Shown: piece after piece, positions 1 through 64,000 of the stretch | How the letters are laid out: every line of letters begins with the position of its first letter | Position numbering within the stretch: position 1 is the first letter of the stretch | Source of the DNA: Leisingera thetidis | Lineage (GTDB): Bacteria; Pseudomonadota; Alphaproteobacteria; Rhodobacterales; Rhodobacteraceae | Direction: 5' to 3' | DNA: 64,000 nucleotides | NCBI RefSeq assembly: GCF_025857195.1 | Contig: NZ_CP109787.1 | Span: 2,297,501 to 2,361,500 of the forward strand | Translations under genes and position numbers: made by a program | The notes under the pieces: model-generated | What the model was told of the DNA's origin: nothing | The model's database searches: none | The model's input: only the letters and a program-made list of their open reading frames with translations

Positions 1-249
1 CTGGTGGAGAGCAAATCGCTGAAGCTCTTCCTCACCTCCTTCCGCAACCACGGCGCCTTCCACGAGGATTGCACGGTCTCCATCGCCCGTCGCCTGGCGG
101 ATTTCCTGGAGCCCCAATGGCTGCGCATCGGCGGTTACTGGTACCCGCGCGGCGGCATCCCGATCGACGTGTTCTGGCAGACCGGCCCGATGCCCGAAGG
201 CGTCTGGATCCCGGATCAGGGCGTGCCCCCCTACCGCGGCCGCGGCTGA
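1..249 (+). CDS. queF: NADPH-dependent 7-cyano-7-deazaguanine reductase QueF, C-terminal part
   Basis: The left edge of the window cuts this gene; about 82 C-terminal residues remain in frame 1, ending at a TGA at 247-249. QueF reduces preQ0 to preQ1 in queuosine biosynthesis in the cytoplasm. The fragment carries the QueF signature ESKSLKLFL followed by [12 protein letters not shown], which contains the conserved substrate-binding Glu and His of the T-fold. The catalytic Cys lies upstream, outside the window. The C-terminus ends [16 protein letters not shown], as in single-domain (type I) QueF proteins. The family assignment is secure. The 236 bases after it (250-485) hold no gene I can support. 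Confidence 0.95.
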
Positions 250-485
250 CCGCGGCTTGCCCCGACTTTTCCGCGCACTGCGCCCTGCAGTTCCTGCTGC
301 CGGGCGGAGTCGCCTTTTGGGCGTACAGACCGTTCTGCCACGCCCCAAAGGTGCATTCCCAGGCACCTGCAAATCCCGCTAATTTGCCGTAAAAATAATT
401 AAGATTTTATGCAACCTGCACTCTTTGGCGGCACCAGGGAGCATTTCGGGCTATTCGAAGTGTAACTATTGCGACGGGGGCCTTA

Positions 486-1172
486 ATGAATTCGCTGGAC
501 TTGGGAAAAACGCTTTCGGGGTATCTGAATACGCTTGCGCAGGCTGGCCTCCAGGTTGAAATGTTCACGGATTTCGAAAGAGTGCCGGAAACCGCCGCCC
601 TGTCAGGCCGCCGGTTCCAGATGCCGGGTTTTGCCATCGACCGCGCAGACCACACCCAGAACTCGGCCTTCTGGCTGTTTCTCAAGGAAGACGGCGCATA
701 TATCGGCGGCGCGGCGGCCATGCTGCAGGACCTGGGCCGGGAAACCCTGGCCGGCTTCCTGCTGCGCACCTCCCGCCACCAATTCCCCAATGAGGCGGGC
801 GGCGGCGTCGAAAGCGTGGCCGAACCGCTGGCCCGCGAAGTCACAGGGCGGCTGGCCTATATCGGCGAGCTGAATTTCCTGCCCGGCCGCCGCGGAAAAC
901 GGGCGGAGCGGCTGGAGCCCTTCATGCGGATCTTCCAGATTCTGGCAATCCAGAAATGGGATGTGGACTGGATCTATGCCTTTATCCCCGACCGCCACAT
1001 GCAGGCGCGGCTGGATCTGGTCTATGGCTTCACCCGGGCGATTCCGCGCGCCCAGAAATGGCGCGACCCGGAACCGGAGGTGCGCAGCAGCTCCGAATGG
1101 TTTGTCGGCTCCTCGCGGCTGGACATGGAGCACATGCTGCAGAGCGACCTAGCCGGTTTTGATGTCCTGTGA
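486..1172 (+). CDS. conserved hypothetical protein, possibly GNAT-like
   Basis: A 228-residue soluble protein with no signal peptide or membrane segment. The start is an ATG after a weak purine stretch (gacgggggcctta). The central part (DGAYIGGAAAMLQDLG, then a long helix-rich half with EPFMRIFQILAIQKWDVDWIYAFIPDRHMQAR) resembles the beta-strand/helix alternation of an N-acyltransferase fold, but I see no clear acetyl-CoA loop, so this is only a suggestion. The 3' end overlaps the convergent gene at 1149-1880 by 24 bp. Function unknown. Confidence 0.75.
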   Translation: MNSLDLGKTLSGYLNTLAQAGLQVEMFTDFERVPETAALSGRRFQMPGFAIDRADHTQNSAFWLFLKEDGAYIGGAAAMLQDLGRETLAGFLLRTSRHQFPNEAGGGVESVAEPLAREVTGRLAYIGELNFLPGRRGKRAERLEPFMRIFQILAIQKWDVDWIYAFIPDRHMQARLDLVYGFTRAIPRAQKWRDPEPEVRSSSEWFVGSSRLDMEHMLQSDLAGFDVL

Positions 1173-1880
1173 GAAATTGACCACCAGCAGCTTGCCGTCG
1201 GGCAGATAGACCGGCGCCAGTACCCGGCGGTACTGGCGGGTGAAGCGGCGGCCGTTCAAGAGCTTCACGTCGATCGAGGGGTGGGTGATCACCGGTTCGC
1301 CCCGGCTGATCGCCTCGCTGTGGGCCATCACCAGATCGGCGTTCAGCTTGTCGCTGAAGCCGTTCAGCGTATCCCGCAGCTGGCCGCTGCTGGACACCTC
1401 GAAGCAGATGGAGGCCAGGCTGTGCGGACCGGACTGGATCGGCTGGATGCGGTTCTTCTCCGGGTCCGGCGGCTCGAACATATCCACCGTGTGCTGCAGC
1501 TGGCCGAAGCCCTCCAGCCGGCCGCTGTTGGCAAACCACCAGTCCAGGAAATCCTGCAGCGACACATCGCAGCCGCGGTACTGGCGGGTGCGGGCGGCGG
1601 CCTGCATCTGCGCGTTCAGGATATCAAAGGCCTTGCTGCCGTTTGCACCGGCATGGCGGTCCGGCAGCATCTCAAGCCCGGCGGTATCGGAGGAGAAATA
1701 GCGGAACGACACCCCCAGTCCGCGCGACAGCGCGTCCAGCGTGCTCCAGCCGATCTCACGCTCATGTTTCAGTGCGCTGTTGAAGGCGCCATAAGGAATA
1801 CCGCATTTCAGCGCCGCTTGCCGGTTGGACAGGTTCATATCCGCAAGAAGGGCGGAAATTTTCTCGTGGATCAGCGCCAT
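1149..1880 (-). CDS. HTH-containing putative transcriptional regulator with C-terminal PAS-like region
   Basis: A 243-residue protein. Residues ~5-60 look like a lambda-repressor/XRE-type helix-turn-helix: ISALLADMNLSNRQAALKCG, then YGAFNSALKHEREIGWSTLD, ending in LSRGLGVSFRYF. The C-terminal half (~100-240) has a strand pattern ending NGRRFTRQYRRVLAPVYLPDG, which reads like a small PAS/sensor domain, although I could not recognise a named family. Its tail overlaps the convergent 486-1172 gene by 24 bp. It faces the tRNA-Leu region, with about 160 bp of leader between. Role in regulation is inferred only from the HTH. Confidence 0.65.
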   Translation of the reverse strand: MALIHEKISALLADMNLSNRQAALKCGIPYGAFNSALKHEREIGWSTLDALSRGLGVSFRYFSSDTAGLEMLPDRHAGANGSKAFDILNAQMQAAARTRQYRGCDVSLQDFLDWWFANSGRLEGFGQLQHTVDMFEPPDPEKNRIQPIQSGPHSLASICFEVSSSGQLRDTLNGFSDKLNADLVMAHSEAISRGEPVITHPSIDVKLLNGRRFTRQYRRVLAPVYLPDGKLLVVNFSQDIKTG

Positions 1881-2043
1881 ATGTCAAAGATCTTTCACAT
1901 TCCGCGCAATATCTTGCACAAAACCACCGTTACAGCAACGCAATCTTTGCGCGATTCCGCTGGACATCCCGCCGTGCAGGCGGATCGCCGCATGCCCGGA
2001 CAGGGCAAGCTTGCAACGGTGCTGTTTCTGCAGGAAACCAAGC

Positions 2044-2129
2044 TGGTGCGGACGGCGGGACTCGAACCCGCACGGCCAAAAGGCCAGGAGATTTTAAGTC
2101 TCCGGTGTCTACCATTCCACCACGTCCGC
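2044..2129 (-). tRNA. tRNA-Leu (anticodon TAA)
   Basis: On the minus strand the sequence folds as an 86-nt class II tRNA including an encoded CCA. The acceptor arms GCGGACG/CGTCCGC pair perfectly; the D-arm begins TGGTGGAATGGTAGACAC. The anticodon loop is CTTAAAA (anticodon TAA), the variable arm is GGCCTTTTGGCC, and the T-arm is GCGGGTTCGAGTCCCGC. The long variable arm and anticodon both indicate leucine. Confidence 0.97.
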
Positions 2130-2237
2130 CAATGGCACCGCCGGGCAGCGCCACAACAGCAGGTCTAGCTTCCTGATTTCAGGCGGACAATCGCTTTTCG
2201 GTGTTTGCGGCAAATTTTTCCGGTCTTGAGCGCGCTG

Positions 2238-2843
2238 CTACAGCTCAACATCCCCGGCCCCCGGCGGCGCCAGCGGCCCGCCCGGGTCGGCCAGATAGCG
2301 CTCCGGCAGCCAGGGGTTCAGTTCCAGGGCCTCGGCCAGCGCATCCCGCGCCTCCTCCAGCCGGGACAGGCCATAGAGCGACAGCGCCCGCCCGCTCATC
2401 GCCGCGACATGGCGCGGCGACAGCTCCAGCGCCCGGTCCAGATCGCGCAGCGCCGCGGCAAAATCGCGGCGCAGGTAATGCACGAAGGCGCGCTGGTTGT
2501 AACCTTCGGCATAGTCCGGGCAATAGGCGATCAGCTGGTCGAAATCTGCCAGCGCGCCGAGAAAATCAAAGGCCGAGCGCCGGGTCATGCCGCGGTTCAG
2601 GATCTCCTGCGCGCGCTCATCCGGGGCATCGGCCCAGAATTCCCACATAAGGTTGGCGATCTCGCGCGCTTGCGCCTCGCTATCGGCCTGCTGAACCTGG
2701 CGCAGCAGCCCGTCGAGCGGGGTGCTGTGGTCCGGCGCGGCCGGGCAGTCCGCCGCGCCGGCCGGGGCCGCGAGCAGGCAGGCAGCAGCCGCCAGAACAC
2801 ACTTGACCGGAAAATGCGGGGCTCGGAACGCAGGGTACAGCAT
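2238..2843 (-). CDS. TPR-repeat protein, probably exported
   Basis: A 201-residue protein whose N-terminus (PVKCVLAAAACLLAAPAGAAD) looks like a Sec signal peptide cleaved around residue 30, so a periplasmic location is likely. Residues ~85-175 contain tandem tetratricopeptide motifs (ALADFDQLIAYCPDYAEGYN, DFAAALRDLDRALELSPRHV, RLEEARDALAEALELNPW), the classic A-x-x-D-hydrophobic pattern. TPRs act as protein-protein scaffolds; no catalytic domain is present. It lies 67 bp downstream of putR in the same direction but need not be cotranscribed. Similar short exported TPR proteins are common in Rhodobacteraceae and mostly uncharacterised. Confidence 0.8.
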   Translation of the reverse strand: MLYPAFRAPHFPVKCVLAAAACLLAAPAGAADCPAAPDHSTPLDGLLRQVQQADSEAQAREIANLMWEFWADAPDERAQEILNRGMTRRSAFDFLGALADFDQLIAYCPDYAEGYNQRAFVHYLRRDFAAALRDLDRALELSPRHVAAMSGRALSLYGLSRLEEARDALAEALELNPWLPERYLADPGGPLAPPGAGDVEL

Positions 2844-2910
2844 GCCATATATGCTGGCACATTTATGGTCAGGATCAAGTCAACTGCGCGCGTGCCGCAT
2901 CTGCAACGCC

Positions 2911-3393
2911 TTAAAGCGGCCCCAGCGCGCCATCCTCCTTCACCGCCTCCATCGCCACATAAGTGGAGGTCGAGGAGACATGCGGCAGCGACGAGATCTT
3001 CTCGCCCAGCACCGCCCGGTAATCGGTCATCGAGCGGGTGCGCACCTTCAGGAGATAGTCGAAATGCGAGGCCATCATATAGGCCTGTTCGACCTCCGGC
3101 AGCTTGGCCACAGCCGCGTTGAACTTGACCAGCGCCGCCTGCCGTGTGTCGTCCAGTTTCACCTCGACAAAGGCAACGTGGTCCAGCCCCAGCCGGATCG
3201 GATCGACCAGGGCGCGGTAGCCGGTGATGATGCCCTCCGCCTCCAGCCGCCGCAGCCGGGTTTGGGTCGGCGTTTTCGACAGGCCGATCCGGCGGGCCAG
3301 ATCGGCAATGGAAATCCGGCCGTCCTCGGCCAGCACATTCAGAATCGCGCGGTCGAACCGGTCGAGATCGGAAAAGTTCATTTGGACTGCCAT
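2911..3393 (-). CDS. putR: Lrp/AsnC-family proline dehydrogenase regulator PutR
   Basis: A 160-residue Lrp/AsnC regulator: an N-terminal winged HTH (LDRFDRAILNVLAEDGRISI, then LARRIGLSKTPTQTRLRRLE) followed by the RAM ligand-binding domain (VDPIRLGLDHVAFVEVKLDD to STYVAMEAVKED). It is transcribed divergently from putA with a 113-bp gap, the arrangement in which PutR activates putA in response to proline. The regulator is needed because this PutA has no ribbon-helix-helix DNA-binding domain of its own. An internal ATG at 3381 (MNFSDL) is an alternative start; neither has a strong ribosome-binding site. Confidence 0.9.
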   Translation of the reverse strand: MAVQMNFSDLDRFDRAILNVLAEDGRISIADLARRIGLSKTPTQTRLRRLEAEGIITGYRALVDPIRLGLDHVAFVEVKLDDTRQAALVKFNAAVAKLPEVEQAYMMASHFDYLLKVRTRSMTDYRAVLGEKISSLPHVSSTSTYVAMEAVKEDGALGPL

Positions 3394-3445
3394 CTGTCGA
3401 CACGTCTCCCATTTGGACTATCAATTGCAGACTTTCAGGCAATTG
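3379..3445. promoter_or_regulatory. putR-putA control region with direct and inverted repeats
   Basis: The 10-mer CATTTGGACT occurs twice in the same orientation, at 3379-3388 and 3410-3419 (31-bp offset, about three helical turns). It is followed by two CAATTG palindromes at 3422-3427 and 3440-3445. Lrp-family regulators bind several in-phase half-sites, so these are candidate PutR sites; this is inference from position and repetition. Confidence 0.45.
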
Positions 3446-3506
3446 TCCCTCCCAAAAAGGTGTATCCTTGACAAAAGCCCTGCATGCCTTCTGTGGAGTT
3501 CCCTGC

Positions 3507-6500
3507 ATGACCACCCAACCCAAGCTGCGCTACCGTATCGATGCCGGCACCTATGCCGATCAGACCGCCATGCGCGACCAGCTGATTTCCCAAGCTGCCC
3601 TGTCCGAGGCCGACCGCGCCAGGATCTGTGCCAACGCCGCCGCGCTGGTGCGCGACATCCGCGGCCATTCGGCGCCGGGGCTGATGGAAGTGTTCCTGGC
3701 GGAATACGGGCTGTCGACCGAAGAGGGCGTGGCGCTGATGTGCCTGGCGGAGGCACTGCTGCGGGTGCCGGATGCCGACACCATCGACGCGCTGATCGAG
3801 GACAAGATTGCGCCATCGGACTGGGGCAAGCACCTGGGCAAGTCCACCTCTCCGCTGGTCAACGCCTCCACCTGGGCCTTGATGCTGACCGGCAAGGTGC
3901 TGGATGAGGAACGAAGCCCGATCGGTGCTCTGCGCGGCGCCATCAAACGGCTGGGCGAGCCGGTGATCCGTACCGCTGTCAGCCGCGCGATGAAGGAGAT
4001 GGGCCGCCAGTTCGTGCTCGGCGAAACCATCGAAAGCGCCATGAACCGTGCCGCCGGGATGGAAGCCAAGGGCTATACCTATTCCTACGACATGCTCGGC
4101 GAAGCCGCCCGCACCGAGGCCGACGCCGCCCGCTACCACCTGTCCTATTCCAAGGCGATTTCGGCCATTGCCGCCGCCTGCAACAGCGATGACATCCGCA
4201 AGAACCCCGGCATCTCGGTGAAACTCTCGGCGCTGCACCCGCGCTATGAGTTGGCGCAGGACGACAGCGTGATGGAGCATCTGGTGCCGCGCCTGAAGGC
4301 GCTGGCCCTGCTCGCCAAGGCCGCCGGAATGGGCCTCAACGTGGACGCCGAAGAAGCCGACCGCCTGTCGCTGTCGCTGGAGGTGATCGAGGCCGTGGTC
4401 TCCGATCCGGCGCTGGCGGGCTGGGACGGTTTCGGCGTGGTGGTGCAGGCTTACGGTCCCCGCACCGGCCTGGCCATCGGCGCGCTGCATGAAATGGCCG
4501 AAAAATACGACCGCCGCTTCATGGTTCGGCTGGTCAAGGGCGCCTATTGGGACACCGAAATCAAGCGCGCCCAGGTCGAGGGCGTTGATGGCTTCCCGGT
4601 CTACACCTCCAAGCCGCTGACCGATGTGTCCTATATCTCCAACGCCCGCAAGCTGCTGGGGCTGACGGACCGGATCTATCCGCAGTTCGCCACCCATAAT
4701 GCGCATACGGTCTCTGCCATCCTGCATATGGCCGAGGGCATGGATAAGGGCCTTTTTGAATTCCAGCGCCTGCACGGGATGGGAGAAACGCTGCATCAGA
4801 TGGTGCTGGAGCAGAACAAGACCAACTGCCGGATCTACGCGCCTGTGGGCGCCCACCGCGACCTCTTGGCCTATCTGGTGCGCCGCCTGCTGGAGAACGG
4901 CGCCAACAGCTCCTTCGTGAACCAGATTGTGGACGAGAATGTGCCGCCGGAAACAGTGGCGGCAGACCCGTTCGCCGCCGTGGCCGGCATCACCCGCAAG
5001 ATCCCGACCGGGCCGGAGCTGTTCCTGCCGGAACGCCCGAACTCCAAGGGCTTCGACCTTGGCCATGCACCGACGCTGGCAAAAATCGAGGAGGCCCGCG
5101 CGCCCTGGCGCACGCATCAGTGGCAGGCCGGTCCGCTGCTGGCCGGCGATGCCCAGCCCGAGGCGGCAAAAGACGTGACCAGCCCCTCCGACCTGAGCGT
5201 GGTGGGAACCGTCAGCCAGTGCAGCGCCGAGGATATCGAACTAGCGCTGGCGCTGGCCGATCCCTGGGATGCCCCGGCAGCGGAGCGCACTGCGGTCCTG
5301 AACAAGGCGGCAGACCTCTACGAGGAAAACTTCGGCGAGATGTTCGCGATCCTCTCCCGCGAAGCCGGCAAGACCATTCCCGATGCGGTGGCGGAACTGC
5401 GCGAGGCGGTGGACTTCCTGCGCTACTACGCCGCCCGCATCCCGGAGGCGCCGGCGGCAGGCATCTTCTCCTGCATCTCGCCCTGGAACTTCCCGCTGGC
5501 GATCTTCAGCGGCCAGGTCTCGGCGGCGCTGGCTGCGGGCAATGCGGTGCTGGCCAAACCCGCCGACCAGACGCCGCTGATCGCCCATCGCGCCGTGCAG
5601 CTGATGCATGAGGCCGGGGTGCCGCGCGCCGCTCTGCAGCTGGTGCCGGGCCGCGGCAGCGTTGTCGGCGCGGCCATCACCTCGGACCCGCGGGTCAACG
5701 GGGTTGCCTTCACCGGCTCCACCGATACCGCGCTGCGCATCCGCAAGGCGATGGCCGCCAACCTGCAGCCGGGCGCGCCGCTGATTGCCGAAACCGGCGG
5801 CCTGAATGCAATGATCGTCGATTCCACCGCATTGCCGGAACAGACCGTGCAGTCGGTGATCGAAAGCGCCTTCCAGTCGGCGGGCCAGCGCTGTTCGGCG
5901 CTGCGCTGCCTCTACTTGCAGGACGACATTGCCGATACCGTGCTGAAGATGCTGAAAGGCGCGATGGACTGCCTGCACCTGGATGATCCCTGGCACCTGT
6001 CCACCGACAGCGGTCCGGTCATCGACGAAGGCGCCCGTGCGGGCATCCTGGCCCATATCGACAAGGCCCGCGCCAAAGGCCGTGTGCTGAAGGAAATGCG
6101 CGCGCCGCAAGCCGGCACCTTTGTTGCGCCCACGATGATCGAAGTTCCCGGCATCGGCGCGCTGGAGGAGGAGATCTTCGGCCCCGTCCTGCATGTCGCG
6201 CGGTTCAAGTCGCAGGACCTGGATCAGGTGATTTCCGACATCAACGCAACCGGCTACGGCCTTACCTTCGGGCTGCACACCCGCATCGACGACCGGGTGC
6301 AGCATGTCTGCGACCGGCTCCACGCGGGCAACATCTATGTGAACCGCAACCAGATCGGCGCCATAGTCGGCAGCCAGCCCTTCGGCGGCGAGGGCCTGTC
6401 GGGCACCGGCCCCAAGGCGGGCGGCCCCTATTACCTCAGCCGGTTCTGCGCGCCGGACCGGCAGCAGGTCAGCGGGGAGTGGGAGACCACCTTTGCCGAG

Positions 6501-6920
6501 CTGCCGGGAGCCAGCGGCGTGCCTGCGCGCCCCGTCACCACCTCCCTGCCCGGCCCGACCGGGGAATCGAACCGCTTGACAGTTTCCGCACGCCCGCCGC
6601 TCCTGTGCATGGGGCCGGGACCGGAGGCCGCCGCGGAACAGGCCAAGGAGGTGATCAGCCTCGGCGGCACCGCGATCGAGGCGCACGGCATGTTCGACCT
6701 GCACCGTCTGGAGGCGATCCAGGGCATAGCCGGCGTGCTGTGGTGGGGCGGCGAGGCAACGGGGCGCGAGATCGAGCAATGGCTGGCCAAGCGCGCCGGC
6801 CCGATCATCCCGCTGATCCCCGGCAAGCCCGACCGCGCCCGCGTCCTGGCCGAGCGCCACGTCTGCGTCGACACCACCGCCTCGGGCGGCAATGCAGACC
6901 TGCTCGGCGGCAACGCCTGA
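3507..6920 (+). CDS. putA: bifunctional proline dehydrogenase / L-glutamate gamma-semialdehyde dehydrogenase PutA
   Basis: A 1137-residue PutA, oxidising proline to glutamate in two steps with substrate channelling, bound peripherally to the membrane and feeding electrons to quinone. The PRODH barrel occupies roughly residues 70-460 (NPGISVKLSALHPRYE; RLVKGAYWDTEIKRAQ; YPQFATHNAHTV). The P5C dehydrogenase spans ~530-960 (NFPLAIFSGQ; catalytic Glu in LIAETGG, catalytic Cys in SAGQRCSALR; EEIFGPVLHV). About 150 extra C-terminal residues follow, as in long PutA types. There is no N-terminal ribbon-helix-helix. I chose the ATG at 3507, with TGGAGT 7 bp upstream, over the in-frame start at 3468. 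It is divergent from putR. Confidence 0.97.
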   Translation: MTTQPKLRYRIDAGTYADQTAMRDQLISQAALSEADRARICANAAALVRDIRGHSAPGLMEVFLAEYGLSTEEGVALMCLAEALLRVPDADTIDALIEDKIAPSDWGKHLGKSTSPLVNASTWALMLTGKVLDEERSPIGALRGAIKRLGEPVIRTAVSRAMKEMGRQFVLGETIESAMNRAAGMEAKGYTYSYDMLGEAARTEADAARYHLSYSKAISAIAAACNSDDIRKNPGISVKLSALHPRYELAQDDSVMEHLVPRLKALALLAKAAGMGLNVDAEEADRLSLSLEVIEAVVSDPALAGWDGFGVVVQAYGPRTGLAIGALHEMAEKYDRRFMVRLVKGAYWDTEIKRAQVEGVDGFPVYTSKPLTDVSYISNARKLLGLTDRIYPQFATHNAHTVSAILHMAEGMDKGLFEFQRLHGMGETLHQMVLEQNKTNCRIYAPVGAHRDLLAYLVRRLLENGANSSFVNQIVDENVPPETVAADPFAAVAGITRKIPTGPELFLPERPNSKGFDLGHAPTLAKIEEARAPWRTHQWQAGPLLAGDAQPEAAKDVTSPSDLSVVGTVSQCSAEDIELALALADPWDAPAAERTAVLNKAADLYEENFGEMFAILSREAGKTIPDAVAELREAVDFLRYYAARIPEAPAAGIFSCISPWNFPLAIFSGQVSAALAAGNAVLAKPADQTPLIAHRAVQLMHEAGVPRAALQLVPGRGSVVGAAITSDPRVNGVAFTGSTDTALRIRKAMAANLQPGAPLIAETGGLNAMIVDSTALPEQTVQSVIESAFQSAGQRCSALRCLYLQDDIADTVLKMLKGAMDCLHLDDPWHLSTDSGPVIDEGARAGILAHIDKARAKGRVLKEMRAPQAGTFVAPTMIEVPGIGALEEEIFGPVLHVARFKSQDLDQVISDINATGYGLTFGLHTRIDDRVQHVCDRLHAGNIYVNRNQIGAIVGSQPFGGEGLSGTGPKAGGPYYLSRFCAPDRQQVSGEWETTFAELPGASGVPARPVTTSLPGPTGESNRLTVSARPPLLCMGPGPEAAAEQAKEVISLGGTAIEAHGMFDLHRLEAIQGIAGVLWWGGEATGREIEQWLAKRAGPIIPLIPGKPDRARVLAERHVCVDTTASGGNADLLGGNA

Positions 6921-6943
6921 ATCTCAGGGGATAAGTGCTTGAC

Positions 6944-6965
6944 GCTGGGCCCTTTCCGGCCCAGC
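6944..6965 (+). terminator. hairpin after putA
   Basis: Perfect 8-bp stem GCTGGGCC / GGCCCAGC with a 6-nt loop, followed by a short T-rich run (gtttcccc). It lies 23 bp after the putA stop and just before the ATG of the next gene, and would limit read-through. Confidence 0.6.
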
Positions 6966-6973
6966 GTTTCCCC

Positions 6974-7744
6974 ATGTTTCCGATCCGCGACCACAACCCG
7001 TCCGGCCGCAGGCCCTATGTCGTCTATGCGCTGATGGCGGTGAATATCCTGGGCTACTTCTACTACACGGCCAGCTACGCCTCGCCCCGCGCGCTGGCCT
7101 ATTTCTATGACGCCTTTGCCGTTGTTCCGGCCGAGGTCAGCCAAGGCTACGGCTACGGCACGCTGTTCACGTCCATGTTCATCCATGCCGGGCTGATGCA
7201 TCTGGGCGGCAACATGCTGTTCCTGTGGATCTTCGGCGACAATCTGGAGGACGAGATGGGCCATGTCCCCTTCCTCCTGTTCTACCTCGCCAGCGGCATC
7301 GGCGCCGGGCTGATCCATGTTCTGTCGGCGCCCGGCTCCATGGTGCCCACGGTCGGCGCCTCCGGCGCCATTGCCGGTGTGATGGGCGGCTACCTGCTGA
7401 TGTTCCCCAAGGCGCGCGTCGATATCCTGCTGATACTGATCGTCTTTTTCCGCATCTTCTCGATCCCCGCCTTTGTCATGCTGGGCGTGTGGCTGGCGAT
7501 GCAGTTCTTCGGAGGCCTCGGCGCCGATCCCGACCAGGGCGGTGTGGCCTATTGGGCCCATGCCGGCGGCTTTGCGGTCGGTCTGATCCTGTGCCTGCCG
7601 CTGTGGCTGCGCCGCGGGGGACCGGCATTCTGGAACCGCACTCATGGCGTCCCGCCGCATCCGGAGAACGAGTACGAATTTTCAGCCAGCCGCATTCCCA
7701 AACTGCCGCGCAAGAAGCGCAATCCCGGACCTTGGGGGAAGTGA
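6974..7744 (+). CDS. rhomboid-family intramembrane serine protease
   Basis: A 256-residue polytopic membrane protein. It has the rhomboid arrangement: the loop-1/TM2 region FTSMFIHAGLMHLGGNMLFL with the HxxxN motif, the catalytic Ser motif GASGAIAGVMGGY, and a late His in AYWAHAGGFAVG, giving the Ser-His dyad. These proteases cleave transmembrane substrates in the inner membrane; the substrate here is unknown. I used the ATG at 6974 (MFPIRDHN). A GTG at 6935 with AGGGG upstream is in frame but would place the putA hairpin inside the coding sequence. The following gene starts 11 bp downstream. Confidence 0.9.
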   Translation: MFPIRDHNPSGRRPYVVYALMAVNILGYFYYTASYASPRALAYFYDAFAVVPAEVSQGYGYGTLFTSMFIHAGLMHLGGNMLFLWIFGDNLEDEMGHVPFLLFYLASGIGAGLIHVLSAPGSMVPTVGASGAIAGVMGGYLLMFPKARVDILLILIVFFRIFSIPAFVMLGVWLAMQFFGGLGADPDQGGVAYWAHAGGFAVGLILCLPLWLRRGGPAFWNRTHGVPPHPENEYEFSASRIPKLPRKKRNPGPWGK

Positions 7745-7755
7745 AGGAGACGCCC

Positions 7756-8133
7756 ATGCACCACCTGAACGCCACCTGCCACTGCGGCGCTGTTGAGATC
7801 GAGGCCGACTTCCCCGAAGGCCTCGCCTCTGCCGCGCGCTGCGACTGCTCGTTCTGCCGCCGCCGCGGGGCAGCGGCCGTCACCGCCGTTGCCGCCAGCC
7901 TGAAGGTGCTGAAAGGCGCAGCGAACCTCAGCCTCTACACCTGGGGCAGCCACACGGCAAAACACTACTTCTGCAAAACCTGCGGCATCTATACCCACCA
8001 CCAGCGCCGTTCGGACCCGAAGGAATGCGGCGTCAACCTGGGCTGCATCGAGGGCGCCAATCCGCGGACGCACGCGCAGACCTACGGCGAGATCCCCTGG
8101 AACGACGGGGTGAACCACCCGTCCGACCAGTGA
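7756..8133 (+). CDS. GFA (CENP-V) family zinc-binding protein
   Basis: A 125-residue single-domain protein of the glutathione-dependent formaldehyde-activating (GFA)/CENP-V fold. The zinc ligands are visible: CHCGAVEIE (residues ~9-11), CDCSFCRRRG (~35-40) and CKTCGIYTHH (~82-85). Family members bind structural and catalytic zinc and some act on thiols or S-hydroxymethylglutathione, but most are uncharacterised. The start ATG follows GAAGGAGA, and the gene begins 11 bp after the rhomboid gene, so the two are probably cotranscribed. Confidence 0.88.
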   Translation: MHHLNATCHCGAVEIEADFPEGLASAARCDCSFCRRRGAAAVTAVAASLKVLKGAANLSLYTWGSHTAKHYFCKTCGIYTHHQRRSDPKECGVNLGCIEGANPRTHAQTYGEIPWNDGVNHPSDQ

Positions 8134-8184
8134 GCAAACTGCAATGACGGCAGCGCCCGAGCCTCGGGGCGGGTGCTGAAAGCG

Positions 8185-8230
8185 CCCTCCCCGTGGGGGA
8201 GGGTCGGGCGCTGCCCGGCCTATCGGCCAG
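8185..8230. repeat. extragenic palindromic repeat
   Basis: A stem-loop CCCTCCCC-GTG-GGGGAGGG (8185-8203) followed by a GC-rich stretch GGTCGGGCGCTGCCCGGCC. This sequence type recurs in intergenic spaces of Roseobacter genomes (from memory). It sits between two convergent genes. Confidence 0.5.
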
Positions 8231-8233
8231 GCG

Positions 8234-8261
8234 AAAAAAACGCGGCTCAGAGGCCGCGTTT
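8234..8261 (-). terminator. intrinsic terminator between convergent genes
   Basis: An 8-bp stem AACGCGGC / GCCGCGTT (8239-8246, 8253-8260) with a 6-nt loop, flanked on the plus strand by AAAAAAA at 8234-8240. Read on the minus strand this gives a stem plus U-run for the 8287-9072 gene; a short T-run also serves the plus strand. Confidence 0.8.
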
Positions 8262-8286
8262 CGTGTTCTCAAGCATCCAAGCTAAT

Positions 8287-9072
8287 TCAGCCGCGGATCA
8301 CCTTGGCGAAGCTGTCGAAAATCGGCTCGTTCGAGCAGACCACGGAACCGCTGTCGATGATGCCCGCCTCCGGGTCGATCGCCTCGGCAAACCCGCCGGC
8401 CTCTTTCACGATGATGATGCCTGCGGCCAGGTCCCAGGCGTTCAGGCGGCGTTCCCAGAAGCCCTCGTAGCGGCCCGCCGCCACATAGGCCATATCCAGC
8501 GCGGCAGAGCCCCAGCGGCGCACGCCGGCGCAGGCGGGCATCAGCCGGGCCAGATCCTGCAGTGTCAGCGGCAGATCGGCACGGCCGCCGAACGGCACGC
8601 CGGTGGCAAAGATCGATTCAATCATCCGGTGGCGGCCCGACACGCGGATGCGGGTGTCGTTCATCCAGGCGCCGGCGCCCTTTTCGGCAAAGAACATCTC
8701 ATCCTTGGCAGCGTCATAGACCACGCCCGCGACGATCTTGCCCTTGTGCTCCAGCGCGATGGAAATCGCCCAGTGCGGCAGCCCGTGCAGGAAATTGGTG
8801 GTGCCGTCCAGCGGATCGACGATCCAACGGCGGGTCGGGTCCTCGCCGGCTTCCTCACCGCCCTCTTCGGCCAGCCAGCCATAGGTCGGACGGGCATTGC
8901 GCAGCTCTTCCTTGATGATCTTTTCGGCGGCGATGTCGGCCTTGGAGACAAAATCGCCGGCACCTTTCATCGACACCTGCAGGTTCTCCACCTCGCGGAA
9001 GTCTTTCACCAGGGAACGGCCAGCCTTGCGGGCGGCCTTGATCATCACATTGAGGTTTGCGCTGCCAATCAT
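8287..9072 (-). CDS. suhB: inositol-1-monophosphatase family protein (SuhB-like)
   Basis: A 261-residue Mg-dependent phosphatase of the IMPase superfamily. Metal-binding motifs are present: LAEEGGEE (first acidic site), WIVDPLDGTTNFLHG (the diagnostic DPLDGT motif, residues ~83-95) and LNAWDLAAGIIIVKEAGG near the C-terminus. These enzymes dephosphorylate myo-inositol-1-phosphate or related sugar and nucleotide phosphates; SuhB also modulates rRNA transcription in enterobacteria. The gene is monocistronic, ending at a convergent terminator. SuhB is the best match, but other IMPase paralogues cannot be excluded. Confidence 0.88.
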   Translation of the reverse strand: MIGSANLNVMIKAARKAGRSLVKDFREVENLQVSMKGAGDFVSKADIAAEKIIKEELRNARPTYGWLAEEGGEEAGEDPTRRWIVDPLDGTTNFLHGLPHWAISIALEHKGKIVAGVVYDAAKDEMFFAEKGAGAWMNDTRIRVSGRHRMIESIFATGVPFGGRADLPLTLQDLARLMPACAGVRRWGSAALDMAYVAAGRYEGFWERRLNAWDLAAGIIIVKEAGGFAEAIDPEAGIIDSGSVVCSNEPIFDSFAKVIRG

Positions 9073-9260
9073 GTCTGCAGATTCCTGTGCCGGTCGGGGA
9101 GGTGCTGGTCAAACCGTGCCTATACGCCGCCTGCCCCTTCTTGCCAAGGGGTCAAAGCGGCAAAGCGCCGGCTGCGGAATATTCCGGCTGCCAGCGGTTG
9201 CAATCGCAGGATGCGGACTACAGACTCTTGCCAGCAGATAAAACAAAGCGGAAGAAACAG

Positions 9261-10280
9261 ATGCCCGACCAGATGCAGCGTATCGTGCTGGCCAGCCGCC
9301 CCGAAGCCCAGGCCAGCGAGGAGAACTTCCGGCTGGAAACCGTGGAAATGCCCCAGCCCGGTGAAGGCGAAGTGCTTGTGAAAGTTCACTATATGTCGCT
9401 GGATCCCTACATGCGCGGGCGCATGAATGCGGGCAGATCCTATGCCGATCCAGTCGACATCGGGGAAACCATGACCGCAGGCGGCGTGGGCGAGGTGCTG
9501 GCCTCGAACAGCCCTGACTTCCGGCCCGGCGACTTTGCCCTCGGGGTGTTCGGCTGGGCCAGCCACGCCTGCGCACGGGCGACGGACATCCGCAAGCTGG
9601 ACCCGGATATGGCGCCGCTCACCACCGCGCTTGGCGTTCTCGGCATGCCGGGGTTTACCGCCTGGCATGGCTTGGACGCCTACGGCCGGCCGCAGCCCGG
9701 GGAGACCCTGGTGGTCGCCGCGGCCACCGGCCCGGTCGGCTCGATGGTGGGGCAGCTGGCGAAACAGGCGGGGCTGCGGGTCGTCGGCATCGCCGGCGGC
9801 GAGGAAAAATGCAAGCTGGCAGTGGAGGCCTTCGGCTTTGACAGCTGCCTTGACCACCGGGCCCTGGGCTCCGCCGAGGCGCTCAGCGCGGCGCTGGCCG
9901 CCGCCTGCCCGGACGGCATCGACATCTATTACGAGAATGTCGGCGGCAAGGTGCTGGAGGCAGTGCTGCCGCTGATGAACAACTTCGGCCGCATCCCGGT
10001 CTGCGGCATGATCGCCTGGTACAACAGCGCCGACAGCAATTTGACCGCCCCCGCCATCTGGCGCTCGGTGCTGACCAACTTCCTGTCCGTGAATGGCTTC
10101 ATCATCTTCAACCACTACGACCGCTATCCGAAGTTCCTGCAGGAGGTGGCCCCCAAGATCGCCAGCGGCGACATCAAATACCTGGAGGACATTGCCGAAG
10201 GGCTGGAAAACGCGCCCAAGGCGTTCCTGTCGATGATGCAGGGCGGCAATACCGGCAAGCAGATCGTCAAACTGGTCTGA
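9261..10280 (+). CDS. NADP-dependent MDR oxidoreductase (CurA / leukotriene B4 dehydrogenase-like)
   Basis: A 339-residue zinc-independent medium-chain dehydrogenase/reductase. Motifs: an N-terminal GroES-like domain with VKVHYMSLDPYMRGRM (typical of prostaglandin reductase/CurA proteins), the nucleotide-binding loop VVAAATGPVGSMVGQLAK (~150-170), then YYENVGGKVLEAVL and NFGRIPVCGMIAWYN. Members reduce the 2,3-double bond of enones, using NADPH. The start ATG follows GGAAGAAACAG. It stands alone between the IMPase and metR. The physiological substrate is not deducible. Confidence 0.9.
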   Translation: MPDQMQRIVLASRPEAQASEENFRLETVEMPQPGEGEVLVKVHYMSLDPYMRGRMNAGRSYADPVDIGETMTAGGVGEVLASNSPDFRPGDFALGVFGWASHACARATDIRKLDPDMAPLTTALGVLGMPGFTAWHGLDAYGRPQPGETLVVAAATGPVGSMVGQLAKQAGLRVVGIAGGEEKCKLAVEAFGFDSCLDHRALGSAEALSAALAAACPDGIDIYYENVGGKVLEAVLPLMNNFGRIPVCGMIAWYNSADSNLTAPAIWRSVLTNFLSVNGFIIFNHYDRYPKFLQEVAPKIASGDIKYLEDIAEGLENAPKAFLSMMQGGNTGKQIVKLV

Positions 10281-10364
10281 AGCGCAGCCCGGCACCTGCC
10301 GGATCACGCAACCGCGCGGAGCGGGCACGGAAGCCGGAACGGCGCCCGGCCGCTCCGCGCTTTC

Positions 10365-11270
10365 CTAGACCTGCTGCAGCTTGCGGGCCTCCACCTTGGC
10401 CAGCCGGATCAGCTCCTGCATATAGGGCTTCTCGCGGTCCTCCGCCCGGATGGCTGCATAGAGGCGACGGGTGATGCCGGATTTGGTCAGCGGCCGGGTC
10501 ACGTAGTCGGAGGAATATTTCACCTCCCGCACCACCCAGTCCGGCAGCACCGACACCCCCCGGTTCGACGCGACCAGCAGCAGGATCACCGCCGTCAGCT
10601 CCACCTGGCGGATCGAGGCCGGCTCCACCCCCGCCGGGATCAGCAGCTGGCTGAACACGTCCAGCCGGGTCTTGTCCACCGGGTAGGTGATCAGGTTCTG
10701 GCCGACGAAATCCGCGGCTTCGACATAAGGCTTCTCCGCCAGCGGGTGCTGGGCAGAGGCAACAAACACGGCATTGTAGTCAAACAGTTCGATGAACTCG
10801 ACACCGGCGATATCTTCGGGATCGGAGGAGACAACCAGATCCACGTCTTCCTTCAGCAGCGCGGGCAGCGCGTCAAAAGCCAGGCCGGGGCGGATATCCA
10901 CATCCACATCCCCCCAGTTCTTGCGGAACCCCTCCAGCACCGGAAACAGCCATTCGAAACAGGCGTGGCATTCGATTGCAATGTGCATCCTGCCGGTGTT
11001 CCCCTCCCGCAATGAGGAAAATTCTGCTTGTGCCGCCTCCACTTGCGGCAGAACCTGCTCTGCCAGCCGCAGCAGACGCAGTCCCGCCGGCGACAGTTTC
11101 ATCGGCTTGGAGCGGCGGATGAACAGCTCCACCCCCGCCTGCTCCTCCAGCCCCTTCACCTGATGGCTCAGCGCGCTTTGGGTGATGTTCAGCTGCTCCG
11201 CAGCCCGGGCCAAGCCGCCGGCCTCGTGAATGGCCTTGATGGTGCGCAAATGGCGGAATTCGATATGCAT
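10365..11270 (-). CDS. metR: LysR-family regulator, MetR-like
   Basis: A 301-residue LysR-type transcriptional regulator: an N-terminal winged HTH (FRHLRTIKAIHEAGGLARAA, NITQSALSHQVKGLEEQ) and a periplasmic-binding-like effector domain (~90-295). It is divergent from metF (98 bp apart) and its HTH sequence is MetR-like, so homocysteine-responsive control of methionine and one-carbon genes is likely. The identification as MetR rests on this context and family resemblance. Confidence 0.85.
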   Translation of the reverse strand: MHIEFRHLRTIKAIHEAGGLARAAEQLNITQSALSHQVKGLEEQAGVELFIRRSKPMKLSPAGLRLLRLAEQVLPQVEAAQAEFSSLREGNTGRMHIAIECHACFEWLFPVLEGFRKNWGDVDVDIRPGLAFDALPALLKEDVDLVVSSDPEDIAGVEFIELFDYNAVFVASAQHPLAEKPYVEAADFVGQNLITYPVDKTRLDVFSQLLIPAGVEPASIRQVELTAVILLLVASNRGVSVLPDWVVREVKYSSDYVTRPLTKSGITRRLYAAIRAEDREKPYMQELIRLAKVEARKLQQV

Positions 11271-11304
11271 CCTATCAGATCGCTCATGTTAATCTTGAGT
11301 ATTA

Positions 11305-11317
11305 TGAAATTGTCTCA
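11305..11317. promoter_or_regulatory. candidate MetR/LysR binding site
   Basis: TGAAATTGTCTCA (a TGA-N7-TCA inverted pair) within the metR-metF gap, resembling the TGAA-type half-sites of MetR operators. It lies about 52 bp upstream of the metF start and 35 bp upstream of the metR start. Identified by eye only. Confidence 0.4.
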
Positions 11318-11368
11318 CAATGCTGCGCGTGCAACAAGGGCTGAAATCAACCTAGCGAGAGACCTGAG

Positions 11369-12238
11369 ATGACGACGCCCAAGATTTCCTTTGAATTCTT
11401 CCCGCCGCAGAATCTCGAAGCCTCCTTCCGGCTTTGGGACACCGTGCAGGTCCTCGCCCCGATGGACCCGCGGTTTGTCTCGGTGACTTATGGTGCCGGC
11501 GGCACCACCCGCACCCTAACCCGCGATGCAGTGTCGACGCTGCACAAATCCTCCGGCCTGAACGTCGCGGCGCATCTGACCTGCGTCAACGCCTCCAAGG
11601 CGGAAACGCTGGAAATCGCCGATCAGTTCGCCGAGGCCGGCGTGACCGAGATTGTTGCCCTGCGCGGCGACCCGCCCAAGGGCGAAGGCAAGTTCATCCC
11701 GCACCCCGACGGCTTTGCCAATTCGGTGGAGCTGATCAAGGGCCTGGCCCTGCGCGGCAATTTCAACATCAAGGTCGGCGCCTACCCGGACCGTCACCCG
11801 GAGGCCGCCAACCAGTCCGCAGATGTGGAATGGCTGAAGCGCAAGCTGGATGCCGGTGCAGATGAGGCGCTGACCCAGTTCTTCTTCGAGGCCGAGACCT
11901 TCTTCCGCTTCCGCGATGCCTGCGAAAAAGCCGGGATCGACGGCAGCAAGCTGACCCCCGGCATTCTGCCGATCGAGAACTGGAAGGGCGCGCGCAGCTT
12001 CGCCAAACGCTGCGGCACCATCATCCCTCAATGGGTCGAGGACGCCTTTGACAAGGCTGTCCGTGACGACCGCGAGGACCTGCTGGCCACGGCGCTGTGC
12101 ACCGAGCTGTGCTCGGACCTGCTGGAGGGCGGTGTCAGCAAGCTGCATTTCTACACGCTGAACCGGCCGGAACTGACGCGCGACGTCTGCTTTGCACTGG
12201 GCATTGCCCCCAAGGTGGTGCTGGAGAACGTGGCGTAA
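11369..12238 (+). CDS. metF: methylenetetrahydrofolate reductase
   Basis: A 289-residue FAD-dependent MetF, reducing 5,10-methylene-THF to 5-methyl-THF for methionine synthesis. Motifs: the N-terminal ISFEFFPPQN with the catalytic Glu, FVSVTYGAGGTTR, HLTCVNAS, IVALRGDPPKG, VGAYPDRHPEA, DAGADEALTQFFFEAETFF and GVSKLHFYTLNRPELTRDVC at the C-terminus. Length matches bacterial MetF. It is transcribed divergently from the MetR-like regulator. The start ATG follows GAGAGACCTGAG. Confidence 0.97.
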   Translation: MTTPKISFEFFPPQNLEASFRLWDTVQVLAPMDPRFVSVTYGAGGTTRTLTRDAVSTLHKSSGLNVAAHLTCVNASKAETLEIADQFAEAGVTEIVALRGDPPKGEGKFIPHPDGFANSVELIKGLALRGNFNIKVGAYPDRHPEAANQSADVEWLKRKLDAGADEALTQFFFEAETFFRFRDACEKAGIDGSKLTPGILPIENWKGARSFAKRCGTIIPQWVEDAFDKAVRDDREDLLATALCTELCSDLLEGGVSKLHFYTLNRPELTRDVCFALGIAPKVVLENVA

Positions 12239-12302
12239 GAGTTGCGCCCATCGGCGCGCGGTTTCAAATGGAGGGAACGCCCCCGCCAAGGACCCGCGCG
12301 CC

Positions 12303-12782
12303 ATGATCCATGCCCAAAAGCCCTCCGACCTGCTGACGGCGGAACAGATCAGCCGGATCTCCGGCCTTGATTTCATGCAAGGCATCCTGGAAGGACGCCT
12401 GCCCGGCCCGCCGATCGCTGAAACGCTGGGCTACCGCCTGCACTCCGTCGAAGAGGGCCGGGTTGTGTTCCGCGGCACCCCGGATTTCCACGTCTGCAAC
12501 CCGATGGGCACCGTGCATGGCGGCTGGTACGGCACGCTCCTGGACAGCGCGATGGCCTGCGCGGTGATGACCAGGGTGCCTGCAGGCTCGGTCTACACAA
12601 CGCTGGAATACAAGATCAACATCCTGCGGCCGGTGCCGCTGGGTACCCTGATCGATTGCACCGGCACCGTTGACCATGCCGGCCGCTCCACCGGTGTCGC
12701 ACATGGCGAGCTCCGCGGCGCCGGGGACGGCCGGCTCTATGCAACCGGCTCCACCACCTGCATCGTGATGAAGACCGCTTAG
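12303..12782 (+). CDS. PaaI-type hotdog-fold thioesterase
   Basis: A 159-residue hotdog-domain protein. The core motif is FHVCNPMGTVHGGWYGTLLDSAMACAV, the NxxGxxHGG signature of PaaI/YbgC-like acyl-CoA thioesterases, followed by TLEYKINILRPVP and a conserved final strand (ATGSTTCIVM). It probably hydrolyses an acyl- or aryl-CoA in the cytoplasm; substrate unknown. It follows metF by 64 bp and may be cotranscribed. A purine-rich AAGGA precedes the ATG by about 11 bp. Confidence 0.88.
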   Translation: MIHAQKPSDLLTAEQISRISGLDFMQGILEGRLPGPPIAETLGYRLHSVEEGRVVFRGTPDFHVCNPMGTVHGGWYGTLLDSAMACAVMTRVPAGSVYTTLEYKINILRPVPLGTLIDCTGTVDHAGRSTGVAHGELRGAGDGRLYATGSTTCIVMKTA

Positions 12783-12876
12783 GCCGGGACGCCGGAATAC
12801 CGGTCCCGTCCTTGCCGGCGGCAGGTATCCGGTTATGTACTGGTCAGTATCCCATTGTGCAGCAGAAGGGCCGGTC

Positions 12877-13392
12877 ATGCCGCCAAACTCTTTCGCGCGG
12901 GCCGCCACTGCCCGCATTCAAGTTCTGGCCGCCGCCGCCGAGCTGGATTTCCTGGATACGCAATCCATTGTCCTGCCGGTACAGATCACGCCGCTGGAGG
13001 CCTGGACAATGATGCACGCCCAGCCGCTGCCTGGCCTGAGATTGGCGTTCTGGCTGCGTGACGCGGTATCCGCCCGGTTCGGGGTCAAGCGCATCGGCGG
13101 CATTTCCGGGCGGCCGCACAGGGAGGTACAACCTGGCGACATGCTGGATTTCTTCCTGGTGGAAGCTGTGTCAGACGAGGTTCTGACCCTCACCGTGCGG
13201 GATCGGCATCTGGACGTGATGACCTGCATTTCCAGCGCAAGCGGTGTTCTCTCGGTGACCTCGTCCGTGCAAACGCATAACCTGTTCGGCCGCCTTTACA
13301 TGGTGCCTGTCCGGCCCGCTCACAGGCTGATCGTGGCAATAATGCTGAAACGGCTGCGGCAGGATCTGGCGCGGCGCAGGGCCGCCGGCTGA
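12877..13392 (+). CDS. DUF2867 family protein
   Basis: A 171-residue protein with the DUF2867 pattern: a middle segment with FWLRDAVSARFGVKRIGGIS, then LDFFLVEAVSDEVLTLTVRDRHLD, and a basic C-terminal tail (VPVRPAHRLIVAIMLKRLRQ). DUF2867 domains occur alone or fused to NAD-dependent epimerases and may have a START-like fold; no activity is established. The ATG at 12877 with AGAAGGG upstream is preferred over an in-frame start at 12835. Probably a single-gene unit. Confidence 0.75.
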   Translation: MPPNSFARAATARIQVLAAAAELDFLDTQSIVLPVQITPLEAWTMMHAQPLPGLRLAFWLRDAVSARFGVKRIGGISGRPHREVQPGDMLDFFLVEAVSDEVLTLTVRDRHLDVMTCISSASGVLSVTSSVQTHNLFGRLYMVPVRPAHRLIVAIMLKRLRQDLARRRAAG

Positions 13393-13497
13393 CAGCACCC
13401 GGGGTTCCACAAGGCCCCCGAGCAGGCCTTGCTCAATCCCGCTTTCTGCCAGCTGCGCATGACGGAGCAGCCGGCCGCAGCCGGGTCCCGTCCGCAC

Positions 13498-14574
13498 TCA
13501 AGTCTTGGAGAACATCGCCAGCCATCCGCCCGCTGCAGCCACGTCACGCTTGCCCGCATCGACGCTGCTGTGCAAACGCTCGCTGCCGTCCAGCCCGACC
13601 CGGCGGCGGCTGCGCAACAGGAAGATCTTGCCCCAGCCGCGCCAAGTGCCCACCGAAGGCGCATTCGGGTCCACCGGAAAGCGCATCCGCCAATCCAGCG
13701 GCAGCGGCAAGCCGCGGTCCTCGGCCTTTTCCAGCATCCAGACCAGCGGAATATTGGCCAGCGGCCGGGCTTCTTCAAACCCGCCGAGCTGGCCGCCGAC
13801 GTCGCCGTGCGCTCCGCGGAACCAGACCTGCTCAACATGGCCGTCCCAGCCCTTCGGGCAATCCCAGAGCACCGGCTTGAACACTTCCCTTGTCTCATCC
13901 AGCGCCAGTGCGTGGTAGCCGCTTTTGACGTGGTGCCCCAGCTGATGGTTATGGAAGTTGTGCCGGTTCTCCGCCCAGCGCCAGAGCAGCGGCAGACGCA
14001 GGCCCAGCGCTTTGACGGTGTCCCAGACGCCGACCATCTCGATCTCCACCTCGTCATGGCAATGGGCTTTGGTAAAGGCGTCCGATGTCTTGCTGCGGCC
14101 GTTCAGCCGGTAATGCCGGTAAGCGGTGCGGATATTGCGCACGGTGGCGTGCTCCGCCTTCAAAAGGCCGATCCGGTCAATGACCCCCGCCAGCGAGCGC
14201 ACCGCATAGGCGCCGCGGGAATAGCCGAGCAGATAGATCCGGTCGCCGGGGCGGTAACGGGAAGCAAGATACCCGTAGGCGCGGCGGATCTGGCGGTTGA
14301 TGCCGCGCCCCATCATCACGTCCGGGGCACTGCCCCAGCCCTTCCACTGGACGCCGGATTCGTAGAATACAGAAACCTGCCCGCCCATCTGGCGGCACAG
14401 CCGGTAGACCTGGCCGGCATGGGTTTCATGGCCCTCATCCAGCGTCGACATGGTGCCGTCCAGGATGATCACATGGGCCTGCGGCCCGCGCAGCTTGGTT
14501 TCGCCGGAATGCTCCGAGCGCAGCGGCCGTCCGAGCCACCCAAGAACCCTTTTACTCAGCTGCGTCAGAAACAT
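13498..14574 (-). CDS. DUF2235 alpha/beta-hydrolase (Tle1-like phospholipase domain)
   Basis: A 358-residue protein with a DUF2235 domain. Motifs: VIILDGTMSTLDEG at the N-terminus, the nucleophile elbow IYLLGYSRGAYAVRSLAG (GxSxG, Ser at ~120), an acidic segment VEIEMVGVWDTVKALG, and the late VWFRGAHGDVGGQ with the catalytic His. DUF2235 includes type VI secretion phospholipase effectors of the Tle1 family. No T6SS gene, VgrG or immunity gene adjoins here, so a housekeeping hydrolase is at least as likely. Its start overlaps the end of the upstream CoxL-like gene by 23 bp, implying translational coupling. No signal peptide is visible. Confidence 0.85.
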   Translation of the reverse strand: MFLTQLSKRVLGWLGRPLRSEHSGETKLRGPQAHVIILDGTMSTLDEGHETHAGQVYRLCRQMGGQVSVFYESGVQWKGWGSAPDVMMGRGINRQIRRAYGYLASRYRPGDRIYLLGYSRGAYAVRSLAGVIDRIGLLKAEHATVRNIRTAYRHYRLNGRSKTSDAFTKAHCHDEVEIEMVGVWDTVKALGLRLPLLWRWAENRHNFHNHQLGHHVKSGYHALALDETREVFKPVLWDCPKGWDGHVEQVWFRGAHGDVGGQLGGFEEARPLANIPLVWMLEKAEDRGLPLPLDWRMRFPVDPNAPSVGTWRGWGKIFLLRSRRRVGLDGSERLHSSVDAGKRDVAAAGGWLAMFSKT

Positions 14575-16849
14575 CCCTAAGCACTTCCCAAATCCTCAGC
14601 GGCGTGAACGGCATGTCCACTTGCCGCACGCCGCGGTCCCAGACGGCGTCCTGCACCGCATTTGCAACAGCGGCCAGCGCGCCGACGGTGCCCGCCTCGC
14701 CGCAGCCCTTCATCCCCATGGGATTTTGCGTCGAAGGCACCGGCTCGGAGGTAAACCCAATCATGGGGACGCCGCTTGCCCGCGGCAAGGCATAGTCCAT
14801 GAACGAAGCTGTGAGCAGTTGTCCGTCTGCATCATAGACAACCCGCTCCAGCATGGCCTGTCCCAGCCCCTGCGCCACCCCGCCGTGCACCTGCCCTTCA
14901 GCCAGCACCGGGTTGATCAGATTACCGAAATCGTCGACTACAGTGTAGCGCTCGACATCTGCTTGCCCAGTCTCGGGATCGATAACAATTTCGGCAATAT
15001 GTGCGCCATTCGGAAACGAGCGCCCCGGCAGCCGGGCCCGCGCCGCGTGACGCTGCAGATCAAGCCGCCCTTGCGCGCGGGCCATCTCGGCCGCCTCCAG
15101 CAAGGAAGGCGTCAGATTGGATCCCGGAGCGCGGAACGTTTCGCCGTCGAATTCCACGGCCTCTTCCTTGACGCCCATCTCCTCCGCCAGGAAGGGAATG
15201 AAGGCGGCAATCATCGCGTCCACCGCCGCCAGCATGGCATTGGCCTGCGTCGTCACCGAGCGCGACCCGCCGGTGCCGCCGCCCGTGGCAATGCGGTCGC
15301 TGTCGCCCTGAATGACCTGGATGTTTTCTGCCGGGATACCGCTCTGGTCGGCCAGGAACTGGGCATAGACGGTTTCATGCCCCTGTCCGTTGCTTTGCGT
15401 GCCGACATAGATGTTCACCCGGCTGTCCTCCAGAAACTCCACTTCCGCGCCTTCTGAAGGATCGCCCAAAATACTTTCGATATAGTAACACAGCCCGACG
15501 CCCCGGTACTTGCCGCGTTTACCATCTGCAGAACGGCGGGCTGCGAATCCCTCCAGGTCCGCCTCCTGCGCCGCCCGGCTCAGGACTTTGCCGAAATCGC
15601 CCACATCATAGGTCTCCCCGGTCACGGTGCCATAGGGAAAGGCGGCCGGCTTGATGAAGTTCCGCCGCCTCAGCTCCCACGGATCCACCCCCAGCTCGCG
15701 CGCGGCGCGGTCCATTGCCCGCTCCAGCACATAGATCGCCTCCGGCCGCCCGGCGCCGCGGTAGGCATCGACCTGGGTGGTGTTGGTATAGATCCCCTCC
15801 ACCTGCAGCCAGGCGGTCCGGATGTCATAAACCCCCGCCAGCACCCGGCTGAACAGCTGGGTCTGGATCGGCTGGCCGAAATGCGAGTTATAGGCACCGA
15901 GATTGCAGCGGGTGCTGACCCTGTAGGCGGTGATCTTCAGATCCGCGTCAAAAGCCAGTTCCGCCAGCGAGGTCAGGTCCCGGCCGCCATTGTCGCTCAG
16001 CATCGACTCGGTCCGGTCGGCGATCCAGAACACCGGCTGCCCCAGCGCGCGGGCAGCCTGAGCGACCGCAAAATACTCCGGGTAGGGAAAGGCCTTCATG
16101 CCGAAACCGCCGCCCACATCCGGGATCGTGACTTTGACGTCAGCCTCATCCAGATGCATCTTGGCCGCCAGCTGCGACTTGATCGCCCAGACCCCCTGCC
16201 CGCCCAGGCAGAAATGCAGCCGCCCGTCCTCCCATTCGGCAAAGCAGCCGCGGGGTTCCATCGAATTGACGATGATCCGGTTGTCTTCCACCTGCAGCGC
16301 AACGGTATGGGCCGCGGTCCGGAACGCCTCGGCGGTTGCGGCCTCGTCCCCCAACCCCCAGTCAAACGCCTTGTTGTCCGGAACTTCCGGATGCAGCGCC
16401 TCGCCTCCCGGCTGCACATCCAGCTTCACCGGCAAGTCGTCGATACCCAATTCGATCAGTTCACCCGCATCGCGGGCCTGGTCCAGCGTGCCGGCCACGA
16501 CCACCGCCACCGGCTCCCCGACATAACGCACCCGGCCGCGCGCCAGCATCGGCCGTTCGGGGGAGGCACCGCGGGAGCCGTCCCGGTTCTTCACCGTCGT
16601 GCCATCCATGGACACGTCAATACCGGCCGCCTCCAGATCCTCCAGGGTGATCACTGCGTGGACCCCCTCGGCTTCGCGCGCGGCCTCAACGTTCAGCGCG
16701 GTGATCCTCCCATGCGCCACCGGGCTGCGCAGCACCCAGGCGCGCAGAGACCCCGCCGGTGCCGTATCCTCGATGTACCGCCCCTGCCCGGTCAGGAAAC
16801 GCACATCCTCAACCCGTTTCACTGGCTGGCTTTTGCCGAATTTGTCCAT
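14552..16849 (-). CDS. xanthine dehydrogenase-family molybdopterin-binding subunit (CoxL-like, form II)
   Basis: A 765-residue large subunit of the molybdenum hydroxylase family. Features: N-terminal RVEDVRFLTGQGRYIEDT typical of CoxL, SMEPRGCFAEW, TIPDVGGGFGMKAFPYPE, the active-site loop AYRGAGRPEAIYVLE (form II; form I CO dehydrogenases have AYxCSFR), and the C-terminal MKGCGEAGTVGALAA with the catalytic Glu. It would bind Mo-pterin and hydroxylate an unknown substrate. The small FeS (CoxS) and medium FAD (CoxM) subunits are not adjacent in this window, which is odd for the family. It overlaps the DUF2235 gene downstream. Confidence 0.93.
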   Translation of the reverse strand: MDKFGKSQPVKRVEDVRFLTGQGRYIEDTAPAGSLRAWVLRSPVAHGRITALNVEAAREAEGVHAVITLEDLEAAGIDVSMDGTTVKNRDGSRGASPERPMLARGRVRYVGEPVAVVVAGTLDQARDAGELIELGIDDLPVKLDVQPGGEALHPEVPDNKAFDWGLGDEAATAEAFRTAAHTVALQVEDNRIIVNSMEPRGCFAEWEDGRLHFCLGGQGVWAIKSQLAAKMHLDEADVKVTIPDVGGGFGMKAFPYPEYFAVAQAARALGQPVFWIADRTESMLSDNGGRDLTSLAELAFDADLKITAYRVSTRCNLGAYNSHFGQPIQTQLFSRVLAGVYDIRTAWLQVEGIYTNTTQVDAYRGAGRPEAIYVLERAMDRAARELGVDPWELRRRNFIKPAAFPYGTVTGETYDVGDFGKVLSRAAQEADLEGFAARRSADGKRGKYRGVGLCYYIESILGDPSEGAEVEFLEDSRVNIYVGTQSNGQGHETVYAQFLADQSGIPAENIQVIQGDSDRIATGGGTGGSRSVTTQANAMLAAVDAMIAAFIPFLAEEMGVKEEAVEFDGETFRAPGSNLTPSLLEAAEMARAQGRLDLQRHAARARLPGRSFPNGAHIAEIVIDPETGQADVERYTVVDDFGNLINPVLAEGQVHGGVAQGLGQAMLERVVYDADGQLLTASFMDYALPRASGVPMIGFTSEPVPSTQNPMGMKGCGEAGTVGALAAVANAVQDAVWDRGVRQVDMPFTPLRIWEVLRDVSDAAE

Positions 16850-16897
16850 GCTCGCCCCCTGTCCGCTCTCGCCGCTGTTCCGGGGGCGAGACTACTG

Positions 16898-18049
16898 TCA
16901 GCGGGGCGCTTGTCCAGCCAACTCGATCACCGTCGCCACGTCACTGAGGCCGTAACCATTGAACTGCGTGCTCATGGCGGAGGAATAGGCGCCCAGCCCC
17001 GGAAACAGCACATAGTCCCCCGCCACGGTATCGCACGGCAGCGGCAGCCCGTCCGGCAGCCGGTCCAGGCTGTCGCAGGTCGGCCCGAACACCACCCGCG
17101 GCTTGCGGCCGCCACTGCGGCGGGTGCCGTCTGCGGCCACGACCTCGACCCGGCCCGGCAGGCCCATGTCGCGGATGTCGACCAGGCCGCCATAGATGCC
17201 ATCGTTCAGGAACACCACGTCTCCGTCCTTGCGCATCCCCTTGATGCGGGCGGCCAGGGTGAAGCTCTCCGAGACCATCGCCCGGCCCGGTTCGCAGATC
17301 AGCGTCGGCCTGCCGGCGCCAAACGCCTGATCCGCCGCTTTGCCGATCGCACCAAAGACCTTCTCCAGATCCGGCGCCACGCCATCGCGGTTGGCCGCGA
17401 ACCCGCCGCCAACGTTGAGACGCGCAATCTTGACACCGGCATCTTCGACAATCCTCTTGGCGGCGCGGACGTATTCGACCCAGGCGCTTTCGTCCTCGCA
17501 CTGGGTGCCCGGGTGGAAACACAAAGCCGGCGTCCAGCCCTTGGCCGCCACCTGCTTCAGCAGCTCCACCGCCTCGTCCGGCGCGGCGCCGAACTTGCTG
17601 CCGAAATCATAGGCGGCGCCCGCAACCGGCAGCGCAAAGCGCACAGCGATCTCGCAGGACCGCGGGACGGCATCCAGCTTCTCCAGCTCGCTCAGCTCAT
17701 CCACCGACCAGCTGGCGACGCCATGCTCAATGCCTGCAGCGACCTCCGCTTCCGAACGCATCGGATTGTTGTAATGCATCACCGCATCCGGGCTGGCAGC
17801 ACGCACCGCCGCCATCTCCGCCGGCGACGCCACATCAAACGCGGTGATCCCTGCCGCCACCAGGTTCGACAAGACAGCAGGGTGAGGGTTGGCCTTCACC
17901 GCATAGGTCACCAGCCCCGGAAACCCCCGCTGGAAGCGCCCTGCAACCTCATGCAGCACCCGCGGCGAGAAATACAGGATCGGGTGGTCCGGTGTGCTGC
18001 GGGCCAGGTGGGTTTCCGGGGAAAGCCAAAGCGGTGGAATTTGCTGCAT
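16898..18049 (-). CDS. ornithine/lysine decarboxylase, alanine-racemase fold (type III)
   Basis: A 383-residue PLP-dependent basic amino acid decarboxylase. Motifs: VTYAVKANPHPAVL with the PLP lysine (~50), FHPGTQC, LNVGGGFAAN, ICEPGRAMVSE, and GPTCDSLDRL with the Cys contributed across the dimer interface. It probably forms putrescine from ornithine (or cadaverine from lysine), linking to the amine-catabolic clusters elsewhere in the window. I place the start at 18049 (MQQIPPLW), with GAGG upstream; a longer in-frame extension to 18172 overlaps the divergent regulator and is unlikely. Confidence 0.9.
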   Translation of the reverse strand: MQQIPPLWLSPETHLARSTPDHPILYFSPRVLHEVAGRFQRGFPGLVTYAVKANPHPAVLSNLVAAGITAFDVASPAEMAAVRAASPDAVMHYNNPMRSEAEVAAGIEHGVASWSVDELSELEKLDAVPRSCEIAVRFALPVAGAAYDFGSKFGAAPDEAVELLKQVAAKGWTPALCFHPGTQCEDESAWVEYVRAAKRIVEDAGVKIARLNVGGGFAANRDGVAPDLEKVFGAIGKAADQAFGAGRPTLICEPGRAMVSESFTLAARIKGMRKDGDVVFLNDGIYGGLVDIRDMGLPGRVEVVAADGTRRSGGRKPRVVFGPTCDSLDRLPDGLPLPCDTVAGDYVLFPGLGAYSSAMSTQFNGYGLSDVATVIELAGQAPR

Positions 18050-18103
18050 CAGAAAAAGCCTCGTTCGTTTTGTATATTTTCCAATGGTTTTCCGTCGATT
18101 CCA

Positions 18104-18129
18104 TTCGTCACTTTTACTATAGTGACGAA
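18104..18129. promoter_or_regulatory. palindromic operator between decarboxylase and AsnC-type regulator
   Basis: A perfect inverted repeat TTCGTCAC-N10-GTGACGAA with an AT-rich spacer (ttttactata). It lies 27 bp upstream of the regulator start and 55 bp upstream of the decarboxylase start. Its position between divergent genes suggests binding of the AsnC-type regulator; experimental support is not available here. Confidence 0.6.
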
Positions 18130-18155
18130 AAGAAACGTCATATCGAAGGCCAACA

Positions 18156-18593
18156 ATGCAAACCGACGACACCGATCAGCGCCTTGTCACGCTGCTGCGC
18201 GAAAACGCCCGCCGTCCGGTGGCCGAGCTTGCCCGCCATCTGGGGCTGGCCCGCACCACCGTGCAGGCCCGGATCGAGCGGTTGGAGGCGACCGGTGTGA
18301 TCGCCGGCTACACGCTCAAATCTTCCGCCGCCTCACGCCCGCCGTTGCAGGCCACCGTCCTGATGTCGATCGAGCCGCGGTCCGGTCCGGAGGTGCTTGC
18401 CCGGCTGCGGAAACTGCCGGGGGTGGAGGTGGTGCATACGACCTCCGGCCGGTTCGACCTGCTGGCCCAGGTGGTGGCGCAAAGCACCGCGGAACTGGAC
18501 GACACCATCGACCATATCGCCGAAGCCCGCGGCGTGCGCTCCTCGGAAAGTCTGATCCACCTGGCAACCAAACTGGACCGCACCGGGCAGTAG
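18156..18593 (+). CDS. Lrp/AsnC-family transcriptional regulator
   Basis: A 145-residue regulator with an N-terminal HTH (DQRLVTLLRENARRPVAELA, LGLARTTVQARIERLE) and a RAM domain (ATVLMSIEPRSGPEVLARLR to SSESLIHLATKLD). It is divergent from the ornithine/lysine decarboxylase, with a 26-bp palindrome between them, so it most likely controls that gene and itself. The effector is probably an amino acid or amine. Its stop lies 3 bp from the convergent LysR gene's stop. Confidence 0.88.
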   Translation: MQTDDTDQRLVTLLRENARRPVAELARHLGLARTTVQARIERLEATGVIAGYTLKSSAASRPPLQATVLMSIEPRSGPEVLARLRKLPGVEVVHTTSGRFDLLAQVVAQSTAELDDTIDHIAEARGVRSSESLIHLATKLDRTGQ

Positions 18594-18596
18594 TTC

Positions 18597-19478
18597 CTAA
18601 ATCGCGCACACGTAGGCCAGCAGCCAGTCCCGGAACAGTCTGGCCGCGGGGCGCAGGGCACTGCCGTCAGGATAGATCAGGTGATAGGCTTCCTGCCCCG
18701 GCACCGCGACCTCCGGCAGGCAGCGCACCAGACCGGTGGACCTGACCACCGCGTCCGAGGCGGGCGCCCGCGCCAGCGCAACCCCCACACCCTGCGCCGC
18801 CAGCTCAGCGGCCATCAGCGAGTTGTCGGCAAAAAAATACCGCGCCTGCCCGTGGGACAGCCGCAGGTGCTCGAACACCTGCACCCAGCTGGCGCGGTGA
18901 GTGGACACTTCGATCAGCGGAAAGCGGAACAGATCCTGCGGTGTGCGGATCTGCGCGGCAATCTGCGGCGGCGCCACCGGATACAGTATTTCACGCAGCA
19001 ACTCGTCGCCTTCGGTGCCGAACAGTGACGGGTTGCCGAAGACGATCTGCAAATCGGTGAACTGATTGGCGAAGTCGGCCGCCATGTTCCCGGTGCTGAG
19101 CGCCAGATTGACCTGCGGATGCGCGGTCTGAAAGGCAGGCAGCCCTCGCGCCAGAACCCCGTGGGCAAACAGCAGCACCGACTGCACAAACAGCCGTTGC
19201 TCGCGGCTTTCGCCAAACAGGCCTGTGGTCGCCGTCTCCAGCATCAGCAGCGACTGCTGCACCGATGGCAGATAGGCCCTTCCTGCCTCCGTCAGCGTCA
19301 CCGCATGAGCGTGGCGGTGAAACAGCGGCGTGCCCAGCTGGGTCTCCAGCGCCTTCACCTGCTGGCTGACGGCGGCGGCCGACATGTTCAGCTGCGCCGC
19401 CGCCCGGGCAAAACTCTCGGTGCGCGCCGCCGCCTCGAACACGCGCAGCCAGTTGAGAGAGGGAATCCGGGTTGCCAT
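18597..19478 (-). CDS. LysR-family transcriptional regulator
   Basis: A 293-residue LysR regulator with an HTH (LNWLRVFEAAARTESFARAA, LNMSAAAVSQQVKALETQ) and an effector domain resembling the GcvA group (VNLALSTGNMAADFANQFTD, DELLREILYPVAPP). I use the ATG at 19478 (MATRIPSLNW); an in-frame extension to 19670 would run over the divergent gene's leader. It is divergent from the fatty-acid-hydroxylase gene, with a 21-bp palindrome just upstream of its start, so local regulation is likely. Confidence 0.88.
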   Translation of the reverse strand: MATRIPSLNWLRVFEAAARTESFARAAAQLNMSAAAVSQQVKALETQLGTPLFHRHAHAVTLTEAGRAYLPSVQQSLLMLETATTGLFGESREQRLFVQSVLLFAHGVLARGLPAFQTAHPQVNLALSTGNMAADFANQFTDLQIVFGNPSLFGTEGDELLREILYPVAPPQIAAQIRTPQDLFRFPLIEVSTHRASWVQVFEHLRLSHGQARYFFADNSLMAAELAAQGVGVALARAPASDAVVRSTGLVRCLPEVAVPGQEAYHLIYPDGSALRPAARLFRDWLLAYVCAI

Positions 19479-19483
19479 GACCA

Positions 19484-19504
19484 AGGCTAAGCAAAACTTA
19501 GCCT
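19484..19504. promoter_or_regulatory. 21-bp perfect palindrome, likely LysR operator
   Basis: AGGCTAAG-CAAAA-CTTAGCCT, perfect 8-bp arms, centred 16 bp upstream of the LysR start codon and 124 bp upstream of the divergent gene. The arms and spacing fit an LTTR autoregulatory site. Confidence 0.6.
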
Positions 19505-19617
19505 GACCGGCAAGACGTACCGTGCTGGGATTTTCCAGACCGCGCCTAGGGTGAGCAGCAGCGAACAGACGCCCGCCGCCCCGGCGGCATATCCACCAGC
19601 CAGATGAGAGACGAGAC

Positions 19618-20619
19618 ATGACAAGTCCCGCCAACGCCCCGCGCCCCAAGCGCAAGATTTGGAACTTCACCCCGCAGTTGCCGATCCAGACCTCTCCCTA
19701 TTGGGACTGGCCGATGAAGCCCTTGGCCTCGATAAGATACCTGCTGCAAAGCTGGAACCCGCTGGCGCTCAGGGCGCTCCTGCTGGTGTTTGCGATCATC
19801 ACCTGGACGTATTTCACCCCCTCGCTGGATCGCATCGCGACTTTCACTTGGGATTGGGTGTTCGAGATCTGGCTGCGCAACTTCTGCATCCTGCTGGTGG
19901 TCGCCGGCGGGCTGCATCTCGCCCTGTGGAAGTTCCGCACGCAAGCCGATGAATACCGTTACGACATGCGCCCGATGATGAAGGGCGCCAAGGTCTTCAC
20001 CTTCAAGAACCAGGTCTGGGACAACATGTTCTGGACCCTTGGCCCGGCGCTCACCTTCTGGACCTTCTGGGAGAGCTTCATCCTTTATGCCTATGCCAAC
20101 GGCTGGGTGACGATGATCTCGCTGGAGAGCAACCCGGCCGCCTTCATCCTGATGACCATCTTCATCCCGATCTGGGCGGGCTTCCACTTCTATTGGCTGC
20201 ACCGGCTGCTGCATGTGGGCGCGCTCTATGCCAAGGTGCACGCATGGCATCACCGCAACATCAACACCGGCCCCTGGTCCGGCCTGGCGATGCACCCGGT
20301 TGAGAGCTTTTTCCTGATGTTCGACACCATGGTCTTCTTCCTGCTGCCCTCGCATCCGGTGCACGCGATTTTCCTGCTGTTCCACCACGGGATCGGTGCG
20401 CCGACGTCCCACGCAGGATTTGAGCATGTGAAGTTCGGCAACACGGCCAAGTTCCTGGTCGGCGACTTTTTCCACCAGCTGCATCACCGGTTCTTCGACT
20501 GCAACTACGGCACCTGGGAGACCCCCTGGGACGCGTGGTTCAACACCTTCCACGACGGCACCGAAGAGGGAAACGGGATGGTCAGGGAACGCCGCCGCAG
20601 GATCTGGTCCGGCGAATGA
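19618..20619 (+). CDS. fatty acid hydroxylase / sterol desaturase family membrane protein
   Basis: A 333-residue integral membrane di-iron oxygenase. Four or so hydrophobic segments precede and surround the histidine clusters HRLLH (HxxxH, ~195), HAWHHRN (HxxHH, ~211), a middle HHGIG, and HQLHHRFFD (~288), the ligands for the non-haem di-iron site. Family members hydroxylate or desaturate lipids and sterols in the membrane; the bacterial substrate here is unknown. The divergent LysR regulator probably controls it. The start ATG follows GAGAGACGAGAC. Confidence 0.9.
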   Translation: MTSPANAPRPKRKIWNFTPQLPIQTSPYWDWPMKPLASIRYLLQSWNPLALRALLLVFAIITWTYFTPSLDRIATFTWDWVFEIWLRNFCILLVVAGGLHLALWKFRTQADEYRYDMRPMMKGAKVFTFKNQVWDNMFWTLGPALTFWTFWESFILYAYANGWVTMISLESNPAAFILMTIFIPIWAGFHFYWLHRLLHVGALYAKVHAWHHRNINTGPWSGLAMHPVESFFLMFDTMVFFLLPSHPVHAIFLLFHHGIGAPTSHAGFEHVKFGNTAKFLVGDFFHQLHHRFFDCNYGTWETPWDAWFNTFHDGTEEGNGMVRERRRRIWSGE

Positions 20620-20643
20620 GGCACGCAGAGGGATACAAGCGGT

Positions 20644-20896
20644 GCGCGCCCGGTGGGCGCGCGCAGGTTTCAGCGCCTTCGGCGCGGATTTTGAGTATTT
20701 TCAACCAGAAAGAGGCGGCAGGTTTTTCTTAACCAGAATCGGCACACTCTCCCTATGCGGTACAGGCTGGAGAGCCGATGACCGCACCAGGAAGAGGCTG
20801 CCCCCGCCGCTGGCAGGATTATCCCCTGGCGGACGGACAGCCCGCGTGCGGGGGCGCTTCGGCCTTGCTTCTTTCTGGTCAAAAATGCTCAATCCG
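20644..20896. repeat. pair of inverted Roseobacter-type extragenic repeats in a 390-bp gene-free gap
   Basis: The gap 20620-21009 holds no convincing gene. It starts with a hairpin GCGCGCCC-GGT-GGGCGCGC (20644-20662). A repeat unit at 20685-20714 (cggattttgagtattttcaa then ccagaaagag) reappears in inverted orientation at 20871-20896 (on the minus strand cggattgagcatttttgacc then agaaag). The two copies face each other across ~155 bp that includes a small hairpin around 20808-20835. Such units commonly follow genes in Rhodobacteraceae. Confidence 0.6.
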
Positions 20897-21009
20897 CCTC
20901 CGCCGGCCCCGACCGCAGCGGCTTGAGGCAAAGAAAACCCCATATCCGGCTTCCCCTTCCCTCAGCCATTGGGTAATTGAACGGCCAATTGCATGAGGGA
21001 TCTAGACGC

Positions 21010-24000
21010 ATGGCGATGGAAAAGACGTTCAACGCGGCCGAAGCGGAGAGCCGCCTTTACAAGGCCTGGGAAGAGGCGGGCTGTTTCAAGGCCGGCGCAA
21101 ACGCCAAGCCCGAGGCCTCCGCTTACTGCATCATGATCCCGCCGCCGAACGTGACCGGTGTGCTGCACATGGGCCATGCCTTCAACAACACCCTGCAGGA
21201 CATCCTGATCCGCTGGAAGCGGATGCAGGGCTATGACACCCTGTGGCAGCCGGGCACCGACCATGCGGGGATCGCCACCCAGATGGTGGTCGAACGTGAG
21301 CTGGCGAAAACCCAGCAGCCCTCGCGCCGCGAGCTGGGCCGCGAGAAATTCCTGGAGAAGGTCTGGGAGTGGAAAGAGAAGTCCGGCGGCACCATCGTCG
21401 AGCAGCTGAAACGGCTCGGCGCCTCCTGCGATTTTTCCCGCACCGCTTTCACCATGGCAGGTGCCGCGGGAGACACCCGCACCGGCCACGAGAACTCCCC
21501 CAACTTCCACGATGCCGTGATCAAGGTGTTTGTGGAGATGTACAACAAGGGGCTGATCTACCGCGGCAAGAGGCTGGTGAACTGGGACCCGCATTTTGAG
21601 ACCGCGATCTCCGACCTTGAGGTCGAGAACATCGAAGTGGCAGGCCACATGTGGCACTTCAAGTACCCGCTCGCGAACGGCGCCACCTACACCTATGTGG
21701 AAAAGGACGCGGACGGCAACGTGATCCTCGAAGAGGAGCGCGACTATATCTCCATCGCCACCACCCGGCCCGAGACCATGCTGGGCGACGGCGCGGTGGC
21801 GGTGCATCCCTCGGATGAACGTTACGCGCCAATCGTCGGCTGCTTGTGCGAAATCCCGGTTGGCCCCAAGGAGCACCGCCGCCTGATCCCGATCATCACC
21901 GATGAATACCCGGACAAGGACTTCGGCTCGGGCGCGGTGAAGATCACCGGCGCGCATGACTTCAACGACTACCAGGTCGCCAAGCGCGGCGGCATTCCGA
22001 TGTACCGCCTGATGGACACCAAGGGCCAGATGCGGGCCGACGGCGCGCCTTATGCCGAGACCGCGGGCATCGCCATGGCGGTGGCCAAGGGCGAGCAGAC
22101 CCTGAGTGAGAACGAGGCCGACGCCGTCAACCTGGTGCCGGACGACCTGCGTGGCCTCGACCGGTTCGAGGCGCGTAAACTGGTGGTGGAGCAGATCACC
22201 AGCGAAGGCCTGGCGGTGATGCACACCGTCACCAAGACAGATCCGGACACCGGCGAAGAGGTTGAGGTTCTGGAACCCTACGTCGAGAACAAGCCGATCA
22301 TGCAGCCCTTTGGCGACCGCTCCAAGGTTGTGATCGAGCCGATGCTGACCGACCAGTGGTTCGTGGACGCGGAAAAGGTTGTCACCCCGGCGCTGGATGC
22401 GGTGCGCAATGGCGACGTGAAGATCCTGCCGGAAAGCGGTGAGAAGACCTACTATCACTGGCTGGAAAACATCGAGCCCTGGTGCATCTCGCGCCAGCTG
22501 TGGTGGGGTCATCAGATCCCGGTTTGGTATGGTACGAAAATCATCAACCGGACTTCGACAAATCCTGAGCGCTACGAGGCCCTGAACGCGAAACACAACC
22601 GCGGAGAATTCGCAGTTTTCACAGGTGCAAACTTTGAAGACGTGCGTAAGCAAGCCCGTGAATACTACGATGAGGATGTCCTTGAAGTTACCGATCTTGT
22701 GGAAGCCAAGGAACACGGCTTCAAAGATGGGAAATTTCCGCTCTTCCGCGACCCCGACGTGCTGGACACTTGGTTTTCCTCCGGCCTCTGGCCGATCGGC
22801 ACTCTGGGCTGGCCGGAATGGACCGAGGAGACCAAGAAATACTTCCCGACCTCGACCCTGGTCACCGGTCAGGACATTCTGTTCTTCTGGGTGGCCCGGA
22901 TGATGATGATGCAGCTGGCGGTGCTGGACGAAAACCTGCCGGTCAAGGAGCGCATCCCCTTCGACACCGTCTACCTGCACGGCCTGGTGCGCGACGCCAA
23001 GGGCAAGAAGATGTCGAAATCCACCGGCAACGTGGTCGACCCGCTGGAAATCATCGAGGAATTCGGCGCCGACGCGCTGCGCTTCTCCTCCGCTGCCATG
23101 GCAGCCCTGGGCGGCGTGCTGAAGCTGGATATGGAGCGGCTCAAGGGCTACCGGAATTTCGGCACCAAGCTGTGGAATGCGGTGAACTTTGCCCATTTCA
23201 ACAATGTCTATGATGAAACTGTACCTGCCCATGCCTGCCCGGATGCCAAGGCGGCCGTGAACCAGTGGATCATCGGCGAGACCGCCAAGGTGCGGGTTGA
23301 AGTGGACGCGGCCCTGGAGGCCTACCGCTTCAACGACGCGGCCAATGCGCTTTATGCCTTTGTCTGGGGCAAGGTCTGCGATTGGTACATCGAGCTGTCG
23401 AAGCCGCTGTTCGGCTCGGAAGATGAAGCCGTGATCGCCGAGACCCGCCAGACGCTGGGCTGGGTGCTGGATCAGTGCATGATCCTGCTGCATCCGATCA
23501 TGCCCTTCATCACCGAAGAGCTGTGGGGCAACACTGCCAAGCGCGAGAAGATGCTGGTGCATGCCGATTGGCCCGCCTACGGCACCGAGCTGGTGAATGC
23601 CGATGCCGACCGCGAAATGAACTGGGTGATCACCGCGATTGAGAACATCCGCTCCACCCGCGCCCAGATGCATGTGCCCGCGGGCGCCAAGATCCCGATG
23701 GTGGTGACGGAATTCTCCGATCAGGCCCGCGCGGCCTGGGAGAAGAACGAGGCGATGATCCAAAAACTGGCCCGCATCACCTCGCTGGAGCAGGTGGAGA
23801 GCTTCCCCAAGGGCTGCGCCTCGGTCGCCGCACCCGGCGCCGCCTTCGGCCTGCCGCTGGCGGACGTGATCGACGTCGACGCCGAAAAGGCGCGTCTGGA
23901 AAAGACCCTCGGCAAGCTGGCCAAGGAACTGGGCGGGCTGCGCGGGCGGCTGAACAACCCGAAATTCGCGGCCTCGGCCCCGGAAGAAGTGGTTGCGGAA

Positions 24001-24081
24001 GCCCGCGAAAACCTCGCCGCGCGGGAAGAAGAGGAAGCCAAGGTCAAGGAGGCGCTGGCGCGCCTGGCCGAGATCGGCTGA
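21010..24081 (+). CDS. valS: valyl-tRNA synthetase
   Basis: A 1023-residue class Ia aminoacyl-tRNA synthetase charging tRNA-Val. Signatures: [20 protein letters not shown] (HIGH motif), an editing CP1 domain ([33 protein letters not shown]), [28 protein letters not shown] (KMSKS), an anticodon-binding domain and a C-terminal coiled coil ([19 protein letters not shown]). The start is the ATG at 21010 (MAMEKTFN). Residues ~505-575 (bases ~22530-22740) are encoded by DNA of visibly lower GC and different codon use than the flanks. Confidence 0.98.
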
Positions 24082-24103
24082 TCCCGCCGTTCGGCACGTC
24101 TGG

Positions 24104-24130
24104 AACGCCCGCCTCTCCGGCGGGCGTTTT
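24104..24130 (+). terminator. intrinsic terminator after valS
   Basis: Stem ACGCCCGC / GCGGGCGT with loop CTCTCCG, followed by TTTTG; 23 bp beyond the valS stop. Confidence 0.85.
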
Positions 24131-24265
24131 GCTGTTTGCCGCAGCGCCTTGAAACAACCGCAAATTCCCGCGGAACGGAGAAATTCTTAACAACCGCCCC
24201 ATTGTCTTTGCCGCGCTTTTGTATCAGCCTGCCTGCAACCATAATAAGAAGGGAGACCGCACCCC

Positions 24266-24559
24266 ATGCCCAAAGGATACTGGGTGGCCCACGTGGATGT
24301 GCGCGACATGGAACGCTATCAGGCTTACATCGACGCTGCCCGCCCGGTGCTGGCAGAGTACGGCGCGAAGTTCCTGATACGCGGCGGCAACAGAGAAGTG
24401 CGCGAAGGCGCGTTCCGCGCCCGGACCGTGGTCCTGGAATTCAGGGATTTCGAAACGGCCAAAGCCTGCTATGATTCCGTGGCTTATCAGGACGCCAAGG
24501 CCTTTCGCGATCTGGTCTCGGCGGGTGATATGCATATCATCGAAGGTTACGGTGCGTAG
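24266..24559 (+). CDS. DUF1330 family protein
   Basis: A 97-residue dimeric alpha-beta barrel-type small protein: PKGYWVAHVDVRDMERYQAY, KFLIRGGNREVREG, VVLEFRDFETAKACYDS and YQDAKAFRDL are the typical DUF1330 sequence blocks. Function unestablished; the fold resembles small monooxygenase/stress-response proteins. The start ATG follows AGAAGGGAGACC. The following TerB gene starts 36 bp downstream in the same direction, so cotranscription is possible. Confidence 0.88.
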   Translation: MPKGYWVAHVDVRDMERYQAYIDAARPVLAEYGAKFLIRGGNREVREGAFRARTVVLEFRDFETAKACYDSVAYQDAKAFRDLVSAGDMHIIEGYGA

Positions 24560-24595
24560 CACCGCCGGTCTTGCCGCTAGTCCAAAGGTCTGCTG

Positions 24596-25063
24596 ATGCC
24601 CCTGCTCAAGAAGTTCTTTCAAGCTTTCCGCCCCTCTGATACGCCTGCGCTGCCGGATCCGGATGCCGAGCTGGCGCTGGGTGCCTTGCTGGTGCGGGTG
24701 GCGCAATCGGACCGCGAATACCAGCTGGAGGAGATCAGCCTGATCGACCGGATCCTGGCGCGGCTTTACCAGCACAACGCGATCGAGGCCGCCAAGGTGC
24801 GCGCCACCTGCGAAAAGCTGCATGCCGCAGCACCCGAGACCGACACGTTCGGCAAGCTGATCCGCGAGACCACCGGGCTGGAAGAACGCCTGGCCGCACT
24901 GGACGCGCTGTGGGAAGTGGTGCTGGCCGACGGCGCCGCGCACGAAGGCGAGGTCACCATTCTCGAGGACGCGCGCAAGGCGATGGGCCTGTCCTACACC
25001 GACAGCCAGAAGGCCCGCGCCCGCGCCGAACAGAAATCCGCCGCACCGGCCGGAGACAGCTGA
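24596..25063 (+). CDS. TerB-family protein (first of tandem pair)
   Basis: A 155-residue, mostly alpha-helical TerB domain protein. The domain is recognised by LALGALLVRVAQSDREYQLEEISLID near the start and LDALWEVVLADGAAHEGE later, with paired acidic residues that bind metal in tellurite-resistance TerB. No other ter genes are present, so a tellurite role is not implied; orphan TerB proteins may sense metals or stress at the membrane. The stop codon overlaps the start of the second copy (TGATG). Confidence 0.85.
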   Translation: MPLLKKFFQAFRPSDTPALPDPDAELALGALLVRVAQSDREYQLEEISLIDRILARLYQHNAIEAAKVRATCEKLHAAAPETDTFGKLIRETTGLEERLAALDALWEVVLADGAAHEGEVTILEDARKAMGLSYTDSQKARARAEQKSAAPAGDS

Positions 25064-25503
25064 TGTTCAGGGAGCTTCTGCACCGCCTGCTGGAGCCTGC
25101 GCCAGCGCCGCTGGATGACCAGGACGCGCGGCTGGCGCTGACCGCGCTGCTGGTGCGGATCGCCCGCTCCGACCACAATTTCTCCGAGGTGGAGAAGGAC
25201 CGGATCGACCGCATTCTGGCCGCCCGCTACGGCCTGGACACCGGCGGCGCGCTGATCCTGCGCGAACAGGCCGAGGCGATGGAGGCCGAAGCGCCCGACA
25301 CCGTCCGCTTCACCCGCGCGATCAAGGAGGCGGTGGCCTATGAGGACCGCACCGGCGTCATTGAGGCCCTGTGGCAGGTGGCGCTGGCCGACGGCCGCCG
25401 CGATGCCAATGAAGACGCGCTCCTGCGGCTGTCGTCCAGCCTGCTGGGGGTATCGGACGTGGACAGCGCAAAGGCGCGCAAACGGGCAGAGGCTGCTTTA
25501 TGA
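25063..25503 (+). CDS. TerB-family protein (second of tandem pair)
   Basis: A 146-residue paralogue of the preceding gene: LALTALLVRIARSDHNFSEV aligns with LALGALLVRVAQSDREYQLE, and IEALWQVALADGRRDANED aligns with LDALWEVVLADGAAHEGE. The two probably arose by tandem duplication and may heterodimerise. The start codon overlaps the previous stop, and its own stop overlaps the next start (ATGA at 25500-25503), so three proteins are translationally coupled. No signal peptide. Confidence 0.85.
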   Translation: MFRELLHRLLEPAPAPLDDQDARLALTALLVRIARSDHNFSEVEKDRIDRILAARYGLDTGGALILREQAEAMEAEAPDTVRFTRAIKEAVAYEDRTGVIEALWQVALADGRRDANEDALLRLSSSLLGVSDVDSAKARKRAEAAL

Positions 25504-26273
25504 TTGCTCATCTTGGAATGTACGACCGCCCCGAAACCGCGGCGGCAAACGACCGGTTCTGGGCCTCGATCCGCGGCCATCTTGGCAGCGGGCCCGAAAA
25601 GCTGACCCGGGACGCCGATTTCTGGCAGGTCTGGAAATCCCCGGACCTGCTGCTGTCGCAGACCTGCGGCTGTCCCTACCGCACCCGGCTTTATGGCGAG
25701 GTGGACCTGGTGGGCACCCCCGACTACGGCCTGCCCGGCTGCCCGCCAGGCTACTACAACAGCGTCTTTGTGGCGCGCCACGAGGATGCAGGCCAGCCGC
25801 TGTCCGGTTTTGCCGGGCGTCGTTTTGCCTTTAACGAAGGGCTGTCGCAATCAGGCTGGGCCGCACCGATGGTGCATTTGCACGACCGCGGCATCCTGCC
25901 CGGCGCGCTGGTGGAAACCGGCAGTCACCGGCTGTCCGCCGAAGCTGTTGCCGATGGCCGGGCCGATTTTGCATCCCTGGACGCGCTGAGCTGGGAAATG
26001 ATCGGAAAATATGATGGGTTCGCCGCCGGGCTGACCGAGATCGAACGCACCGAACCGACCCCGGCCCTGCCCTATATCACCGCCTTGGGCCAGGACCCGC
26101 AGGCGCTGTTTGCAGCCATCGAATCCGCCATTCCCGCACTGGATGAAGATGCCAGAAACCTGCTGCATCTGAAGGGTCTGGCGCAGGTCTCTCCCGCCGA
26201 TTATCTGGCGGTGCCAACCCCGCCCGGCCCGGTGCTGACCGAACAGCGCATCCGCGCGGCGGAGCTGGCCTGA
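25500..26273 (+). CDS. PhnD-like phosphate/phosphonate-type binding protein without signal peptide
   Basis: A 257-residue periplasmic-binding-protein-fold protein of the phosphonate-binding (PhnD-like) family: LLLSQTCGCPYRTRLYGEVD, GCPPGYYNSVFVARHED, RFAFNEGLSQSGWAAPM and ADFASLDALSWEMI are typical. It lacks any signal peptide or lipobox, so it is predicted cytoplasmic unless the true start lies elsewhere. No permease or ATPase is nearby; it is translationally coupled to the tandem TerB genes. A ligand-sensing role rather than transport is possible. Confidence 0.8.
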   Translation: MIAHLGMYDRPETAAANDRFWASIRGHLGSGPEKLTRDADFWQVWKSPDLLLSQTCGCPYRTRLYGEVDLVGTPDYGLPGCPPGYYNSVFVARHEDAGQPLSGFAGRRFAFNEGLSQSGWAAPMVHLHDRGILPGALVETGSHRLSAEAVADGRADFASLDALSWEMIGKYDGFAAGLTEIERTEPTPALPYITALGQDPQALFAAIESAIPALDEDARNLLHLKGLAQVSPADYLAVPTPPGPVLTEQRIRAAELA

Positions 26274-26407
26274 CACCCGCTTCCGAAATGGCGGCCCGCC
26301 CCTTCATTTTGGCATCTGCGATGACAGCTTGTGCGGTTTGAACGTTGCAATCGGTGTTTTTTTCGGTCCAATAAGAATGAATTTCCACCCATAGGGACAA
26401 AGACACC

Positions 26408-27187
26408 TTGACCAATACATCGCCCGTTCTGCAAATCCGCGGCCTGCACAAATCCTACGGCGAGCTGGAAGTGATCAAAGGCGTGGACATCAGCGCACGC
26501 GGCGGCGATGTGGTTTCACTGATCGGGTCTTCGGGGTCGGGCAAGTCCACGCTTCTGCGCTGCTGCAACCTGCTGGAAGACAGCCAGCAGGGCGAGATTC
26601 TGTTCAAGGGCGAACCGGTCACATGGTCCGGCCAGGGGCTCAACCGCCGCCCGGCAGATGCCAAGCAGATCCTGCGCATCCGCACCAACCTGTCGATGGT
26701 GTTCCAGCAGTTCAACCTGTGGGCTCATATGACCATCCTGCAAAACGTCATGGAAGCGCCGGTCACCGTGCTGGGCCGCGACCGGGCCGAGGTTGAGGAA
26801 AAGGCCCGCTACTATCTGGACAAGGTCGGCATCGGCGACAAATGCGATGTCTATCCGGCCCAGCTGTCAGGCGGCCAGCAGCAGCGTGCCGCCATTGCCC
26901 GCGCCCTGTGCATGGAGCCCGAGGCGCTGCTGTTCGATGAGCCGACATCCGCCCTGGACCCCGAACTGGAGCAGGAGGTTGTCAAGGTGATCAAGGACCT
27001 CGCCGCTGAGGGCCGGACCATGCTGATCGTGACCCACGACATGAAGATGGCCGCGGATGTGTCCAGCCATGTGGTGTTCCTGCATCAGGGGCTGATCGAG
27101 GAAGAAGGCACGCCCGATGAAGTCTTTGGCGGAACCCGCTCCGATCGGCTGCGTGCTTTCTTGTCTTCAACCCGGCACGAACAATAA
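26408..27187 (+). CDS. polar amino acid/amine ABC transporter ATP-binding protein
   Basis: A 259-residue ATPase of the HisP/GlnQ class. Walker A is GSSGSGKSTLLRC (~39-51), the Q-loop is MVFQQFNLWAHMT, the signature is LSGGQQQRAAIARAL, Walker B is LLFDEPTSALDPE, and the H-loop is IVTHDMKMA. The start appears to be TTG at 26408 with AGGGA about 10 bp upstream; no nearer ATG fits. It heads a four-gene transporter set (ATPase, binding protein, two permeases) that precedes the gamma-glutamylation genes, so import of polyamines or other amines is likely. Confidence 0.93.
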   Translation: MTNTSPVLQIRGLHKSYGELEVIKGVDISARGGDVVSLIGSSGSGKSTLLRCCNLLEDSQQGEILFKGEPVTWSGQGLNRRPADAKQILRIRTNLSMVFQQFNLWAHMTILQNVMEAPVTVLGRDRAEVEEKARYYLDKVGIGDKCDVYPAQLSGGQQQRAAIARALCMEPEALLFDEPTSALDPELEQEVVKVIKDLAAEGRTMLIVTHDMKMAADVSSHVVFLHQGLIEEEGTPDEVFGGTRSDRLRAFLSSTRHEQ

Positions 27188-27224
27188 AAAGAAACCAATA
27201 ACCAACCAGAATGGGAGTAAACAA

Positions 27225-27932
27225 ATGAAATCTCTGATCCTAGGCACCGCTGCCCTGGCGCTGACCGCGGGCATGGGCCTGGCGGACACCGTGCGCCTGG
27301 GCACCGAAGGTGCCTATGCGCCGTGGAATTTCGTCAATGACGCGGGCGAGATCGACGGCTTCGAGCGCGACCTGGGCGACGAGCTGTGCAAGCGCGCCGA
27401 GCTGACTTGCGAATGGGTCAAGAACGACTGGGATTCGATCATTCCGAACCTGGTTTCCGGCAACTACGACACCATCATCGCCGGCATGTCGATCACCGAC
27501 GAGCGTGACGAGGTCATTGACTTCACCCAGCCCTACACGCCGCCGGATCCGTCCGCCTATGTTGCGCTGTCCTCTGACGTCGATCTGGAATCGGGCGTGA
27601 TCGCCGCACAGGCGTCCACCCTCCAGTCCGCCTTTGTGGCTGAACAGGGCTGGACCCTGGTGGAATTCGCCACTCCGGAAGAAACCATCGCCGCCGTGCG
27701 CAACGGCGAAGCCGATGCAGTCCTGGCTGACAAGAGCTTCCTCGACACCGTGCTTGGCGACGACCTGGTGATGCTGGAGCGCACCGAAGCGCTCGGCGGC
27801 GGTGTCGGCATCGGCGTCCGGGAGTCCGATCAGGAGCTGCGCGGCAAGTTCGATGCGGCAATCCAGTCGATGAAGGATGACGGATCGCTGAACGAACTGA
27901 TCGCCAAGTGGGAAGTCTCCTCCCAGTGGTAA
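27225..27932 (+). CDS. ABC transporter substrate-binding protein (family 3, amino acid/amine)
   Basis: A 235-residue mature-type family 3 solute-binding protein with a Sec signal peptide (MKSLILGTAALALTAGMGLA, cleavage around residue 20). The ligand pocket segments are recognisable: RLGTEGAYAPWNFVNDAGEI, NGEADAVLADKSF and VGIGVRESDQELR. It binds polar amino acids, opines or diamines. The preferred ligand cannot be read from sequence. The ribosome-binding site GGGAG precedes the ATG by 7 bp. A strong hairpin follows the gene, consistent with higher expression of the binding protein than of the permeases. Confidence 0.92.
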   Translation: MKSLILGTAALALTAGMGLADTVRLGTEGAYAPWNFVNDAGEIDGFERDLGDELCKRAELTCEWVKNDWDSIIPNLVSGNYDTIIAGMSITDERDEVIDFTQPYTPPDPSAYVALSSDVDLESGVIAAQASTLQSAFVAEQGWTLVEFATPEETIAAVRNGEADAVLADKSFLDTVLGDDLVMLERTEALGGGVGIGVRESDQELRGKFDAAIQSMKDDGSLNELIAKWEVSSQW

Positions 27933-27955
27933 ACTGATCCCGTTCCGGGATCTGC

Positions 27956-27982
27956 AGGCCCGCAGCCGCGGCTCGCGGGCCT
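27956..27982 (+). terminator. intra-operon hairpin after the binding-protein gene
   Basis: Arms AGGCCCGC / GCGGGCCT enclose a self-complementary AGCCGCGGCT-type core and are followed by an AT-rich run without a strict U-tract. It is more likely an attenuator or RNA-stabilising structure than a full terminator. Confidence 0.6.
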
Positions 27983-28042
27983 CATTCATTCTCTTACGGC
28001 GTGTCCTGCGCCGGGCATGACCAGAGAAAGACAGGCTCGAAT

Positions 28043-28927
28043 ATGTTTTCCTATTGCACGGACCCATCCACGCTTGAGGGGCTGACCTGGCTCAGCTGCT
28101 ATCTGACCACGGGAAAGCATCTAAACCTGTACATCTCGGTCGTCGTGGTTCTGGTCCTGCTGGCCATCACCGCCCCGGTTGCGCTCCTGTTCGGTTTCGG
28201 CGCCGCCAGCGCCGCCCGCTCCAGGATCCTGCCGCTGCGCTGGTTCGGCAAGGGGTATACCAGCATCGTGCGCGGGGTGCCGGACATTGCCTTCTTTCTG
28301 TTTTTCGTGATCGCGCTGGACCAGGCCTTCGAATGGATGCGCCACAAGGTGAAATGTCCGGACTGGGACGAACCGATCCGCCGCGGCATCGATTTTGTGG
28401 TCTGCGACGCGGCCAAGCTGCCGCTGTCCACCTCTCCGCAATGGGTGCATGAAACCTACGGCTTCTTTCTGGCGGTGCTGACCTTCTCCATCGTGTTCGG
28501 CGCCTTTGCTGCCAATGTGCTTTACGGCGCGATGCGCGCCGTACCGCGCGCGCAGATCGAAACCGCCGAGGCCTACGGCCTGTCCCGGCGCCAGGCATTC
28601 TGGCGCATCCTGGTGCCGCAGATGTGGGTTTATGCGCTGCCCGGGTTGTCGAACCTCTGGATGGTACTGATCAAATCCACCCCGCTGCTGTTCCTGCTGG
28701 GAGTCGAGGACATCGTCTACTGGGCCCGGGAACTGGGCGGCACCAAGACCGCCAGATTCACCGAATACCCGCATCCGAACTGGCATGTCTGGTACTTTGC
28801 AGCCCTGCTTGTGTTCTATCTCTGCTTCACCAAAGTGTCCGAGGTCGTGCTGGACCGGATCATGACCCGCCTGACAAAGGGCCAGGCGACCGCGGCGGGC
28901 GAAGCACAAAGAAAGGCAGCGGCATGA
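28043..28927 (+). CDS. ABC transporter permease (HisMQ type)
   Basis: A 294-residue inner-membrane permease. It has N-terminal hydrophobic segments (VVVLVLLAITAPVALLFGF), the RGVPDIAFFLFFVI conserved region, and the EAA loop ETAEAYGLSRRQAFWRILVPQM that docks the ATPase. An unusually long loop (residues ~100-145, containing Cys) sits between the second and third helices. It pairs with the permease at 28924, whose start overlaps its stop. Start ATG 28043. Confidence 0.92.
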   Translation: MFSYCTDPSTLEGLTWLSCYLTTGKHLNLYISVVVVLVLLAITAPVALLFGFGAASAARSRILPLRWFGKGYTSIVRGVPDIAFFLFFVIALDQAFEWMRHKVKCPDWDEPIRRGIDFVVCDAAKLPLSTSPQWVHETYGFFLAVLTFSIVFGAFAANVLYGAMRAVPRAQIETAEAYGLSRRQAFWRILVPQMWVYALPGLSNLWMVLIKSTPLLFLLGVEDIVYWARELGGTKTARFTEYPHPNWHVWYFAALLVFYLCFTKVSEVVLDRIMTRLTKGQATAAGEAQRKAAA

Positions 28928-29730
28928 CCTGCGCAGAAACCATCCAGGCTTATGCATTCCGTTCGCTCGGTATTGGCGAAAGGCTGCTGCCGCGCGGGGA
29001 GTATACCCTGTGCGAGCATTTCACCCTGATCGGCTCCGGCATGATCTGGAACATTTACTTCGGCGCGGTGGCTCTGATGACCGGGTTCGTCCTGGCGGTG
29101 GCCCTGGCGGTCGGCAAGTCCAGCCCCAACCCGTTGTGGCGCAAACCGGCAGAGTGGTTCATCTTCATCTTCCGCGGCAGCCCGCTGTTCATCCAGTTCT
29201 TCTTTGCCTATGCGTGTTTCCTCAGCCTCAAAAGCGTCTCCGGCGTCTTCGACCCGTTCACGTCCGCCTGGCTGGGTGCGCTGGTCGTGCTGTTCTTCAA
29301 CACCGCCGCCTATTCGGGCGAGATCTTCCATGGCGCGCTGCTGTCGGTCCCCAAGGGCGATATCGAGGCGGCGGATGCCTATGGCATGACCGGCATCACC
29401 CGGTTCCGCCGCATCACCTTCCCGACCATGCTGCGCCTTGCCTGGCCCGCCTACACCAACGAGGCAATCTTCCTGTTCCATGCCACCACGCTGGTGTTCT
29501 TCTCCGGCTTCCCGGCCTGGCGGCAGCAGGGCGATGCGCTCTACTATGCCAGCTATTTTGCCGACAAGACCTTCAACCCGTTCATCCCCTATCCGATCCT
29601 GGCCTTCTACTTCATTCTGCTGACATTGGTGATCATCGCCATCTTCGGGGCGGTGAACAAGCTCCTGAACCGGCACCTGCCTCAGGAACGGCGGCAAAGA
29701 TTTCGCTTGCGTCCTAATCTGATCCGGTAG
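28924..29730 (+). CDS. ABC transporter permease (HisMQ type)
   Basis: A 268-residue second permease of the same transporter. It shows the family pattern FRGSPLFIQFFFAYA and the EAA loop EAADAYGMTGITRFRRITFP, with about five transmembrane segments. The start codon overlaps the stop of the first permease (ATGA), so the two are translationally coupled. About 190 bp separate it from the first glutamine-synthetase-like gene. Confidence 0.92.
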   Translation: MTCAETIQAYAFRSLGIGERLLPRGEYTLCEHFTLIGSGMIWNIYFGAVALMTGFVLAVALAVGKSSPNPLWRKPAEWFIFIFRGSPLFIQFFFAYACFLSLKSVSGVFDPFTSAWLGALVVLFFNTAAYSGEIFHGALLSVPKGDIEAADAYGMTGITRFRRITFPTMLRLAWPAYTNEAIFLFHATTLVFFSGFPAWRQQGDALYYASYFADKTFNPFIPYPILAFYFILLTLVIIAIFGAVNKLLNRHLPQERRQRFRLRPNLIR

Positions 29731-29738
29731 TATCCATT

Positions 29739-29750
29739 ATTTGATCAAAT
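29739..29750. promoter_or_regulatory. candidate operator ATTTGATCAAAT
   Basis: A perfect 12-bp AT-rich palindrome upstream of the glutamine-synthetase-like gene, with a partial second copy TGATCAAAA at 29818-29826. The 79-bp separation and position suggest a regulator site for the amine-catabolic genes. The cognate regulator is not in the window. Confidence 0.45.
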
Positions 29751-29920
29751 TCACAGCTGAGCCTCTGACTGCAGAATCATGCGTCTCAAAGGCTTAAATT
29801 CAGCCCGCCCTGAATTATGATCAAAAATTGGACCAGGGGTTTGAAGCTTCCCCGGCCCTGCTGCGCCCCATCCGGGGGCGCCTGCGGCTGGTGGCGCCCC
29901 CGAAACCGTCAGGTGATTGG

Positions 29921-31255
29921 ATGAAGAACTGGCTCAGGAAAAACCCGCATGTGCGCACCATCCGCGTGGCTGCGGCAGACATCAACGGTCAGGCCCGGGG
30001 CAAGCGCATCCCGGCCCGCTTTGCCGATAAAGCGGTCGAGGACGGCACCCGGTTTCCGCTGTCGGTTCTCAACCTCGACATCTGGGGCGAAGACATCGAC
30101 GACAGCCCGCTGGTGTTCGAAAGCGGCGATGCCGACGGGGTGCTGAAACCGACCGAGCGCGGCTTTGTGCCGATGCCCTGGCTGGATGCCCCCTCGGCCC
30201 TGCTGCCGATCTGGATGTACCGCGAGGACGGGCGCGCCTATGAGGGCGACCCGCGCCATGCGCTGCGCGCCGTTGTCGACCGCTACAAGGCACTGGGCCT
30301 GACACCGGTGGTTGCGGTGGAACTGGAATTCTTCCTGATCGACGACAGCGGCAAGAACCTGCAGGTGCCGACCTCGCCGCGCTCCGGCAAACGCCGCAAG
30401 GCGGCGGAGACCATGTCGATCCGGGCGCTGGACCAGTTCGATACCTTCTTCACCGATCTGTATGACGCCTGCGAAGAAATGGATATCCCTGCCGACACCG
30501 CGATTTCCGAGGCGGGCCTCGGCCAGTTCGAGATCAACCTGATGCATGGGCCGGACGCCCTGCGCGCCGCCGATGACGCCTGGCTGTTCAAGATGCTGGT
30601 CAAGGGGCTCGCCCGCCGCCACGGCTTTGCCGCCAGCTTCATGGCCAAGCCTTACGAGGATTACGCCGGCAACGGGCTGCATACCCATTTCTCGGTTCTG
30701 GATCAGGACGGCAACAACATCTTTGACGACGACGGCCCCAAGGGCACCGACGCCATGCGCCATGCCGTCGGCGGCTGCCTCAAGGCGATGGGCGATTCCA
30801 CGCTGGTCTTCGCGCCGCATGGCAACAGCTATGACCGGATGGTGCCGGGCGCCCACGCCCCCACCGGCATCTGCTGGGCTTACGAGAACCGCACCGCCGC
30901 CATCCGCGTGCCCTCCGGCAACCCCAAGGCGCGCCGGATCGAGCACCGCTTTGCCGGCGGCGACGTGAACCCCTATCTGATGCTGGCCGCCATCCTCGGC
31001 GCCGCCCTTTACGGGATCGAGAACCGGGTCGAGCCCACGGAGCCGATCACCGGCAATGCCTATGCGCTGGACCTGCCGCAGGTGCCCAACACCTGGCAAA
31101 GCGCAATCGACGCTTTCGAAGGCTCGGAGATCATTCCACATTTCTTCTCTGCCGAGATGATCCGCAACATGGTGCTGACCAAGCGCCAGGAGCTGCGCTA
31201 CATGGAAGAGCTCACTCCGGAAGAGCGGGTGGAGATCTATCTGGACACGGTCTGA
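29921..31255 (+). CDS. glutamine synthetase family gamma-glutamyl-amine ligase (PuuA-like), copy 1
   Basis: A 444-residue GS-III-like ligase. GS landmarks: VAVELEFFLID (metal-binding Glu), EAGLGQFEINLMHG, FMAKPYEDYAGNGLHTHFSVLD (NG.H.H motif), the ATP-binding NRTAAIRVP, and the RRIEHRFAGGDVNPYLMLAA region. Members ligate glutamate to amines (putrescine, isopropylamine, ethanolamine) rather than to ammonia; the context (ABC importer, second ligase, amidotransferase and PuuB-like oxidase) supports an amine substrate. I chose the ATG at 29921, 8 bp after AGGTGA; a start at 29828 adds an unconserved leader. Confidence 0.9.
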   Translation: MKNWLRKNPHVRTIRVAAADINGQARGKRIPARFADKAVEDGTRFPLSVLNLDIWGEDIDDSPLVFESGDADGVLKPTERGFVPMPWLDAPSALLPIWMYREDGRAYEGDPRHALRAVVDRYKALGLTPVVAVELEFFLIDDSGKNLQVPTSPRSGKRRKAAETMSIRALDQFDTFFTDLYDACEEMDIPADTAISEAGLGQFEINLMHGPDALRAADDAWLFKMLVKGLARRHGFAASFMAKPYEDYAGNGLHTHFSVLDQDGNNIFDDDGPKGTDAMRHAVGGCLKAMGDSTLVFAPHGNSYDRMVPGAHAPTGICWAYENRTAAIRVPSGNPKARRIEHRFAGGDVNPYLMLAAILGAALYGIENRVEPTEPITGNAYALDLPQVPNTWQSAIDAFEGSEIIPHFFSAEMIRNMVLTKRQELRYMEELTPEERVEIYLDTV

Positions 31256-31264
31256 CGGCCCTTT

Positions 31265-31288
31265 GCCCGCCGTCCTGGCGGCGGGCTT
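31265..31288 (+). terminator. hairpin between ligase copy 1 and amidotransferase
   Basis: GCCCGCCG / CGGCGGGC stem around 31265-31286 with a short loop and only a weak T-run, lying 10 bp after the ligase stop. Possibly attenuates downstream expression. Confidence 0.5.
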
Positions 31289-31325
31289 CCGTCCTGCGCA
31301 GCGAACATACTTACCTTGGTGACAC

Positions 31326-32006
31326 ATGAAAATCGGCATCCTGCAAACCGGCCACTCCCCCGAAGACCTGTTTGGCCCGTTCGGCGACTACGACGGCATG
31401 TTCCGCGACATGCTGGACGGCAACGGGTTCGAGTTTCAGACCTGGGCCGTGGTCGACGGCATCTTCCCGGACAGCCCGGCGGACGCCGACGGCTGGCTGA
31501 TCACCGGCTCCAAGCACGGCGCCTATGAGGACCACGCCTGGATCGCGCCGCTGGAGGCGCTGATCCGCCAGATCCACGCCCGCAAACAACCGCTGGCCGG
31601 CATCTGCTTCGGCCATCAGGTCATCGCCCAGGCGCTTGGCGGCAAGGTGGCGAAATTCGACGGCGGCTGGGCCGTGGGCCGCGTCACCTACCAGGTGGAC
31701 GGCAAGGACCTGACCCTCAATGCCTGGCATCAGGATCAGGTGGTGGAACTGCCCGAGGGCGCCCGCGTGCTGGGCGGCAACGCCTTCTGCCGCAATGGCA
31801 TCCTGGCCTATGGCGACCACATCATCTCCTGGCAGCCGCACCCCGAATTCCCCAGCGCCTTTGTTGGCGGCCTAATCGAAAAACGCGGCCGCGGCGTGGT
31901 TCCGGATGACTTGCTCGACCGGGCCGCCGCCGATCTGGACGCGCCCGTGGACAACCCTGAAATCGCAACCTTCCTCGCAGAATTTTACAGGAAAGAGAGG
32001 ATCTGA
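31326..32006 (+). CDS. class I glutamine amidotransferase (GATase1)
   Basis: A 226-residue single-domain class I amidotransferase of the GMP-synthase-like type. The triad is present: nucleophile Cys in PLAGICFGHQVIAQ (~97), and His-x-Glu in SWQPHPEFPSAF (~177). It is inserted between the two ligase genes and overlaps the second one (TGATG). By context it may hydrolyse a gamma-glutamyl intermediate (PuuD-like step), but PuuD-type activity cannot be told from other gamma-glutamyl hydrolases by sequence. Confidence 0.88.
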   Translation: MKIGILQTGHSPEDLFGPFGDYDGMFRDMLDGNGFEFQTWAVVDGIFPDSPADADGWLITGSKHGAYEDHAWIAPLEALIRQIHARKQPLAGICFGHQVIAQALGGKVAKFDGGWAVGRVTYQVDGKDLTLNAWHQDQVVELPEGARVLGGNAFCRNGILAYGDHIISWQPHPEFPSAFVGGLIEKRGRGVVPDDLLDRAAADLDAPVDNPEIATFLAEFYRKERI

Positions 32007-33364
32007 TGTCAGCCTGGCTCGACGCCCTTCCCGAAGCAGCAAAACTCTATCTGGAGGGCCGTCGTCTCGACGAAGTTGAATGCGTTATCTCGGACCTTCC
32101 CGGTATCGCCCGTGGCAAGGCGGTACCGGCATCGAAATTCGCAAAAACCGATTATTTCCATCTGCCTGACAGCATCTTCTACCAGACCATCACCGGCGAC
32201 TGGGCCGATGCCGCGGATGAGGACGGCTGGATCGAAAAGGACATGATCCTGAAGCCGGACATGTCCACCGCAACCGCCGCGCCCTGGACCGGCGACTGGA
32301 CCCTGCAGGTGATCCACGACGCCTATGACCGGCACGGCAAACCGGTCCCCTTCAGCCCCCGCAACGTGCTGAAGCGGGTGGTGCAGCTCTACCGCGACCG
32401 CGGCTGGAAGCCGGTGGTGGCTCCGGAAATGGAGTTTTTCCTGGTTGCCCGCAACATCGACCCGGCGCATGAGATCAAGCCGATGATGGGCCGCTCCGGC
32501 CGCCCGGCCGCGGCGCGCCAGGCCTATTCGATGACCGCGGTGGACGAGTTCGGCCCGGTGATCGACGACATCTATGATTTCGCCGAGGCCCAGGGGTTCG
32601 AGATCGACGGCATCACCCAGGAAGGCGGCGCAGGCCAGCTGGAAATCAACCTGCGCCACGGCGACCCGGTCAAGCTGGCGGACGAGGTGTTCTACTTCAA
32701 GCGGCTGATCCGCGAGGCGGCGCTGCGCCACGACTGCTTTGCCACCTTCATGGCCAAGCCGATCGAGGACGAGCCGGGCTCGGCCATGCATATCCACCAT
32801 TCGGTGATCGACATGGAAACCGGCGGGAACATCTTCTCCGGCCCGCAGGGCGGCGAGACGGATGCGTTCTACAACTTCATCGCCGGTCTGCAGAACCACC
32901 TGCCCGCCGGGCTTGCGGTGATGGCGCCTTATGTGAATTCCTACCGCCGCTACGTGAAGGACCACGCCGCGCCGATCAACCTGGAATGGGCGCGCGACAA
33001 CCGCACCACCGGCATCCGCATCCCGCTGTCCGGCCCCGAGGCCCGGCGGGTGGAAAACCGCATCGCCGGCATGGATTGCAACCCGTATCTGGGCATCGCT
33101 TTGTCTCTGGCCTGCGGTTATCTTGGCCTGATCAACGAGGAGCGCCCGCGCAAGCAGTTCAAGGGCGATGCCTATGAAGGCGAAGGCGATATTCCCCAGG
33201 TGATGGGCCAGGCGCTGGACCTGTTTGACGGGGCCGCCGAGCTGCATCAGGTTCTGGGCCCCGAATTCGCCCGCGTCTATTCGATCGTGAAACGTGCCGA
33301 ATACGACGAGTTCCTGCAGGTGATCTCTCCCTGGGAGCGCGAGCATCTGCTGATGAACGTCTAG
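32006..33364 (+). CDS. glutamine synthetase family gamma-glutamyl-amine ligase, copy 2
   Basis: A 452-residue paralogue of the ligase at 29921. Landmarks: PEMEFFLVARN, EGGAGQLEINLRHG, FMAKPIEDEPGSAMHIHHSV, NRTTGIRIPLSGPEARRVEN and AGMDCNPYLGIALSLACGY. The SAMHIHHS motif differs from the NGLHTHFS of copy 1, implying different amine preference. In puu-type clusters one such ligase makes gamma-glutamyl-putrescine. Its start overlaps the amidotransferase stop. It is followed by the PuuB-like oxidase. Confidence 0.9.
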   Translation: MSAWLDALPEAAKLYLEGRRLDEVECVISDLPGIARGKAVPASKFAKTDYFHLPDSIFYQTITGDWADAADEDGWIEKDMILKPDMSTATAAPWTGDWTLQVIHDAYDRHGKPVPFSPRNVLKRVVQLYRDRGWKPVVAPEMEFFLVARNIDPAHEIKPMMGRSGRPAAARQAYSMTAVDEFGPVIDDIYDFAEAQGFEIDGITQEGGAGQLEINLRHGDPVKLADEVFYFKRLIREAALRHDCFATFMAKPIEDEPGSAMHIHHSVIDMETGGNIFSGPQGGETDAFYNFIAGLQNHLPAGLAVMAPYVNSYRRYVKDHAAPINLEWARDNRTTGIRIPLSGPEARRVENRIAGMDCNPYLGIALSLACGYLGLINEERPRKQFKGDAYEGEGDIPQVMGQALDLFDGAAELHQVLGPEFARVYSIVKRAEYDEFLQVISPWEREHLLMNV

Positions 33365-33471
33365 AAACTCTGGCGCTGCGCCCGGCTGCAGCGCCCGTGC
33401 AATTGAGTATTCACTGAAAGAGGAAGAGCAGGTGTCCCGATTGCGGGGGCCTGCTCCGGATGAGGTGCGCG

Positions 33472-34782
33472 ATGGGGATGAACCTGCTCTATTCCAATGA
33501 CCGCAAGGGCGAGTATCCGAACAGCTGGTATGCGGCAACCGCCATTCCGATGGAGCGCTTTGCGGCGCTGGAGGGTGATGTGAAGGCGGATGTCTGCATC
33601 GTTGGCGGCGGCTACACCGGCCTGTCGGCAGCGCTGCATCTGGCGGAGGCCGGAATGGACGTGGTTCTGCTGGAGGCACAGCGGGTCGGCTTCGGCGCCT
33701 CCGGACGCAACGGCGGCCAGCTCGGCAGCGGCCAGCGGATGGACCAGGAAGGGCTGGAAGCCCTGGTGGGCGGACCTGAAGCGCAGAAGCTCTGGCAGCT
33801 GGGCGAGGACGCCAAGGATCTGGTGAAATCGCTGATCGCGCGCCACGGGCAGGACTGCCACCTGAAGCCGGGCGTGGCCTGGACGGCGTTTTCGCCGAAG
33901 GAGGCGGCCGGGCTGCACGATTACGGCCGCCACCTGCAGGACCGCTACGGCTACAGCGGCATCGAACTGCTGGACAAGGACGCCTGCTGGGCGATGTGCC
34001 CCTCGCCCGCTTACAACGGCGGCATCCTGGATCATGGCGCAGGCCATCTGCACCCCCTGAACTATGCCTTCAGCCTGGCCCGAGCGTCCGCCGCCGCCGG
34101 CGCCCGGATCCATGAAGGCAGCGAGGTGCTGGACATCCAGGAAGGCGCCCGGCTGCGTATCCGCACCGCGGGCGGCAGCGTCACCGCCGACCACCTGATC
34201 CTTGCCTGCAACGGCTATCTCGGCGGGCTGAACGGCCAGGTCGCCGCGCGGGTCATGCCGATCAACAATTTTGTCGTGGCAACCGAGCCGCTGGGCGACG
34301 CCGCCGCCCGGGTGCTGGCCCGCGACGTGGCGGTTGCCGATACCAAATTCGTGGTGAATTACTTCCGCCTCAGCCATGACAAGCGGCTGCTGTTCGGCGG
34401 CGGCGAAAGCTATGGCTACCGGTTCCCCGCCGACATCCAGGCCACCGTGCGCAAGCCGATGGCAGAGATCTTTCCGCATCTGCGCAAGGTGAAGATCGAC
34501 TACGCCTGGGGCGGCACTCTGGCTATCACCATGAAACGGATGCCTTATCTGGCGCGGCTGGCACCCAATGTGCTGACGGCGTCGGGCTACTCCGGCCACG
34601 GTGTCGGCACCGCTACCCACGCGGGCCAGCTGATGGCGCTGGCCGTGCAGGGCGAAGCCGAAGGGTTCGATACCCTGGCCCGCGTCCCCGCACCGCGCTT
34701 CCCCGGCGGGCCGCGGATGCGCCCGCCGCTGCTGGCACTGGCGATGACCTGGTTTGCGCTGCGCGACCGGCTGGGGGTCTAG
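33472..34782 (+). CDS. puuB: FAD-dependent oxidoreductase, gamma-glutamylputrescine oxidase-like (PuuB)
   Basis: A 436-residue DAO-family flavoprotein. The dinucleotide-binding motif DVCIVGGGYTGLSAALHLAE lies at ~38-57, with GFGASGRNGGQLGSGQR next (the GRNGGQ motif of PuuB/OrdL proteins), and ASGYSGHGVGTATHAGQL near the C-terminus. It would oxidise a gamma-glutamyl-amine to the aldehyde with release of hydrogen peroxide. The start is uncertain: ATG at 33472 has GAGG six bases upstream; ATG at 33478 (MNLLYSND) is the usual family start. No PuuC aldehyde dehydrogenase is adjacent. Confidence 0.88.
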   Translation: MGMNLLYSNDRKGEYPNSWYAATAIPMERFAALEGDVKADVCIVGGGYTGLSAALHLAEAGMDVVLLEAQRVGFGASGRNGGQLGSGQRMDQEGLEALVGGPEAQKLWQLGEDAKDLVKSLIARHGQDCHLKPGVAWTAFSPKEAAGLHDYGRHLQDRYGYSGIELLDKDACWAMCPSPAYNGGILDHGAGHLHPLNYAFSLARASAAAGARIHEGSEVLDIQEGARLRIRTAGGSVTADHLILACNGYLGGLNGQVAARVMPINNFVVATEPLGDAAARVLARDVAVADTKFVVNYFRLSHDKRLLFGGGESYGYRFPADIQATVRKPMAEIFPHLRKVKIDYAWGGTLAITMKRMPYLARLAPNVLTASGYSGHGVGTATHAGQLMALAVQGEAEGFDTLARVPAPRFPGGPRMRPPLLALAMTWFALRDRLGV

Positions 34783-34927
34783 GCAGGCACCCTCGGCCGG
34801 TTTCCGCGCAACTCCGCAACAGTTCTGTGAAATTTTGCCTGCGGCAGTACTTTCCGCTGCGTCGCCCCTTGGCATCTGCGGCCCATAGTTTTAATTTTCC
34901 TTAAGCAACAATTCAGGATTTTGAAAT

Positions 34928-36133
34928 ATGGCCCTGCCGCCCAACGTTCATGACGCTGAACCCATTCCCGCCGCCGCCCGCGAAGCCATCGATACACTGA
35001 TGCAATCGGGCGATCTCTTCCGCTACACCGCACCGGAAAATGCGCCGGTGACGCTGCTGGAACAGGAATACGCGGAGCTTCTGGGCAGCAAATACGCGCT
35101 GGCGGTCTCCTCCTGCTCGGCGGCCCTGTTCCTGTCGCTGAAGGCGCTTGGCCTGCCGCGCGATGCCCGGGTGCTGATCCCCGCCTTCACCTTTGCCGCG
35201 GTGCCGTCTTCGGTGGTGCATGCCGACTGCGTGCCGGTTCTGTGCGAGGTGGGCGACAACTACCGCATCGACCTCGAGGATTTCGCGGCCAAGCTGGACA
35301 GCGTGCAGGCGGTGATCATCAGCCACATGCGCGGCCATACCTCAGACATGGATGCGATCATGGCGCTGTGCGACGCCCGCGGCATCCCGGTGGTCGAGGA
35401 CGCGGCGCATTCGCTCGGCACCACCTGGAACGGCAGCAACATCGGCACCATTGGCAAGGCAGGGTGCTTCTCCTTCCAGTCCTACAAGATGGTCAACGCC
35501 GGCGAAGGCGGCATCCTGATCACCGATGACGCCGATCTGATTGCCCGTGCCGTGATCATGTCCGGCGCCTATGAGCACAACTGGAAAAAGCACAAAGGCC
35601 CGCGGGGGGAAAACACCCCGGACCTCGAGCAGGCCTTTGCCAAATGGCAGAACCAGCTGCCGCTGTATAACCTGCGGATGAGCAACCTGTCAGCCGCAGT
35701 GATCCGCCCGCAGCTGCCGGAACTGGCACGCCGGGTCCGTGACGGGCGGGCCAATCACGACTATGTGGCAGAGCGGCTGAACGCATCCCCCTACTTCGCG
35801 GTTCCGGCCCCCCTGGCCCCGGAACGGCGCGCCCCGGATTCGATCCAGTTCAACCTGGCGGGCCTCAGCGCCGAGCAGACCCGGGCCTTTGCCAGTGCCG
35901 CCGAAGCCAAGGGCGTCAAAGTTCAGGTCTTCGGCCTGTCCACCGACAACGCCCGCGCCTTCTGGAACTGGCAGTTCCTGCGGGACCAGCCCGACCTGCC
36001 GCAGACCCGCGCCATGCTGATGAAAGCCTGCGACGTGCGCCTGCCGGTGCGCCTCAGCCGTGCGGAACTGGACATGATTGCAGATATCCTGCTGGCGGCA
36101 GTTGAGGAAACCATGGGCAAAGCCGCCGCCTGA
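34928..36133 (+). CDS. DegT/DnrJ/EryC1/StrS-family PLP aminotransferase
   Basis: A 401-residue fold-type I PLP enzyme. Motifs: LAVSSCSAALFLSLKALG, LIPAFTFAAVPSSVVHA, VVEDAAHSLGT, and the PLP lysine in FSFQSYKMVNAGEGGILITDD (~190). DegT proteins usually aminate keto sugars in cell-surface or antibiotic sugar synthesis, but here no sugar genes adjoin and it lies 145 bp after the PuuB-like gene. An amine or alternative substrate cannot be excluded. A strong terminator follows. Confidence 0.9.
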   Translation: MALPPNVHDAEPIPAAAREAIDTLMQSGDLFRYTAPENAPVTLLEQEYAELLGSKYALAVSSCSAALFLSLKALGLPRDARVLIPAFTFAAVPSSVVHADCVPVLCEVGDNYRIDLEDFAAKLDSVQAVIISHMRGHTSDMDAIMALCDARGIPVVEDAAHSLGTTWNGSNIGTIGKAGCFSFQSYKMVNAGEGGILITDDADLIARAVIMSGAYEHNWKKHKGPRGENTPDLEQAFAKWQNQLPLYNLRMSNLSAAVIRPQLPELARRVRDGRANHDYVAERLNASPYFAVPAPLAPERRAPDSIQFNLAGLSAEQTRAFASAAEAKGVKVQVFGLSTDNARAFWNWQFLRDQPDLPQTRAMLMKACDVRLPVRLSRAELDMIADILLAAVEETMGKAAA

Positions 36134-36159
36134 GGCGCAGGCTCATCCTCCAGACCGCA

Positions 36160-36185
36160 GCCCCGGCCCCGCGCCGGGGCTTTTT
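36160..36185 (+). terminator. intrinsic terminator after the DegT gene
   Basis: Perfect 8-bp stem GCCCCGGC / GCCGGGGC, 5-nt loop, then TTTTT. It closes the amine cluster. Confidence 0.9.
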
Positions 36186-36225
36186 CATGATTGCAATCCT
36201 GGCTTGTGCCGTCCACCTTGCCGCC

Positions 36226-36747
36226 ATGACACCGCCCCCCGAGTTCAAACGCCGCCCGGCGACAGCCCTGATGGCCATGGCCAATGCGCTCAGCATGGGT
36301 GATGAGATACCCGGCGCCGACCTGACCCGGATTATCCAGGCCGTTGTCTCCAGCCGCGCCGAACGTGCCGCGCTGCTGGCGGCGGTCCGGGCCGCGAACG
36401 ACCCTGACAGCGGCCTGACCGTTGCCGACCTGCTGAGTGCCTTTGCCGCCGAATCCGGCGCGGCCGAGGCGCAGGACCGCGATGCGGACCAAGTCATTGG
36501 CCAATGGGCGCAGCGGCTGGCGGCAGGTGCCCTGCTGGCCAGCTTCGGTGCCGCCATCGCAGGCACCGTGACCGGCGGGCCGGCATTCGGCCTTACCCTC
36601 CTGTCCTTTTCAGGCTTCATCTTTTCCACTGTCTCCCGGCTTGGCGGCCGCGCCCGCATGCGCCTCAAGGCACAGGAGCGCGAAGCCGCGGAGTCCCTGG
36701 CGCGCCATGTGCTGGAAGCCGCCAAATCCGGCGGAGGCGAAGACTGA
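36226..36747 (+). CDS. hypothetical protein with C-terminal hydrophobic segments
   Basis: A 173-residue protein. An N-terminal half rich in Ala and charged residues (FKRRPATALMAMANALSMGD; AAVRAANDPDSGLTVADLLS) is followed by hydrophobic stretches (AAGALLASFGAAIAGTVTGG, PAFGLTLLSFSGFIFSTVSR) and a basic, helical tail. I see two likely membrane segments and no known domain. I took the ATG at 36226; an earlier ATG at 36187 would begin inside the terminator tail and has no better ribosome site. The small gene at 36801 follows in the same direction. Confidence 0.55.
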   Translation: MTPPPEFKRRPATALMAMANALSMGDEIPGADLTRIIQAVVSSRAERAALLAAVRAANDPDSGLTVADLLSAFAAESGAAEAQDRDADQVIGQWAQRLAAGALLASFGAAIAGTVTGGPAFGLTLLSFSGFIFSTVSRLGGRARMRLKAQEREAAESLARHVLEAAKSGGGED

Positions 36748-36800
36748 TATGGAAAATTCACCAATCCATGCCTATATTGGGACCAGAACCGGAGAACAGC

Positions 36801-36989
36801 ATGTTTGAGGCCATGGGAATGGAAACTGTCATCGTCAGCGCAATTGCAGGGGCTTGCACTCTTTCTTTTGCTGCGAGCGTCTACCAGTTCTGCCGCGCCC
36901 GGCCTCAGCCTGAGGCCAAGGATCTGGAAGACATCGTGCAGAACGCGCCGTACCACCGGCTGCACAATATTCTGAAGATCAAGGCATAG
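36801..36989 (+). CDS. small membrane-anchored hypothetical protein
   Basis: A 62-residue protein: an N-terminal hydrophobic helix (TVIVSAIAGACTLSFAASVY) and a short soluble tail (DLEDIVQNAPYHRLHNILKI). The ATG follows GGAGAACAGC, a convincing ribosome-binding site. It has no recognisable family. It lies 53 bp after the preceding hypothetical gene. Confidence 0.6.
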   Translation: MFEAMGMETVIVSAIAGACTLSFAASVYQFCRARPQPEAKDLEDIVQNAPYHRLHNILKIKA

Positions 36990-37158
36990 GCCTGCGGGCC
37001 GTCCGGGCCTTCCGCTGCAGCTTCAATCCCTCTGTTTCAATCGCTCTGAACAAACAGGCACCGCGCCTGCGGTGCCCTGCCCAACTGCAAACAGCATTCC
37101 CGGAATGCCCGCGACCGGGCGGGAGCGCCCTGCCCCCGCAGCCGCGGCCGTCGCAGCC

Positions 37159-37716
37159 TCACTTCATCCGGGACAGTTTTTCCTGCAGCTCGGCCAGCTG
37201 CTTCTTGATGGCGTCCAAATCTTCTCCGCCGCTTCCGGATTTTTCCTCCTCCTGCGCGCCGCCGGTCCAGCCCGCGCCGCCAAAGCCGCCGGTCATCGCC
37301 TTCAGAAAGGCCTCCTGCTGCGCCTTCATCGCCTCGAACCCCGGCATCTTCGCCATAGGATTGATGGCGCTCATGTTCTCCATCATCTTCGACTGGCTTT
37401 CGCGCAGCATATCAAAGGACGTCTGCAGAAACTGCGGCATCACTCCGCCGCCCGGCACCATGTAGCTGCGCACCAGATCGTTCAGAACATTCACCGGCAG
37501 CACGTTCTCGCCCCGGCTTTCATGCTCGGCAATGATCTGCAGGAGGTACTGACGGGTCAGGTCGTCCCCCGTTTTCAGATCGACGATCTGCACCTCGCGC
37601 CCTTCCCGGATGAACCCCGCGATATCCTCCAGCGTGACATAGTCGCTGGTCTCGGTGTTGTAGAGCCTGCGGCTCGCATACCGCTTGATAAGCAAGGGTT
37701 TGTCCTGCTCTGCCAT
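37159..37716 (-). CDS. phaR: polyhydroxyalkanoate synthesis repressor PhaR
   Basis: A 185-residue PhaR. The N-terminal DNA-binding domain (PHB accumulation regulatory domain) is KPLLIKRYASRRLYNTETSD followed by YVTLEDIAGFIREGREVQI; the middle DLTRQYLLQIIAEHESRGEN and VLPVNVLNDLVRSYM are equally conserved. The C-terminus (~145-185) has a Gly-rich stretch and a coiled-coil (LDAIKKQLAELQEKLSR), probably mediating PHA-granule binding and oligomerisation. PhaR represses phaP until it is titrated by nascent PHA. Candidate operators lie at 41247, 41277 and 43139. Two plus-strand genes separate it from phaP. Confidence 0.96.
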   Translation of the reverse strand: MAEQDKPLLIKRYASRRLYNTETSDYVTLEDIAGFIREGREVQIVDLKTGDDLTRQYLLQIIAEHESRGENVLPVNVLNDLVRSYMVPGGGVMPQFLQTSFDMLRESQSKMMENMSAINPMAKMPGFEAMKAQQEAFLKAMTGGFGGAGWTGGAQEEEKSGSGGEDLDAIKKQLAELQEKLSRMK

Positions 37717-37912
37717 GTAATCCCTCCCCGGTCATGACGCATCGCAGCAAAGCCTATGCCAGCGCAGAACAAAATGGAAGCCTCAGCGTGTTTTCCGCAA
37801 CATTTGGTCCCGGCCGCCCTGCCGGGCCTGCATTCAAGCCGCTTGACCTGAATCCCGCTTGAGCTTTTACAGGTTGGGCCGCAACAGAATCTGCAGCAGG
37901 AGAGCACACGCA

Positions 37913-38782
37913 GTGAAGGTCCTGATCCTGGGCGGCACCGGATCCATCGGCACCGCCGTCACACAAGAACTGCTCCGGCACGGGCACGACGTCACCGGCC
38001 TCAGCCGCTCGGACGCCTCGGACCGCAGGCTGGCGGCGATGGGGGCCCGTCCCTTGCGCGGCGATCTGCGCCATCCCGGTTGCTGGGTCCGGGAAGTTGC
38101 CCGCGTGGACGGGGTGATCCAGCTGGCTGCCGCCTTTGACGGCGGTATGGCAGAGGCGGACACCGCCGCCATGGCCGCGATCCTGCGGCAGGCCGCCATG
38201 CGTCCCGAACCGCTGCGGCTGATCTATACCGGCGGCTGCTGGCTTTACGGCGCCACCGGCGAGCGGGTCGCTGATGAAACCAGTCCTCTGCGGCCGATCA
38301 GACCTTTTGCCTGGATGCAGAAAAACGCCGGCACAGTCCTGGCATCACCCGCCCTCTCTGCCGCGGTGATCCATCCGGCAATGGTCTACCACGAAGGCGG
38401 CGGTGCTTTCTCCCGCCATCTGGACGCCGCCCGCAGCGCGAGGCCATTTGAAATCTGGGGCAGCATTTCCACCCGCTGGCCGCTGGTGCAACGGTCCGAT
38501 CTGGCCCGTGCCTACCGGCTGCTGCTGGAACATCCGGACCTCACCGGCCATTTCAACGCCAGCGCTGAAACCGGAGTGCCGGTGGCCCGGATCACCAGGG
38601 AAATCGCCCGCCGTCACGGCCATGATGCCAGCTATGTGGTGCGCAGCCTGAAACATGTGCTGATCAAGTACGGCAGCTGGGCTGAAGGCCCTGCGCTGGA
38701 CCAGCAGATGGCCTCCGCAAAACTGCGCCGCCTGACGGGCTGGCAGCCGGTTTTTACCAGCTTCCGGGATGCGCAGTTCTGA
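37913..38782 (+). CDS. NAD-dependent epimerase/dehydratase family protein
   Basis: A 289-residue extended short-chain dehydrogenase. The N-terminal Rossmann motif is VKVLILGGTGSIGTAVTQEL (GxxGxxG); LRGDLRHP and IQLAAAFDG follow in the expected order. The catalytic YxxxK is not obvious (WMQKNAG occupies its place), so an atypical or non-catalytic member is possible. The GTG start at 37913 with AGGAG upstream is preferred. It sits alone between phaR and the cyclase gene, both facing away or independent, and interrupts the PHA locus. Confidence 0.8.
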   Translation: MKVLILGGTGSIGTAVTQELLRHGHDVTGLSRSDASDRRLAAMGARPLRGDLRHPGCWVREVARVDGVIQLAAAFDGGMAEADTAAMAAILRQAAMRPEPLRLIYTGGCWLYGATGERVADETSPLRPIRPFAWMQKNAGTVLASPALSAAVIHPAMVYHEGGGAFSRHLDAARSARPFEIWGSISTRWPLVQRSDLARAYRLLLEHPDLTGHFNASAETGVPVARITREIARRHGHDASYVVRSLKHVLIKYGSWAEGPALDQQMASAKLRRLTGWQPVFTSFRDAQF

Positions 38783-38898
38783 CGTCAGGACAGAACTCAT
38801 TGAACAGAACCCTGATTTTCCTGCCAATGCGACGCAGCAATAAATTCTCAATATGATATAATAGCGGAAAGTCTTTCGAGTCTGTGGTGGCGGGAACA

Positions 38899-40635
38899 AT
38901 GGCTGACCAAGGGGACAGACAAAGACAAGCTGCCATCTTGATTGCTGACGTCGCGGGCTACTCTGCTCTGGTTGAGACCGGGGAATCCGCCACTGTTGCA
39001 GCAGTCCGCGATCTTGCCGTGCGCGTCATGGCGCCGGTTGCGCAAGAGTTTTCGGGGCAGCTTGTCAAAATGCTGGGCGACGGTTTTCTGCTCGAGTTTC
39101 CGAACTCGGTGCAGGCGGTCAAAGCCGCATTGGAGATATCCCGCAAAGCGGCCGACCTGTCCGGCCGGCCGCTGCCGCTGCGGATGGGGATCCATGCGGG
39201 CAATGTGATTGCCGCCGGCGACGACCGTTACGGCAACTGCGTCAACGTCGCCTCACGCCTCGAAAGCCTCGCCGCACCGGGCGAAATCTGCGTTTCCGGC
39301 ACCGTGCAGCAGCAGACGCGCGGCCGGGTCAGTGCCGCTTTTGACGATCTCGGCCTGCAATGCGTCCGCAACATCTCTGAACCGGTCCGGGTGTTCCGCG
39401 TCATCAGGAATTCCCCGCCGGCGGCCGATGCCGAGGGGCCGTCCCCGGAAATCACTGTCGCGGTGCTCCCCTTTGCCGAGAAACCCGCCGGGCAGGCCGG
39501 GGCCGCGACCCTGGCAGAAGTGCTGACCGAAGACATCACCATCGGCCTGTCGCGGTTCCGCGATCTGCGCGTCGTCTCCCGCACAGCTGCGCAGCGCTTT
39601 TCCGGCAGCACGGCCTCGCCTTCCCTTACCGCGGCGGAACTGGGTGTCCGCTATCTGGTGGAAGGCAGCGTGCGTCAGCTGGCCGGCAAGCTGCGGATCA
39701 CAATCACGCTAGCCGATGGCAACGGCGGCCATTCCCTGTGGAGCGGCAGTTACGACCGGCAGGATCCGTTTGACTTCGGCCAGCAGGACGTGCTGTCCGG
39801 ACAGTTGACGCAAACCCTGGCCGTGCAGTTCCAGACCATCGCAAAACGGAAATCCGCAACCCCAGCCGCCAGCGGCAGCGCCCCCGAACCGCGCGCGCTT
39901 GTGCTGCAGGCCAAGGCTGTCATGCTGGACACCCGCAGTGCGTTGCATCAGTGCCGGGAGCTGTACCAGCAAGCCTGCGACGCCGATCCGGGTTATGCAC
40001 CAGCCCTTTCCGGGCTGGCGCTGACCTACCTTGTTGAATGGATGAGCGGCTGGTGCCAGTCCCCCGAACAGACGCTGGAGCGGGCGTTTCCATTGCTGCG
40101 CCACGCGGCCCTTATTGATCCCCTGGACAGTGTCCCTCAGCGCAGGCTGGCCGTCATGCATCTGTGCAGGGGGGAATTCATCCTGGCGGAGGATCACTTT
40201 CAGCGCGCCCTGATGCTGAACCCCAATGACACCGACACAATGGCCTTCCGCGGCCTGTCCTTTGTCTATCAGGGGCGGCCGGAAGCGGCGCTGTCGGAAC
40301 TGGAGCAGGCAACCGTCCGGAATCCATTCCACCCGACCTATTTCCACTGGTTCCGCGGCCTTGCGCTGTACATGTGCCGGGAATACCAGCCGGGCATTGC
40401 AGAGCTGAACAAAGCGGTCGGGATGCATCCCGGTTTCCCGGCGCCGCACTGGCACCTGGCCGCCTGCCATGCGCAGCTGGGCGACAAGCCCGCGGCGGCT
40501 CGGGAATGCGGGCGCATCCTCGGCATGGAACCGGCGTTTTCGGCCGCCCGCGTGGGCAGAACGCTGCCCTTCGTGCGGCTGGAAGACCTGGAGCATTACT
40601 GCAGCGGCCTGCGGCGGGCAGGATTGCCGGGCTGA
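38899..40635 (+). CDS. class III adenylate/guanylate cyclase fused to TolB-like and TPR regions
   Basis: A 578-residue three-part protein. The cyclase homology domain (~10-165) has AAILIADVAGYSALVETGES with metal-binding Asp, LVKMLGDGFLLEF with the second Asp, and DDRYGNCVNVASRLESLAAP. The middle (~185-310) resembles the TolB/AMIN-like region found in such cyclases (ITVAVLPFAE; GVRYLVEGSVRQLAGKLRIT). The C-terminal third holds TPR-like repeats (ALSGLALTYLVEWMSGW; AEDHFQRALMLNPNDTDTMA; GRPEAALSELEQATVRNPFH). No transmembrane segment is seen. GTG at 38884 is an alternative start; a -10-like TATAAT is at 38857-38862. Confidence 0.9.
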   Translation: MADQGDRQRQAAILIADVAGYSALVETGESATVAAVRDLAVRVMAPVAQEFSGQLVKMLGDGFLLEFPNSVQAVKAALEISRKAADLSGRPLPLRMGIHAGNVIAAGDDRYGNCVNVASRLESLAAPGEICVSGTVQQQTRGRVSAAFDDLGLQCVRNISEPVRVFRVIRNSPPAADAEGPSPEITVAVLPFAEKPAGQAGAATLAEVLTEDITIGLSRFRDLRVVSRTAAQRFSGSTASPSLTAAELGVRYLVEGSVRQLAGKLRITITLADGNGGHSLWSGSYDRQDPFDFGQQDVLSGQLTQTLAVQFQTIAKRKSATPAASGSAPEPRALVLQAKAVMLDTRSALHQCRELYQQACDADPGYAPALSGLALTYLVEWMSGWCQSPEQTLERAFPLLRHAALIDPLDSVPQRRLAVMHLCRGEFILAEDHFQRALMLNPNDTDTMAFRGLSFVYQGRPEAALSELEQATVRNPFHPTYFHWFRGLALYMCREYQPGIAELNKAVGMHPGFPAPHWHLAACHAQLGDKPAAARECGRILGMEPAFSAARVGRTLPFVRLEDLEHYCSGLRRAGLPG

Positions 40636-40650
40636 TCCCTGAATCGCAAA

Positions 40651-40678
40651 AGGGCAGGCCTTGCGGCCTGCCCTTCTT
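40651..40678. terminator. bidirectional terminator between cyclase and phaP
   Basis: Perfect 10-bp stem AGGGCAGGCC / GGCCTGCCCT with loop TTGC, A-run before and T-rich run after, located between convergent genes. Confidence 0.9.
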
Positions 40679-40729
40679 CACGTTCCGGCTCCGTCAGGGA
40701 GGAGAGCGAGGGCCGGATCGCGGACGTTC

Positions 40730-41179
40730 TTACTTGGCAGCTGCCGAAGCTTTTTTCGCGGCAGAGGTCACCTCTTCGGTGGCCTTCTTCACGGCAGCGG
40801 TGGCTTCTTCGGTTGCGTCCTTGCCGGCCGCCATCATCAGCTCGACGGTGTCCATCTGGACCTTCTTGGCCACTTCGGCAAAGGCAGCCATGTTTTCGGC
40901 AGCCACTTCAGCGGAAGCGGAGGCGAAATCGGTTGCCGCCTTGGCGTAGTCGGCCGGCTCTGCCTTCACCTTGGAGACATCGCCCAGCTTGGCCAGGGTT
41001 TCCTTGGTCCACTTGTTCGAGATCTCGGCGGATTTGCCGGCAGCGTCCAGCGCAACGGCGGACAGCTTCTCGTTCAGGGCTGCGGTGTTCTTGAACACAT
41101 CTTCCATCGCTTTGGTGTCGACCGGGAAGGCGCCCATGAAGTCTTTCATCATCGCGGTGAAGTCTTGGGTCTTTGCCAT
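40730..41179 (-). CDS. phaP: phasin, PHA granule-associated protein
   Basis: A 149-residue phasin coating PHA granules. The phasin_2-type helical pattern is present (MKDFMGAFPVDTKAMEDVFK; LAKLGDVSKVKAEPADYAKA; FAEVAKKVQMDTVELMMAAG), and the C-terminus is a low-complexity Ala/Lys tail (TSAAKKASAAAK) of the kind seen in PHA-binding proteins and histone-like tails. It lies just upstream of two PhaR boxes (as read from phaP), so it is the classic PhaR-repressed gene. It is separated from phaC by 132 bp. Confidence 0.93.
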   Translation of the reverse strand: MAKTQDFTAMMKDFMGAFPVDTKAMEDVFKNTAALNEKLSAVALDAAGKSAEISNKWTKETLAKLGDVSKVKAEPADYAKAATDFASASAEVAAENMAAFAEVAKKVQMDTVELMMAAGKDATEEATAAVKKATEEVTSAAKKASAAAK

Positions 41180-41246
41180 AGTTCTAATTCCTCAGAAAGC
41201 TGCAGCAGGACCATCCTGCGCTCTTAGCATGAGAGGAATATGCTCG

Positions 41247-41257
41247 CTGCACCGCAG
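41247..41257. promoter_or_regulatory. PhaR box 1 upstream of phaP
   Basis: CTGCACCGCAG matches CTGC-N3-GCAG, reported for PhaR of Paracoccus and Rhodobacter (from memory). It forms the left arm of a larger perfect 14-bp inverted repeat (41247-41260 with 41274-41287). Confidence 0.75.
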
Positions 41258-41276
41258 CATTTCAAGAGTTACTATG

Positions 41277-41287
41277 CTGCGGTGCAG
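41277..41287. promoter_or_regulatory. PhaR box 2 upstream of phaP
   Basis: CTGCGGTGCAG, a second perfect CTGC-N3-GCAG, 30 bp from box 1 centre to centre (about three helical turns), placing both on one DNA face. Confidence 0.75.
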
Positions 41288-41311
41288 AAAAAAATCGTAA
41301 ATTCCGGAAAA

Positions 41312-43114
41312 TCAACGGTTTGCCTTGACCCTTACATAGGACCCCGGGGCCGGCATCAATGAGGGAAACCCCGAATCTCCCACTTCGCGGGCGGGAACCT
41401 GCTTGCCGGACCGCGCCTTCAGCCAGTCGTTCCAGCGCGGCCACCAGGACCCTTCGTGGTACTCGGCCCCTTCCATCCAGGCGTCGCTGCCGCCTGACAG
41501 ATCCGCATTGGTGTAGTGGCCGTATTTCTTCTTGCTGGGCGGATTGACGATGCCCGCGATATGGCCGGACTCGGACACGATGAAGCTTTTGCTGCGCGCG
41601 CCCATCTGCTGAACGCCGCGGTAGCAGTCCTTCCAGCGGGCAATATGGTCGGTCTCGCAGGTGATCGACATCAGCGGCACATCGACTTCCCTGATGTGCA
41701 GCTTGTGGCCCATCAGCTCAAAGCCGTCGCCGGCAAACTCGTTGTTCTGGCAAAGCCCCCTCAGATACTGCACCGCCATGCGGCCGGGCAGGTTGGCGCC
41801 GTCGCCGTTCCAATACAGCAGATCGAAGGCAGGCGGCGTCTCGCCCATCATGTAGCTTTTGACGGCCGGGCCGTAGATCAGATCCTTGGAACGCAGGAAT
41901 GACATGGTGCGCGCAATCACCCAGGAGCGCAGCAGACCCTCCTCTTCCACCTGCGCCTCGATCCCATCGACGAAATCATTCTGCAGGAACGGCGTGAACT
42001 CGCCCTGATCGCCGAAATCGCTGAGCGTGGTGAAGAAGGTCGCCGACTTCACCGATTTGTCGCCGCGCTGCTTCAACAGCGACAGCGTCAGGCTCAGCGT
42101 GGTGCCGGCAATGCAATAGCCCACCGCGTTGACCTGCTCGACCTTGCAGATCTCCTTGGCAGTCTCGATTGCGGTCAGGAAACCCTCCTGGATGTAATCT
42201 TCCATCCCCACGTCGGCATGGCTGGCATCCGCATTGACCCAGGACACCACAAACAGAGTATAACCCTGTTCGGTCACCCATCTGATCATGCTGTTCTGCG
42301 CCTTCAGGTCGAGGATATAGAATTTGTTGATCCAGGGCGGAAACAGGACGATCGGTGTTTCATGCACGGTTTCCGTCGTCGGCTTATACTGGATCAGCTC
42401 CATCATCCGGTTGCGGTAGACCACGTCGCCCGGCGTGGTGGCGATATTGCTGCCCAGCTCAAAGGCACTCTCATCCGCCAGCCGCACCACCAGCTCGCCA
42501 TTATTGGCCTCCAGATCGGTGACCAGGTTCTCGAGCCCGTCGATCAGCGACTGGCCTTCGGTTGCCACCGCTTTTTCCAGCGCATCCGGGTTGGTGGGCA
42601 GGAAATTGGTCGGCGACATCATCTCGATGATCTGGTCGGCAAAATAGCTCAGGCGCTGCTTGTCCTTGCCATTCATTTCGCCGGCCTCCTGCACCGCTTT
42701 GCGGATCGCATCCGCATTGGTCAGGTACTGCTGCTTCACAAAATTGAAGTACGGGCTGCTTTCCCACAGCGGATTCGAAAAACGGCGGTCCTTGGGGCCG
42801 CCGTCATCCGTGCTGTCCAATTGTCCGGTCAGAGCCTTCTGCGCTTCGGCGAAATTCAGCACAGATTGGCTCCAGTACCCGATCTGCTGCTCCAGAAGCT
42901 TGGCCGGGTTTTGCATCGCCTCTGTCCAGTAGGCTGTTGCTGCACGCGCAAAAAGCTCTTGATTCGGACCGTCCAAAGCCGGGTTGTGCGGGACCTTCCG
43001 GGACATGACATCCGCCAGACGCTTGCTCAGCTCCTCGACACGGCTCATGTTTTCCTTAAGCTTTTCAATGCTCTCAGAATTGGCCGCTGCGGATAAATCG
43101 TCACTAGTTGTCAT
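41312..43114 (-). CDS. phaC: class I poly(3-hydroxyalkanoate) polymerase PhaC
   Basis: A 600-residue PHA synthase. The catalytic nucleophile sits in VNAVGYCIAGTTLS (lipase-like G-x-C-x-G, Cys ~335). Other family marks: VVYRNRMMELIQYKPTTETV, PIVLFPPWINKFYILDLKAQ, FVVSWVNADASHADVG, LLYWNGDGANLPGRM, the catalytic Asp region and GHIAGIVNPPSKKKYGH with the His. The N-terminus (1-100) is the variable domain. Length fits class I (no PhaE partner). It polymerises 3-hydroxyacyl-CoA at granule surfaces. phaZ is divergent upstream; phaP is downstream on the same strand. Confidence 0.97.
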   Translation of the reverse strand: MTTSDDLSAAANSESIEKLKENMSRVEELSKRLADVMSRKVPHNPALDGPNQELFARAATAYWTEAMQNPAKLLEQQIGYWSQSVLNFAEAQKALTGQLDSTDDGGPKDRRFSNPLWESSPYFNFVKQQYLTNADAIRKAVQEAGEMNGKDKQRLSYFADQIIEMMSPTNFLPTNPDALEKAVATEGQSLIDGLENLVTDLEANNGELVVRLADESAFELGSNIATTPGDVVYRNRMMELIQYKPTTETVHETPIVLFPPWINKFYILDLKAQNSMIRWVTEQGYTLFVVSWVNADASHADVGMEDYIQEGFLTAIETAKEICKVEQVNAVGYCIAGTTLSLTLSLLKQRGDKSVKSATFFTTLSDFGDQGEFTPFLQNDFVDGIEAQVEEEGLLRSWVIARTMSFLRSKDLIYGPAVKSYMMGETPPAFDLLYWNGDGANLPGRMAVQYLRGLCQNNEFAGDGFELMGHKLHIREVDVPLMSITCETDHIARWKDCYRGVQQMGARSKSFIVSESGHIAGIVNPPSKKKYGHYTNADLSGGSDAWMEGAEYHEGSWWPRWNDWLKARSGKQVPAREVGDSGFPSLMPAPGSYVRVKANR

Positions 43115-43138
43115 ATAAATGAATCCCTCATAGGCTTT

Positions 43139-43149
43139 CTGCTATGCAG
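43139..43149. promoter_or_regulatory. PhaR box between phaC and phaZ
   Basis: CTGCTATGCAG, a perfect CTGC-N3-GCAG located 24 bp upstream of phaC and 98 bp upstream of phaZ; an extra CTGC half-site follows at 43159. It suggests PhaR also acts on the synthase/depolymerase promoters. Confidence 0.65.
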
Positions 43150-43247
43150 AATACTCTTCTGCATTTTTCAGGGCAAATCGGCGACTGGTCCAATGTTCCG
43201 GATTTATTGGTCCGATAACGCAGGGGCAAAGCCCGAAGGAGACGCAC

Positions 43248-44522
43248 ATGCGATACATGATGACCTACGACCTGATGGAGACCGTCCGGAACACCAACCA
43301 ATGGTTGGGCGCCACCGCCCTCTCCATGGCATCTTACCCGGTCTTTTCCGCCTTGCCAAACCCTGCCCTCAGCTGGATGGCCGCCTGGGGCGAAGTGACG
43401 GAACGTACTTACCAGCGGATGGTCGCCAAACCCGCCTGGGGCATCCGCACCTTCACCTGTGAAGACGGCAAGGATCACCTTGTCGATATCACCACCGTGG
43501 TTGAACGTCCTTTTGGCGATCTGATCCATTTCAAGGTCAACGGACGCGAGGAACAGCCGCGCAAGGTGCTGCTGGTTGCTCCGATGTCCGGCCATTACGC
43601 CACCCTCCTGCGTTCCACCGTCAAAAGCTTGATCGTCAACTGTGAAGTCTATGTGACGGATTGGCACAACGCCCGCGACATTCCTGTTTCCGCCGGGAAA
43701 TTCGACGTCGAGGACTATACGCTCTACCTCGTCGATTTCATGCGCGAGCTGGGCCCTGACACCCATGTGGTCGCGGTCTGCCAGCCGGTGCCGCTGACGC
43801 TGGCCGCCACCGCCTACCTGGCCGAGCGCGACCCCAACGCGCAGCCCTCCTCGCTGACCCTGATCGGCGGCCCGGTCGACCCCGACGCAACCCCGACCGA
43901 GGTCACCGACTTCGGCCGCCGCGTCACCATGGGCCAGCTGGAAGAGACCATGATCCAGCAGGTCGGCTTCAAATACCCGGGTGTGGGCCGCAAGGTCTAT
44001 CCGGGCCTGCTGCAGCTGGCCTCCTTCATGTCGATGAACGGCGAACGCCACTCCCAGGCCTTCATGGACCAGATCCAGCGCGTCTCCCGGGGCGAAGCTT
44101 CGGACCACGATGCCCACAACCGTTTCTATGACGAATATCTGGCGGTGATGGACATGACCGCGGAATTCTACCTGTCAACGGTGGAGCGGGTGTTCAAAAA
44201 CCGTGAGATCGCCCGCAACCAGTTCATCGTCAACGGCCACAAGGTGGACTTCAGCAAGATCACCGATGTGGCCGTGAAAACCGTTGAAGGCGCCAAGGAC
44301 GATATCTCCGCCCCCGGCCAATGCGTCGCCGCGCTGGACCTTTGCACCGGCCTGCCGGAGGACAAGAAAGCCAGCCATGTGGAACCGGGCGCCGGCCACT
44401 ACGGCATCTTTGCGGGCCGCAGCTGGCGCGACAACATCCGCCCGCTCGTGATCGATTTCATGAATTCCAACAGCCGCAACAAACCGGCCCGCAAGCCGGC
44501 CAACAAGAACACGGCTGCCTGA
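43248..44522 (+). CDS. phaZ: intracellular polyhydroxyalkanoate depolymerase PhaZ
   Basis: A 424-residue cytoplasmic PHB depolymerase. The family is recognised by LLVAPMSGHYATLLRSTVKS, VYVTDWHNARDIPVSAGKFD, HVVAVCQPVPLTLAATAYLA (nucleophile Cys in the lipase-like AVCQP motif) and PGAGHYGIFAGRSWRDNIRP (catalytic His). There is no signal peptide. It degrades stored PHA granules. It is divergent from phaC across a shared 133-bp control region. The Lys/Arg-rich tail is unconserved. Confidence 0.95.
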   Translation: MRYMMTYDLMETVRNTNQWLGATALSMASYPVFSALPNPALSWMAAWGEVTERTYQRMVAKPAWGIRTFTCEDGKDHLVDITTVVERPFGDLIHFKVNGREEQPRKVLLVAPMSGHYATLLRSTVKSLIVNCEVYVTDWHNARDIPVSAGKFDVEDYTLYLVDFMRELGPDTHVVAVCQPVPLTLAATAYLAERDPNAQPSSLTLIGGPVDPDATPTEVTDFGRRVTMGQLEETMIQQVGFKYPGVGRKVYPGLLQLASFMSMNGERHSQAFMDQIQRVSRGEASDHDAHNRFYDEYLAVMDMTAEFYLSTVERVFKNREIARNQFIVNGHKVDFSKITDVAVKTVEGAKDDISAPGQCVAALDLCTGLPEDKKASHVEPGAGHYGIFAGRSWRDNIRPLVIDFMNSNSRNKPARKPANKNTAA

Positions 44523-44526
44523 CGGC

Positions 44527-45099
44527 ATGGGCGGCGGGCTGGCGTTCTCCTGCAATTGCAAAGCCTTGCGCGGTGAAGTTTCCGCGCAGGGCATCAAGGG
44601 CGGCACCCGTGTTGTCTGCTATTGCGCCGACTGCCGCGCCAATGAGCTGTATCACGGTCAGCCAGACCCGGCGCCGGATCCGGTGGACCTGATCCAGCTG
44701 GCGCCGGACAGCATATCCATCACCCAGGGCGCCGAGCACCTGAAGGCGATCCGCCTCGGCCCCCGCGGCCCCCTGCGCTGGTACGCCGCCTGCTGCGGCA
44801 CGCCGCTTGCCAATACGCTGGCCAAGCCCACGCTGCCCTTTGCGGGCATGCGCTCGGATGTGTTCCAGGACAAGCCAGCCCTCGGCAGGATCCGCGCCCG
44901 GGCGTTCATCCCCGCAGCGGGCAAGCAGTCCCGGACCAAGGGCGGCGGGGCGATGGCTTGGGGCATCCTCAGCCGGATGATCGCATCGCGCCTGTCCGGC
45001 CGTTGGAGGGAAACGCCGTTCTTCAACGTGGAAACCGGCAAGCCTGTGGCCGAGCCCGCAACGCTCAGCAAAGATCAGCGCGCCAAACTCTGCCTTTAG
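44527..45099 (+). CDS. DUF6151 / GFA-like Cys-rich protein
   Basis: A 190-residue protein with a likely zinc-binding layout: SCNCKALRGEV, VVCYCADCRANELYHGQP, and WYAACCGTPLANTLAKP. This is the pattern of the GFA-related DUF6151 family, larger than the GFA protein at 7756-8133. Activity unknown. It starts 4 bp after the phaZ stop in the same direction, so cotranscription with phaZ is likely, and its end overlaps the convergent hydrolase by 4 bp. Context might suggest a link with PHA or acyl metabolism, but nothing in the sequence shows this. Confidence 0.8.
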   Translation: MGGGLAFSCNCKALRGEVSAQGIKGGTRVVCYCADCRANELYHGQPDPAPDPVDLIQLAPDSISITQGAEHLKAIRLGPRGPLRWYAACCGTPLANTLAKPTLPFAGMRSDVFQDKPALGRIRARAFIPAAGKQSRTKGGGAMAWGILSRMIASRLSGRWRETPFFNVETGKPVAEPATLSKDQRAKLCL

Positions 45100-45821
45100 G
45101 CAACCGGCACCGCCAGCCAGCGCAACAGCGCCCGGTTCACTGCATCAGGCTGTTCCAGAACCGGGAAATGCCCGGCCTCGGGGATGACCTCGAGCTGCGC
45201 AACCGGGACCAGCTGCGCCAGCAGCTGGAGCTTGGCGACAGGGGTGATCGTGTCATGCTCCCCGGCCAGCACCAGTGTCGGCACATGCACCCGCCGCAGC
45301 GTCGCCTGCTGATCGGGCCGCCGCTGCAAGGCACGGGCCTGCGCCACGTACAGCTCCGGCCCCAGCTCCATTCCCATATGGCAGAACAGGTTATGCACCG
45401 CCAGCCGTCCCGGCCCCGGTGCCAGCGCCTCCATCGGCAGCGTCTCGCGCAGCACATCCTCCAGCCGTCCGCTGCGCGCTGCGATGATATGCGGCTCCCG
45501 GTCGGCGGCCTGCTCCGGTGTTTCCGCCAGCGGGCTGGCTCCCATGATGCACAACCGGCTGATCCGTTCCGGCGCCCGGCGCACCAGCTCCATTGCCAGC
45601 ATCCCGCCCATCGACATGCCTGCCAGGGAAAACCGCGGCGGCAGGTGGGCCAGCATCCGGGCGGCGATCTTTTCCACCGTGTCGCCGCCCGCCAGCGGCA
45701 GCACCATTACCGGCATGCTGCCGGAAAAGGTCCTGATCTGAGCGTCAAAAATCCGGCCGTCGCACATCATTCCCGGCAGCAGAACCAAAGGTTCGCGGCA
45801 CGGTTGCTGGTCATAAGGCAT
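45096..45821 (-). CDS. alpha/beta-hydrolase
   Basis: A 241-residue alpha/beta-hydrolase fold protein: LVLLPGMMCDGRIFDAQIRT, the nucleophile elbow SLAGMSMGGMLAMELVRRAP (Ser ~90), VPTLVLAGEHDTITPVAK (acid) and VIPEAGHFPVLEQPDAVNRA (His). It has no lid insertion or signal peptide. Substrate unknown; esterase, haloperoxidase-type or lactonase members look the same. I place the start at 45821, after GAGGGCAGGAC on the minus strand, rather than at 45875. Confidence 0.88.
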   Translation of the reverse strand: MPYDQQPCREPLVLLPGMMCDGRIFDAQIRTFSGSMPVMVLPLAGGDTVEKIAARMLAHLPPRFSLAGMSMGGMLAMELVRRAPERISRLCIMGASPLAETPEQAADREPHIIAARSGRLEDVLRETLPMEALAPGPGRLAVHNLFCHMGMELGPELYVAQARALQRRPDQQATLRRVHVPTLVLAGEHDTITPVAKLQLLAQLVPVAQLEVIPEAGHFPVLEQPDAVNRALLRWLAVPVA

Positions 45822-45943
45822 GTCCTGCCCTCGCGGTTTGCCTGCCACCCGTTGCTTCAACTGTGCGGAGCGCAAACCAAAGGATCAAGAAAAACCTCGC
45901 GGCGGCGGCGTTTTACCAGACGGCTGCCGCTACCGCGCCACGT

Positions 45944-46369
45944 TCAGTAACCGTTCCAGCGGAACGCCCCATCCCCAGCCAGCGGAGAGAACGGGTTGAA
46001 GGCGATCTCCCAGATGTGCCTGTCGGGGCTGCGGAAATATCCGTGGTGGCCGCCCCAGAACACATCCTGCGCGGGCTTCAGAACCTCTGCGCCAGCCTCC
46101 TCCGCAGCCGCCAGCAGCGCGGCCACGTCTTCCTTGCTGCGGGTGTTGTGGCTCAGCGTCATTGCGCCAGTGCCCAGCTCCGTTTCAGGCAGGCCGATCT
46201 CGGCTGCAAGTGCGGCCAGCGGGTACAGGCCCAAGGTCTGCGAAATCAGATCAAAGGCAATCACCCCATCCGGACTGTCCGCCCGCTGCCAGCCCAGGGC
46301 TTGATAAAAAGCCGCTGCCTTTTCCATATCCGGCACACCCAGCGTAATCAGGCTCACCCTCTGTTCCAT
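45944..46369 (-). CDS. VOC (glyoxalase/bleomycin-resistance) family protein
   Basis: A 141-residue single VOC-fold protein: SLITLGVPDMEKAAAFYQAL at the start, GTGAMTLSHNTRSKEDVAAL in the middle, and PAQDVFWGGHHGYFRSPDRH then IWEIAFNPF at the end. The metal-ligand positions are only partly conserved (the terminal Glu in IWEIAFNP is present). The role is undetermined, possibly a lyase or binding protein. It begins after a weak ribosome site. Confidence 0.86.
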   Translation of the reverse strand: MEQRVSLITLGVPDMEKAAAFYQALGWQRADSPDGVIAFDLISQTLGLYPLAALAAEIGLPETELGTGAMTLSHNTRSKEDVAALLAAAEEAGAEVLKPAQDVFWGGHHGYFRSPDRHIWEIAFNPFSPLAGDGAFRWNGY

Positions 46370-46592
46370 GATTCAATCCCTTGTTTTTCCGACCACTTCA
46401 AACTGCCCCGCCGCAGCGTCCTGCGTCTGACCGGGCAAAACCGCCCCGCCCGCCGGAATGCAATCCCGGCGTGCTATCAGGCGGCATCACATTATCCGCA
46501 TTTCGTCACCGGAACAATACAGGAACATCAAGGCAGCTGATATCCATCCCCCGCACCCGTTTCAGCATCGCCGCCATTGGCGGAACCGCATG

Positions 46593-46611
46593 AAAAAGGC
46601 CGCCTGCGGCC
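46593..46611 (-). terminator. intrinsic terminator downstream of the 46642 hydrolase
   Basis: Self-complementary GGCCGC-CT-GCGGCC (46598-46611) preceded on the plus strand by AAAAA, giving a stem plus U-run for minus-strand transcription. The rest of 46370-46641 shows no gene. Confidence 0.7.
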
Positions 46612-46641
46612 CGTGCCCCGGGGAGCGGGCAAACCGCCGCA

Positions 46642-47391
46642 TCAGGCGCTGCCCAAAACGTCCTGCACGGCGTCTTCGATCATCGTCAGGCACGCTTCGT
46701 CCGAAAACCGGTGATCTGCATCCTTCACCAGGTTCAGCCGCATATCCGGACAGACCGCATGCGCCATCAGCCGCAGCGCGGTCTCTGTTGTCACCGCGGT
46801 ATCCGCCGTGCCCTGCAGGCACCGGACCTTGAACGGCAGGAACAAGGGCGTGCGCAGCACCAGCCGCGCGCGCCCGTCCTCAATCATCCGTTTGGAGATG
46901 TGATAGGGCTCCATGTAATCACTGGGCAATTCCACATAGCCGCGGGTGTCCAGCTCCGCTTTCTGCGCGTCGGAAAAATTGGCCCAATATCCATCCTCGG
47001 TGAAATCCGGCGCCGCGGCGATGGTCACCATCCCCTTGATCCGCTCCGGTACCGCCCGCGCCAGCAGCAGCGCCTGCCAGCCGCCCATCGACGAGCCCAC
47101 CGGCACGATCCCGCCTTCGGTCAGATGCGCCACCGCTTCCAGCGTGTCCTCGTGCCAGTCGCCGATGCAGCCCTCCTCGAAGGTGCCGGAGCTTTCGCCG
47201 TGGCCGGAATAGTCGAACCGCAGAAACGCCAGCCCGCGCGCCTTGGCCCAGGCCTCCAGATGCACCGCCTTGGTGCCCTCCATGTCCGATTTCAGCCCGC
47301 CCAGAAACACCACGCACGGCCCCTGCCCTTCGCTCTTGTGATAGGCGATCCGGCGGCCTTGGGCGGTGTCGAGAAATGATGTGGCGGGCAT
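46642..47391 (-). CDS. alpha/beta-hydrolase (palmitoyl-protein-thioesterase ABHD10-like)
   Basis: A 249-residue alpha/beta-hydrolase. Motifs: CVVFLGGLKSDMEGTKAVHL, FLRFDYSGHGESSGTFEEG, the nucleophile elbow IVPVGSSMGGWQALLLA (Ser ~100), and the C-terminal DADHRFSDEACL with the His. The SDMEGTKA segment is characteristic of the ABHD10-like subgroup. Start at 47391 (MPATSFLD) with GGAG upstream on the minus strand; a longer frame to 47508 is not needed. Probable cytoplasmic esterase or thioesterase. Confidence 0.88.
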   Translation of the reverse strand: MPATSFLDTAQGRRIAYHKSEGQGPCVVFLGGLKSDMEGTKAVHLEAWAKARGLAFLRFDYSGHGESSGTFEEGCIGDWHEDTLEAVAHLTEGGIVPVGSSMGGWQALLLARAVPERIKGMVTIAAAPDFTEDGYWANFSDAQKAELDTRGYVELPSDYMEPYHISKRMIEDGRARLVLRTPLFLPFKVRCLQGTADTAVTTETALRLMAHAVCPDMRLNLVKDADHRFSDEACLTMIEDAVQDVLGSA

Positions 47392-47519
47392 GTCGTTGGT
47401 CTCCTGTCCTTTTCCTATGATGTGGCACGGCAGCGCCTGCCCCGCAAGCGGCGGCACAGCCCGCTTGCAAGCCATCCGCCCGCTCCTTAGGGTCCGCCAA
47501 AATTTCAAGGGACCGAGGC

Positions 47520-48527
47520 ATGTTCAGACTCATCAGGGGCATTTTGGCCGCCATCATCATCGCAGCCGTCGCCCTGGCGACGGCCTGGGCCGCGCTGGCG
47601 CTATGGTACCGGCTGCCCCTCGGCACAATTCCGCGCGGCGCGCTGGCCGCCGGATTTGCCCTGCTCGGCCTCGCCGTCATCGCCGGTCTGTTCCGCAGGC
47701 GCGCCTTGCGCGCGCTGGCCACATTTGCGCTGGCGCTGGCCGCGGTGGTCTTTTGGTGGTCCACCCTCACGCCGCCCGCCGAGCGCAACTGGTCCCCCGA
47801 CGTGGCCCGCCAGGTCACAGGACAAGTGGAGGACGGCGTTCTCACCCTTACAGATGTGCGCAACTTCGACTGGCAGACTCCCGAAGAGTACAGCGAAAAC
47901 TGGGAGGTCCGCAGCTACCACCTGGCCACGCTCGAAACAGTGGACCTGTTCATGTCGTATTGGGCCGGCCCGCAAATGGCGCATATGATCGTCAGTTTCG
48001 GATTCGAGAACGGCGAGCGGATCGCCTGGTCGGCGGAAGTGCGGCGCCGGCTCGGCGGCGGCTTCTCTCCTGTCGCGGATCTGTTCAAATCCAACACGCT
48101 GGTCCTGATCGCCGCCGATGAACGCGACCTTGTCGGCACCCGCACCAATGCCCGCGGCGAAGACGTGCAGCTGTTCCGCATCGGCGTCAGCCAGGACACC
48201 GCCAAGGCACTCCTGATGAAATATGTGGACTCTGCCAACAGCCTCGCCGCGCAACCGCAATGGTACAACTCGCTGACCACCAATTGCACCACCGTGGTGA
48301 TGGCCCTGATCCGCACCATTGCGGATGATGTTCCGCTGGACTGGCGGGTTCTGGCAAACGGCTATCTGCCCGACTACGCATGGGAGCAAGGCGTGCTCGA
48401 CCAGAGCCGCAGCGTCGAAGAACTGCGCGCCCTTGGCAGCATCACCCCCATCGCCCAGGCGCACGGCATCACCCCGGACTTCTCCAGCGTGATCCGCGAA
48501 GGGGTCCCCTTGCCCGCCGTGAACTGA
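47520..48527 (+). CDS. DUF4105 domain membrane protein (Lnb-like N-terminal domain)
   Basis: A 335-residue protein with three N-terminal transmembrane helices (~5-30, 40-57, 63-83: IIIAAVALATAWAALALWYR; GALAAGFALLGLAVIAGLFR; LATFALALAAVVFWWSTL) and a periplasmic DUF4105 domain (FDWQTPEEYSENWEVRSYHL; WYNSLTTNCTTVVMALIR). DUF4105 is the conserved cysteine-containing domain found in Lnb lipoprotein N-acyltransferase-like proteins; the Cys in TNCTTVV (position ~262) is the likely nucleophile. Exact activity unproven. It is an isolated gene. Confidence 0.9.
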   Translation: MFRLIRGILAAIIIAAVALATAWAALALWYRLPLGTIPRGALAAGFALLGLAVIAGLFRRRALRALATFALALAAVVFWWSTLTPPAERNWSPDVARQVTGQVEDGVLTLTDVRNFDWQTPEEYSENWEVRSYHLATLETVDLFMSYWAGPQMAHMIVSFGFENGERIAWSAEVRRRLGGGFSPVADLFKSNTLVLIAADERDLVGTRTNARGEDVQLFRIGVSQDTAKALLMKYVDSANSLAAQPQWYNSLTTNCTTVVMALIRTIADDVPLDWRVLANGYLPDYAWEQGVLDQSRSVEELRALGSITPIAQAHGITPDFSSVIREGVPLPAVN

Positions 48528-48563
48528 TCCGGCTTTTTTCCGGTCAGAAATGCCCCGGGAAGC

Positions 48564-48582
48564 GCGAGGGGCCGCCCCTCGC
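48564..48582. repeat. stem-loop in intergenic region
   Basis: GCGAGGGG-CCG-CCCCTCGC after the DUF4105 gene. No U-run follows, so it is a palindromic extragenic element rather than a convincing terminator; an upstream gtcagaaatgcc resembles the extragenic unit at 20871. Confidence 0.5.
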
Positions 48583-48684
48583 CTGCCTTGCATCCGAAGA
48601 GGCCGCATGCGCTGCAGCCGAGCGTTCTCCGGCAGCCCGGCCATCTGCCAGCCGGTCAGCGCCGCAGTTTTGCCGCTGACGGTG

Positions 48685-48933
48685 TCACGAAAGGCTGGCA
48701 GCCGGGCCGCAGACGAGCTTCTGAGAATTCAGCCGCCCCAGCAAATCCTGAATCCGGGTCAAGGTCTCGCCGACCCGCTGTGCCTTCTCGCCGCTCGGCC
48801 CGCCTTCGACATGCGCGCAATGCTCATATGACAAATGGCGGTGCGCCAGGATCTGCTTGGATTGGTTAAGCGCAGTTTCAATCAGGTCCACATCTTCGGC
48901 CGTCAGGTCAAAGCTCGGGTTCGGGCGGGTCAT
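48685..48933 (-). CDS. small conserved-type hypothetical protein
   Basis: An 82-residue soluble, helical protein (FDLTAEDVDLIETALNQSKQ; LSYEHCAHVEGGPSGEKAQR; VGETLTRIQDLLGRLNSQKL). The ATG at 48933 follows GGAGGAG on the minus strand, a strong ribosome site, which supports it being a real gene. No recognised domain. An in-frame extension to 49002 lacks support. Confidence 0.6.
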   Translation of the reverse strand: MTRPNPSFDLTAEDVDLIETALNQSKQILAHRHLSYEHCAHVEGGPSGEKAQRVGETLTRIQDLLGRLNSQKLVCGPAASLS

Positions 48934-49215
48934 CGGAACACTCCTCCGGGTATGTCCATAGTTTCGCAGCTTTCGGCCACACTGCCCCAACCCGCCTCCC
49001 ATTGCAATATTTTTTTGTTATTTTTCAGATGCTTACCGGTATACACATATGTGCAACCGCATGCACAGGCACACAATGAGGATTTCCAGCGGGATATCAG
49101 CCACATGCAGACCCATCTTGACTTGACCCTGCTTTGACCGCAAAACGCGCGGACCAAACACATACCCGCAACCGGGCGTTCTGTGGGCGCCAAACCGACG
49201 AGGAGCAGCCAGACC

Positions 49216-51162
49216 ATGGCCCAAATCTCTCTCACCTTTCCCGATGGCAATGCACGATCCTATGACGCAGGCGTGACCCCTGCGCAGGTGGCCTCCAGCA
49301 TTTCCACCTCGCTGGCCAAGAAGGCCATCTCCGCCACCGTCAACGATCAGCACTGGGACCTGCAGTGGCCGATCGAGAGTGACGCCGCCATCGCCATCCA
49401 CACCATGAAGGACGAGGCCCAGGCCAATGAGCTGATCCGCCACGATCTGGCGCATGTGATGGCCCGCGCGGTGCAGGAAATCTGGCCCGACACCAAGGTC
49501 ACCATCGGCCCGGTGATCGAAAACGGCTGGTACTACGACTTCGACCGCGCCGAACCCTTCACCCCCGAGGACCTCGGCGCCATCGAGAAAAAGATGAAGG
49601 AAATCATCAACAAGCGTGATGAGGTCCGCACCGAGGTGTGGGAGCGCGGCCGCGCGATCCAGCATTACACCGACAACAATGAGCCCTATAAGGTCGAGCT
49701 GATCGAAAGCATCCCGGGCGATGAGCCGCTGCGGATGTACTGGCACGGCGACTGGCAGGACCTGTGCCGCGGCCCGCATCTGCAGCACACCGGCCAGCTG
49801 CCGGGCGATGCCTTCAAGCTGATGTCGATTGCCGGCGCCTACTGGCGCGGCGACTCCTCGCGCCAGATGCTGCAGCGGATCTACGGCGTCGCCTTCACCG
49901 GCAAGGAAAAGCTGAAGGCGCATCTCACCATGCTGGAAGAGGCCGCCAAGCGCGACCACCGCAAGCTCGGCCGCGAGATGGATCTGTTCCACATGCAGGA
50001 AGAGGCGCCGGGCCAGATCTTCTGGCACCCGAACGGCTGGACCGTCTACACCCAGCTGCAGGACTACATGCGCCGCCAGCAGCGCCGCGGCGGCTATGTC
50101 GAGGTGAACACCCCGCAGGTGGTGGACCGCAAGCTGTGGGAACGCTCGGGCCACTGGGACAAGTATCAGGAAAACATGTTCATCGTCGAAGTCGACGAGG
50201 AGCACGCCCGCGAAAAGGCAGTGAACGCGCTGAAGCCGATGAACTGCCCCTGCCACGTGGAGATCTTCAAGCAGGGCCTGAAATCGTACCGCGACCTGCC
50301 GCTGCGCATGGCCGAATTCGGCTCCTGCAACCGCTACGAGCCCTCGGGCGCGCTGCACGGCATCATGCGGGTGCGCGGCTTCACCCAGGATGACGCGCAT
50401 ATCTTCTGCTCGGAAGATCAGATCGAAGCCGAGACCGCCACCTTCATCGACTTCCTGTCGACGATCTACAAGGACCTCGGATTCGAGAAGTTCTCGGTCA
50501 AATTCTCCGACCGCCCGGACACCCGCGCCGGCTCCGATGAGGTCTGGGACAAGGCTGAGGCCGCCCTGCTGTCCGCAACCCGCGCCGCCGGGATCGAGCC
50601 GGAACTGAACCCGGGCGAAGGCGCCTTCTATGGTCCCAAGCTGGAGTTCGTGCTGACCGATGCCATCGGACGCGACTGGCAGTGCGGCACCCACCAGGTC
50701 GACTTTGTTCTGCCGGAACGGCTGGACGCCACCTATATCGGCGCCGACGGCGCCAAGCACCGCCCGGTCATGCTGCACCGCGCCACGCTGGGTTCCTTCG
50801 AGCGCTTCATCGGCATCCTGATCGAGGAACACGCAGGCAAGCTGCCGTTCTGGCTGGCGCCGCGGCAGGTGGTGGTTGCCTCGATCACCTCGGAAGCCGA
50901 TGACTACGTGCAGGAGGTCGTGGCCGCGCTGCAGAAGGCCGGCGTGCGCGCCGAGGCCGACATCCGCAACGAGAAGATCAACTACAAGGTCCGCGAGCAT
51001 TCCGTGGGCAAGGTGCCGGTCATTCTCGCCGTCGGCCACCGCGAGGTGGAGGAACGCACCGTTTCCGTGCGCCGCCTCGGCGAAAAGCAGACCAAGGTAG
51101 AGTCCTTGGAAAATGTTACAAAGGCGCTGGCCACCGAGGCCACCCCGCCGGACCTCCTGTAA
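49216..51162 (+). CDS. thrS: threonyl-tRNA synthetase
   Basis: A 648-residue class II aminoacyl-tRNA synthetase charging tRNA-Thr. Domains in order: TGS (~1-62, [14 protein letters not shown]), editing domain ([16 protein letters not shown] with Hxxx[21 protein letters not shown]), catalytic core ([34 protein letters not shown], motif 2; [18 protein letters not shown], motif 3) and anticodon-binding domain ([20 protein letters not shown]). Start ATG 49216 after GAGGAGCAGCC. A strong terminator follows. Confidence 0.98.
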
Positions 51163-51187
51163 CATTCCGCGCCAAATACAGCTTCAG

Positions 51188-51212
51188 CGGCCCCCACACG
51201 GGGGCCGTTTTG
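51188..51212 (+). terminator. intrinsic terminator after thrS
   Basis: Stem CGGCCCCC / GGGGGCCG, loop ACAC, then TTTTG. Confidence 0.9.
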
Positions 51213-51394
51213 TTTCAGCCCGCGGCAAAGCCCCGCGATTACATGGCTTTGCACCGGGTTTTCCCGGCAGTTTCCGTCACATGTGCTGACGCGGGCGTGA
51301 GACACGGCCTCGTGATTTACACTCAGCAAAACCGCGGGTTAGTGTTTCCTTGTCATCCACGACACCGCATGCATAACCGAAAGGATTTCACGAG

Positions 51395-51700
51395 ATGTCG
51401 AACACTGCAAAATCCCTGGCCGTTGCCAGCGCCGTTGCTGCCGCTTTGACCGCCGCTTCGACCATCCCCGCCGCCGCCGCCACCAAAGAAAAATGCTACG
51501 GCGTGTCGCTGGCAGGCCAGAACGACTGCGCGGCCGGCCCCGGCACCACTTGTGCAGGCACCTCGACCACCGATTACCAGGGCAACGCCTGGACCTTGGT
51601 TGACGCCGGCACCTGCGAAGGCCTGGAACTGCCGGCCATGGCAGACGGCACTGAGCGCAAAGGCTCGCTGGAGCCGCTGGAGCGCGACCAGCCGGCCTAA
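51395..51700 (+). CDS. bufA: bufferin-type RiPP precursor (DUF2282, BufA1-like)
   Basis: A 101-residue precursor: an N-terminal Sec signal peptide (~1-29, hydrophobic [20 protein letters not shown]) followed by a short core with four cysteines at 34, 45, 53 and 74, in the DUF2282 motif [13 protein letters not shown] and TTCAGTS..DYQGNAW, with GTCE at the end. In known bufferins, MNIO enzymes convert core cysteines to thiooxazoles and the exported product binds copper. The following genes are the DUF692 enzyme, DUF2063 partner and a DoxX protein. The start ATG follows AAAGGATTTCACGAG. Confidence 0.92.
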
Positions 51701-51715
51701 GCGCTGTGTGAATTC

Positions 51716-51746
51716 AGGGGCGGGAGTATGAATTCCCGCCCCTTTT
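51716..51746 (+). terminator. attenuator-like hairpin between bufA and bufB
   Basis: Perfect 10-bp stem AGGGGCGGGA / TCCCGCCCCT, short loop, then TTTT. As the same transcript must continue into bufB, this most likely sets a high precursor-to-enzyme ratio. Confidence 0.85.
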
Positions 51747-51768
51747 GCAACCTGAGTCCGGAGTCCCC

Positions 51769-52623
51769 ATGCTTGACGCCGCTGCCCATGAAACCCTGCC
51801 CGCCGCCGCCGGTGTTGGCTACAAGCCGCAGCATTTCACCCGGATCACTGCGGATCCGGGCTGCGTCGAATGGCTAGAAATCCACGCGGAGAACTACATG
51901 GGCGACGGCGGCCGTCCGCTCGCGCAGCTGCGCCGCCTGGCTGAACGCTTTGCCATCTCGGTGCATGGCGTCGGCCTGTCGATCGGCGGCGAAGGGCCGC
52001 TGGATGCGGATCACCTCGCCCGGCTTAAGCATCTGGTTGGCTGGCTGAACCCCGCCAGCTTCTCCGAACATTTGGCCTGGTCCACCCATGACAGCCACTT
52101 TTACAACGACCTGCTGCCGCTGCCCTGCACGGATGCCAGCCTGCAGCGGATCTGCGATCACATCGGCGAACTTCAAGACACCATCGGCCGCCGGATGCTG
52201 CTGGAAAACCCCTCCAGCTATCTCGCCTTTGCCGAAAGCACCTGGTCCGAACCGGAGTTTCTGGCTGAAATTTCCCGCCGCACCGGCTGCGGGCTGCTGC
52301 TGGACGTGAACAACGTGTTTGTCTCGGCCGCCAACCTGGATTTTTCGCCCCAAGGCTACATCGACGCCTTCCCGCTGGCGAACGTCGGCGAAATCCACCT
52401 CGGCGGCCATGACGCGGATGAGGACGATGACGGCCGCCCGCTGCTGATCGACAGCCACGGGCGCGCGGTTGCGGACCCGGTCTGGGCACTGCTGGATTAC
52501 ACGCTGGCCAAATCCGGCCCCAGGCCAGTGCTCATCGAATGGGACAACGCCGTGCCGGACTGGGTGGTGCTGGAGGCCGAAGCCGCCCGCGCTGCAGCCG
52601 CGCTGGAGCGCATTCCGGCATGA
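51769..52623 (+). CDS. bufB: DUF692/MNIO (multinuclear non-haem iron) RiPP-modifying enzyme BufB
   Basis: A 284-residue TIM-barrel MNIO enzyme. Metal ligand regions are visible: EIHAENYMG, SVHGVGLSIGG (His), FSEHLAWSTHD (Glu/His), LLENPSSYL (Glu, Asn), GLLLDVNNVFVSAAN (Asp), GEIHLGGHD (His) and IDSHG (His). These bind two or three iron ions that oxidise cysteine residues of the precursor. It is encoded directly after the DUF2282 precursor and overlaps bufC by 4 bp (ATGA). The start ATG 51769 is the first in frame with a plausible purine leader. Confidence 0.93.
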   Translation: MLDAAAHETLPAAAGVGYKPQHFTRITADPGCVEWLEIHAENYMGDGGRPLAQLRRLAERFAISVHGVGLSIGGEGPLDADHLARLKHLVGWLNPASFSEHLAWSTHDSHFYNDLLPLPCTDASLQRICDHIGELQDTIGRRMLLENPSSYLAFAESTWSEPEFLAEISRRTGCGLLLDVNNVFVSAANLDFSPQGYIDAFPLANVGEIHLGGHDADEDDDGRPLLIDSHGRAVADPVWALLDYTLAKSGPRPVLIEWDNAVPDWVVLEAEAARAAAALERIPA

Positions 52624-53375
52624 GCGTCAGCCAGGCAGAGTTCGCCCGCGCCCTGATGGATGCGGGCCAGGCGGTGCCGGACGGGCTGGTGGATCATCAG
52701 GCCCGGCCTGCAGGCCGCCGCTTCAGCGTCTACCGCAACAATGTCGCCGTCTCATTGACCGAGGCGATGCACAGCGCCTTTCCGGTGATTGCCAAGCTCT
52801 TGGGCAAGCAGAACATGGACGGCCTTGCCGGCCTCTACCTGCGCCGGCACCCGCCGTCCTCACCGCTGATGATGTTCTACGGCGAGCACTTCCCGGCCTT
52901 TTTGGAGGGTATGGAGCAGCTGAACCACCTCGGCTATCTCGGTGATGTGGCAAGGCTGGAGCTGGCCCTGCGCCGTGCCTACCACGCCGCCGACGCCGCC
53001 CCGATTCCGCCGGAAACGCTTGGCGCGCTGCCACCGGATGCGCTGCTGGACACCAGTCTGACGCTGGCGCCGGCGCTGCAGGTGCTGCGCTCGCCCTGGC
53101 CCATTCACGGCCTGTGGCGCTACAACACCGAAGACGGCGCGCCCAAGCCCCGGGCCGAAGCACAGGACGTGCTGATCACCCGCCCCGAATTCGACCCCAT
53201 TCCCCAGCTGCTGCCGCCTGCAGGCGCGGTCTGGATCCGCGCCCTGATGGGGGGCGCCACCATCGGCGCTGCCCTGGAACAGGCCGCCGAAGAAGACGAA
53301 ACCTTCGACCTGGGTGCCACCCTGGCCCTGCTGCTGCAGGGTGGCGCGATCACAGGACTGGACAGCAAAAGGTAA
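52620..53375 (+). CDS. bufC: DUF2063 partner protein BufC
   Basis: A 251-residue protein with an N-terminal DUF2063 domain: FARALMDAGQAVPDGLVDHQ, FSVYRNNVAVSLTEAMHSAF, FPVIAKLLG, MMFYGEHFPAFLEGMEQLNH and DVARLELALRRAYHAADAAP are all typical. DUF2063 proteins are the RiPP-recognition partners of MNIO enzymes, delivering the precursor to BufB. The C-terminal half is a winged-helix-like region. It is translationally coupled to bufB, and the DoxX gene follows by 4 bp. Confidence 0.92.
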   Translation: MSVSQAEFARALMDAGQAVPDGLVDHQARPAGRRFSVYRNNVAVSLTEAMHSAFPVIAKLLGKQNMDGLAGLYLRRHPPSSPLMMFYGEHFPAFLEGMEQLNHLGYLGDVARLELALRRAYHAADAAPIPPETLGALPPDALLDTSLTLAPALQVLRSPWPIHGLWRYNTEDGAPKPRAEAQDVLITRPEFDPIPQLLPPAGAVWIRALMGGATIGAALEQAAEEDETFDLGATLALLLQGGAITGLDSKR

Positions 53376-53379
53376 GACC

Positions 53380-53943
53380 ATGCACGCACTTGTCTCCATT
53401 CACAACGCAGTCTTCGGCCAGGTGGAACGGGCCGGCAGTTGGCTGCTGCCGCTGGCCGCGCGCTTTGTCTTCGCGTCCACGCTGCTGTTCTATTTCTGGA
53501 ACTCCGGCCTGACCAAGCTGGGCAGCGGCTTCCGCGGCCTGTTCAGCCCCTCGATCGGCGCCTACAGCCAGATCTTTCCGAAACAGCTGGAGGCCGCGGG
53601 CTATGACGTTTCCCAGTTCAGCTTTTTCCATAAACTGGTGGTTCTTGCCGGCACCTATGCCGAATTCATCCTGCCGCTGCTGATCGTGATCGGCTTGGCT
53701 GCCCGCCTTGCCTCGCTCGGCATGATCGGCTTTGTCGCCGTGCAGTCGCTGACCGACGTCTACGGCCATGGCGCCACCGATGACAAGACGCTCGGCGCCC
53801 TGTTCGACCGTTTCCCCGATGCGGTGATCCTCGACCAGCGCCTGTTCTGGGTCTTCCTGCTGGCGGTTCTGGTGATCAAGGGCGCAGGTGCCCTGTCCGT
53901 CGACGCCCTGCTGCGCCGCCGGATGGAGCCTGTTGCCGCCTGA
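53380..53943 (+). CDS. DoxX-family membrane protein of the bufferin operon
   Basis: A 187-residue polytopic membrane protein of the DoxX family, with hydrophobic helices at ~22-42, ~88-110, ~112-128 and ~150-170. DoxX/MauE proteins frequently accompany DUF692/DUF2063 pairs and may provide electrons or assist export or copper handling; the role here is inferred from linkage. Start ATG 53380, 4 bp after bufC. A terminator follows. Confidence 0.9.
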   Translation: MHALVSIHNAVFGQVERAGSWLLPLAARFVFASTLLFYFWNSGLTKLGSGFRGLFSPSIGAYSQIFPKQLEAAGYDVSQFSFFHKLVVLAGTYAEFILPLLIVIGLAARLASLGMIGFVAVQSLTDVYGHGATDDKTLGALFDRFPDAVILDQRLFWVFLLAVLVIKGAGALSVDALLRRRMEPVAA

Positions 53944-53965
53944 CCCGGCTGTCCCCTGCAGAAAT

Positions 53966-53996
53966 GGCGCCCTGCCTCCGGCAGCGGCGCCTTTTT
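53966..53996 (+). terminator. terminator closing the bufferin operon
   Basis: Stem GGCGCC-CTGC...GCAG-C-GGCGCC with TTTTT after it, 23 bp beyond the DoxX stop. Confidence 0.85.
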
Positions 53997-54014
53997 CCTG
54001 CGGGCCGGTGAGGA

Positions 54015-54389
54015 TCAGAAATGCGCCTTGGGCTCATCCGGCCGGCCCGCCGCCAGCGCCATCAGCCCGGCGGTTGCAGCAAAGCTGATCGGGAAGATGG
54101 TAAAGACATTGAAGCCAAAACCCGCATACATCCCCGCCGCCGAGCCCAGCAGCAGCACACCGCCCCAAAGGGCGCGCGCCCGCGCCATCGCCCCGCCGGC
54201 AATCGCCAGCATTGGCGACAGCACCGACAGAAGCCGCAGCTGTTCAACGTTCTCGACCTGCTCGGCCAACCCCTCAAGCTCGCCGAAATGCTCCACCGCG
54301 GCGGTGTAGCCATAGCCGAAAAAACCAACGATCATTCCGAAAATCCCGGCAATGATCCCCAGAACCAGGGCCGCGTTGCGCATCCTCAA
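54015..54389 (-). CDS. small multi-pass membrane protein (DUF4064-like)
   Basis: A 124-residue protein with four hydrophobic segments (ALVLGIIAGIFGMIVGFFGY; LLSVLSPMLAIAGGAMARAR; LWGGVLLLGSAAGMYAGFGF; FPISFAATAGLMALAAGR). The arrangement resembles DUF4064-like small membrane proteins, but there is no residue signature that gives a function. It is convergent with the bufferin operon and shares its terminator region. Confidence 0.75.
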   Translation of the reverse strand: MRMRNAALVLGIIAGIFGMIVGFFGYGYTAAVEHFGELEGLAEQVENVEQLRLLSVLSPMLAIAGGAMARARALWGGVLLLGSAAGMYAGFGFNVFTIFPISFAATAGLMALAAGRPDEPKAHF

Positions 54390-54425
54390 TCTCCCGAAAC
54401 CTGCCTTGCCGACATAAGCAGCAGG

Positions 54426-54743
54426 TCACGCAGCCCCAAGAGCCGACTGCACGTTCTGATCCCAACCCAGGAATAATTCCCCGTCACGCTCGATCAGCGG
54501 CCGCTTCATCAGCGCAGGATGCGCGCGCAGCAGCGCCAGCGGTTCACCCGCCCGCTCTTCCTCGCCGAGGCCGCGCCAGGTGGTTGAGCGCGTGTTGACC
54601 AGCTTGGCACCGAATTCGGCATAGGCCGCGGACAGAACCGCCTCTGGCACAGCCTCGGCGCGGATATCGACCAGGACGGAACCCGGCAAGTTTTTCAATG
54701 CCTTACGGCATGCATCACAGTTCTTCAGCCCAAATATCTTCAT
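54426..54743 (-). CDS. ArsC/Spx-family thioredoxin-fold protein
   Basis: A 105-residue protein of the ArsC/Spx/YffB family: MKIFGLKNCDACRKALKNLP carries the CxxC-like redox motif (Cys9, Cys12), followed by VNTRSTTWRGLGEEERAGEP and PALMKRPLIERDGELFLGWD, the conserved YffB block. It may act in redox control rather than arsenate reduction, which needs other Cys residues and arsR partners not seen here. Start at 54743 is the first ATG with the family N-terminus. It is divergent from csp. Confidence 0.88.
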   Translation of the reverse strand: MKIFGLKNCDACRKALKNLPGSVLVDIRAEAVPEAVLSAAYAEFGAKLVNTRSTTWRGLGEEERAGEPLALLRAHPALMKRPLIERDGELFLGWDQNVQSALGAA

Positions 54744-54882
54744 AAATCCCCCTATGTTCCCGGCCGATTTCGCACAATTTATGGTAGAATTCACCAGTTT
54801 CTCTTGATTTTCAGTCAGCCCGTGTAAAACTTGAAGTTGTCCAGCCAAGCCTTGTGCACGTCGGCCAAGGGACGGGCTGGAT

Positions 54883-54902
54883 GCCTTGGGATGCCCCAAG
54901 GC
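54883..54902 (+). promoter_or_regulatory. stem-loop in csp 5' leader
   Basis: Perfect 8-bp stem GCCTTGGG / CCCAAGGC with loop ATGC, 30 bp upstream of the csp start, inside a 188-bp leader. Cold-shock leaders commonly fold to control translation. Confidence 0.55.
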
Positions 54903-54931
54903 GAAGTGCAAAGTAGAAGGAGACACGGGAA

Positions 54932-55138
54932 ATGCCAAGCGGCACCGTGAAGTGGTTCAACACCACCAAAGGGTACGGGTTTATTGAACCCGATGAAGGC
55001 GGCAAGGATGTGTTTGTGCACATTTCCGCGGTTGAGCGGTCCGGCATGACCGGCCTCGCCGACAACATGAAAGTCGGCTACGAGCTGTCCGAAGGGCGCG
55101 ACGGCCGGCAAATGGCGGCAGAACTCAAGGCGATTTGA
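54932..55138 (+). CDS. cold-shock protein (CspA family)
   Basis: A 68-residue nucleic-acid-binding OB-fold protein: GTVKWFNTTKGYGFIEPDEG contains RNP-1, KDVFVHISAVERSG is RNP-2, and the length is standard. Acts as an RNA chaperone. The ribosome-binding site AGAAGGAGAC precedes the ATG. Leader folding suggests post-transcriptional regulation. A terminator hairpin follows at 55155-55181. Confidence 0.96.
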   Translation: MPSGTVKWFNTTKGYGFIEPDEGGKDVFVHISAVERSGMTGLADNMKVGYELSEGRDGRQMAAELKAI

Positions 55139-55154
55139 CATCTGCAATTCAGCA

Positions 55155-55181
55155 CTGCGCCCGGGGTCAGACTGGGCGCAG
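55155..55181 (+). terminator. hairpin after csp
   Basis: Stem CTGCGCCC / GGGCGCAG separated by an 11-nt loop; no strong U-run. It lies in the 57-bp gap between csp and the convergent folA. Confidence 0.6.
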
Positions 55182-55195
55182 GCAAACGGGGCCGG

Positions 55196-55675
55196 TCAGG
55201 CCCGCCGCAGATACTCGGCCATAACGCAGGCCGGATCGCTGCCGCGCAGCACGGTTTCCCCGGCCTTGCTCCAGCCGTCGGCCTGGAACTCCGGGAAAAA
55301 GGCATCTGCATCCTCAACAGTCAGATCCACCTCGGTAACCAGCAGCCGGTCGGCCATGTCCAGCATGCCGCGGTAAATCCGCTCGCCGCCGATACCGTAG
55401 ATGCGGCGGTAGCCCTGCGCATAGGCTTCCTGCACTGCGTCAGCGATCGAGGGCAGCACGGTCTCTGCCGCGCCCGGATTCGAGGACACCACCAGGTTCA
55501 ACCGGTTTTTCAACGGCTTGAACGGCAGACTGTCCCAGGTATTGCGGCCCATGATGACGGCGCCGCCCAGGGTTTCACGCTGAAACGCTTTCAGATCCTC
55601 CGGTGCGTGCCAGGGAATGCCGTTGTCCTTGCCAATGGCCCCGTTGCGCGCCCGCGCGGCGATCAGGGTAATCAT
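55196..55675 (-). CDS. folA: dihydrofolate reductase
   Basis: A 159-residue DHFR, reducing dihydrofolate to tetrahydrofolate with NADPH. Motifs: LIAARARNGAIGKDNGIPWH, PEDLKAFQRETLGGAVIMGR, NTWDSLPFKPLKNRLNLVVS and IYGIGGERIYRGMLDMADRL. The gene normally follows thyA in an operon; here the thyA stub ends 18 bp upstream. Any native thyA promoter would have been lost, so folA transcription may now depend on new upstream sequence. Confidence 0.96.
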   Translation of the reverse strand: MITLIAARARNGAIGKDNGIPWHAPEDLKAFQRETLGGAVIMGRNTWDSLPFKPLKNRLNLVVSSNPGAAETVLPSIADAVQEAYAQGYRRIYGIGGERIYRGMLDMADRLLVTEVDLTVEDADAFFPEFQADGWSKAGETVLRGSDPACVMAEYLRRA

Positions 55676-55693
55676 GAATGTCTTCCTTTGAAT

Positions 55694-55768
55694 TCAGACC
55701 GCAACCGGCATCTTGACCGCCGGGTCCGGGTCATAGTTCAGGATCTTGAAATCTTCAATGCGGAATTC
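55694..55768 (-). pseudogene. thyA: thyA remnant (C-terminal ~24 codons of thymidylate synthase)
   Basis: The minus strand reads EFRIEDFKILNYDPDPAVKM then PVAV-stop, the typical thymidylate synthase C-terminus (ending PVAV after a D/H-P-x-x-K motif), 18 bp before folA, exactly where thyA belongs. Upstream of about 55768 the same frame no longer encodes ThyA (no HNQLF, no active-site Cys block), so the gene was truncated. This is a remnant, not a functional gene. Confidence 0.8.
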
Positions 55769-56309
55769 GGATACCGGACTGCCGCTTGCCATGAAATGGT
55801 CCCCTCTGAAAGAGCCAGGCCAGAATCCGCATTCCTTCCGCCAGCCGTTGCAGTGCCCGGCCCGCCTTGCGCTGCCAAACCGGGGTTCTGCGCGTGTACC
55901 CTTGATAACCGCAGGTTCCAGGGCGAGCAAGGCGGCGGGGTACCCAGTGGTCCGGAAATCATGCGCAATTGGGCTGCACCCTCTCTCAGGCCGGTCTTCT
56001 GAATAGCCGGCAGCCGGCTGCGGCAAGGGACAACAATGATGGAAAAACCGCCGGACGTAACGGGCCGCTTCGGTGGCATGCACTGCACGCCGGCGGCGGG
56101 CGGCCCCTGCAGGGCGGTCCGGTAAAGCTCCGGTCTGCCCCTCAGGCGCTGCTTTTCAGCGGCCGGCACGGGTGGCCACCGTGCGCGCAGCCCGGACCAG
56201 GGTCTTTCGCAGGCAGCGGGCCGCGCCAATACCCCCAGCGGGGGACTGTGATGGCATGGCGGCCTGAGGGAAGCTGGGGCACACCCCGGCCACATTCAGG
56301 AGAGCCCCG
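55769..56309. other. gene-free 541-bp segment between thyA stub and aminotransferase
   Basis: No coding region I can support; the open frames here lack family similarity or ribosome sites. It contains many short GC-rich inverted repeats (for example GGGTGGCCACC near 56169). It must hold the promoter of the aminotransferase operon and is the likely recombination junction that removed thyA. Confidence 0.6.
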
Positions 56310-57683
56310 ATGACCGCACCCGGCACGCAGACAGCATGGGCACAGGACCGCGCCCACCTTTTGCACCCTTACACGGATTTCGCCGCATTTGCCGATGAGG
56401 GCTGCCATGTGATCGAGCGCGCCGAGGGCATGCATGTCACTGATGCGGACGGCAACCGGCTGCTGGACGGCATCGCCGGGCTCTGGTGCGTGAACATCGG
56501 CCATGGCCGTGAAGAGATGGCCGAGACCATCGCCAGGCAGGTGATGGACATGCAGTATTACAACCCGTTCGGCCACAGCACCAACGTGCCGGCCGCCCGG
56601 CTTGGCGCCAAGCTGGCGGAGCTGGCGCCGGGAGACCTGAACCACGTCTATTACAGCTGCGGCGGCTCCACCGCCAATGATGCCGCGGTGCGGCTGGTGC
56701 ACTATTACTTCGACATGAAGGGACTGCCCCGGAAGAAAAAGATCATCTCGCGGCTGAACGGCTATCACGGCGCAACCTACGTGGCCGCCTCGCTCACCGG
56801 CATCCATGGCACCAAATACGGGTTCGACCGGATCGGCGAGGACTTCATCAGCCATGTCTCGGAGGCCAACCTCTATGCCAAGCCGGAGGGCTGGAGCGAT
56901 GCCGAATACTGCGATGATCTGGTGCGCGAGTTCGAAGCGCGTATTCAGCAGCTTGGCCCCGATAACGTGGCCGCCTTCATTGCCGAGCCGATCATGGGCG
57001 CCGGCGGCGTGCTGGTTGCGCCCGAGGGTTACCACAAGCGCATGCATGAGGTCTGCAAGACCCATGGCATGCTCTATATCGCCGATGAAGTGGTCACCGG
57101 CTTTGGCCGCCTGGGCGAATGGTTCGCCTCGGAAACGCTGTTCGGCTATGCGCCGGACATCCTGGTCTGCGCCAAGGGGCTGACCTCCGGCTATATCCCG
57201 CTGGGCGCAACCCTGATCTCGGACGAAATCCATGACACCATCGCCAGGCCGCAATGCGAGGGCGGGGTGTTTTCGATGGGGTTCACCTATTTCGGGCATC
57301 CCGTGGCCTGCGCCGCGGCGCTCAAGAACATCGAGATTATCGAGCGCGAGGGAATTCTTGAGCATGTACAGGCAGTTGGCCCCTACTTTCAGAACAGCGC
57401 CCAATCCCTGCTCAACCTGCCAATCGTGGGCGATGTGCGCGGCAGCCATCTGATGCTGGGCATCGATCTGGTTGCCGGCAAGGCCAGCAAGGCCCCGATC
57501 GGACTGTCCGAGCAGGCCGCCGCCAAGGTGTTCAAGGGCTGCGTTGAGCGCGGCGTCATCGTGCGCCCGGTCGGGGACCGGATCGTCCTGTCGCCGCCTT
57601 TGATCATCAGCAGGGACCAATGCGATGAGCTGATCGGGGCCGTTGCCGGCTCGATCCGGGACTTCATCGCCAGCCAGGAGTGA
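56310..57683 (+). CDS. class III (omega) aminotransferase, putrescine-type (SpuC-like)
   Basis: A 457-residue PLP-dependent fold-type I enzyme of the class III family: GIAGLWCVNIGHGREEMAET near the N-terminus, YYSCGGSTANDAAVRLVHYY, LNGYHGATYVAASLTG, YIADEVVTGFGRLGEWFASE (Asp for PLP), and ILVCAKGLTSGYIPLGATLI with the PLP lysine (~290). The next gene is N-carbamoylputrescine amidase, so putrescine:pyruvate transamination is the likely reaction. The start ATG follows AGGAGAGCCCC. Confidence 0.93.
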   Translation: MTAPGTQTAWAQDRAHLLHPYTDFAAFADEGCHVIERAEGMHVTDADGNRLLDGIAGLWCVNIGHGREEMAETIARQVMDMQYYNPFGHSTNVPAARLGAKLAELAPGDLNHVYYSCGGSTANDAAVRLVHYYFDMKGLPRKKKIISRLNGYHGATYVAASLTGIHGTKYGFDRIGEDFISHVSEANLYAKPEGWSDAEYCDDLVREFEARIQQLGPDNVAAFIAEPIMGAGGVLVAPEGYHKRMHEVCKTHGMLYIADEVVTGFGRLGEWFASETLFGYAPDILVCAKGLTSGYIPLGATLISDEIHDTIARPQCEGGVFSMGFTYFGHPVACAAALKNIEIIEREGILEHVQAVGPYFQNSAQSLLNLPIVGDVRGSHLMLGIDLVAGKASKAPIGLSEQAAAKVFKGCVERGVIVRPVGDRIVLSPPLIISRDQCDELIGAVAGSIRDFIASQE

Positions 57684-57686
57684 AAC

Positions 57687-58568
57687 ATGCGCCAGATAAC
57701 GCTTGCCGCGACCCAGATGGCCTGCAGCTGGGACATCGACGATAACATTGCCAAGGCCGAAGCGCTGGTGACCGGCGCCGCCGAAGCCGGGGCGCAGATC
57801 ATCCTGCTGCAGGAGCTGTTCGAAACCCCGTATTTCTGCCTCGAACAGTCGCTTGGCCACCTGGCACTGGCCCGGCCGTTGGAGCAAAGCCGCGTGGTGT
57901 CGCATTTCGCGTCGCTGGCCGGAAAGCTCGGCGTGGTACTGCCGATCTCCTACTACGAGGAGGCGGGGCTGGCGCGCTACAACTCGCTGGCCATCGCCGA
58001 TGCGGACGGGACCATTCTGGCCAACTGCCGCAAGACCCATATCCCGCAGGCCCCGGGGTATGAGGAGAAATTCTATTTCTCGCCGGGCGACAGCGGTTTT
58101 CAGGTGGTTGAGACCCGATTCGGCCGGATCGGCTGCGGCATCTGCTGGGACCAGTGGTTCCCGGAGACCGCCCGCTGCCTCGCCCTGCAGGGCGCCGAGG
58201 TGCTGCTGTTCCCGACCGCCATCGGCACCGAGCCGAAAAACCCGGACCTGGACAGCAGCGGCCACTGGCGGCGCACGATGCAGGGCCATGCGGCAGCAAA
58301 CATGATCCCGGTGGTGGCGTCCAACCGCGTCGGCACCGAGCGGGAGGGCGGAACCGCCGGTGTGTTTTACGGCACCTCCTTCATCACCGGCCACACCGGG
58401 GAAATCCTGGCGGAGGCCGGCCGCGCGGAGGAGACCTTCATCACCGCAACCGCCGATCTGGAGGCCGCCGCGCGCTACCGCAGCAGCTGGGGCGTGTTCC
58501 GGGACCGCAGGCCGCATATGTACGGGGCACTGCACACACTGGACGGCAGGACCGGGAGCCCGGGATGA
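57687..58568 (+). CDS. aguB: N-carbamoylputrescine amidase
   Basis: A 293-residue nitrilase-superfamily amidohydrolase. The Glu-Lys-Cys triad is visible: ILLQELFETPYFC (Glu), NCRKTHIPQAPGYEEKFYFS (Lys) and GCGICWDQWFPETARCLALQ (Cys). It converts N-carbamoylputrescine to putrescine, CO2 and ammonia in the second half of agmatine breakdown. The start ATG lies 3 bp after the aminotransferase stop, and its stop overlaps the next start (ATGA), so the three are coupled. Confidence 0.95.
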   Translation: MRQITLAATQMACSWDIDDNIAKAEALVTGAAEAGAQIILLQELFETPYFCLEQSLGHLALARPLEQSRVVSHFASLAGKLGVVLPISYYEEAGLARYNSLAIADADGTILANCRKTHIPQAPGYEEKFYFSPGDSGFQVVETRFGRIGCGICWDQWFPETARCLALQGAEVLLFPTAIGTEPKNPDLDSSGHWRRTMQGHAAANMIPVVASNRVGTEREGGTAGVFYGTSFITGHTGEILAEAGRAEETFITATADLEAAARYRSSWGVFRDRRPHMYGALHTLDGRTGSPG

Positions 58569-59026
58569 CCGATCTGCTGACCATCAGGCCCATCAAGGCT
58601 CAGGACCGTCAAAGCTGGGACCGTCTGTGGACCGGCTACCTCACCTTCTACAAGACTTCCCTCCCCGCGCAGATCTACGACAGCAGCTTTGCCAGACTGC
58701 TGTCGGCGGATGCACGCGAGTACCGCGGGCTGATCGCCGAATTGAATGGCGAAGCCATTGGCCTCGCCCATTATCTGCTGCACCGCGACATGTGGACGGT
58801 TGAGGACACCTGCTACCTTCAGGATCTGTATGTCGGCCCCGAGGCGCGCGGCGCCGGCATCGGGCGTGCGCTGATTGACGAGGTAGCAAGGCGCGCGACA
58901 GCCGGAAATGCCACGCTCCTGTACTGGCACACGCAGGAGTTCAATAACACCGCACGCAGGCTCTACGACCAGGTTGCCGCGCTGACACCTTTCGTGAAGT
59001 ACGACAAACCCCTCTCCCCCGACTGA
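58565..59026 (+). CDS. GNAT-family N-acetyltransferase
   Basis: A 153-residue GNAT protein: RPIKAQDRQSWDRLWTGYLT at the start, the acetyl-CoA motif LYVGPEARGAGIGRALIDEV (~95-115, RGxGxG), and LYWHTQEFNNTARRLYDQVA near the end. Its position after aguB suggests acetylation of a polyamine-pathway molecule (for example putrescine or agmatine-like amine), but substrate cannot be read from sequence. Coupled to aguB by a 4-bp overlap. A bidirectional terminator follows. Confidence 0.92.
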   Translation: MTDLLTIRPIKAQDRQSWDRLWTGYLTFYKTSLPAQIYDSSFARLLSADAREYRGLIAELNGEAIGLAHYLLHRDMWTVEDTCYLQDLYVGPEARGAGIGRALIDEVARRATAGNATLLYWHTQEFNNTARRLYDQVAALTPFVKYDKPLSPD

Positions 59027-59060
59027 AAAAGGGGCCAAGCAATTGGCCCCTTCCTTTTTT
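59026..59060. terminator. bidirectional terminator between GNAT gene and aguA
   Basis: Perfect 8-bp stem GGGGCCAA / TTGGCCCC, loop GCAA, A-run before (59026-59030) and T-run after. Confidence 0.92.
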
Positions 59061-59075
59061 GTACTCAATCCGCAG

Positions 59076-60188
59076 TCAGGCCGCGGGCACCTGCTGGGTG
59101 ATGCAATGCACCCCGCCGCCGCCGCCGCCGATCATGCGGCCGGAAACCCCAACAACCCGCCGCCCCGGAAAAGCCTCGCGCAGGATGGCAAGCGGCTGGT
59201 CATCCTCGCCCTTCCGGCCCGACACCGGCACCACGACAGCGCCGTTGCAGACATAGAAATTCATGTGGACCACGTCATAACTGGTCAGCGGGATTTCAAG
59301 GATCTCAAAGCGCCGCCCGCCGGCGTCCGTTGCCTCCTGAAGAATGCGCTTGGCGGTCTGGGTGATCCGGAAATTCGGGTCGGCACGGTCATCGGTTGTG
59401 TGCAGCAGCACCACGCCCGGCGCGGCAAAAGCCGCGATGCCGTCCACATGCCCGTCCGTGATCGGGTCCGGCGTCAGCCCGCGGGGCAGCCAGATCACCT
59501 TGCGCACCCCCAGAAATGCCTTCAGCTCGGCTTCCACCTGCGCCTTGCTCCAGCCCGGATTGCGGTTCCTGTGCAGCAGGCATTCCTCGGTGGTCAGCAG
59601 GGTCCCCTGCCCGTCCACCGCCACCGCACCGCCTTCCAGCACCAGGTCCGAGACCTGCATCGGCAGGCCCAGATGCGCCGCAAACCGGCCTTTGGCCAGC
59701 GTGTCCTGCCTGTAGGGCGGAAACTTGCGGCCCCAGCCGTTGAAAGTGAATCCGGCCACCCGGCGCTCACCGTTCTTGTTCTGGACGATCATCGGTCCGC
59801 TGTCACGCGACCAGGCGTCATTCAGCGGCATCTCGATCAGGGTGATTTCCGCAGACAGCAGCTTTTCCGCCGCCGTCCTGTCCTGCCGCCGCACCGCCAT
59901 GGTGACGGGTTCAAACTCCGCCACGGTATTGGCCGCATCCGCCCATTCCCTCCGTGCGGCCCTCAGCTGGCCGGAATGCCAGTTCTGCGGCGGCGGGAAT
60001 TGCATCAGCGTGCGTTCGTGCCTCTCCCATTCGGCCGGGAAGGCAAAACCATCCGCGGCAGCGCTGCCCGGAATAACTTCTGCTCCGGTCTTTGCGTAGT
60101 TTACGGACCGGGCCGCGGCGGCAGGGTGTGCTGCCAGCGTGCCGGTCAGCGCCGCTGTTGCGGAGGCGAGAAAATGTCTTCGGTTCAT
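59076..60188 (-). CDS. aguA: agmatine deiminase with Tat-type signal peptide
   Basis: A 370-residue agmatine iminohydrolase (peptidylarginine-deiminase family). The N-terminus MNRRHFLASATAALTGTLAA then HPAAAA is a twin-arginine signal (RRxFLA), followed by the catalytic domain (~40-370): MPLNDAWSRDSGPMIVQNKN, GRKFPPYRQDTLAKGRFAAH, LVLEGGAVAVDGQGTLLTTE, DPITDGHVDGIAAFAAPGVV, and the nucleophile Cys in GGGGGGVHCITQQ. It makes N-carbamoylputrescine, the substrate of AguB. Most AguA proteins are cytoplasmic; this one is predicted exported. It is the last gene of the minus-strand transport operon. Confidence 0.93.
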   Translation of the reverse strand: MNRRHFLASATAALTGTLAAHPAAAARSVNYAKTGAEVIPGSAAADGFAFPAEWERHERTLMQFPPPQNWHSGQLRAARREWADAANTVAEFEPVTMAVRRQDRTAAEKLLSAEITLIEMPLNDAWSRDSGPMIVQNKNGERRVAGFTFNGWGRKFPPYRQDTLAKGRFAAHLGLPMQVSDLVLEGGAVAVDGQGTLLTTEECLLHRNRNPGWSKAQVEAELKAFLGVRKVIWLPRGLTPDPITDGHVDGIAAFAAPGVVLLHTTDDRADPNFRITQTAKRILQEATDAGGRRFEILEIPLTSYDVVHMNFYVCNGAVVVPVSGRKGEDDQPLAILREAFPGRRVVGVSGRMIGGGGGGVHCITQQVPAA

Positions 60189-60203
60189 ATCGGATTTCCT
60201 TGT

Positions 60204-61133
60204 TCAAATGCCGGCCTCGGAAGCGCCGAGCGAGGGGTCCAGGTGGTCGCGCAGGCTGTCGCCCAGCAGGTTGAAGCCGATTGCGACCAGCGCGATGGCG
60301 CCGCCGGGGAACACCGCCAGCCACCAGGAGGCAGGCTGATGGGTGAGGCTGTCAAAGATCATCGCGCCCCACTCCGGCGTTGGCGGTTGCGCGCCAAGCC
60401 CGAGGAACGACAAGCCCGACGCCGCCAGGATCACAAAGCCCACGTCAGTGGTGGCCTGAACGATCACCAGAGGCCACACCATCGGCAGCAGGTCGGAGAA
60501 GATCAGCCGCAGGTGCGAGGCGCCCATGCAGCGGGCGGCGGCGATGAACTCCTGTTCCTTCAGCGACAGGATGCGGCTGCGGATCAGCCGGGCGTACCAG
60601 GGCCAGAACACGGCCGACAGTGCAATGGCGGTGGAGAGCATGCCGCCGCCGAAGCTGGCGGCAATCGCAGCCGCCAAGATCAGCGCCGGGAACGCCAGGA
60701 ACAGGTCGGTGACGCGCATCAGGATCTCATCGGCCAGCCCGCCGGCGTAGCCCGCAATCAGCCCGAAACTGGTGCCGATCACTGCGGCAACGGCCAGCAC
60801 CGCAAAGGACACAGACAGCGAGATCCAGGATCCCGCCACCACCCGCGCCAGCATGTCCCGGCCGATCTTGTCGGTGCCCATCCAATGCTCCGCCGAGGGC
60901 GCCTCAAGCCGCGCCCGGATGTTCATCCTGAGCGGGTCGAAGGCGGTGATATGGGTGTCCATCAGATGGGCGCCGAACGCCAGGATGGCAACCGCCACCA
61001 CCAGGGCGGCAATTGCCACCGCCAGCGCCGCCTGGCCTGACGAGCCGGCGAAACCAGCCACCGGGCGGAGGATGCGGCCCAGCGCTTCGGGCAGACGGGC
61101 GCGGGCCTGGGGCAGAGAGGTTCCGGTGCTCAT
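60204..61133 (-). CDS. oligopeptide-type ABC transporter permease (DppC-like)
   Basis: A 309-residue permease with an N-terminal cytoplasmic extension, a helix-rich body (QAALAVAIAALVVAVAILAF; LILAAAIAASFGGGMLSTAI; LALSAVFWPWYARLIRSRIL) and the EAA-like loop EQEFIAAARCMGASHLRLIF before VWPLVIVQATTDVGFVILAA. The N-terminal segment with DTHITAFDPL is the OppC-N region. Its start overlaps the DppB stop (ATGA). Cognate ATPases are not found in the window. Confidence 0.93.
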   Translation of the reverse strand: MSTGTSLPQARARLPEALGRILRPVAGFAGSSGQAALAVAIAALVVAVAILAFGAHLMDTHITAFDPLRMNIRARLEAPSAEHWMGTDKIGRDMLARVVAGSWISLSVSFAVLAVAAVIGTSFGLIAGYAGGLADEILMRVTDLFLAFPALILAAAIAASFGGGMLSTAIALSAVFWPWYARLIRSRILSLKEQEFIAAARCMGASHLRLIFSDLLPMVWPLVIVQATTDVGFVILAASGLSFLGLGAQPPTPEWGAMIFDSLTHQPASWWLAVFPGGAIALVAIGFNLLGDSLRDHLDPSLGASEAGI

Positions 61134-62137
61134 GTCAGATCCACCCGCGGGTCAAGGAAGGAATAGCTCAGATCAACCAGGAAGTTGATCAGCGTGTAGG
61201 CCACCGACACCACCAGGGTGATCGCCATGATGGCGTTGTAATCCGAGGCCGAGATGGCGTTTGCGGTGTAGCGGCCCAGCCCCGGCCAGTCGAAGATCAG
61301 CTCGATGAACACCGCGCCGGAAATCAGCAGGCCGGTGTTCAGCCCGAAGATGGTGACGATCGGCAGCAGCGCATTGCCCAGCGCATGTTTGAAATAGACC
61401 CGCGCCGGCGAAATCCCCTTGGCGCGCGCGGTGCGGATGAAATCCTGCGACAGCACCTCCAGCAGCGAGGTCCGCACCACCCGGATGGTGATCGCCATCG
61501 ACGGGATCGCCAGCACTGCAACCGGCAGGATCATGTGGTGCAGCGCGTCCGCGAACAGATCGAACCGGCCCGCAATCAGGCTGTCGATGGTCAGGAAGCC
61601 GGTCACAAACTCGGGCGCCGCGATCCCGGTGCCAAGCCGCCCGCCGAATGGCACCAGCCCCAGGCTGGCAAAGAAGATCAGCTGGAAGATAAGCGCGATC
61701 CAGAAGTCGGGCACCGACAGGCCCAGAACCGCCACGCTGCGCACGCCGGCATCCGCGGGCCGGCCGCTCTTCACCGCCGCCAGCGTGCCCAGCAGCACCC
61801 CCAGCACCAATGAGATCAGCCCCGCCGCGAGGACCAGTTCCAGCGTGGCCGGAAAGAAGGTCAGGATATCTTCGGAGATCGGCCGCCGGGTGACGACGGA
61901 ACGTCCGAAATCCCCCTGCAGCAGATTCCCGGCATAGGCCGCGAACTGCGTTGTGACCGGGTCATCCAGGCCAAGCCTGCCGCGCACCGCCGCCACCGCC
62001 TCGGCATCGGCGCGCGCGCCGGCAATCAGGCGCGCGGGATCGCCCGGCAGCAGCCGGGCGAGCGCAAAGGTCATCAGCACGACCCCGGACAGCAGCACCA
62101 CAGTGGCCGCCGTGCGTCTGAGAATGAAGCGCAGCAT
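61130..62137 (-). CDS. oligopeptide-type ABC transporter permease (DppB-like)
   Basis: A 335-residue integral permease: the N-terminal RTAATVVLLSGVVLMTFALA, PGDPARLIAGA, the periplasmic loop and EAA-like RTARAKGISPARVYFKHALG, followed by IVTIFGLNTGLLISGAVFIE and the C-terminal VVSVAYTLINFLVDLSYSFL. These are the marks of DppB/OppB proteins. It follows the binding-protein gene by 11 bp and precedes DppC by overlap. Confidence 0.94.
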   Translation of the reverse strand: MLRFILRRTAATVVLLSGVVLMTFALARLLPGDPARLIAGARADAEAVAAVRGRLGLDDPVTTQFAAYAGNLLQGDFGRSVVTRRPISEDILTFFPATLELVLAAGLISLVLGVLLGTLAAVKSGRPADAGVRSVAVLGLSVPDFWIALIFQLIFFASLGLVPFGGRLGTGIAAPEFVTGFLTIDSLIAGRFDLFADALHHMILPVAVLAIPSMAITIRVVRTSLLEVLSQDFIRTARAKGISPARVYFKHALGNALLPIVTIFGLNTGLLISGAVFIELIFDWPGLGRYTANAISASDYNAIMAITLVVSVAYTLINFLVDLSYSFLDPRVDLT

Positions 62138-62148
62138 TCCGGCGGCCC

Positions 62149-63801
62149 TCAGGATGTGCGCGACAGGTTGTACATGTCGAGCGTCGCCACATAGATCGGG
62201 TTGTTCTCCAGCCCGGCAATGTCGCTGCGCGATACGAACTGCGACCGTTCCTGCTGGATCGGCAGCCAGGCCGGATCTTCATGTGTCAGAATATCGGCTA
62301 GGCGCCGGAACCTGGCCGCCATCTCTTCATCCATCACCTGATTGCGCAGCCCGTCGATCAGCGCCGTTGCCTCGGCATTGGCATAACGCCCGGTGTTGCC
62401 GTCAAAGGTGGCCGCATCGCCGCTGAACAGCCCCCAGGCAAAACTGTAGGGATGGTCCACATTCGGCCACCAGGAGAAGTAGAACAGATCCGGGCGCTCC
62501 TCGGCTGTGCCTTCGCCGAAGAACACGTCGAGATAGGCGGAGAAGGACATCTCCTGAAGCTTGAGATCGATCCCGATTTCCGACAGCCAGGCCTGCAGCA
62601 GCTGGCCTTCGATGTCGCCGAAGCCGGAGTAATAGGCCATCGTCAGCTCGGTGCCCTCGGCAATGCCTGCCTCGGCCAAAAGGGCGCGGGCCTTGTCCGG
62701 ATCGAACGGCAGCAGACGGTCCTTGCCGTCCATGCCCTGCATCAGCGACGGGAAGACCGAGGTGGGCTTGTCCGCCGTCCCAAGCGCCACCTCCTTGATG
62801 TAGGTGTCGTGGTCAAAGGCATGGCACAGCGCCTGGCGGGCCTTGGGGTCGGCCAGTTTTCCGTCGGTGGCAAAGGCCACATACTGCACGGTGAAGGTTG
62901 GCGTGTCGCTCAGGGAGAACCGCGGGTCATCGCGCAGAACCACCGTATCCTCCGGCTCCATCGCCAGCGTCATGTCGGCTTCCCCGGTCTCCAGCAGCTG
63001 GCGGCGAGTGGCGGAAACCGGAATGGTCTTGGTGATCACCCGGGTGAAATGCGGATGCTCCCAGCCGCCGCGATAGGCGGCATTGGCGGCAAAGGTTGCG
63101 TCCTGGCCCGGGTTGAGGCTTTCCAGCGTATAGGGGCCGGTGCCCACCGGATTGGCCTGCAGGTATTCCGACCCCATGTCATCATCGCCCTTGGAATGCG
63201 CCTCCGCCGCCGCCGGGCTGGCGATCCAGAACCCGTATTGCGACGACACCTGCCGGTCGAAGAACGGGCGCGGTTCGCCCAGGTCAAAGCGGATGGTCTG
63301 TGCGTCCAGCACCACGATCTGGCTGTCCGGATCCTCCAGCTGCCAGGTACCGGACAGACCGGCGGGGTGCAGCACCAGGCGGGTGACTGCTTTCTTCACC
63401 GCGGCGGCATCGCAGGGGGTGCCGTCGTGGAACATCGCCCCTTCGGCCAGCGTAAAGGTCCAGCTGCTGGCGTCCTCGCTGGCCTCCCAGGATGCGGCCA
63501 GCGCCGGCACTGCCTGCAGCGTCCTGGTGCCATCCAGGACGGTCAGCGTCTCATAGACCGGGCGCAGCCCGTATGCCCATTCGATATTGGTCGCCGGGTC
63601 CAGGTTTTCGACCGTTGCATCCACCAGCACCACCAGGGTGTCCGGGTCCCGGGCGCCAAGACCGGGCGGTGCCGCAGTCCCTGCCGCCCAGGCTCTGGCC
63701 CCCGGTGCCGCCATCGCGGCAAGGGCGCAGCTGCCCGCCAGGAAAGACCGGCGCGGCAGGTGGAATTGCGGAGTGGTCGGGCGGTTTCGCGGATCGGTCA
63801 T
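62149..63801 (-). CDS. ABC transporter substrate-binding protein, family 5, Tat-exported
   Basis: A 550-residue family 5 (dipeptide/opine/nickel) binding protein. A Tat signal is present (PRRSFLAGSCALAAMAAPGA at ~17-36, RRSFLA). The mature protein shows VVLVDATVENLDPATNIEWA, SSWTFTLAEGAMFHDGTPC, YLQANPVGTGPYTLESLNPG and QEMSFSAYLDVFFGEG, the usual blocks. It probably binds an oligopeptide-like or guanidino amine such as agmatine or an arginine peptide. It is the first gene of the operon; the 199 bp upstream (63802-64000) presumably carry its promoter and contain no gene I can support. Confidence 0.94.
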   Translation of the reverse strand: MTDPRNRPTTPQFHLPRRSFLAGSCALAAMAAPGARAWAAGTAAPPGLGARDPDTLVVLVDATVENLDPATNIEWAYGLRPVYETLTVLDGTRTLQAVPALAASWEASEDASSWTFTLAEGAMFHDGTPCDAAAVKKAVTRLVLHPAGLSGTWQLEDPDSQIVVLDAQTIRFDLGEPRPFFDRQVSSQYGFWIASPAAAEAHSKGDDDMGSEYLQANPVGTGPYTLESLNPGQDATFAANAAYRGGWEHPHFTRVITKTIPVSATRRQLLETGEADMTLAMEPEDTVVLRDDPRFSLSDTPTFTVQYVAFATDGKLADPKARQALCHAFDHDTYIKEVALGTADKPTSVFPSLMQGMDGKDRLLPFDPDKARALLAEAGIAEGTELTMAYYSGFGDIEGQLLQAWLSEIGIDLKLQEMSFSAYLDVFFGEGTAEERPDLFYFSWWPNVDHPYSFAWGLFSGDAATFDGNTGRYANAEATALIDGLRNQVMDEEMAARFRRLADILTHEDPAWLPIQQERSQFVSRSDIAGLENNPIYVATLDMYNLSRTS

Positions 63802-64000
63802 GGTCAGCTCCCTATGTTGCCAGGAAATCCGCGCCTCGACCGTCAGGGAGCCGCGTTGTGTTTCCTTGCCTCAAGCTCCCAAAATAACCGGGTTCCTGTC
63901 GATACCACCTAAGGGGCACAGCCAGCCGGGCGGGGTGGGCTATAGTTACCGCCATCGCCTCCGGCCTGCGCCCAGCGCCGGGGCACCCCAGCGGAAAAGG

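Follow-up and report, generated by a model that had tools for sequence, protein, structure and literature searches.

Upstream of a bufferin-1 operon in Leisingera thetidis we identified two tandem palindromes, a 29-bp double box, which recurs in many bufferin genomes without NrsF and is, as far as the literature was searched, an undescribed control element. The analysis covered a window of 64,000 nucleotides (contig NZ_CP109787.1, positions 2,297,501 to 2,361,500 of the forward strand), and the features of the locus are given in Table 1. The gene cluster as such is ordinary; the control element is its novel part. Taken as a whole, the locus is very likely a bufferin-1 operon that is controlled independently of SigF and NrsF, through a sigma70-like promoter and the tandem palindromes, and whose product sequesters copper.

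Table 1. Features of the bufferin-1 locus, with positions in the window.
Feature	Position	Strand	Remarks
Terminator-like hairpin after thrS	51186-51209	+	A single hit, against a mean of 2.4 in shuffles of the scanned region; count not significant
Upstream half-site TnAC	51277-51280	+	10 bp before box 1; T 70/80, A 72/80, C 74/80
Putative tandem operator	51287-51315	+	Box 1 TGACG-N4-CGTGA, 51287-51300; box 2 ACACG-N4-CGTGA, 51302-51315
Weak -35-like TTTACAC, inferred	51316-51322	+	17-18 nt before the -10
Sigma70-like -10 TAnnnT (TAGTGT), inferred	51340-51345	+	T 73/80, A 80/80, T 80/80
bufA	51395-51700	+	DUF2282 bufferin-1 precursor, 101 aa; DUF2282 83.8 bits, cut-off 22.4
GC-rich hairpin then TTTT between bufA and bufB	51717-51742	+	MFE z -2.66 in the window
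bufB	51769-52623	+	Bufferin maturase of the MNIO (DUF692) kind; 331.8 bits to full-length MNIO, cut-off 25
bufC	52620-53375	+	DUF2063 partner protein; PF09836 85.2 bits, cut-off 27.2
bufD	53380-53943	+	DoxX-family membrane protein; PF07681 25 bits, barely above the cut-off of 23.6

The bufferin-1 operon and its products

The original prediction had called this locus a bufferin-type operon, of the Cys-modified, exported and copper-related kind, with a DUF2282 precursor bearing cysteines at 34, 45, 53 and 74 and with MNIO, DUF2063 and DoxX genes. Family models, fold and gene order give this call good support; the cysteines lie where they had been placed, and the precursor and the three other products all exceed the cut-offs of their families. 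The genes had also been described as overlapping, which is true of bufB and bufC (4 nt) but not of bufA and bufB, separated by 68 nt, or of bufC and bufD, separated by 4 nt. We set the start of bufB at ATG 51769; the list of open reading frames has TTG 51745.

BufB scores above the NCBIfam threshold for bufferin maturases (NF050167, 364.4 bits against a cut-off of 310), and the NCBIfam models for HvfB, ApyH, MbnB and ChrH all stay below their cut-offs on this protein. Those for HvfC on BufC and HvfX on BufD are likewise below their cut-offs, as is expected of a different subfamily. Sequence relatives of BufB in the PDB are 3bww, TglH and MbnB, and a large number of its His, Asp, Glu and Asn positions are conserved in at least 80 of the 81 aligned rows. 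BufC found no match in the PDB by sequence. Its AlphaFold model (pLDDT 93.5, built from 32 sequences) matches TglI best in a fold search (8hci, E 1.3e-6; 8hi7, E 3.1e-6), with further matches to NGO1945 (3dee, E 3.6e-4) and, more weakly, to MbnC (7dz9_C, E 0.47). Read by eye, the N-terminus of BufA has K6, a hydrophobic run of A, V and L, and PAAAA before TKEKC, and this Sec-signal-like appearance is typical of the window BufA and the 79 relatives listed. The L. thetidis genome has a single DUF2282 gene and a single MNIO gene. From the family matches, the predicted fold of BufC and the gene order, we therefore identify 51395-53943, at the level of sequence and model, as a bufferin-1 operon, bufABCD.

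The 80 best relatives from a scan of GTDB genomes all have tblastn matches to bufA, bufB, bufC and bufD in the same order, and the operon is therefore not a chance arrangement. The thrS gene lies upstream, inside the fetched stretch, in 78 of these 80. One locus (L080) has a stop inside the bufC match, and two (L057 and L062) are truncated by contig ends; L062 was dropped from the precursor alignment, its start being outside its contig, which leaves the window and 79 relatives. In these 80 aligned rows the four cysteines are invariant and the surrounding core nearly so, as are, without exception, R88, G90, L92, R97 and D98 in the C-terminal tail. The precursor family is present in 217 of 292 genomes sampled from the order (all labelled Rhodobacteraceae) and in 135 of 385 sampled from the class. 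The operon is thus common to most of its bacterial family and not strain-specific, and the precursor core, once thought particular to this strain, is near-invariant among the relatives.

One of the closest known counterparts in gene content is found in Caulobacter vibrioides (bufferin 1; genes CC3254-3257, plus sigF CC3253 and nrsF CC3252): the genes for DUF2282, DUF692, DUF2063 and DoxX proteins are reported there in the same order (PMC3511200). A DoxX gene is a frequent though not constant member of Buf1 clusters. The captophorins and other 5-thiooxazole RiPPs (fontiphorin, oxazolin and gonophorin) are likewise described as pairing an MNIO enzyme with a DUF2063 partner, with cysteines turned into 5-thiooxazoles that bear on copper (PMC13097082), and a similar chemistry may apply here by analogy. 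Their precursors are described as carrying EGKCG repeats (PMC13097082), while the precursor here is of the DUF2282 kind. Compared with the MbnB-MbnC pair of methanobactin and with TglH-TglI, BufB is likewise an MNIO homologue, and the BufC model has a fold like TglI and, weakly, MbnC; the precursor, the product and the biological role in those systems would all differ from those of the Buf operon.

By analogy with these systems, BufA would be made with a Sec signal, and BufB together with BufC would convert C45 and C53 to 5-thiooxazoles in the cytoplasm, each reported as a change of -4 Da (PMC13097082). The peptide would then be exported by Sec, its signal removed and a C34-C74 disulfide formed. 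In Buf1 of related bacteria the central cysteines are reported to be modified and the outer pair to form a disulfide (PMC12452194), and it is on this precedent that the same arrangement is expected here. Mature BufA may sequester excess copper in the periplasm, with an accessory role for the DoxX protein BufD.

The GC-rich hairpin between bufA and bufB may also contribute to this scheme, by raising precursor mRNA over enzyme mRNA. A terminator scan that requires 5 T did not report it. It recurs with different bases elsewhere: of 77 bufA-bufB gaps, 43 have a stem (at least 6 positions, one mismatch allowed) ahead of a T run, and in 59 the folding is more stable than in base-shuffled copies (z < -2). 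It is possibly a partial terminator or an mRNA stabiliser.

The double box upstream of bufA

The upstream regions of the window and 79 relatives were aligned, and the majority consensus of these 80 reads TnAC-N6-TnACG-N4-YGTGA-N2-CACG-N4-YGTGA, followed by TAnnnT about 24 nt on. This block averages 1.34 bits of information per column, against 0.5 upstream of it (51190-51276), 0.39 downstream (51316-51338) and 0.72 in the bufA leader (51356-51390). The element consists of two 14-bp palindromes, NSACG-N4-YGTGA, spaced 15 bp and lying beside the putative sigma70-like -10, and the whole double box differs from its own reverse complement by 2 mismatches. A scan for consensus sigma70 promoters found none in the region upstream of bufA, so the -35 and -10 assignments derive solely from conservation; a search of Rfam gave no match. 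The preceding gene, thrS, spans about 49216-51162, and its terminator-like hairpin is located directly 3' of the stop, between thrS and the buf promoter.

The double box is present as a single copy in the window and in the genome. With up to 3 mismatches allowed, the other sites in the genome are two chance-like ones at 3, and the backwards control gives one. As this is the one double box of the genome, no regulon can be read from it.

In Caulobacter, the ECF sigma factor SigF is reported to drive the operon from GTAACC-N16-CGAA and to be restrained by NrsF (PMC3511200), unlike here, where a double palindrome is found and NrsF is missing, as is any SigF orthologue. Boxes of the copper response regulators CopR and CusR are given as CTGACA-N5-GTAAT and AAAATGACAAnnTTGTCATTTT (PMC11195947). 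Like these, the element has inverted half-sites, TnAC ... GTnA, a resemblance of half-sites only; unlike them, it reads TCACG-N4-CGTGA and is doubled at 15 bp. Among the open-licence papers listed, no title or beginning of an abstract describes an operator other than that of SigF for bufferin operons, and the authors of the captophorin study do mention co-occurring transcriptional regulators (PMC13097082). That this control element is the unusual part of the locus had gone unnoticed in the original prediction.

Double-box and SigF control across the order

Allowing at most one mismatch, the double box was found in 108 of the 292 genomes sampled from the order, and the reversed pattern in 4 of 292. 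By bufferin content, this amounts to 108 of 217 carriers versus 0 of 75 non-carriers. For 83 of the box genomes the precursor coordinates were among the matches listed, and in 81 of them the box precedes the DUF2282 match by 152-200 bp; the exceptions are G014, which is off-target, and G174, where it falls between bufA and bufB. The site at G014:C1 and that at G155:C22 (15-bp tandem repeats) are off-target and away from buf, and G204 is a true thrS-box-buf locus. The control had also been thought specific to this strain, which is wrong: the element is common to many bufferin genomes without NrsF.

Bufferin genomes with neither NrsF nor a box at one mismatch or fewer number 81, and 45 of them (7 in a set of 30 further order loci and 38 additional loci) were scored with a weight matrix built from the 80 upstream regions. 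A score of at least 10 was reached in 38 of these 45. Within the 38 additional loci, 32 reached it and 6 fell under 10, and the reversed control peaked at 2.9. Two loci, L109 and L198, score low and have shifted or degenerate boxes visible by eye. In some NrsF-less carriers, then, the boxes are no more than weak or shifted, a point against the proposed control.

Control by SigF has a known precedent in Caulobacter: the operon reportedly belongs to a set of 11 genes that copper raises whatever the condition tested, and mutation of sigF reportedly makes the cells sensitive to copper (PMC8224329). Genes for sigma factors and NrsF are also reported from Buf1 clusters (PMC12452194). A search of the L. 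thetidis genome found no NrsF, and no SigF orthologue, the best match being at E 4e-7 and 31% identity. A promoter resembling GTAACC-N16-CGAA is absent near bufA, and the 3 matches of a loose form in the window are at chance level. When SigF was sought in 60 genomes, the best match in 36 of 36 without NrsF fell between 1e-13 and 1.8e-5, and in 24 of 24 NrsF carriers it was no weaker than 4.2e-26 (no weaker than 1.9e-49 for those within the order); a SigF orthologue is thus missing from every one of the 36 genomes tested that lack NrsF.

NrsF is above cut-off in 34 of the 292 order genomes and missing from 186 of the 217 sampled bufferin carriers. It occurs in 3 of 108 box genomes (one of them G014) versus 28 of 109 other carriers. 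We then have 30 further loci from the order, all lacking blastn matches of at least 95% to the 80 relatives, and 30 from the class outside the order; both sets are the best-scoring precursor matches and not a random draw. In the order set, the double box is found at 13 loci, 1 of them with NrsF, and is missing from 17, 15 of them with NrsF; a SigF-like promoter accompanies NrsF in 13 of 16 genomes and occurs in none of the 14 that lack NrsF. The class-level set has no double box in any of its 30 loci, and a SigF-like promoter in 6 of the 7 genomes with NrsF but in none of the 23 without it; the seventh NrsF genome (L147) has almost no upstream sequence. A loose SigF regular expression also matches 8 of the 38 additional NrsF-less loci, where a longer stretch was scanned, and some of these matches overlap the box itself, so the expression is not specific. 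Two genomes, G062 and G067, have the double box at buf plus SigF/NrsF elsewhere. From these counts of boxes, NrsF and SigF promoters, double-box and SigF control are close to mutually exclusive within the order.

Control mode mostly follows the lineage of the BufB enzyme. In a BufB tree, made by a quick method with 76 of the 81 rows sought and with long branches flagged, the 35 double-box rows cluster together (SH-aLRT 92, not starred) in a group that also contains the SigF-type loci L124 and L127 and the unclassified L109. A separate group (99, starred) is made up of 13 SigF rows from the order. L109 and L127, which have the same genus code, differ in their mode of control.

Candidate regulator and alternative readings

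Among SigF-type bufA promoters of the order, one copy of the palindrome, counted when at least 8 of 10 bases match, lies 4-6 nt upstream of the -35 GTAAC in 10 of 15, with GTAAT accepted for L118 and with the -35 of L103 placed by hand after the box had been seen (9 of 14 without L103). Shuffles gave a mean of 0.02 and at most 2 in 2000 trials, a null that, like the Fisher p values, ignores shared ancestry. At the class level, a single box is present in 2 of 6 SigF-type promoters. Promoters of this type without it (5 of 15 in the order, 4 of 6 in the class) argue against a universal rule.

The sequences imply a shared bufferin regulator, still a candidate, that would bind single and double boxes alike. 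The simplest reading is that a box-binding regulator predates the split, with one box kept alongside SigF and two boxes used without it. It is plausible, if somewhat short of probable, that this regulator is older than the Rhodobacterales, is devoted to bufferins and reads TCACG-N4-CGTGA, as one box where SigF is present and doubled at a sigma70-like promoter where it replaces the sigma factor. If so, L124 and L127, with SigF-like promoters inside the double-box lineage, would be natural swaps.

In L. thetidis the tandem palindromes, directly upstream of the -35, are probably bound by a metal-responsive activator encoded elsewhere, perhaps a response regulator of the OmpR/CopR type. The genome has 35 CopR-like matches and 11 full-length matches to OmpR-family regulators, and a scan for the box within about 1.5 kb on each side of the 12 strongest CopR-like matches tied none of them to it. 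Nor did the open reading frames of ten loci between thrS and bufA, or those of seven loci on the far side of the box from bufA, point to an evident common regulator. Across 12 SigF-type loci, the reading frames that recur in at least 3 other loci belong to the buf, sigF and nrsF positions, apart from a few overlapping frames. Of the 12 CopR-like matches, L088 alone has box-like repeats just before its start; it adjoins a TctC-like gene, looks like TctD from the reading frames, and was rejected as a candidate. The 29-bp element seems specific enough for capturing its regulator, and as a mark of bufferin promoters it would give a direct handle on copper sensing in largely marine bacteria.

The main alternative to an activator site is a repressor operator, for a TetR-like protein or another pair of dimers, relieved by copper. 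Each box is an inverted repeat, and palindromes 15 bp apart could seat two dimers on opposite faces of the DNA. Against this, the site ends just upstream of the putative weak -35, apparently clear of the -10 and the start, which is the usual place for an activator, and the single palindrome of the 10 SigF-type promoters also sits in what would be an activator position. Repression therefore seems to us somewhat unlikely. Still less likely is that the element forms part of a promoter for another ECF sigma factor, such as one in an ECF/Metal_resist cassette. At L168, an EF-hand gene, a gene for an ECF sigma factor, a small gene with no match in Pfam and a Metal_resist gene do lie upstream of buf, and an ECF match occupies a similar place (G023:C29:110059) in L167, a member of that genus, but this linkage is confined to one genus (two genomes) among the loci examined, and a symmetric 29-bp element whose end is some 24 nt short of the -10 is unlike an ECF promoter. 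A role of the conserved element in thrS, such as in 3' processing, has in its favor the near-constant presence of that gene upstream, and can nonetheless hardly be credited: the element is in none of the 75 bufferin-less genomes, sits past the terminator-like hairpin of thrS, and stays by bufA where thrS is about 1-1.3 kb off (L056, L064 and L077) or outside the stretch altogether (L168).

A different question is whether copper is the main signal for an operon of this kind or is secondary to another metal or stress, such as chromate, cadmium, gold or oxidants. SigF of Caulobacter and its targets are reported to answer chromate and cadmium (PMC3511200), and a related gig operon answers gold and silver as well as copper (PMC8224329). 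We regard a mainly non-copper role as unlikely, given the copper sensitivity of the Caulobacter sigF mutant, noted above, and the reported binding of copper by thiooxazole peptides (PMC13097082).

Variation within the bufferin operon

There are two divergent types of bufD, the DoxX gene that closes the operon, and they seem on sequence comparison to swap in place. The bufD genes of two relatives, L008 and L011, are 92% alike, yet they show only 51–53% likeness to those of the window and of a third relative, L003, despite bufB genes that are 86–95% alike. A similar contrast was observed between another relative, L039, and five other Ruegeria-type loci, with 85–88% for bufB and 53–62% for bufD.

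The precursor itself carries a strongly conserved C-terminal tail, R-x-G-S-L...R-D (residues 85–101), which lies outside the Pfam domain in the alignment of BufA from the window and 79 relatives. The C-terminus is different in several loci where a Caulobacter SigF-type promoter takes the place of the double box, the candidate operator of two tandem palindromes. The tail may be a recognition or export feature.

Flanking genes and double-box settings

A small protein has a match downstream of the operon in 66 of the 82 loci, and an ArsC-family protein has a match adjoining the operon in 75. These 82 include two short loci of the window's own genome, of which one counts towards the 66. In genus g18, the stretch directly upstream of the double box and operon in L168 encodes an EF-hand protein, an ECF sigma factor, a small protein lacking any Pfam match, and a Metal_resist protein. 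The arrangement in L167 looks similar.

In genome G174, the double box sits between bufA and bufB rather than upstream of bufA. In G155, another contig bears an unrelated 15-bp tandem repeat of box-like units, GCACGGAGGCGTGAA.

Coordinates of the features named above
Feature	Location	Strand	Pfam search
bufD, window	53380–53943	+	
bufD, L008	5612–6145		
bufD, L011	5612–6136		
Small protein	window 54015–54389	-	no match
ArsC-family protein	window 54430–54800	-	PF03960, 43 bits
Double box, G174	L166:5020–5048		
Box-like repeat, G155	L163:4996–5045		

A doubtful species label

The record of locus L013 is titled Nocardioides marinus, an actinomycete name. Its thrS-buf locus is Leisingera-like (BufA 95%, BufB 86%), and the label is probably wrong.
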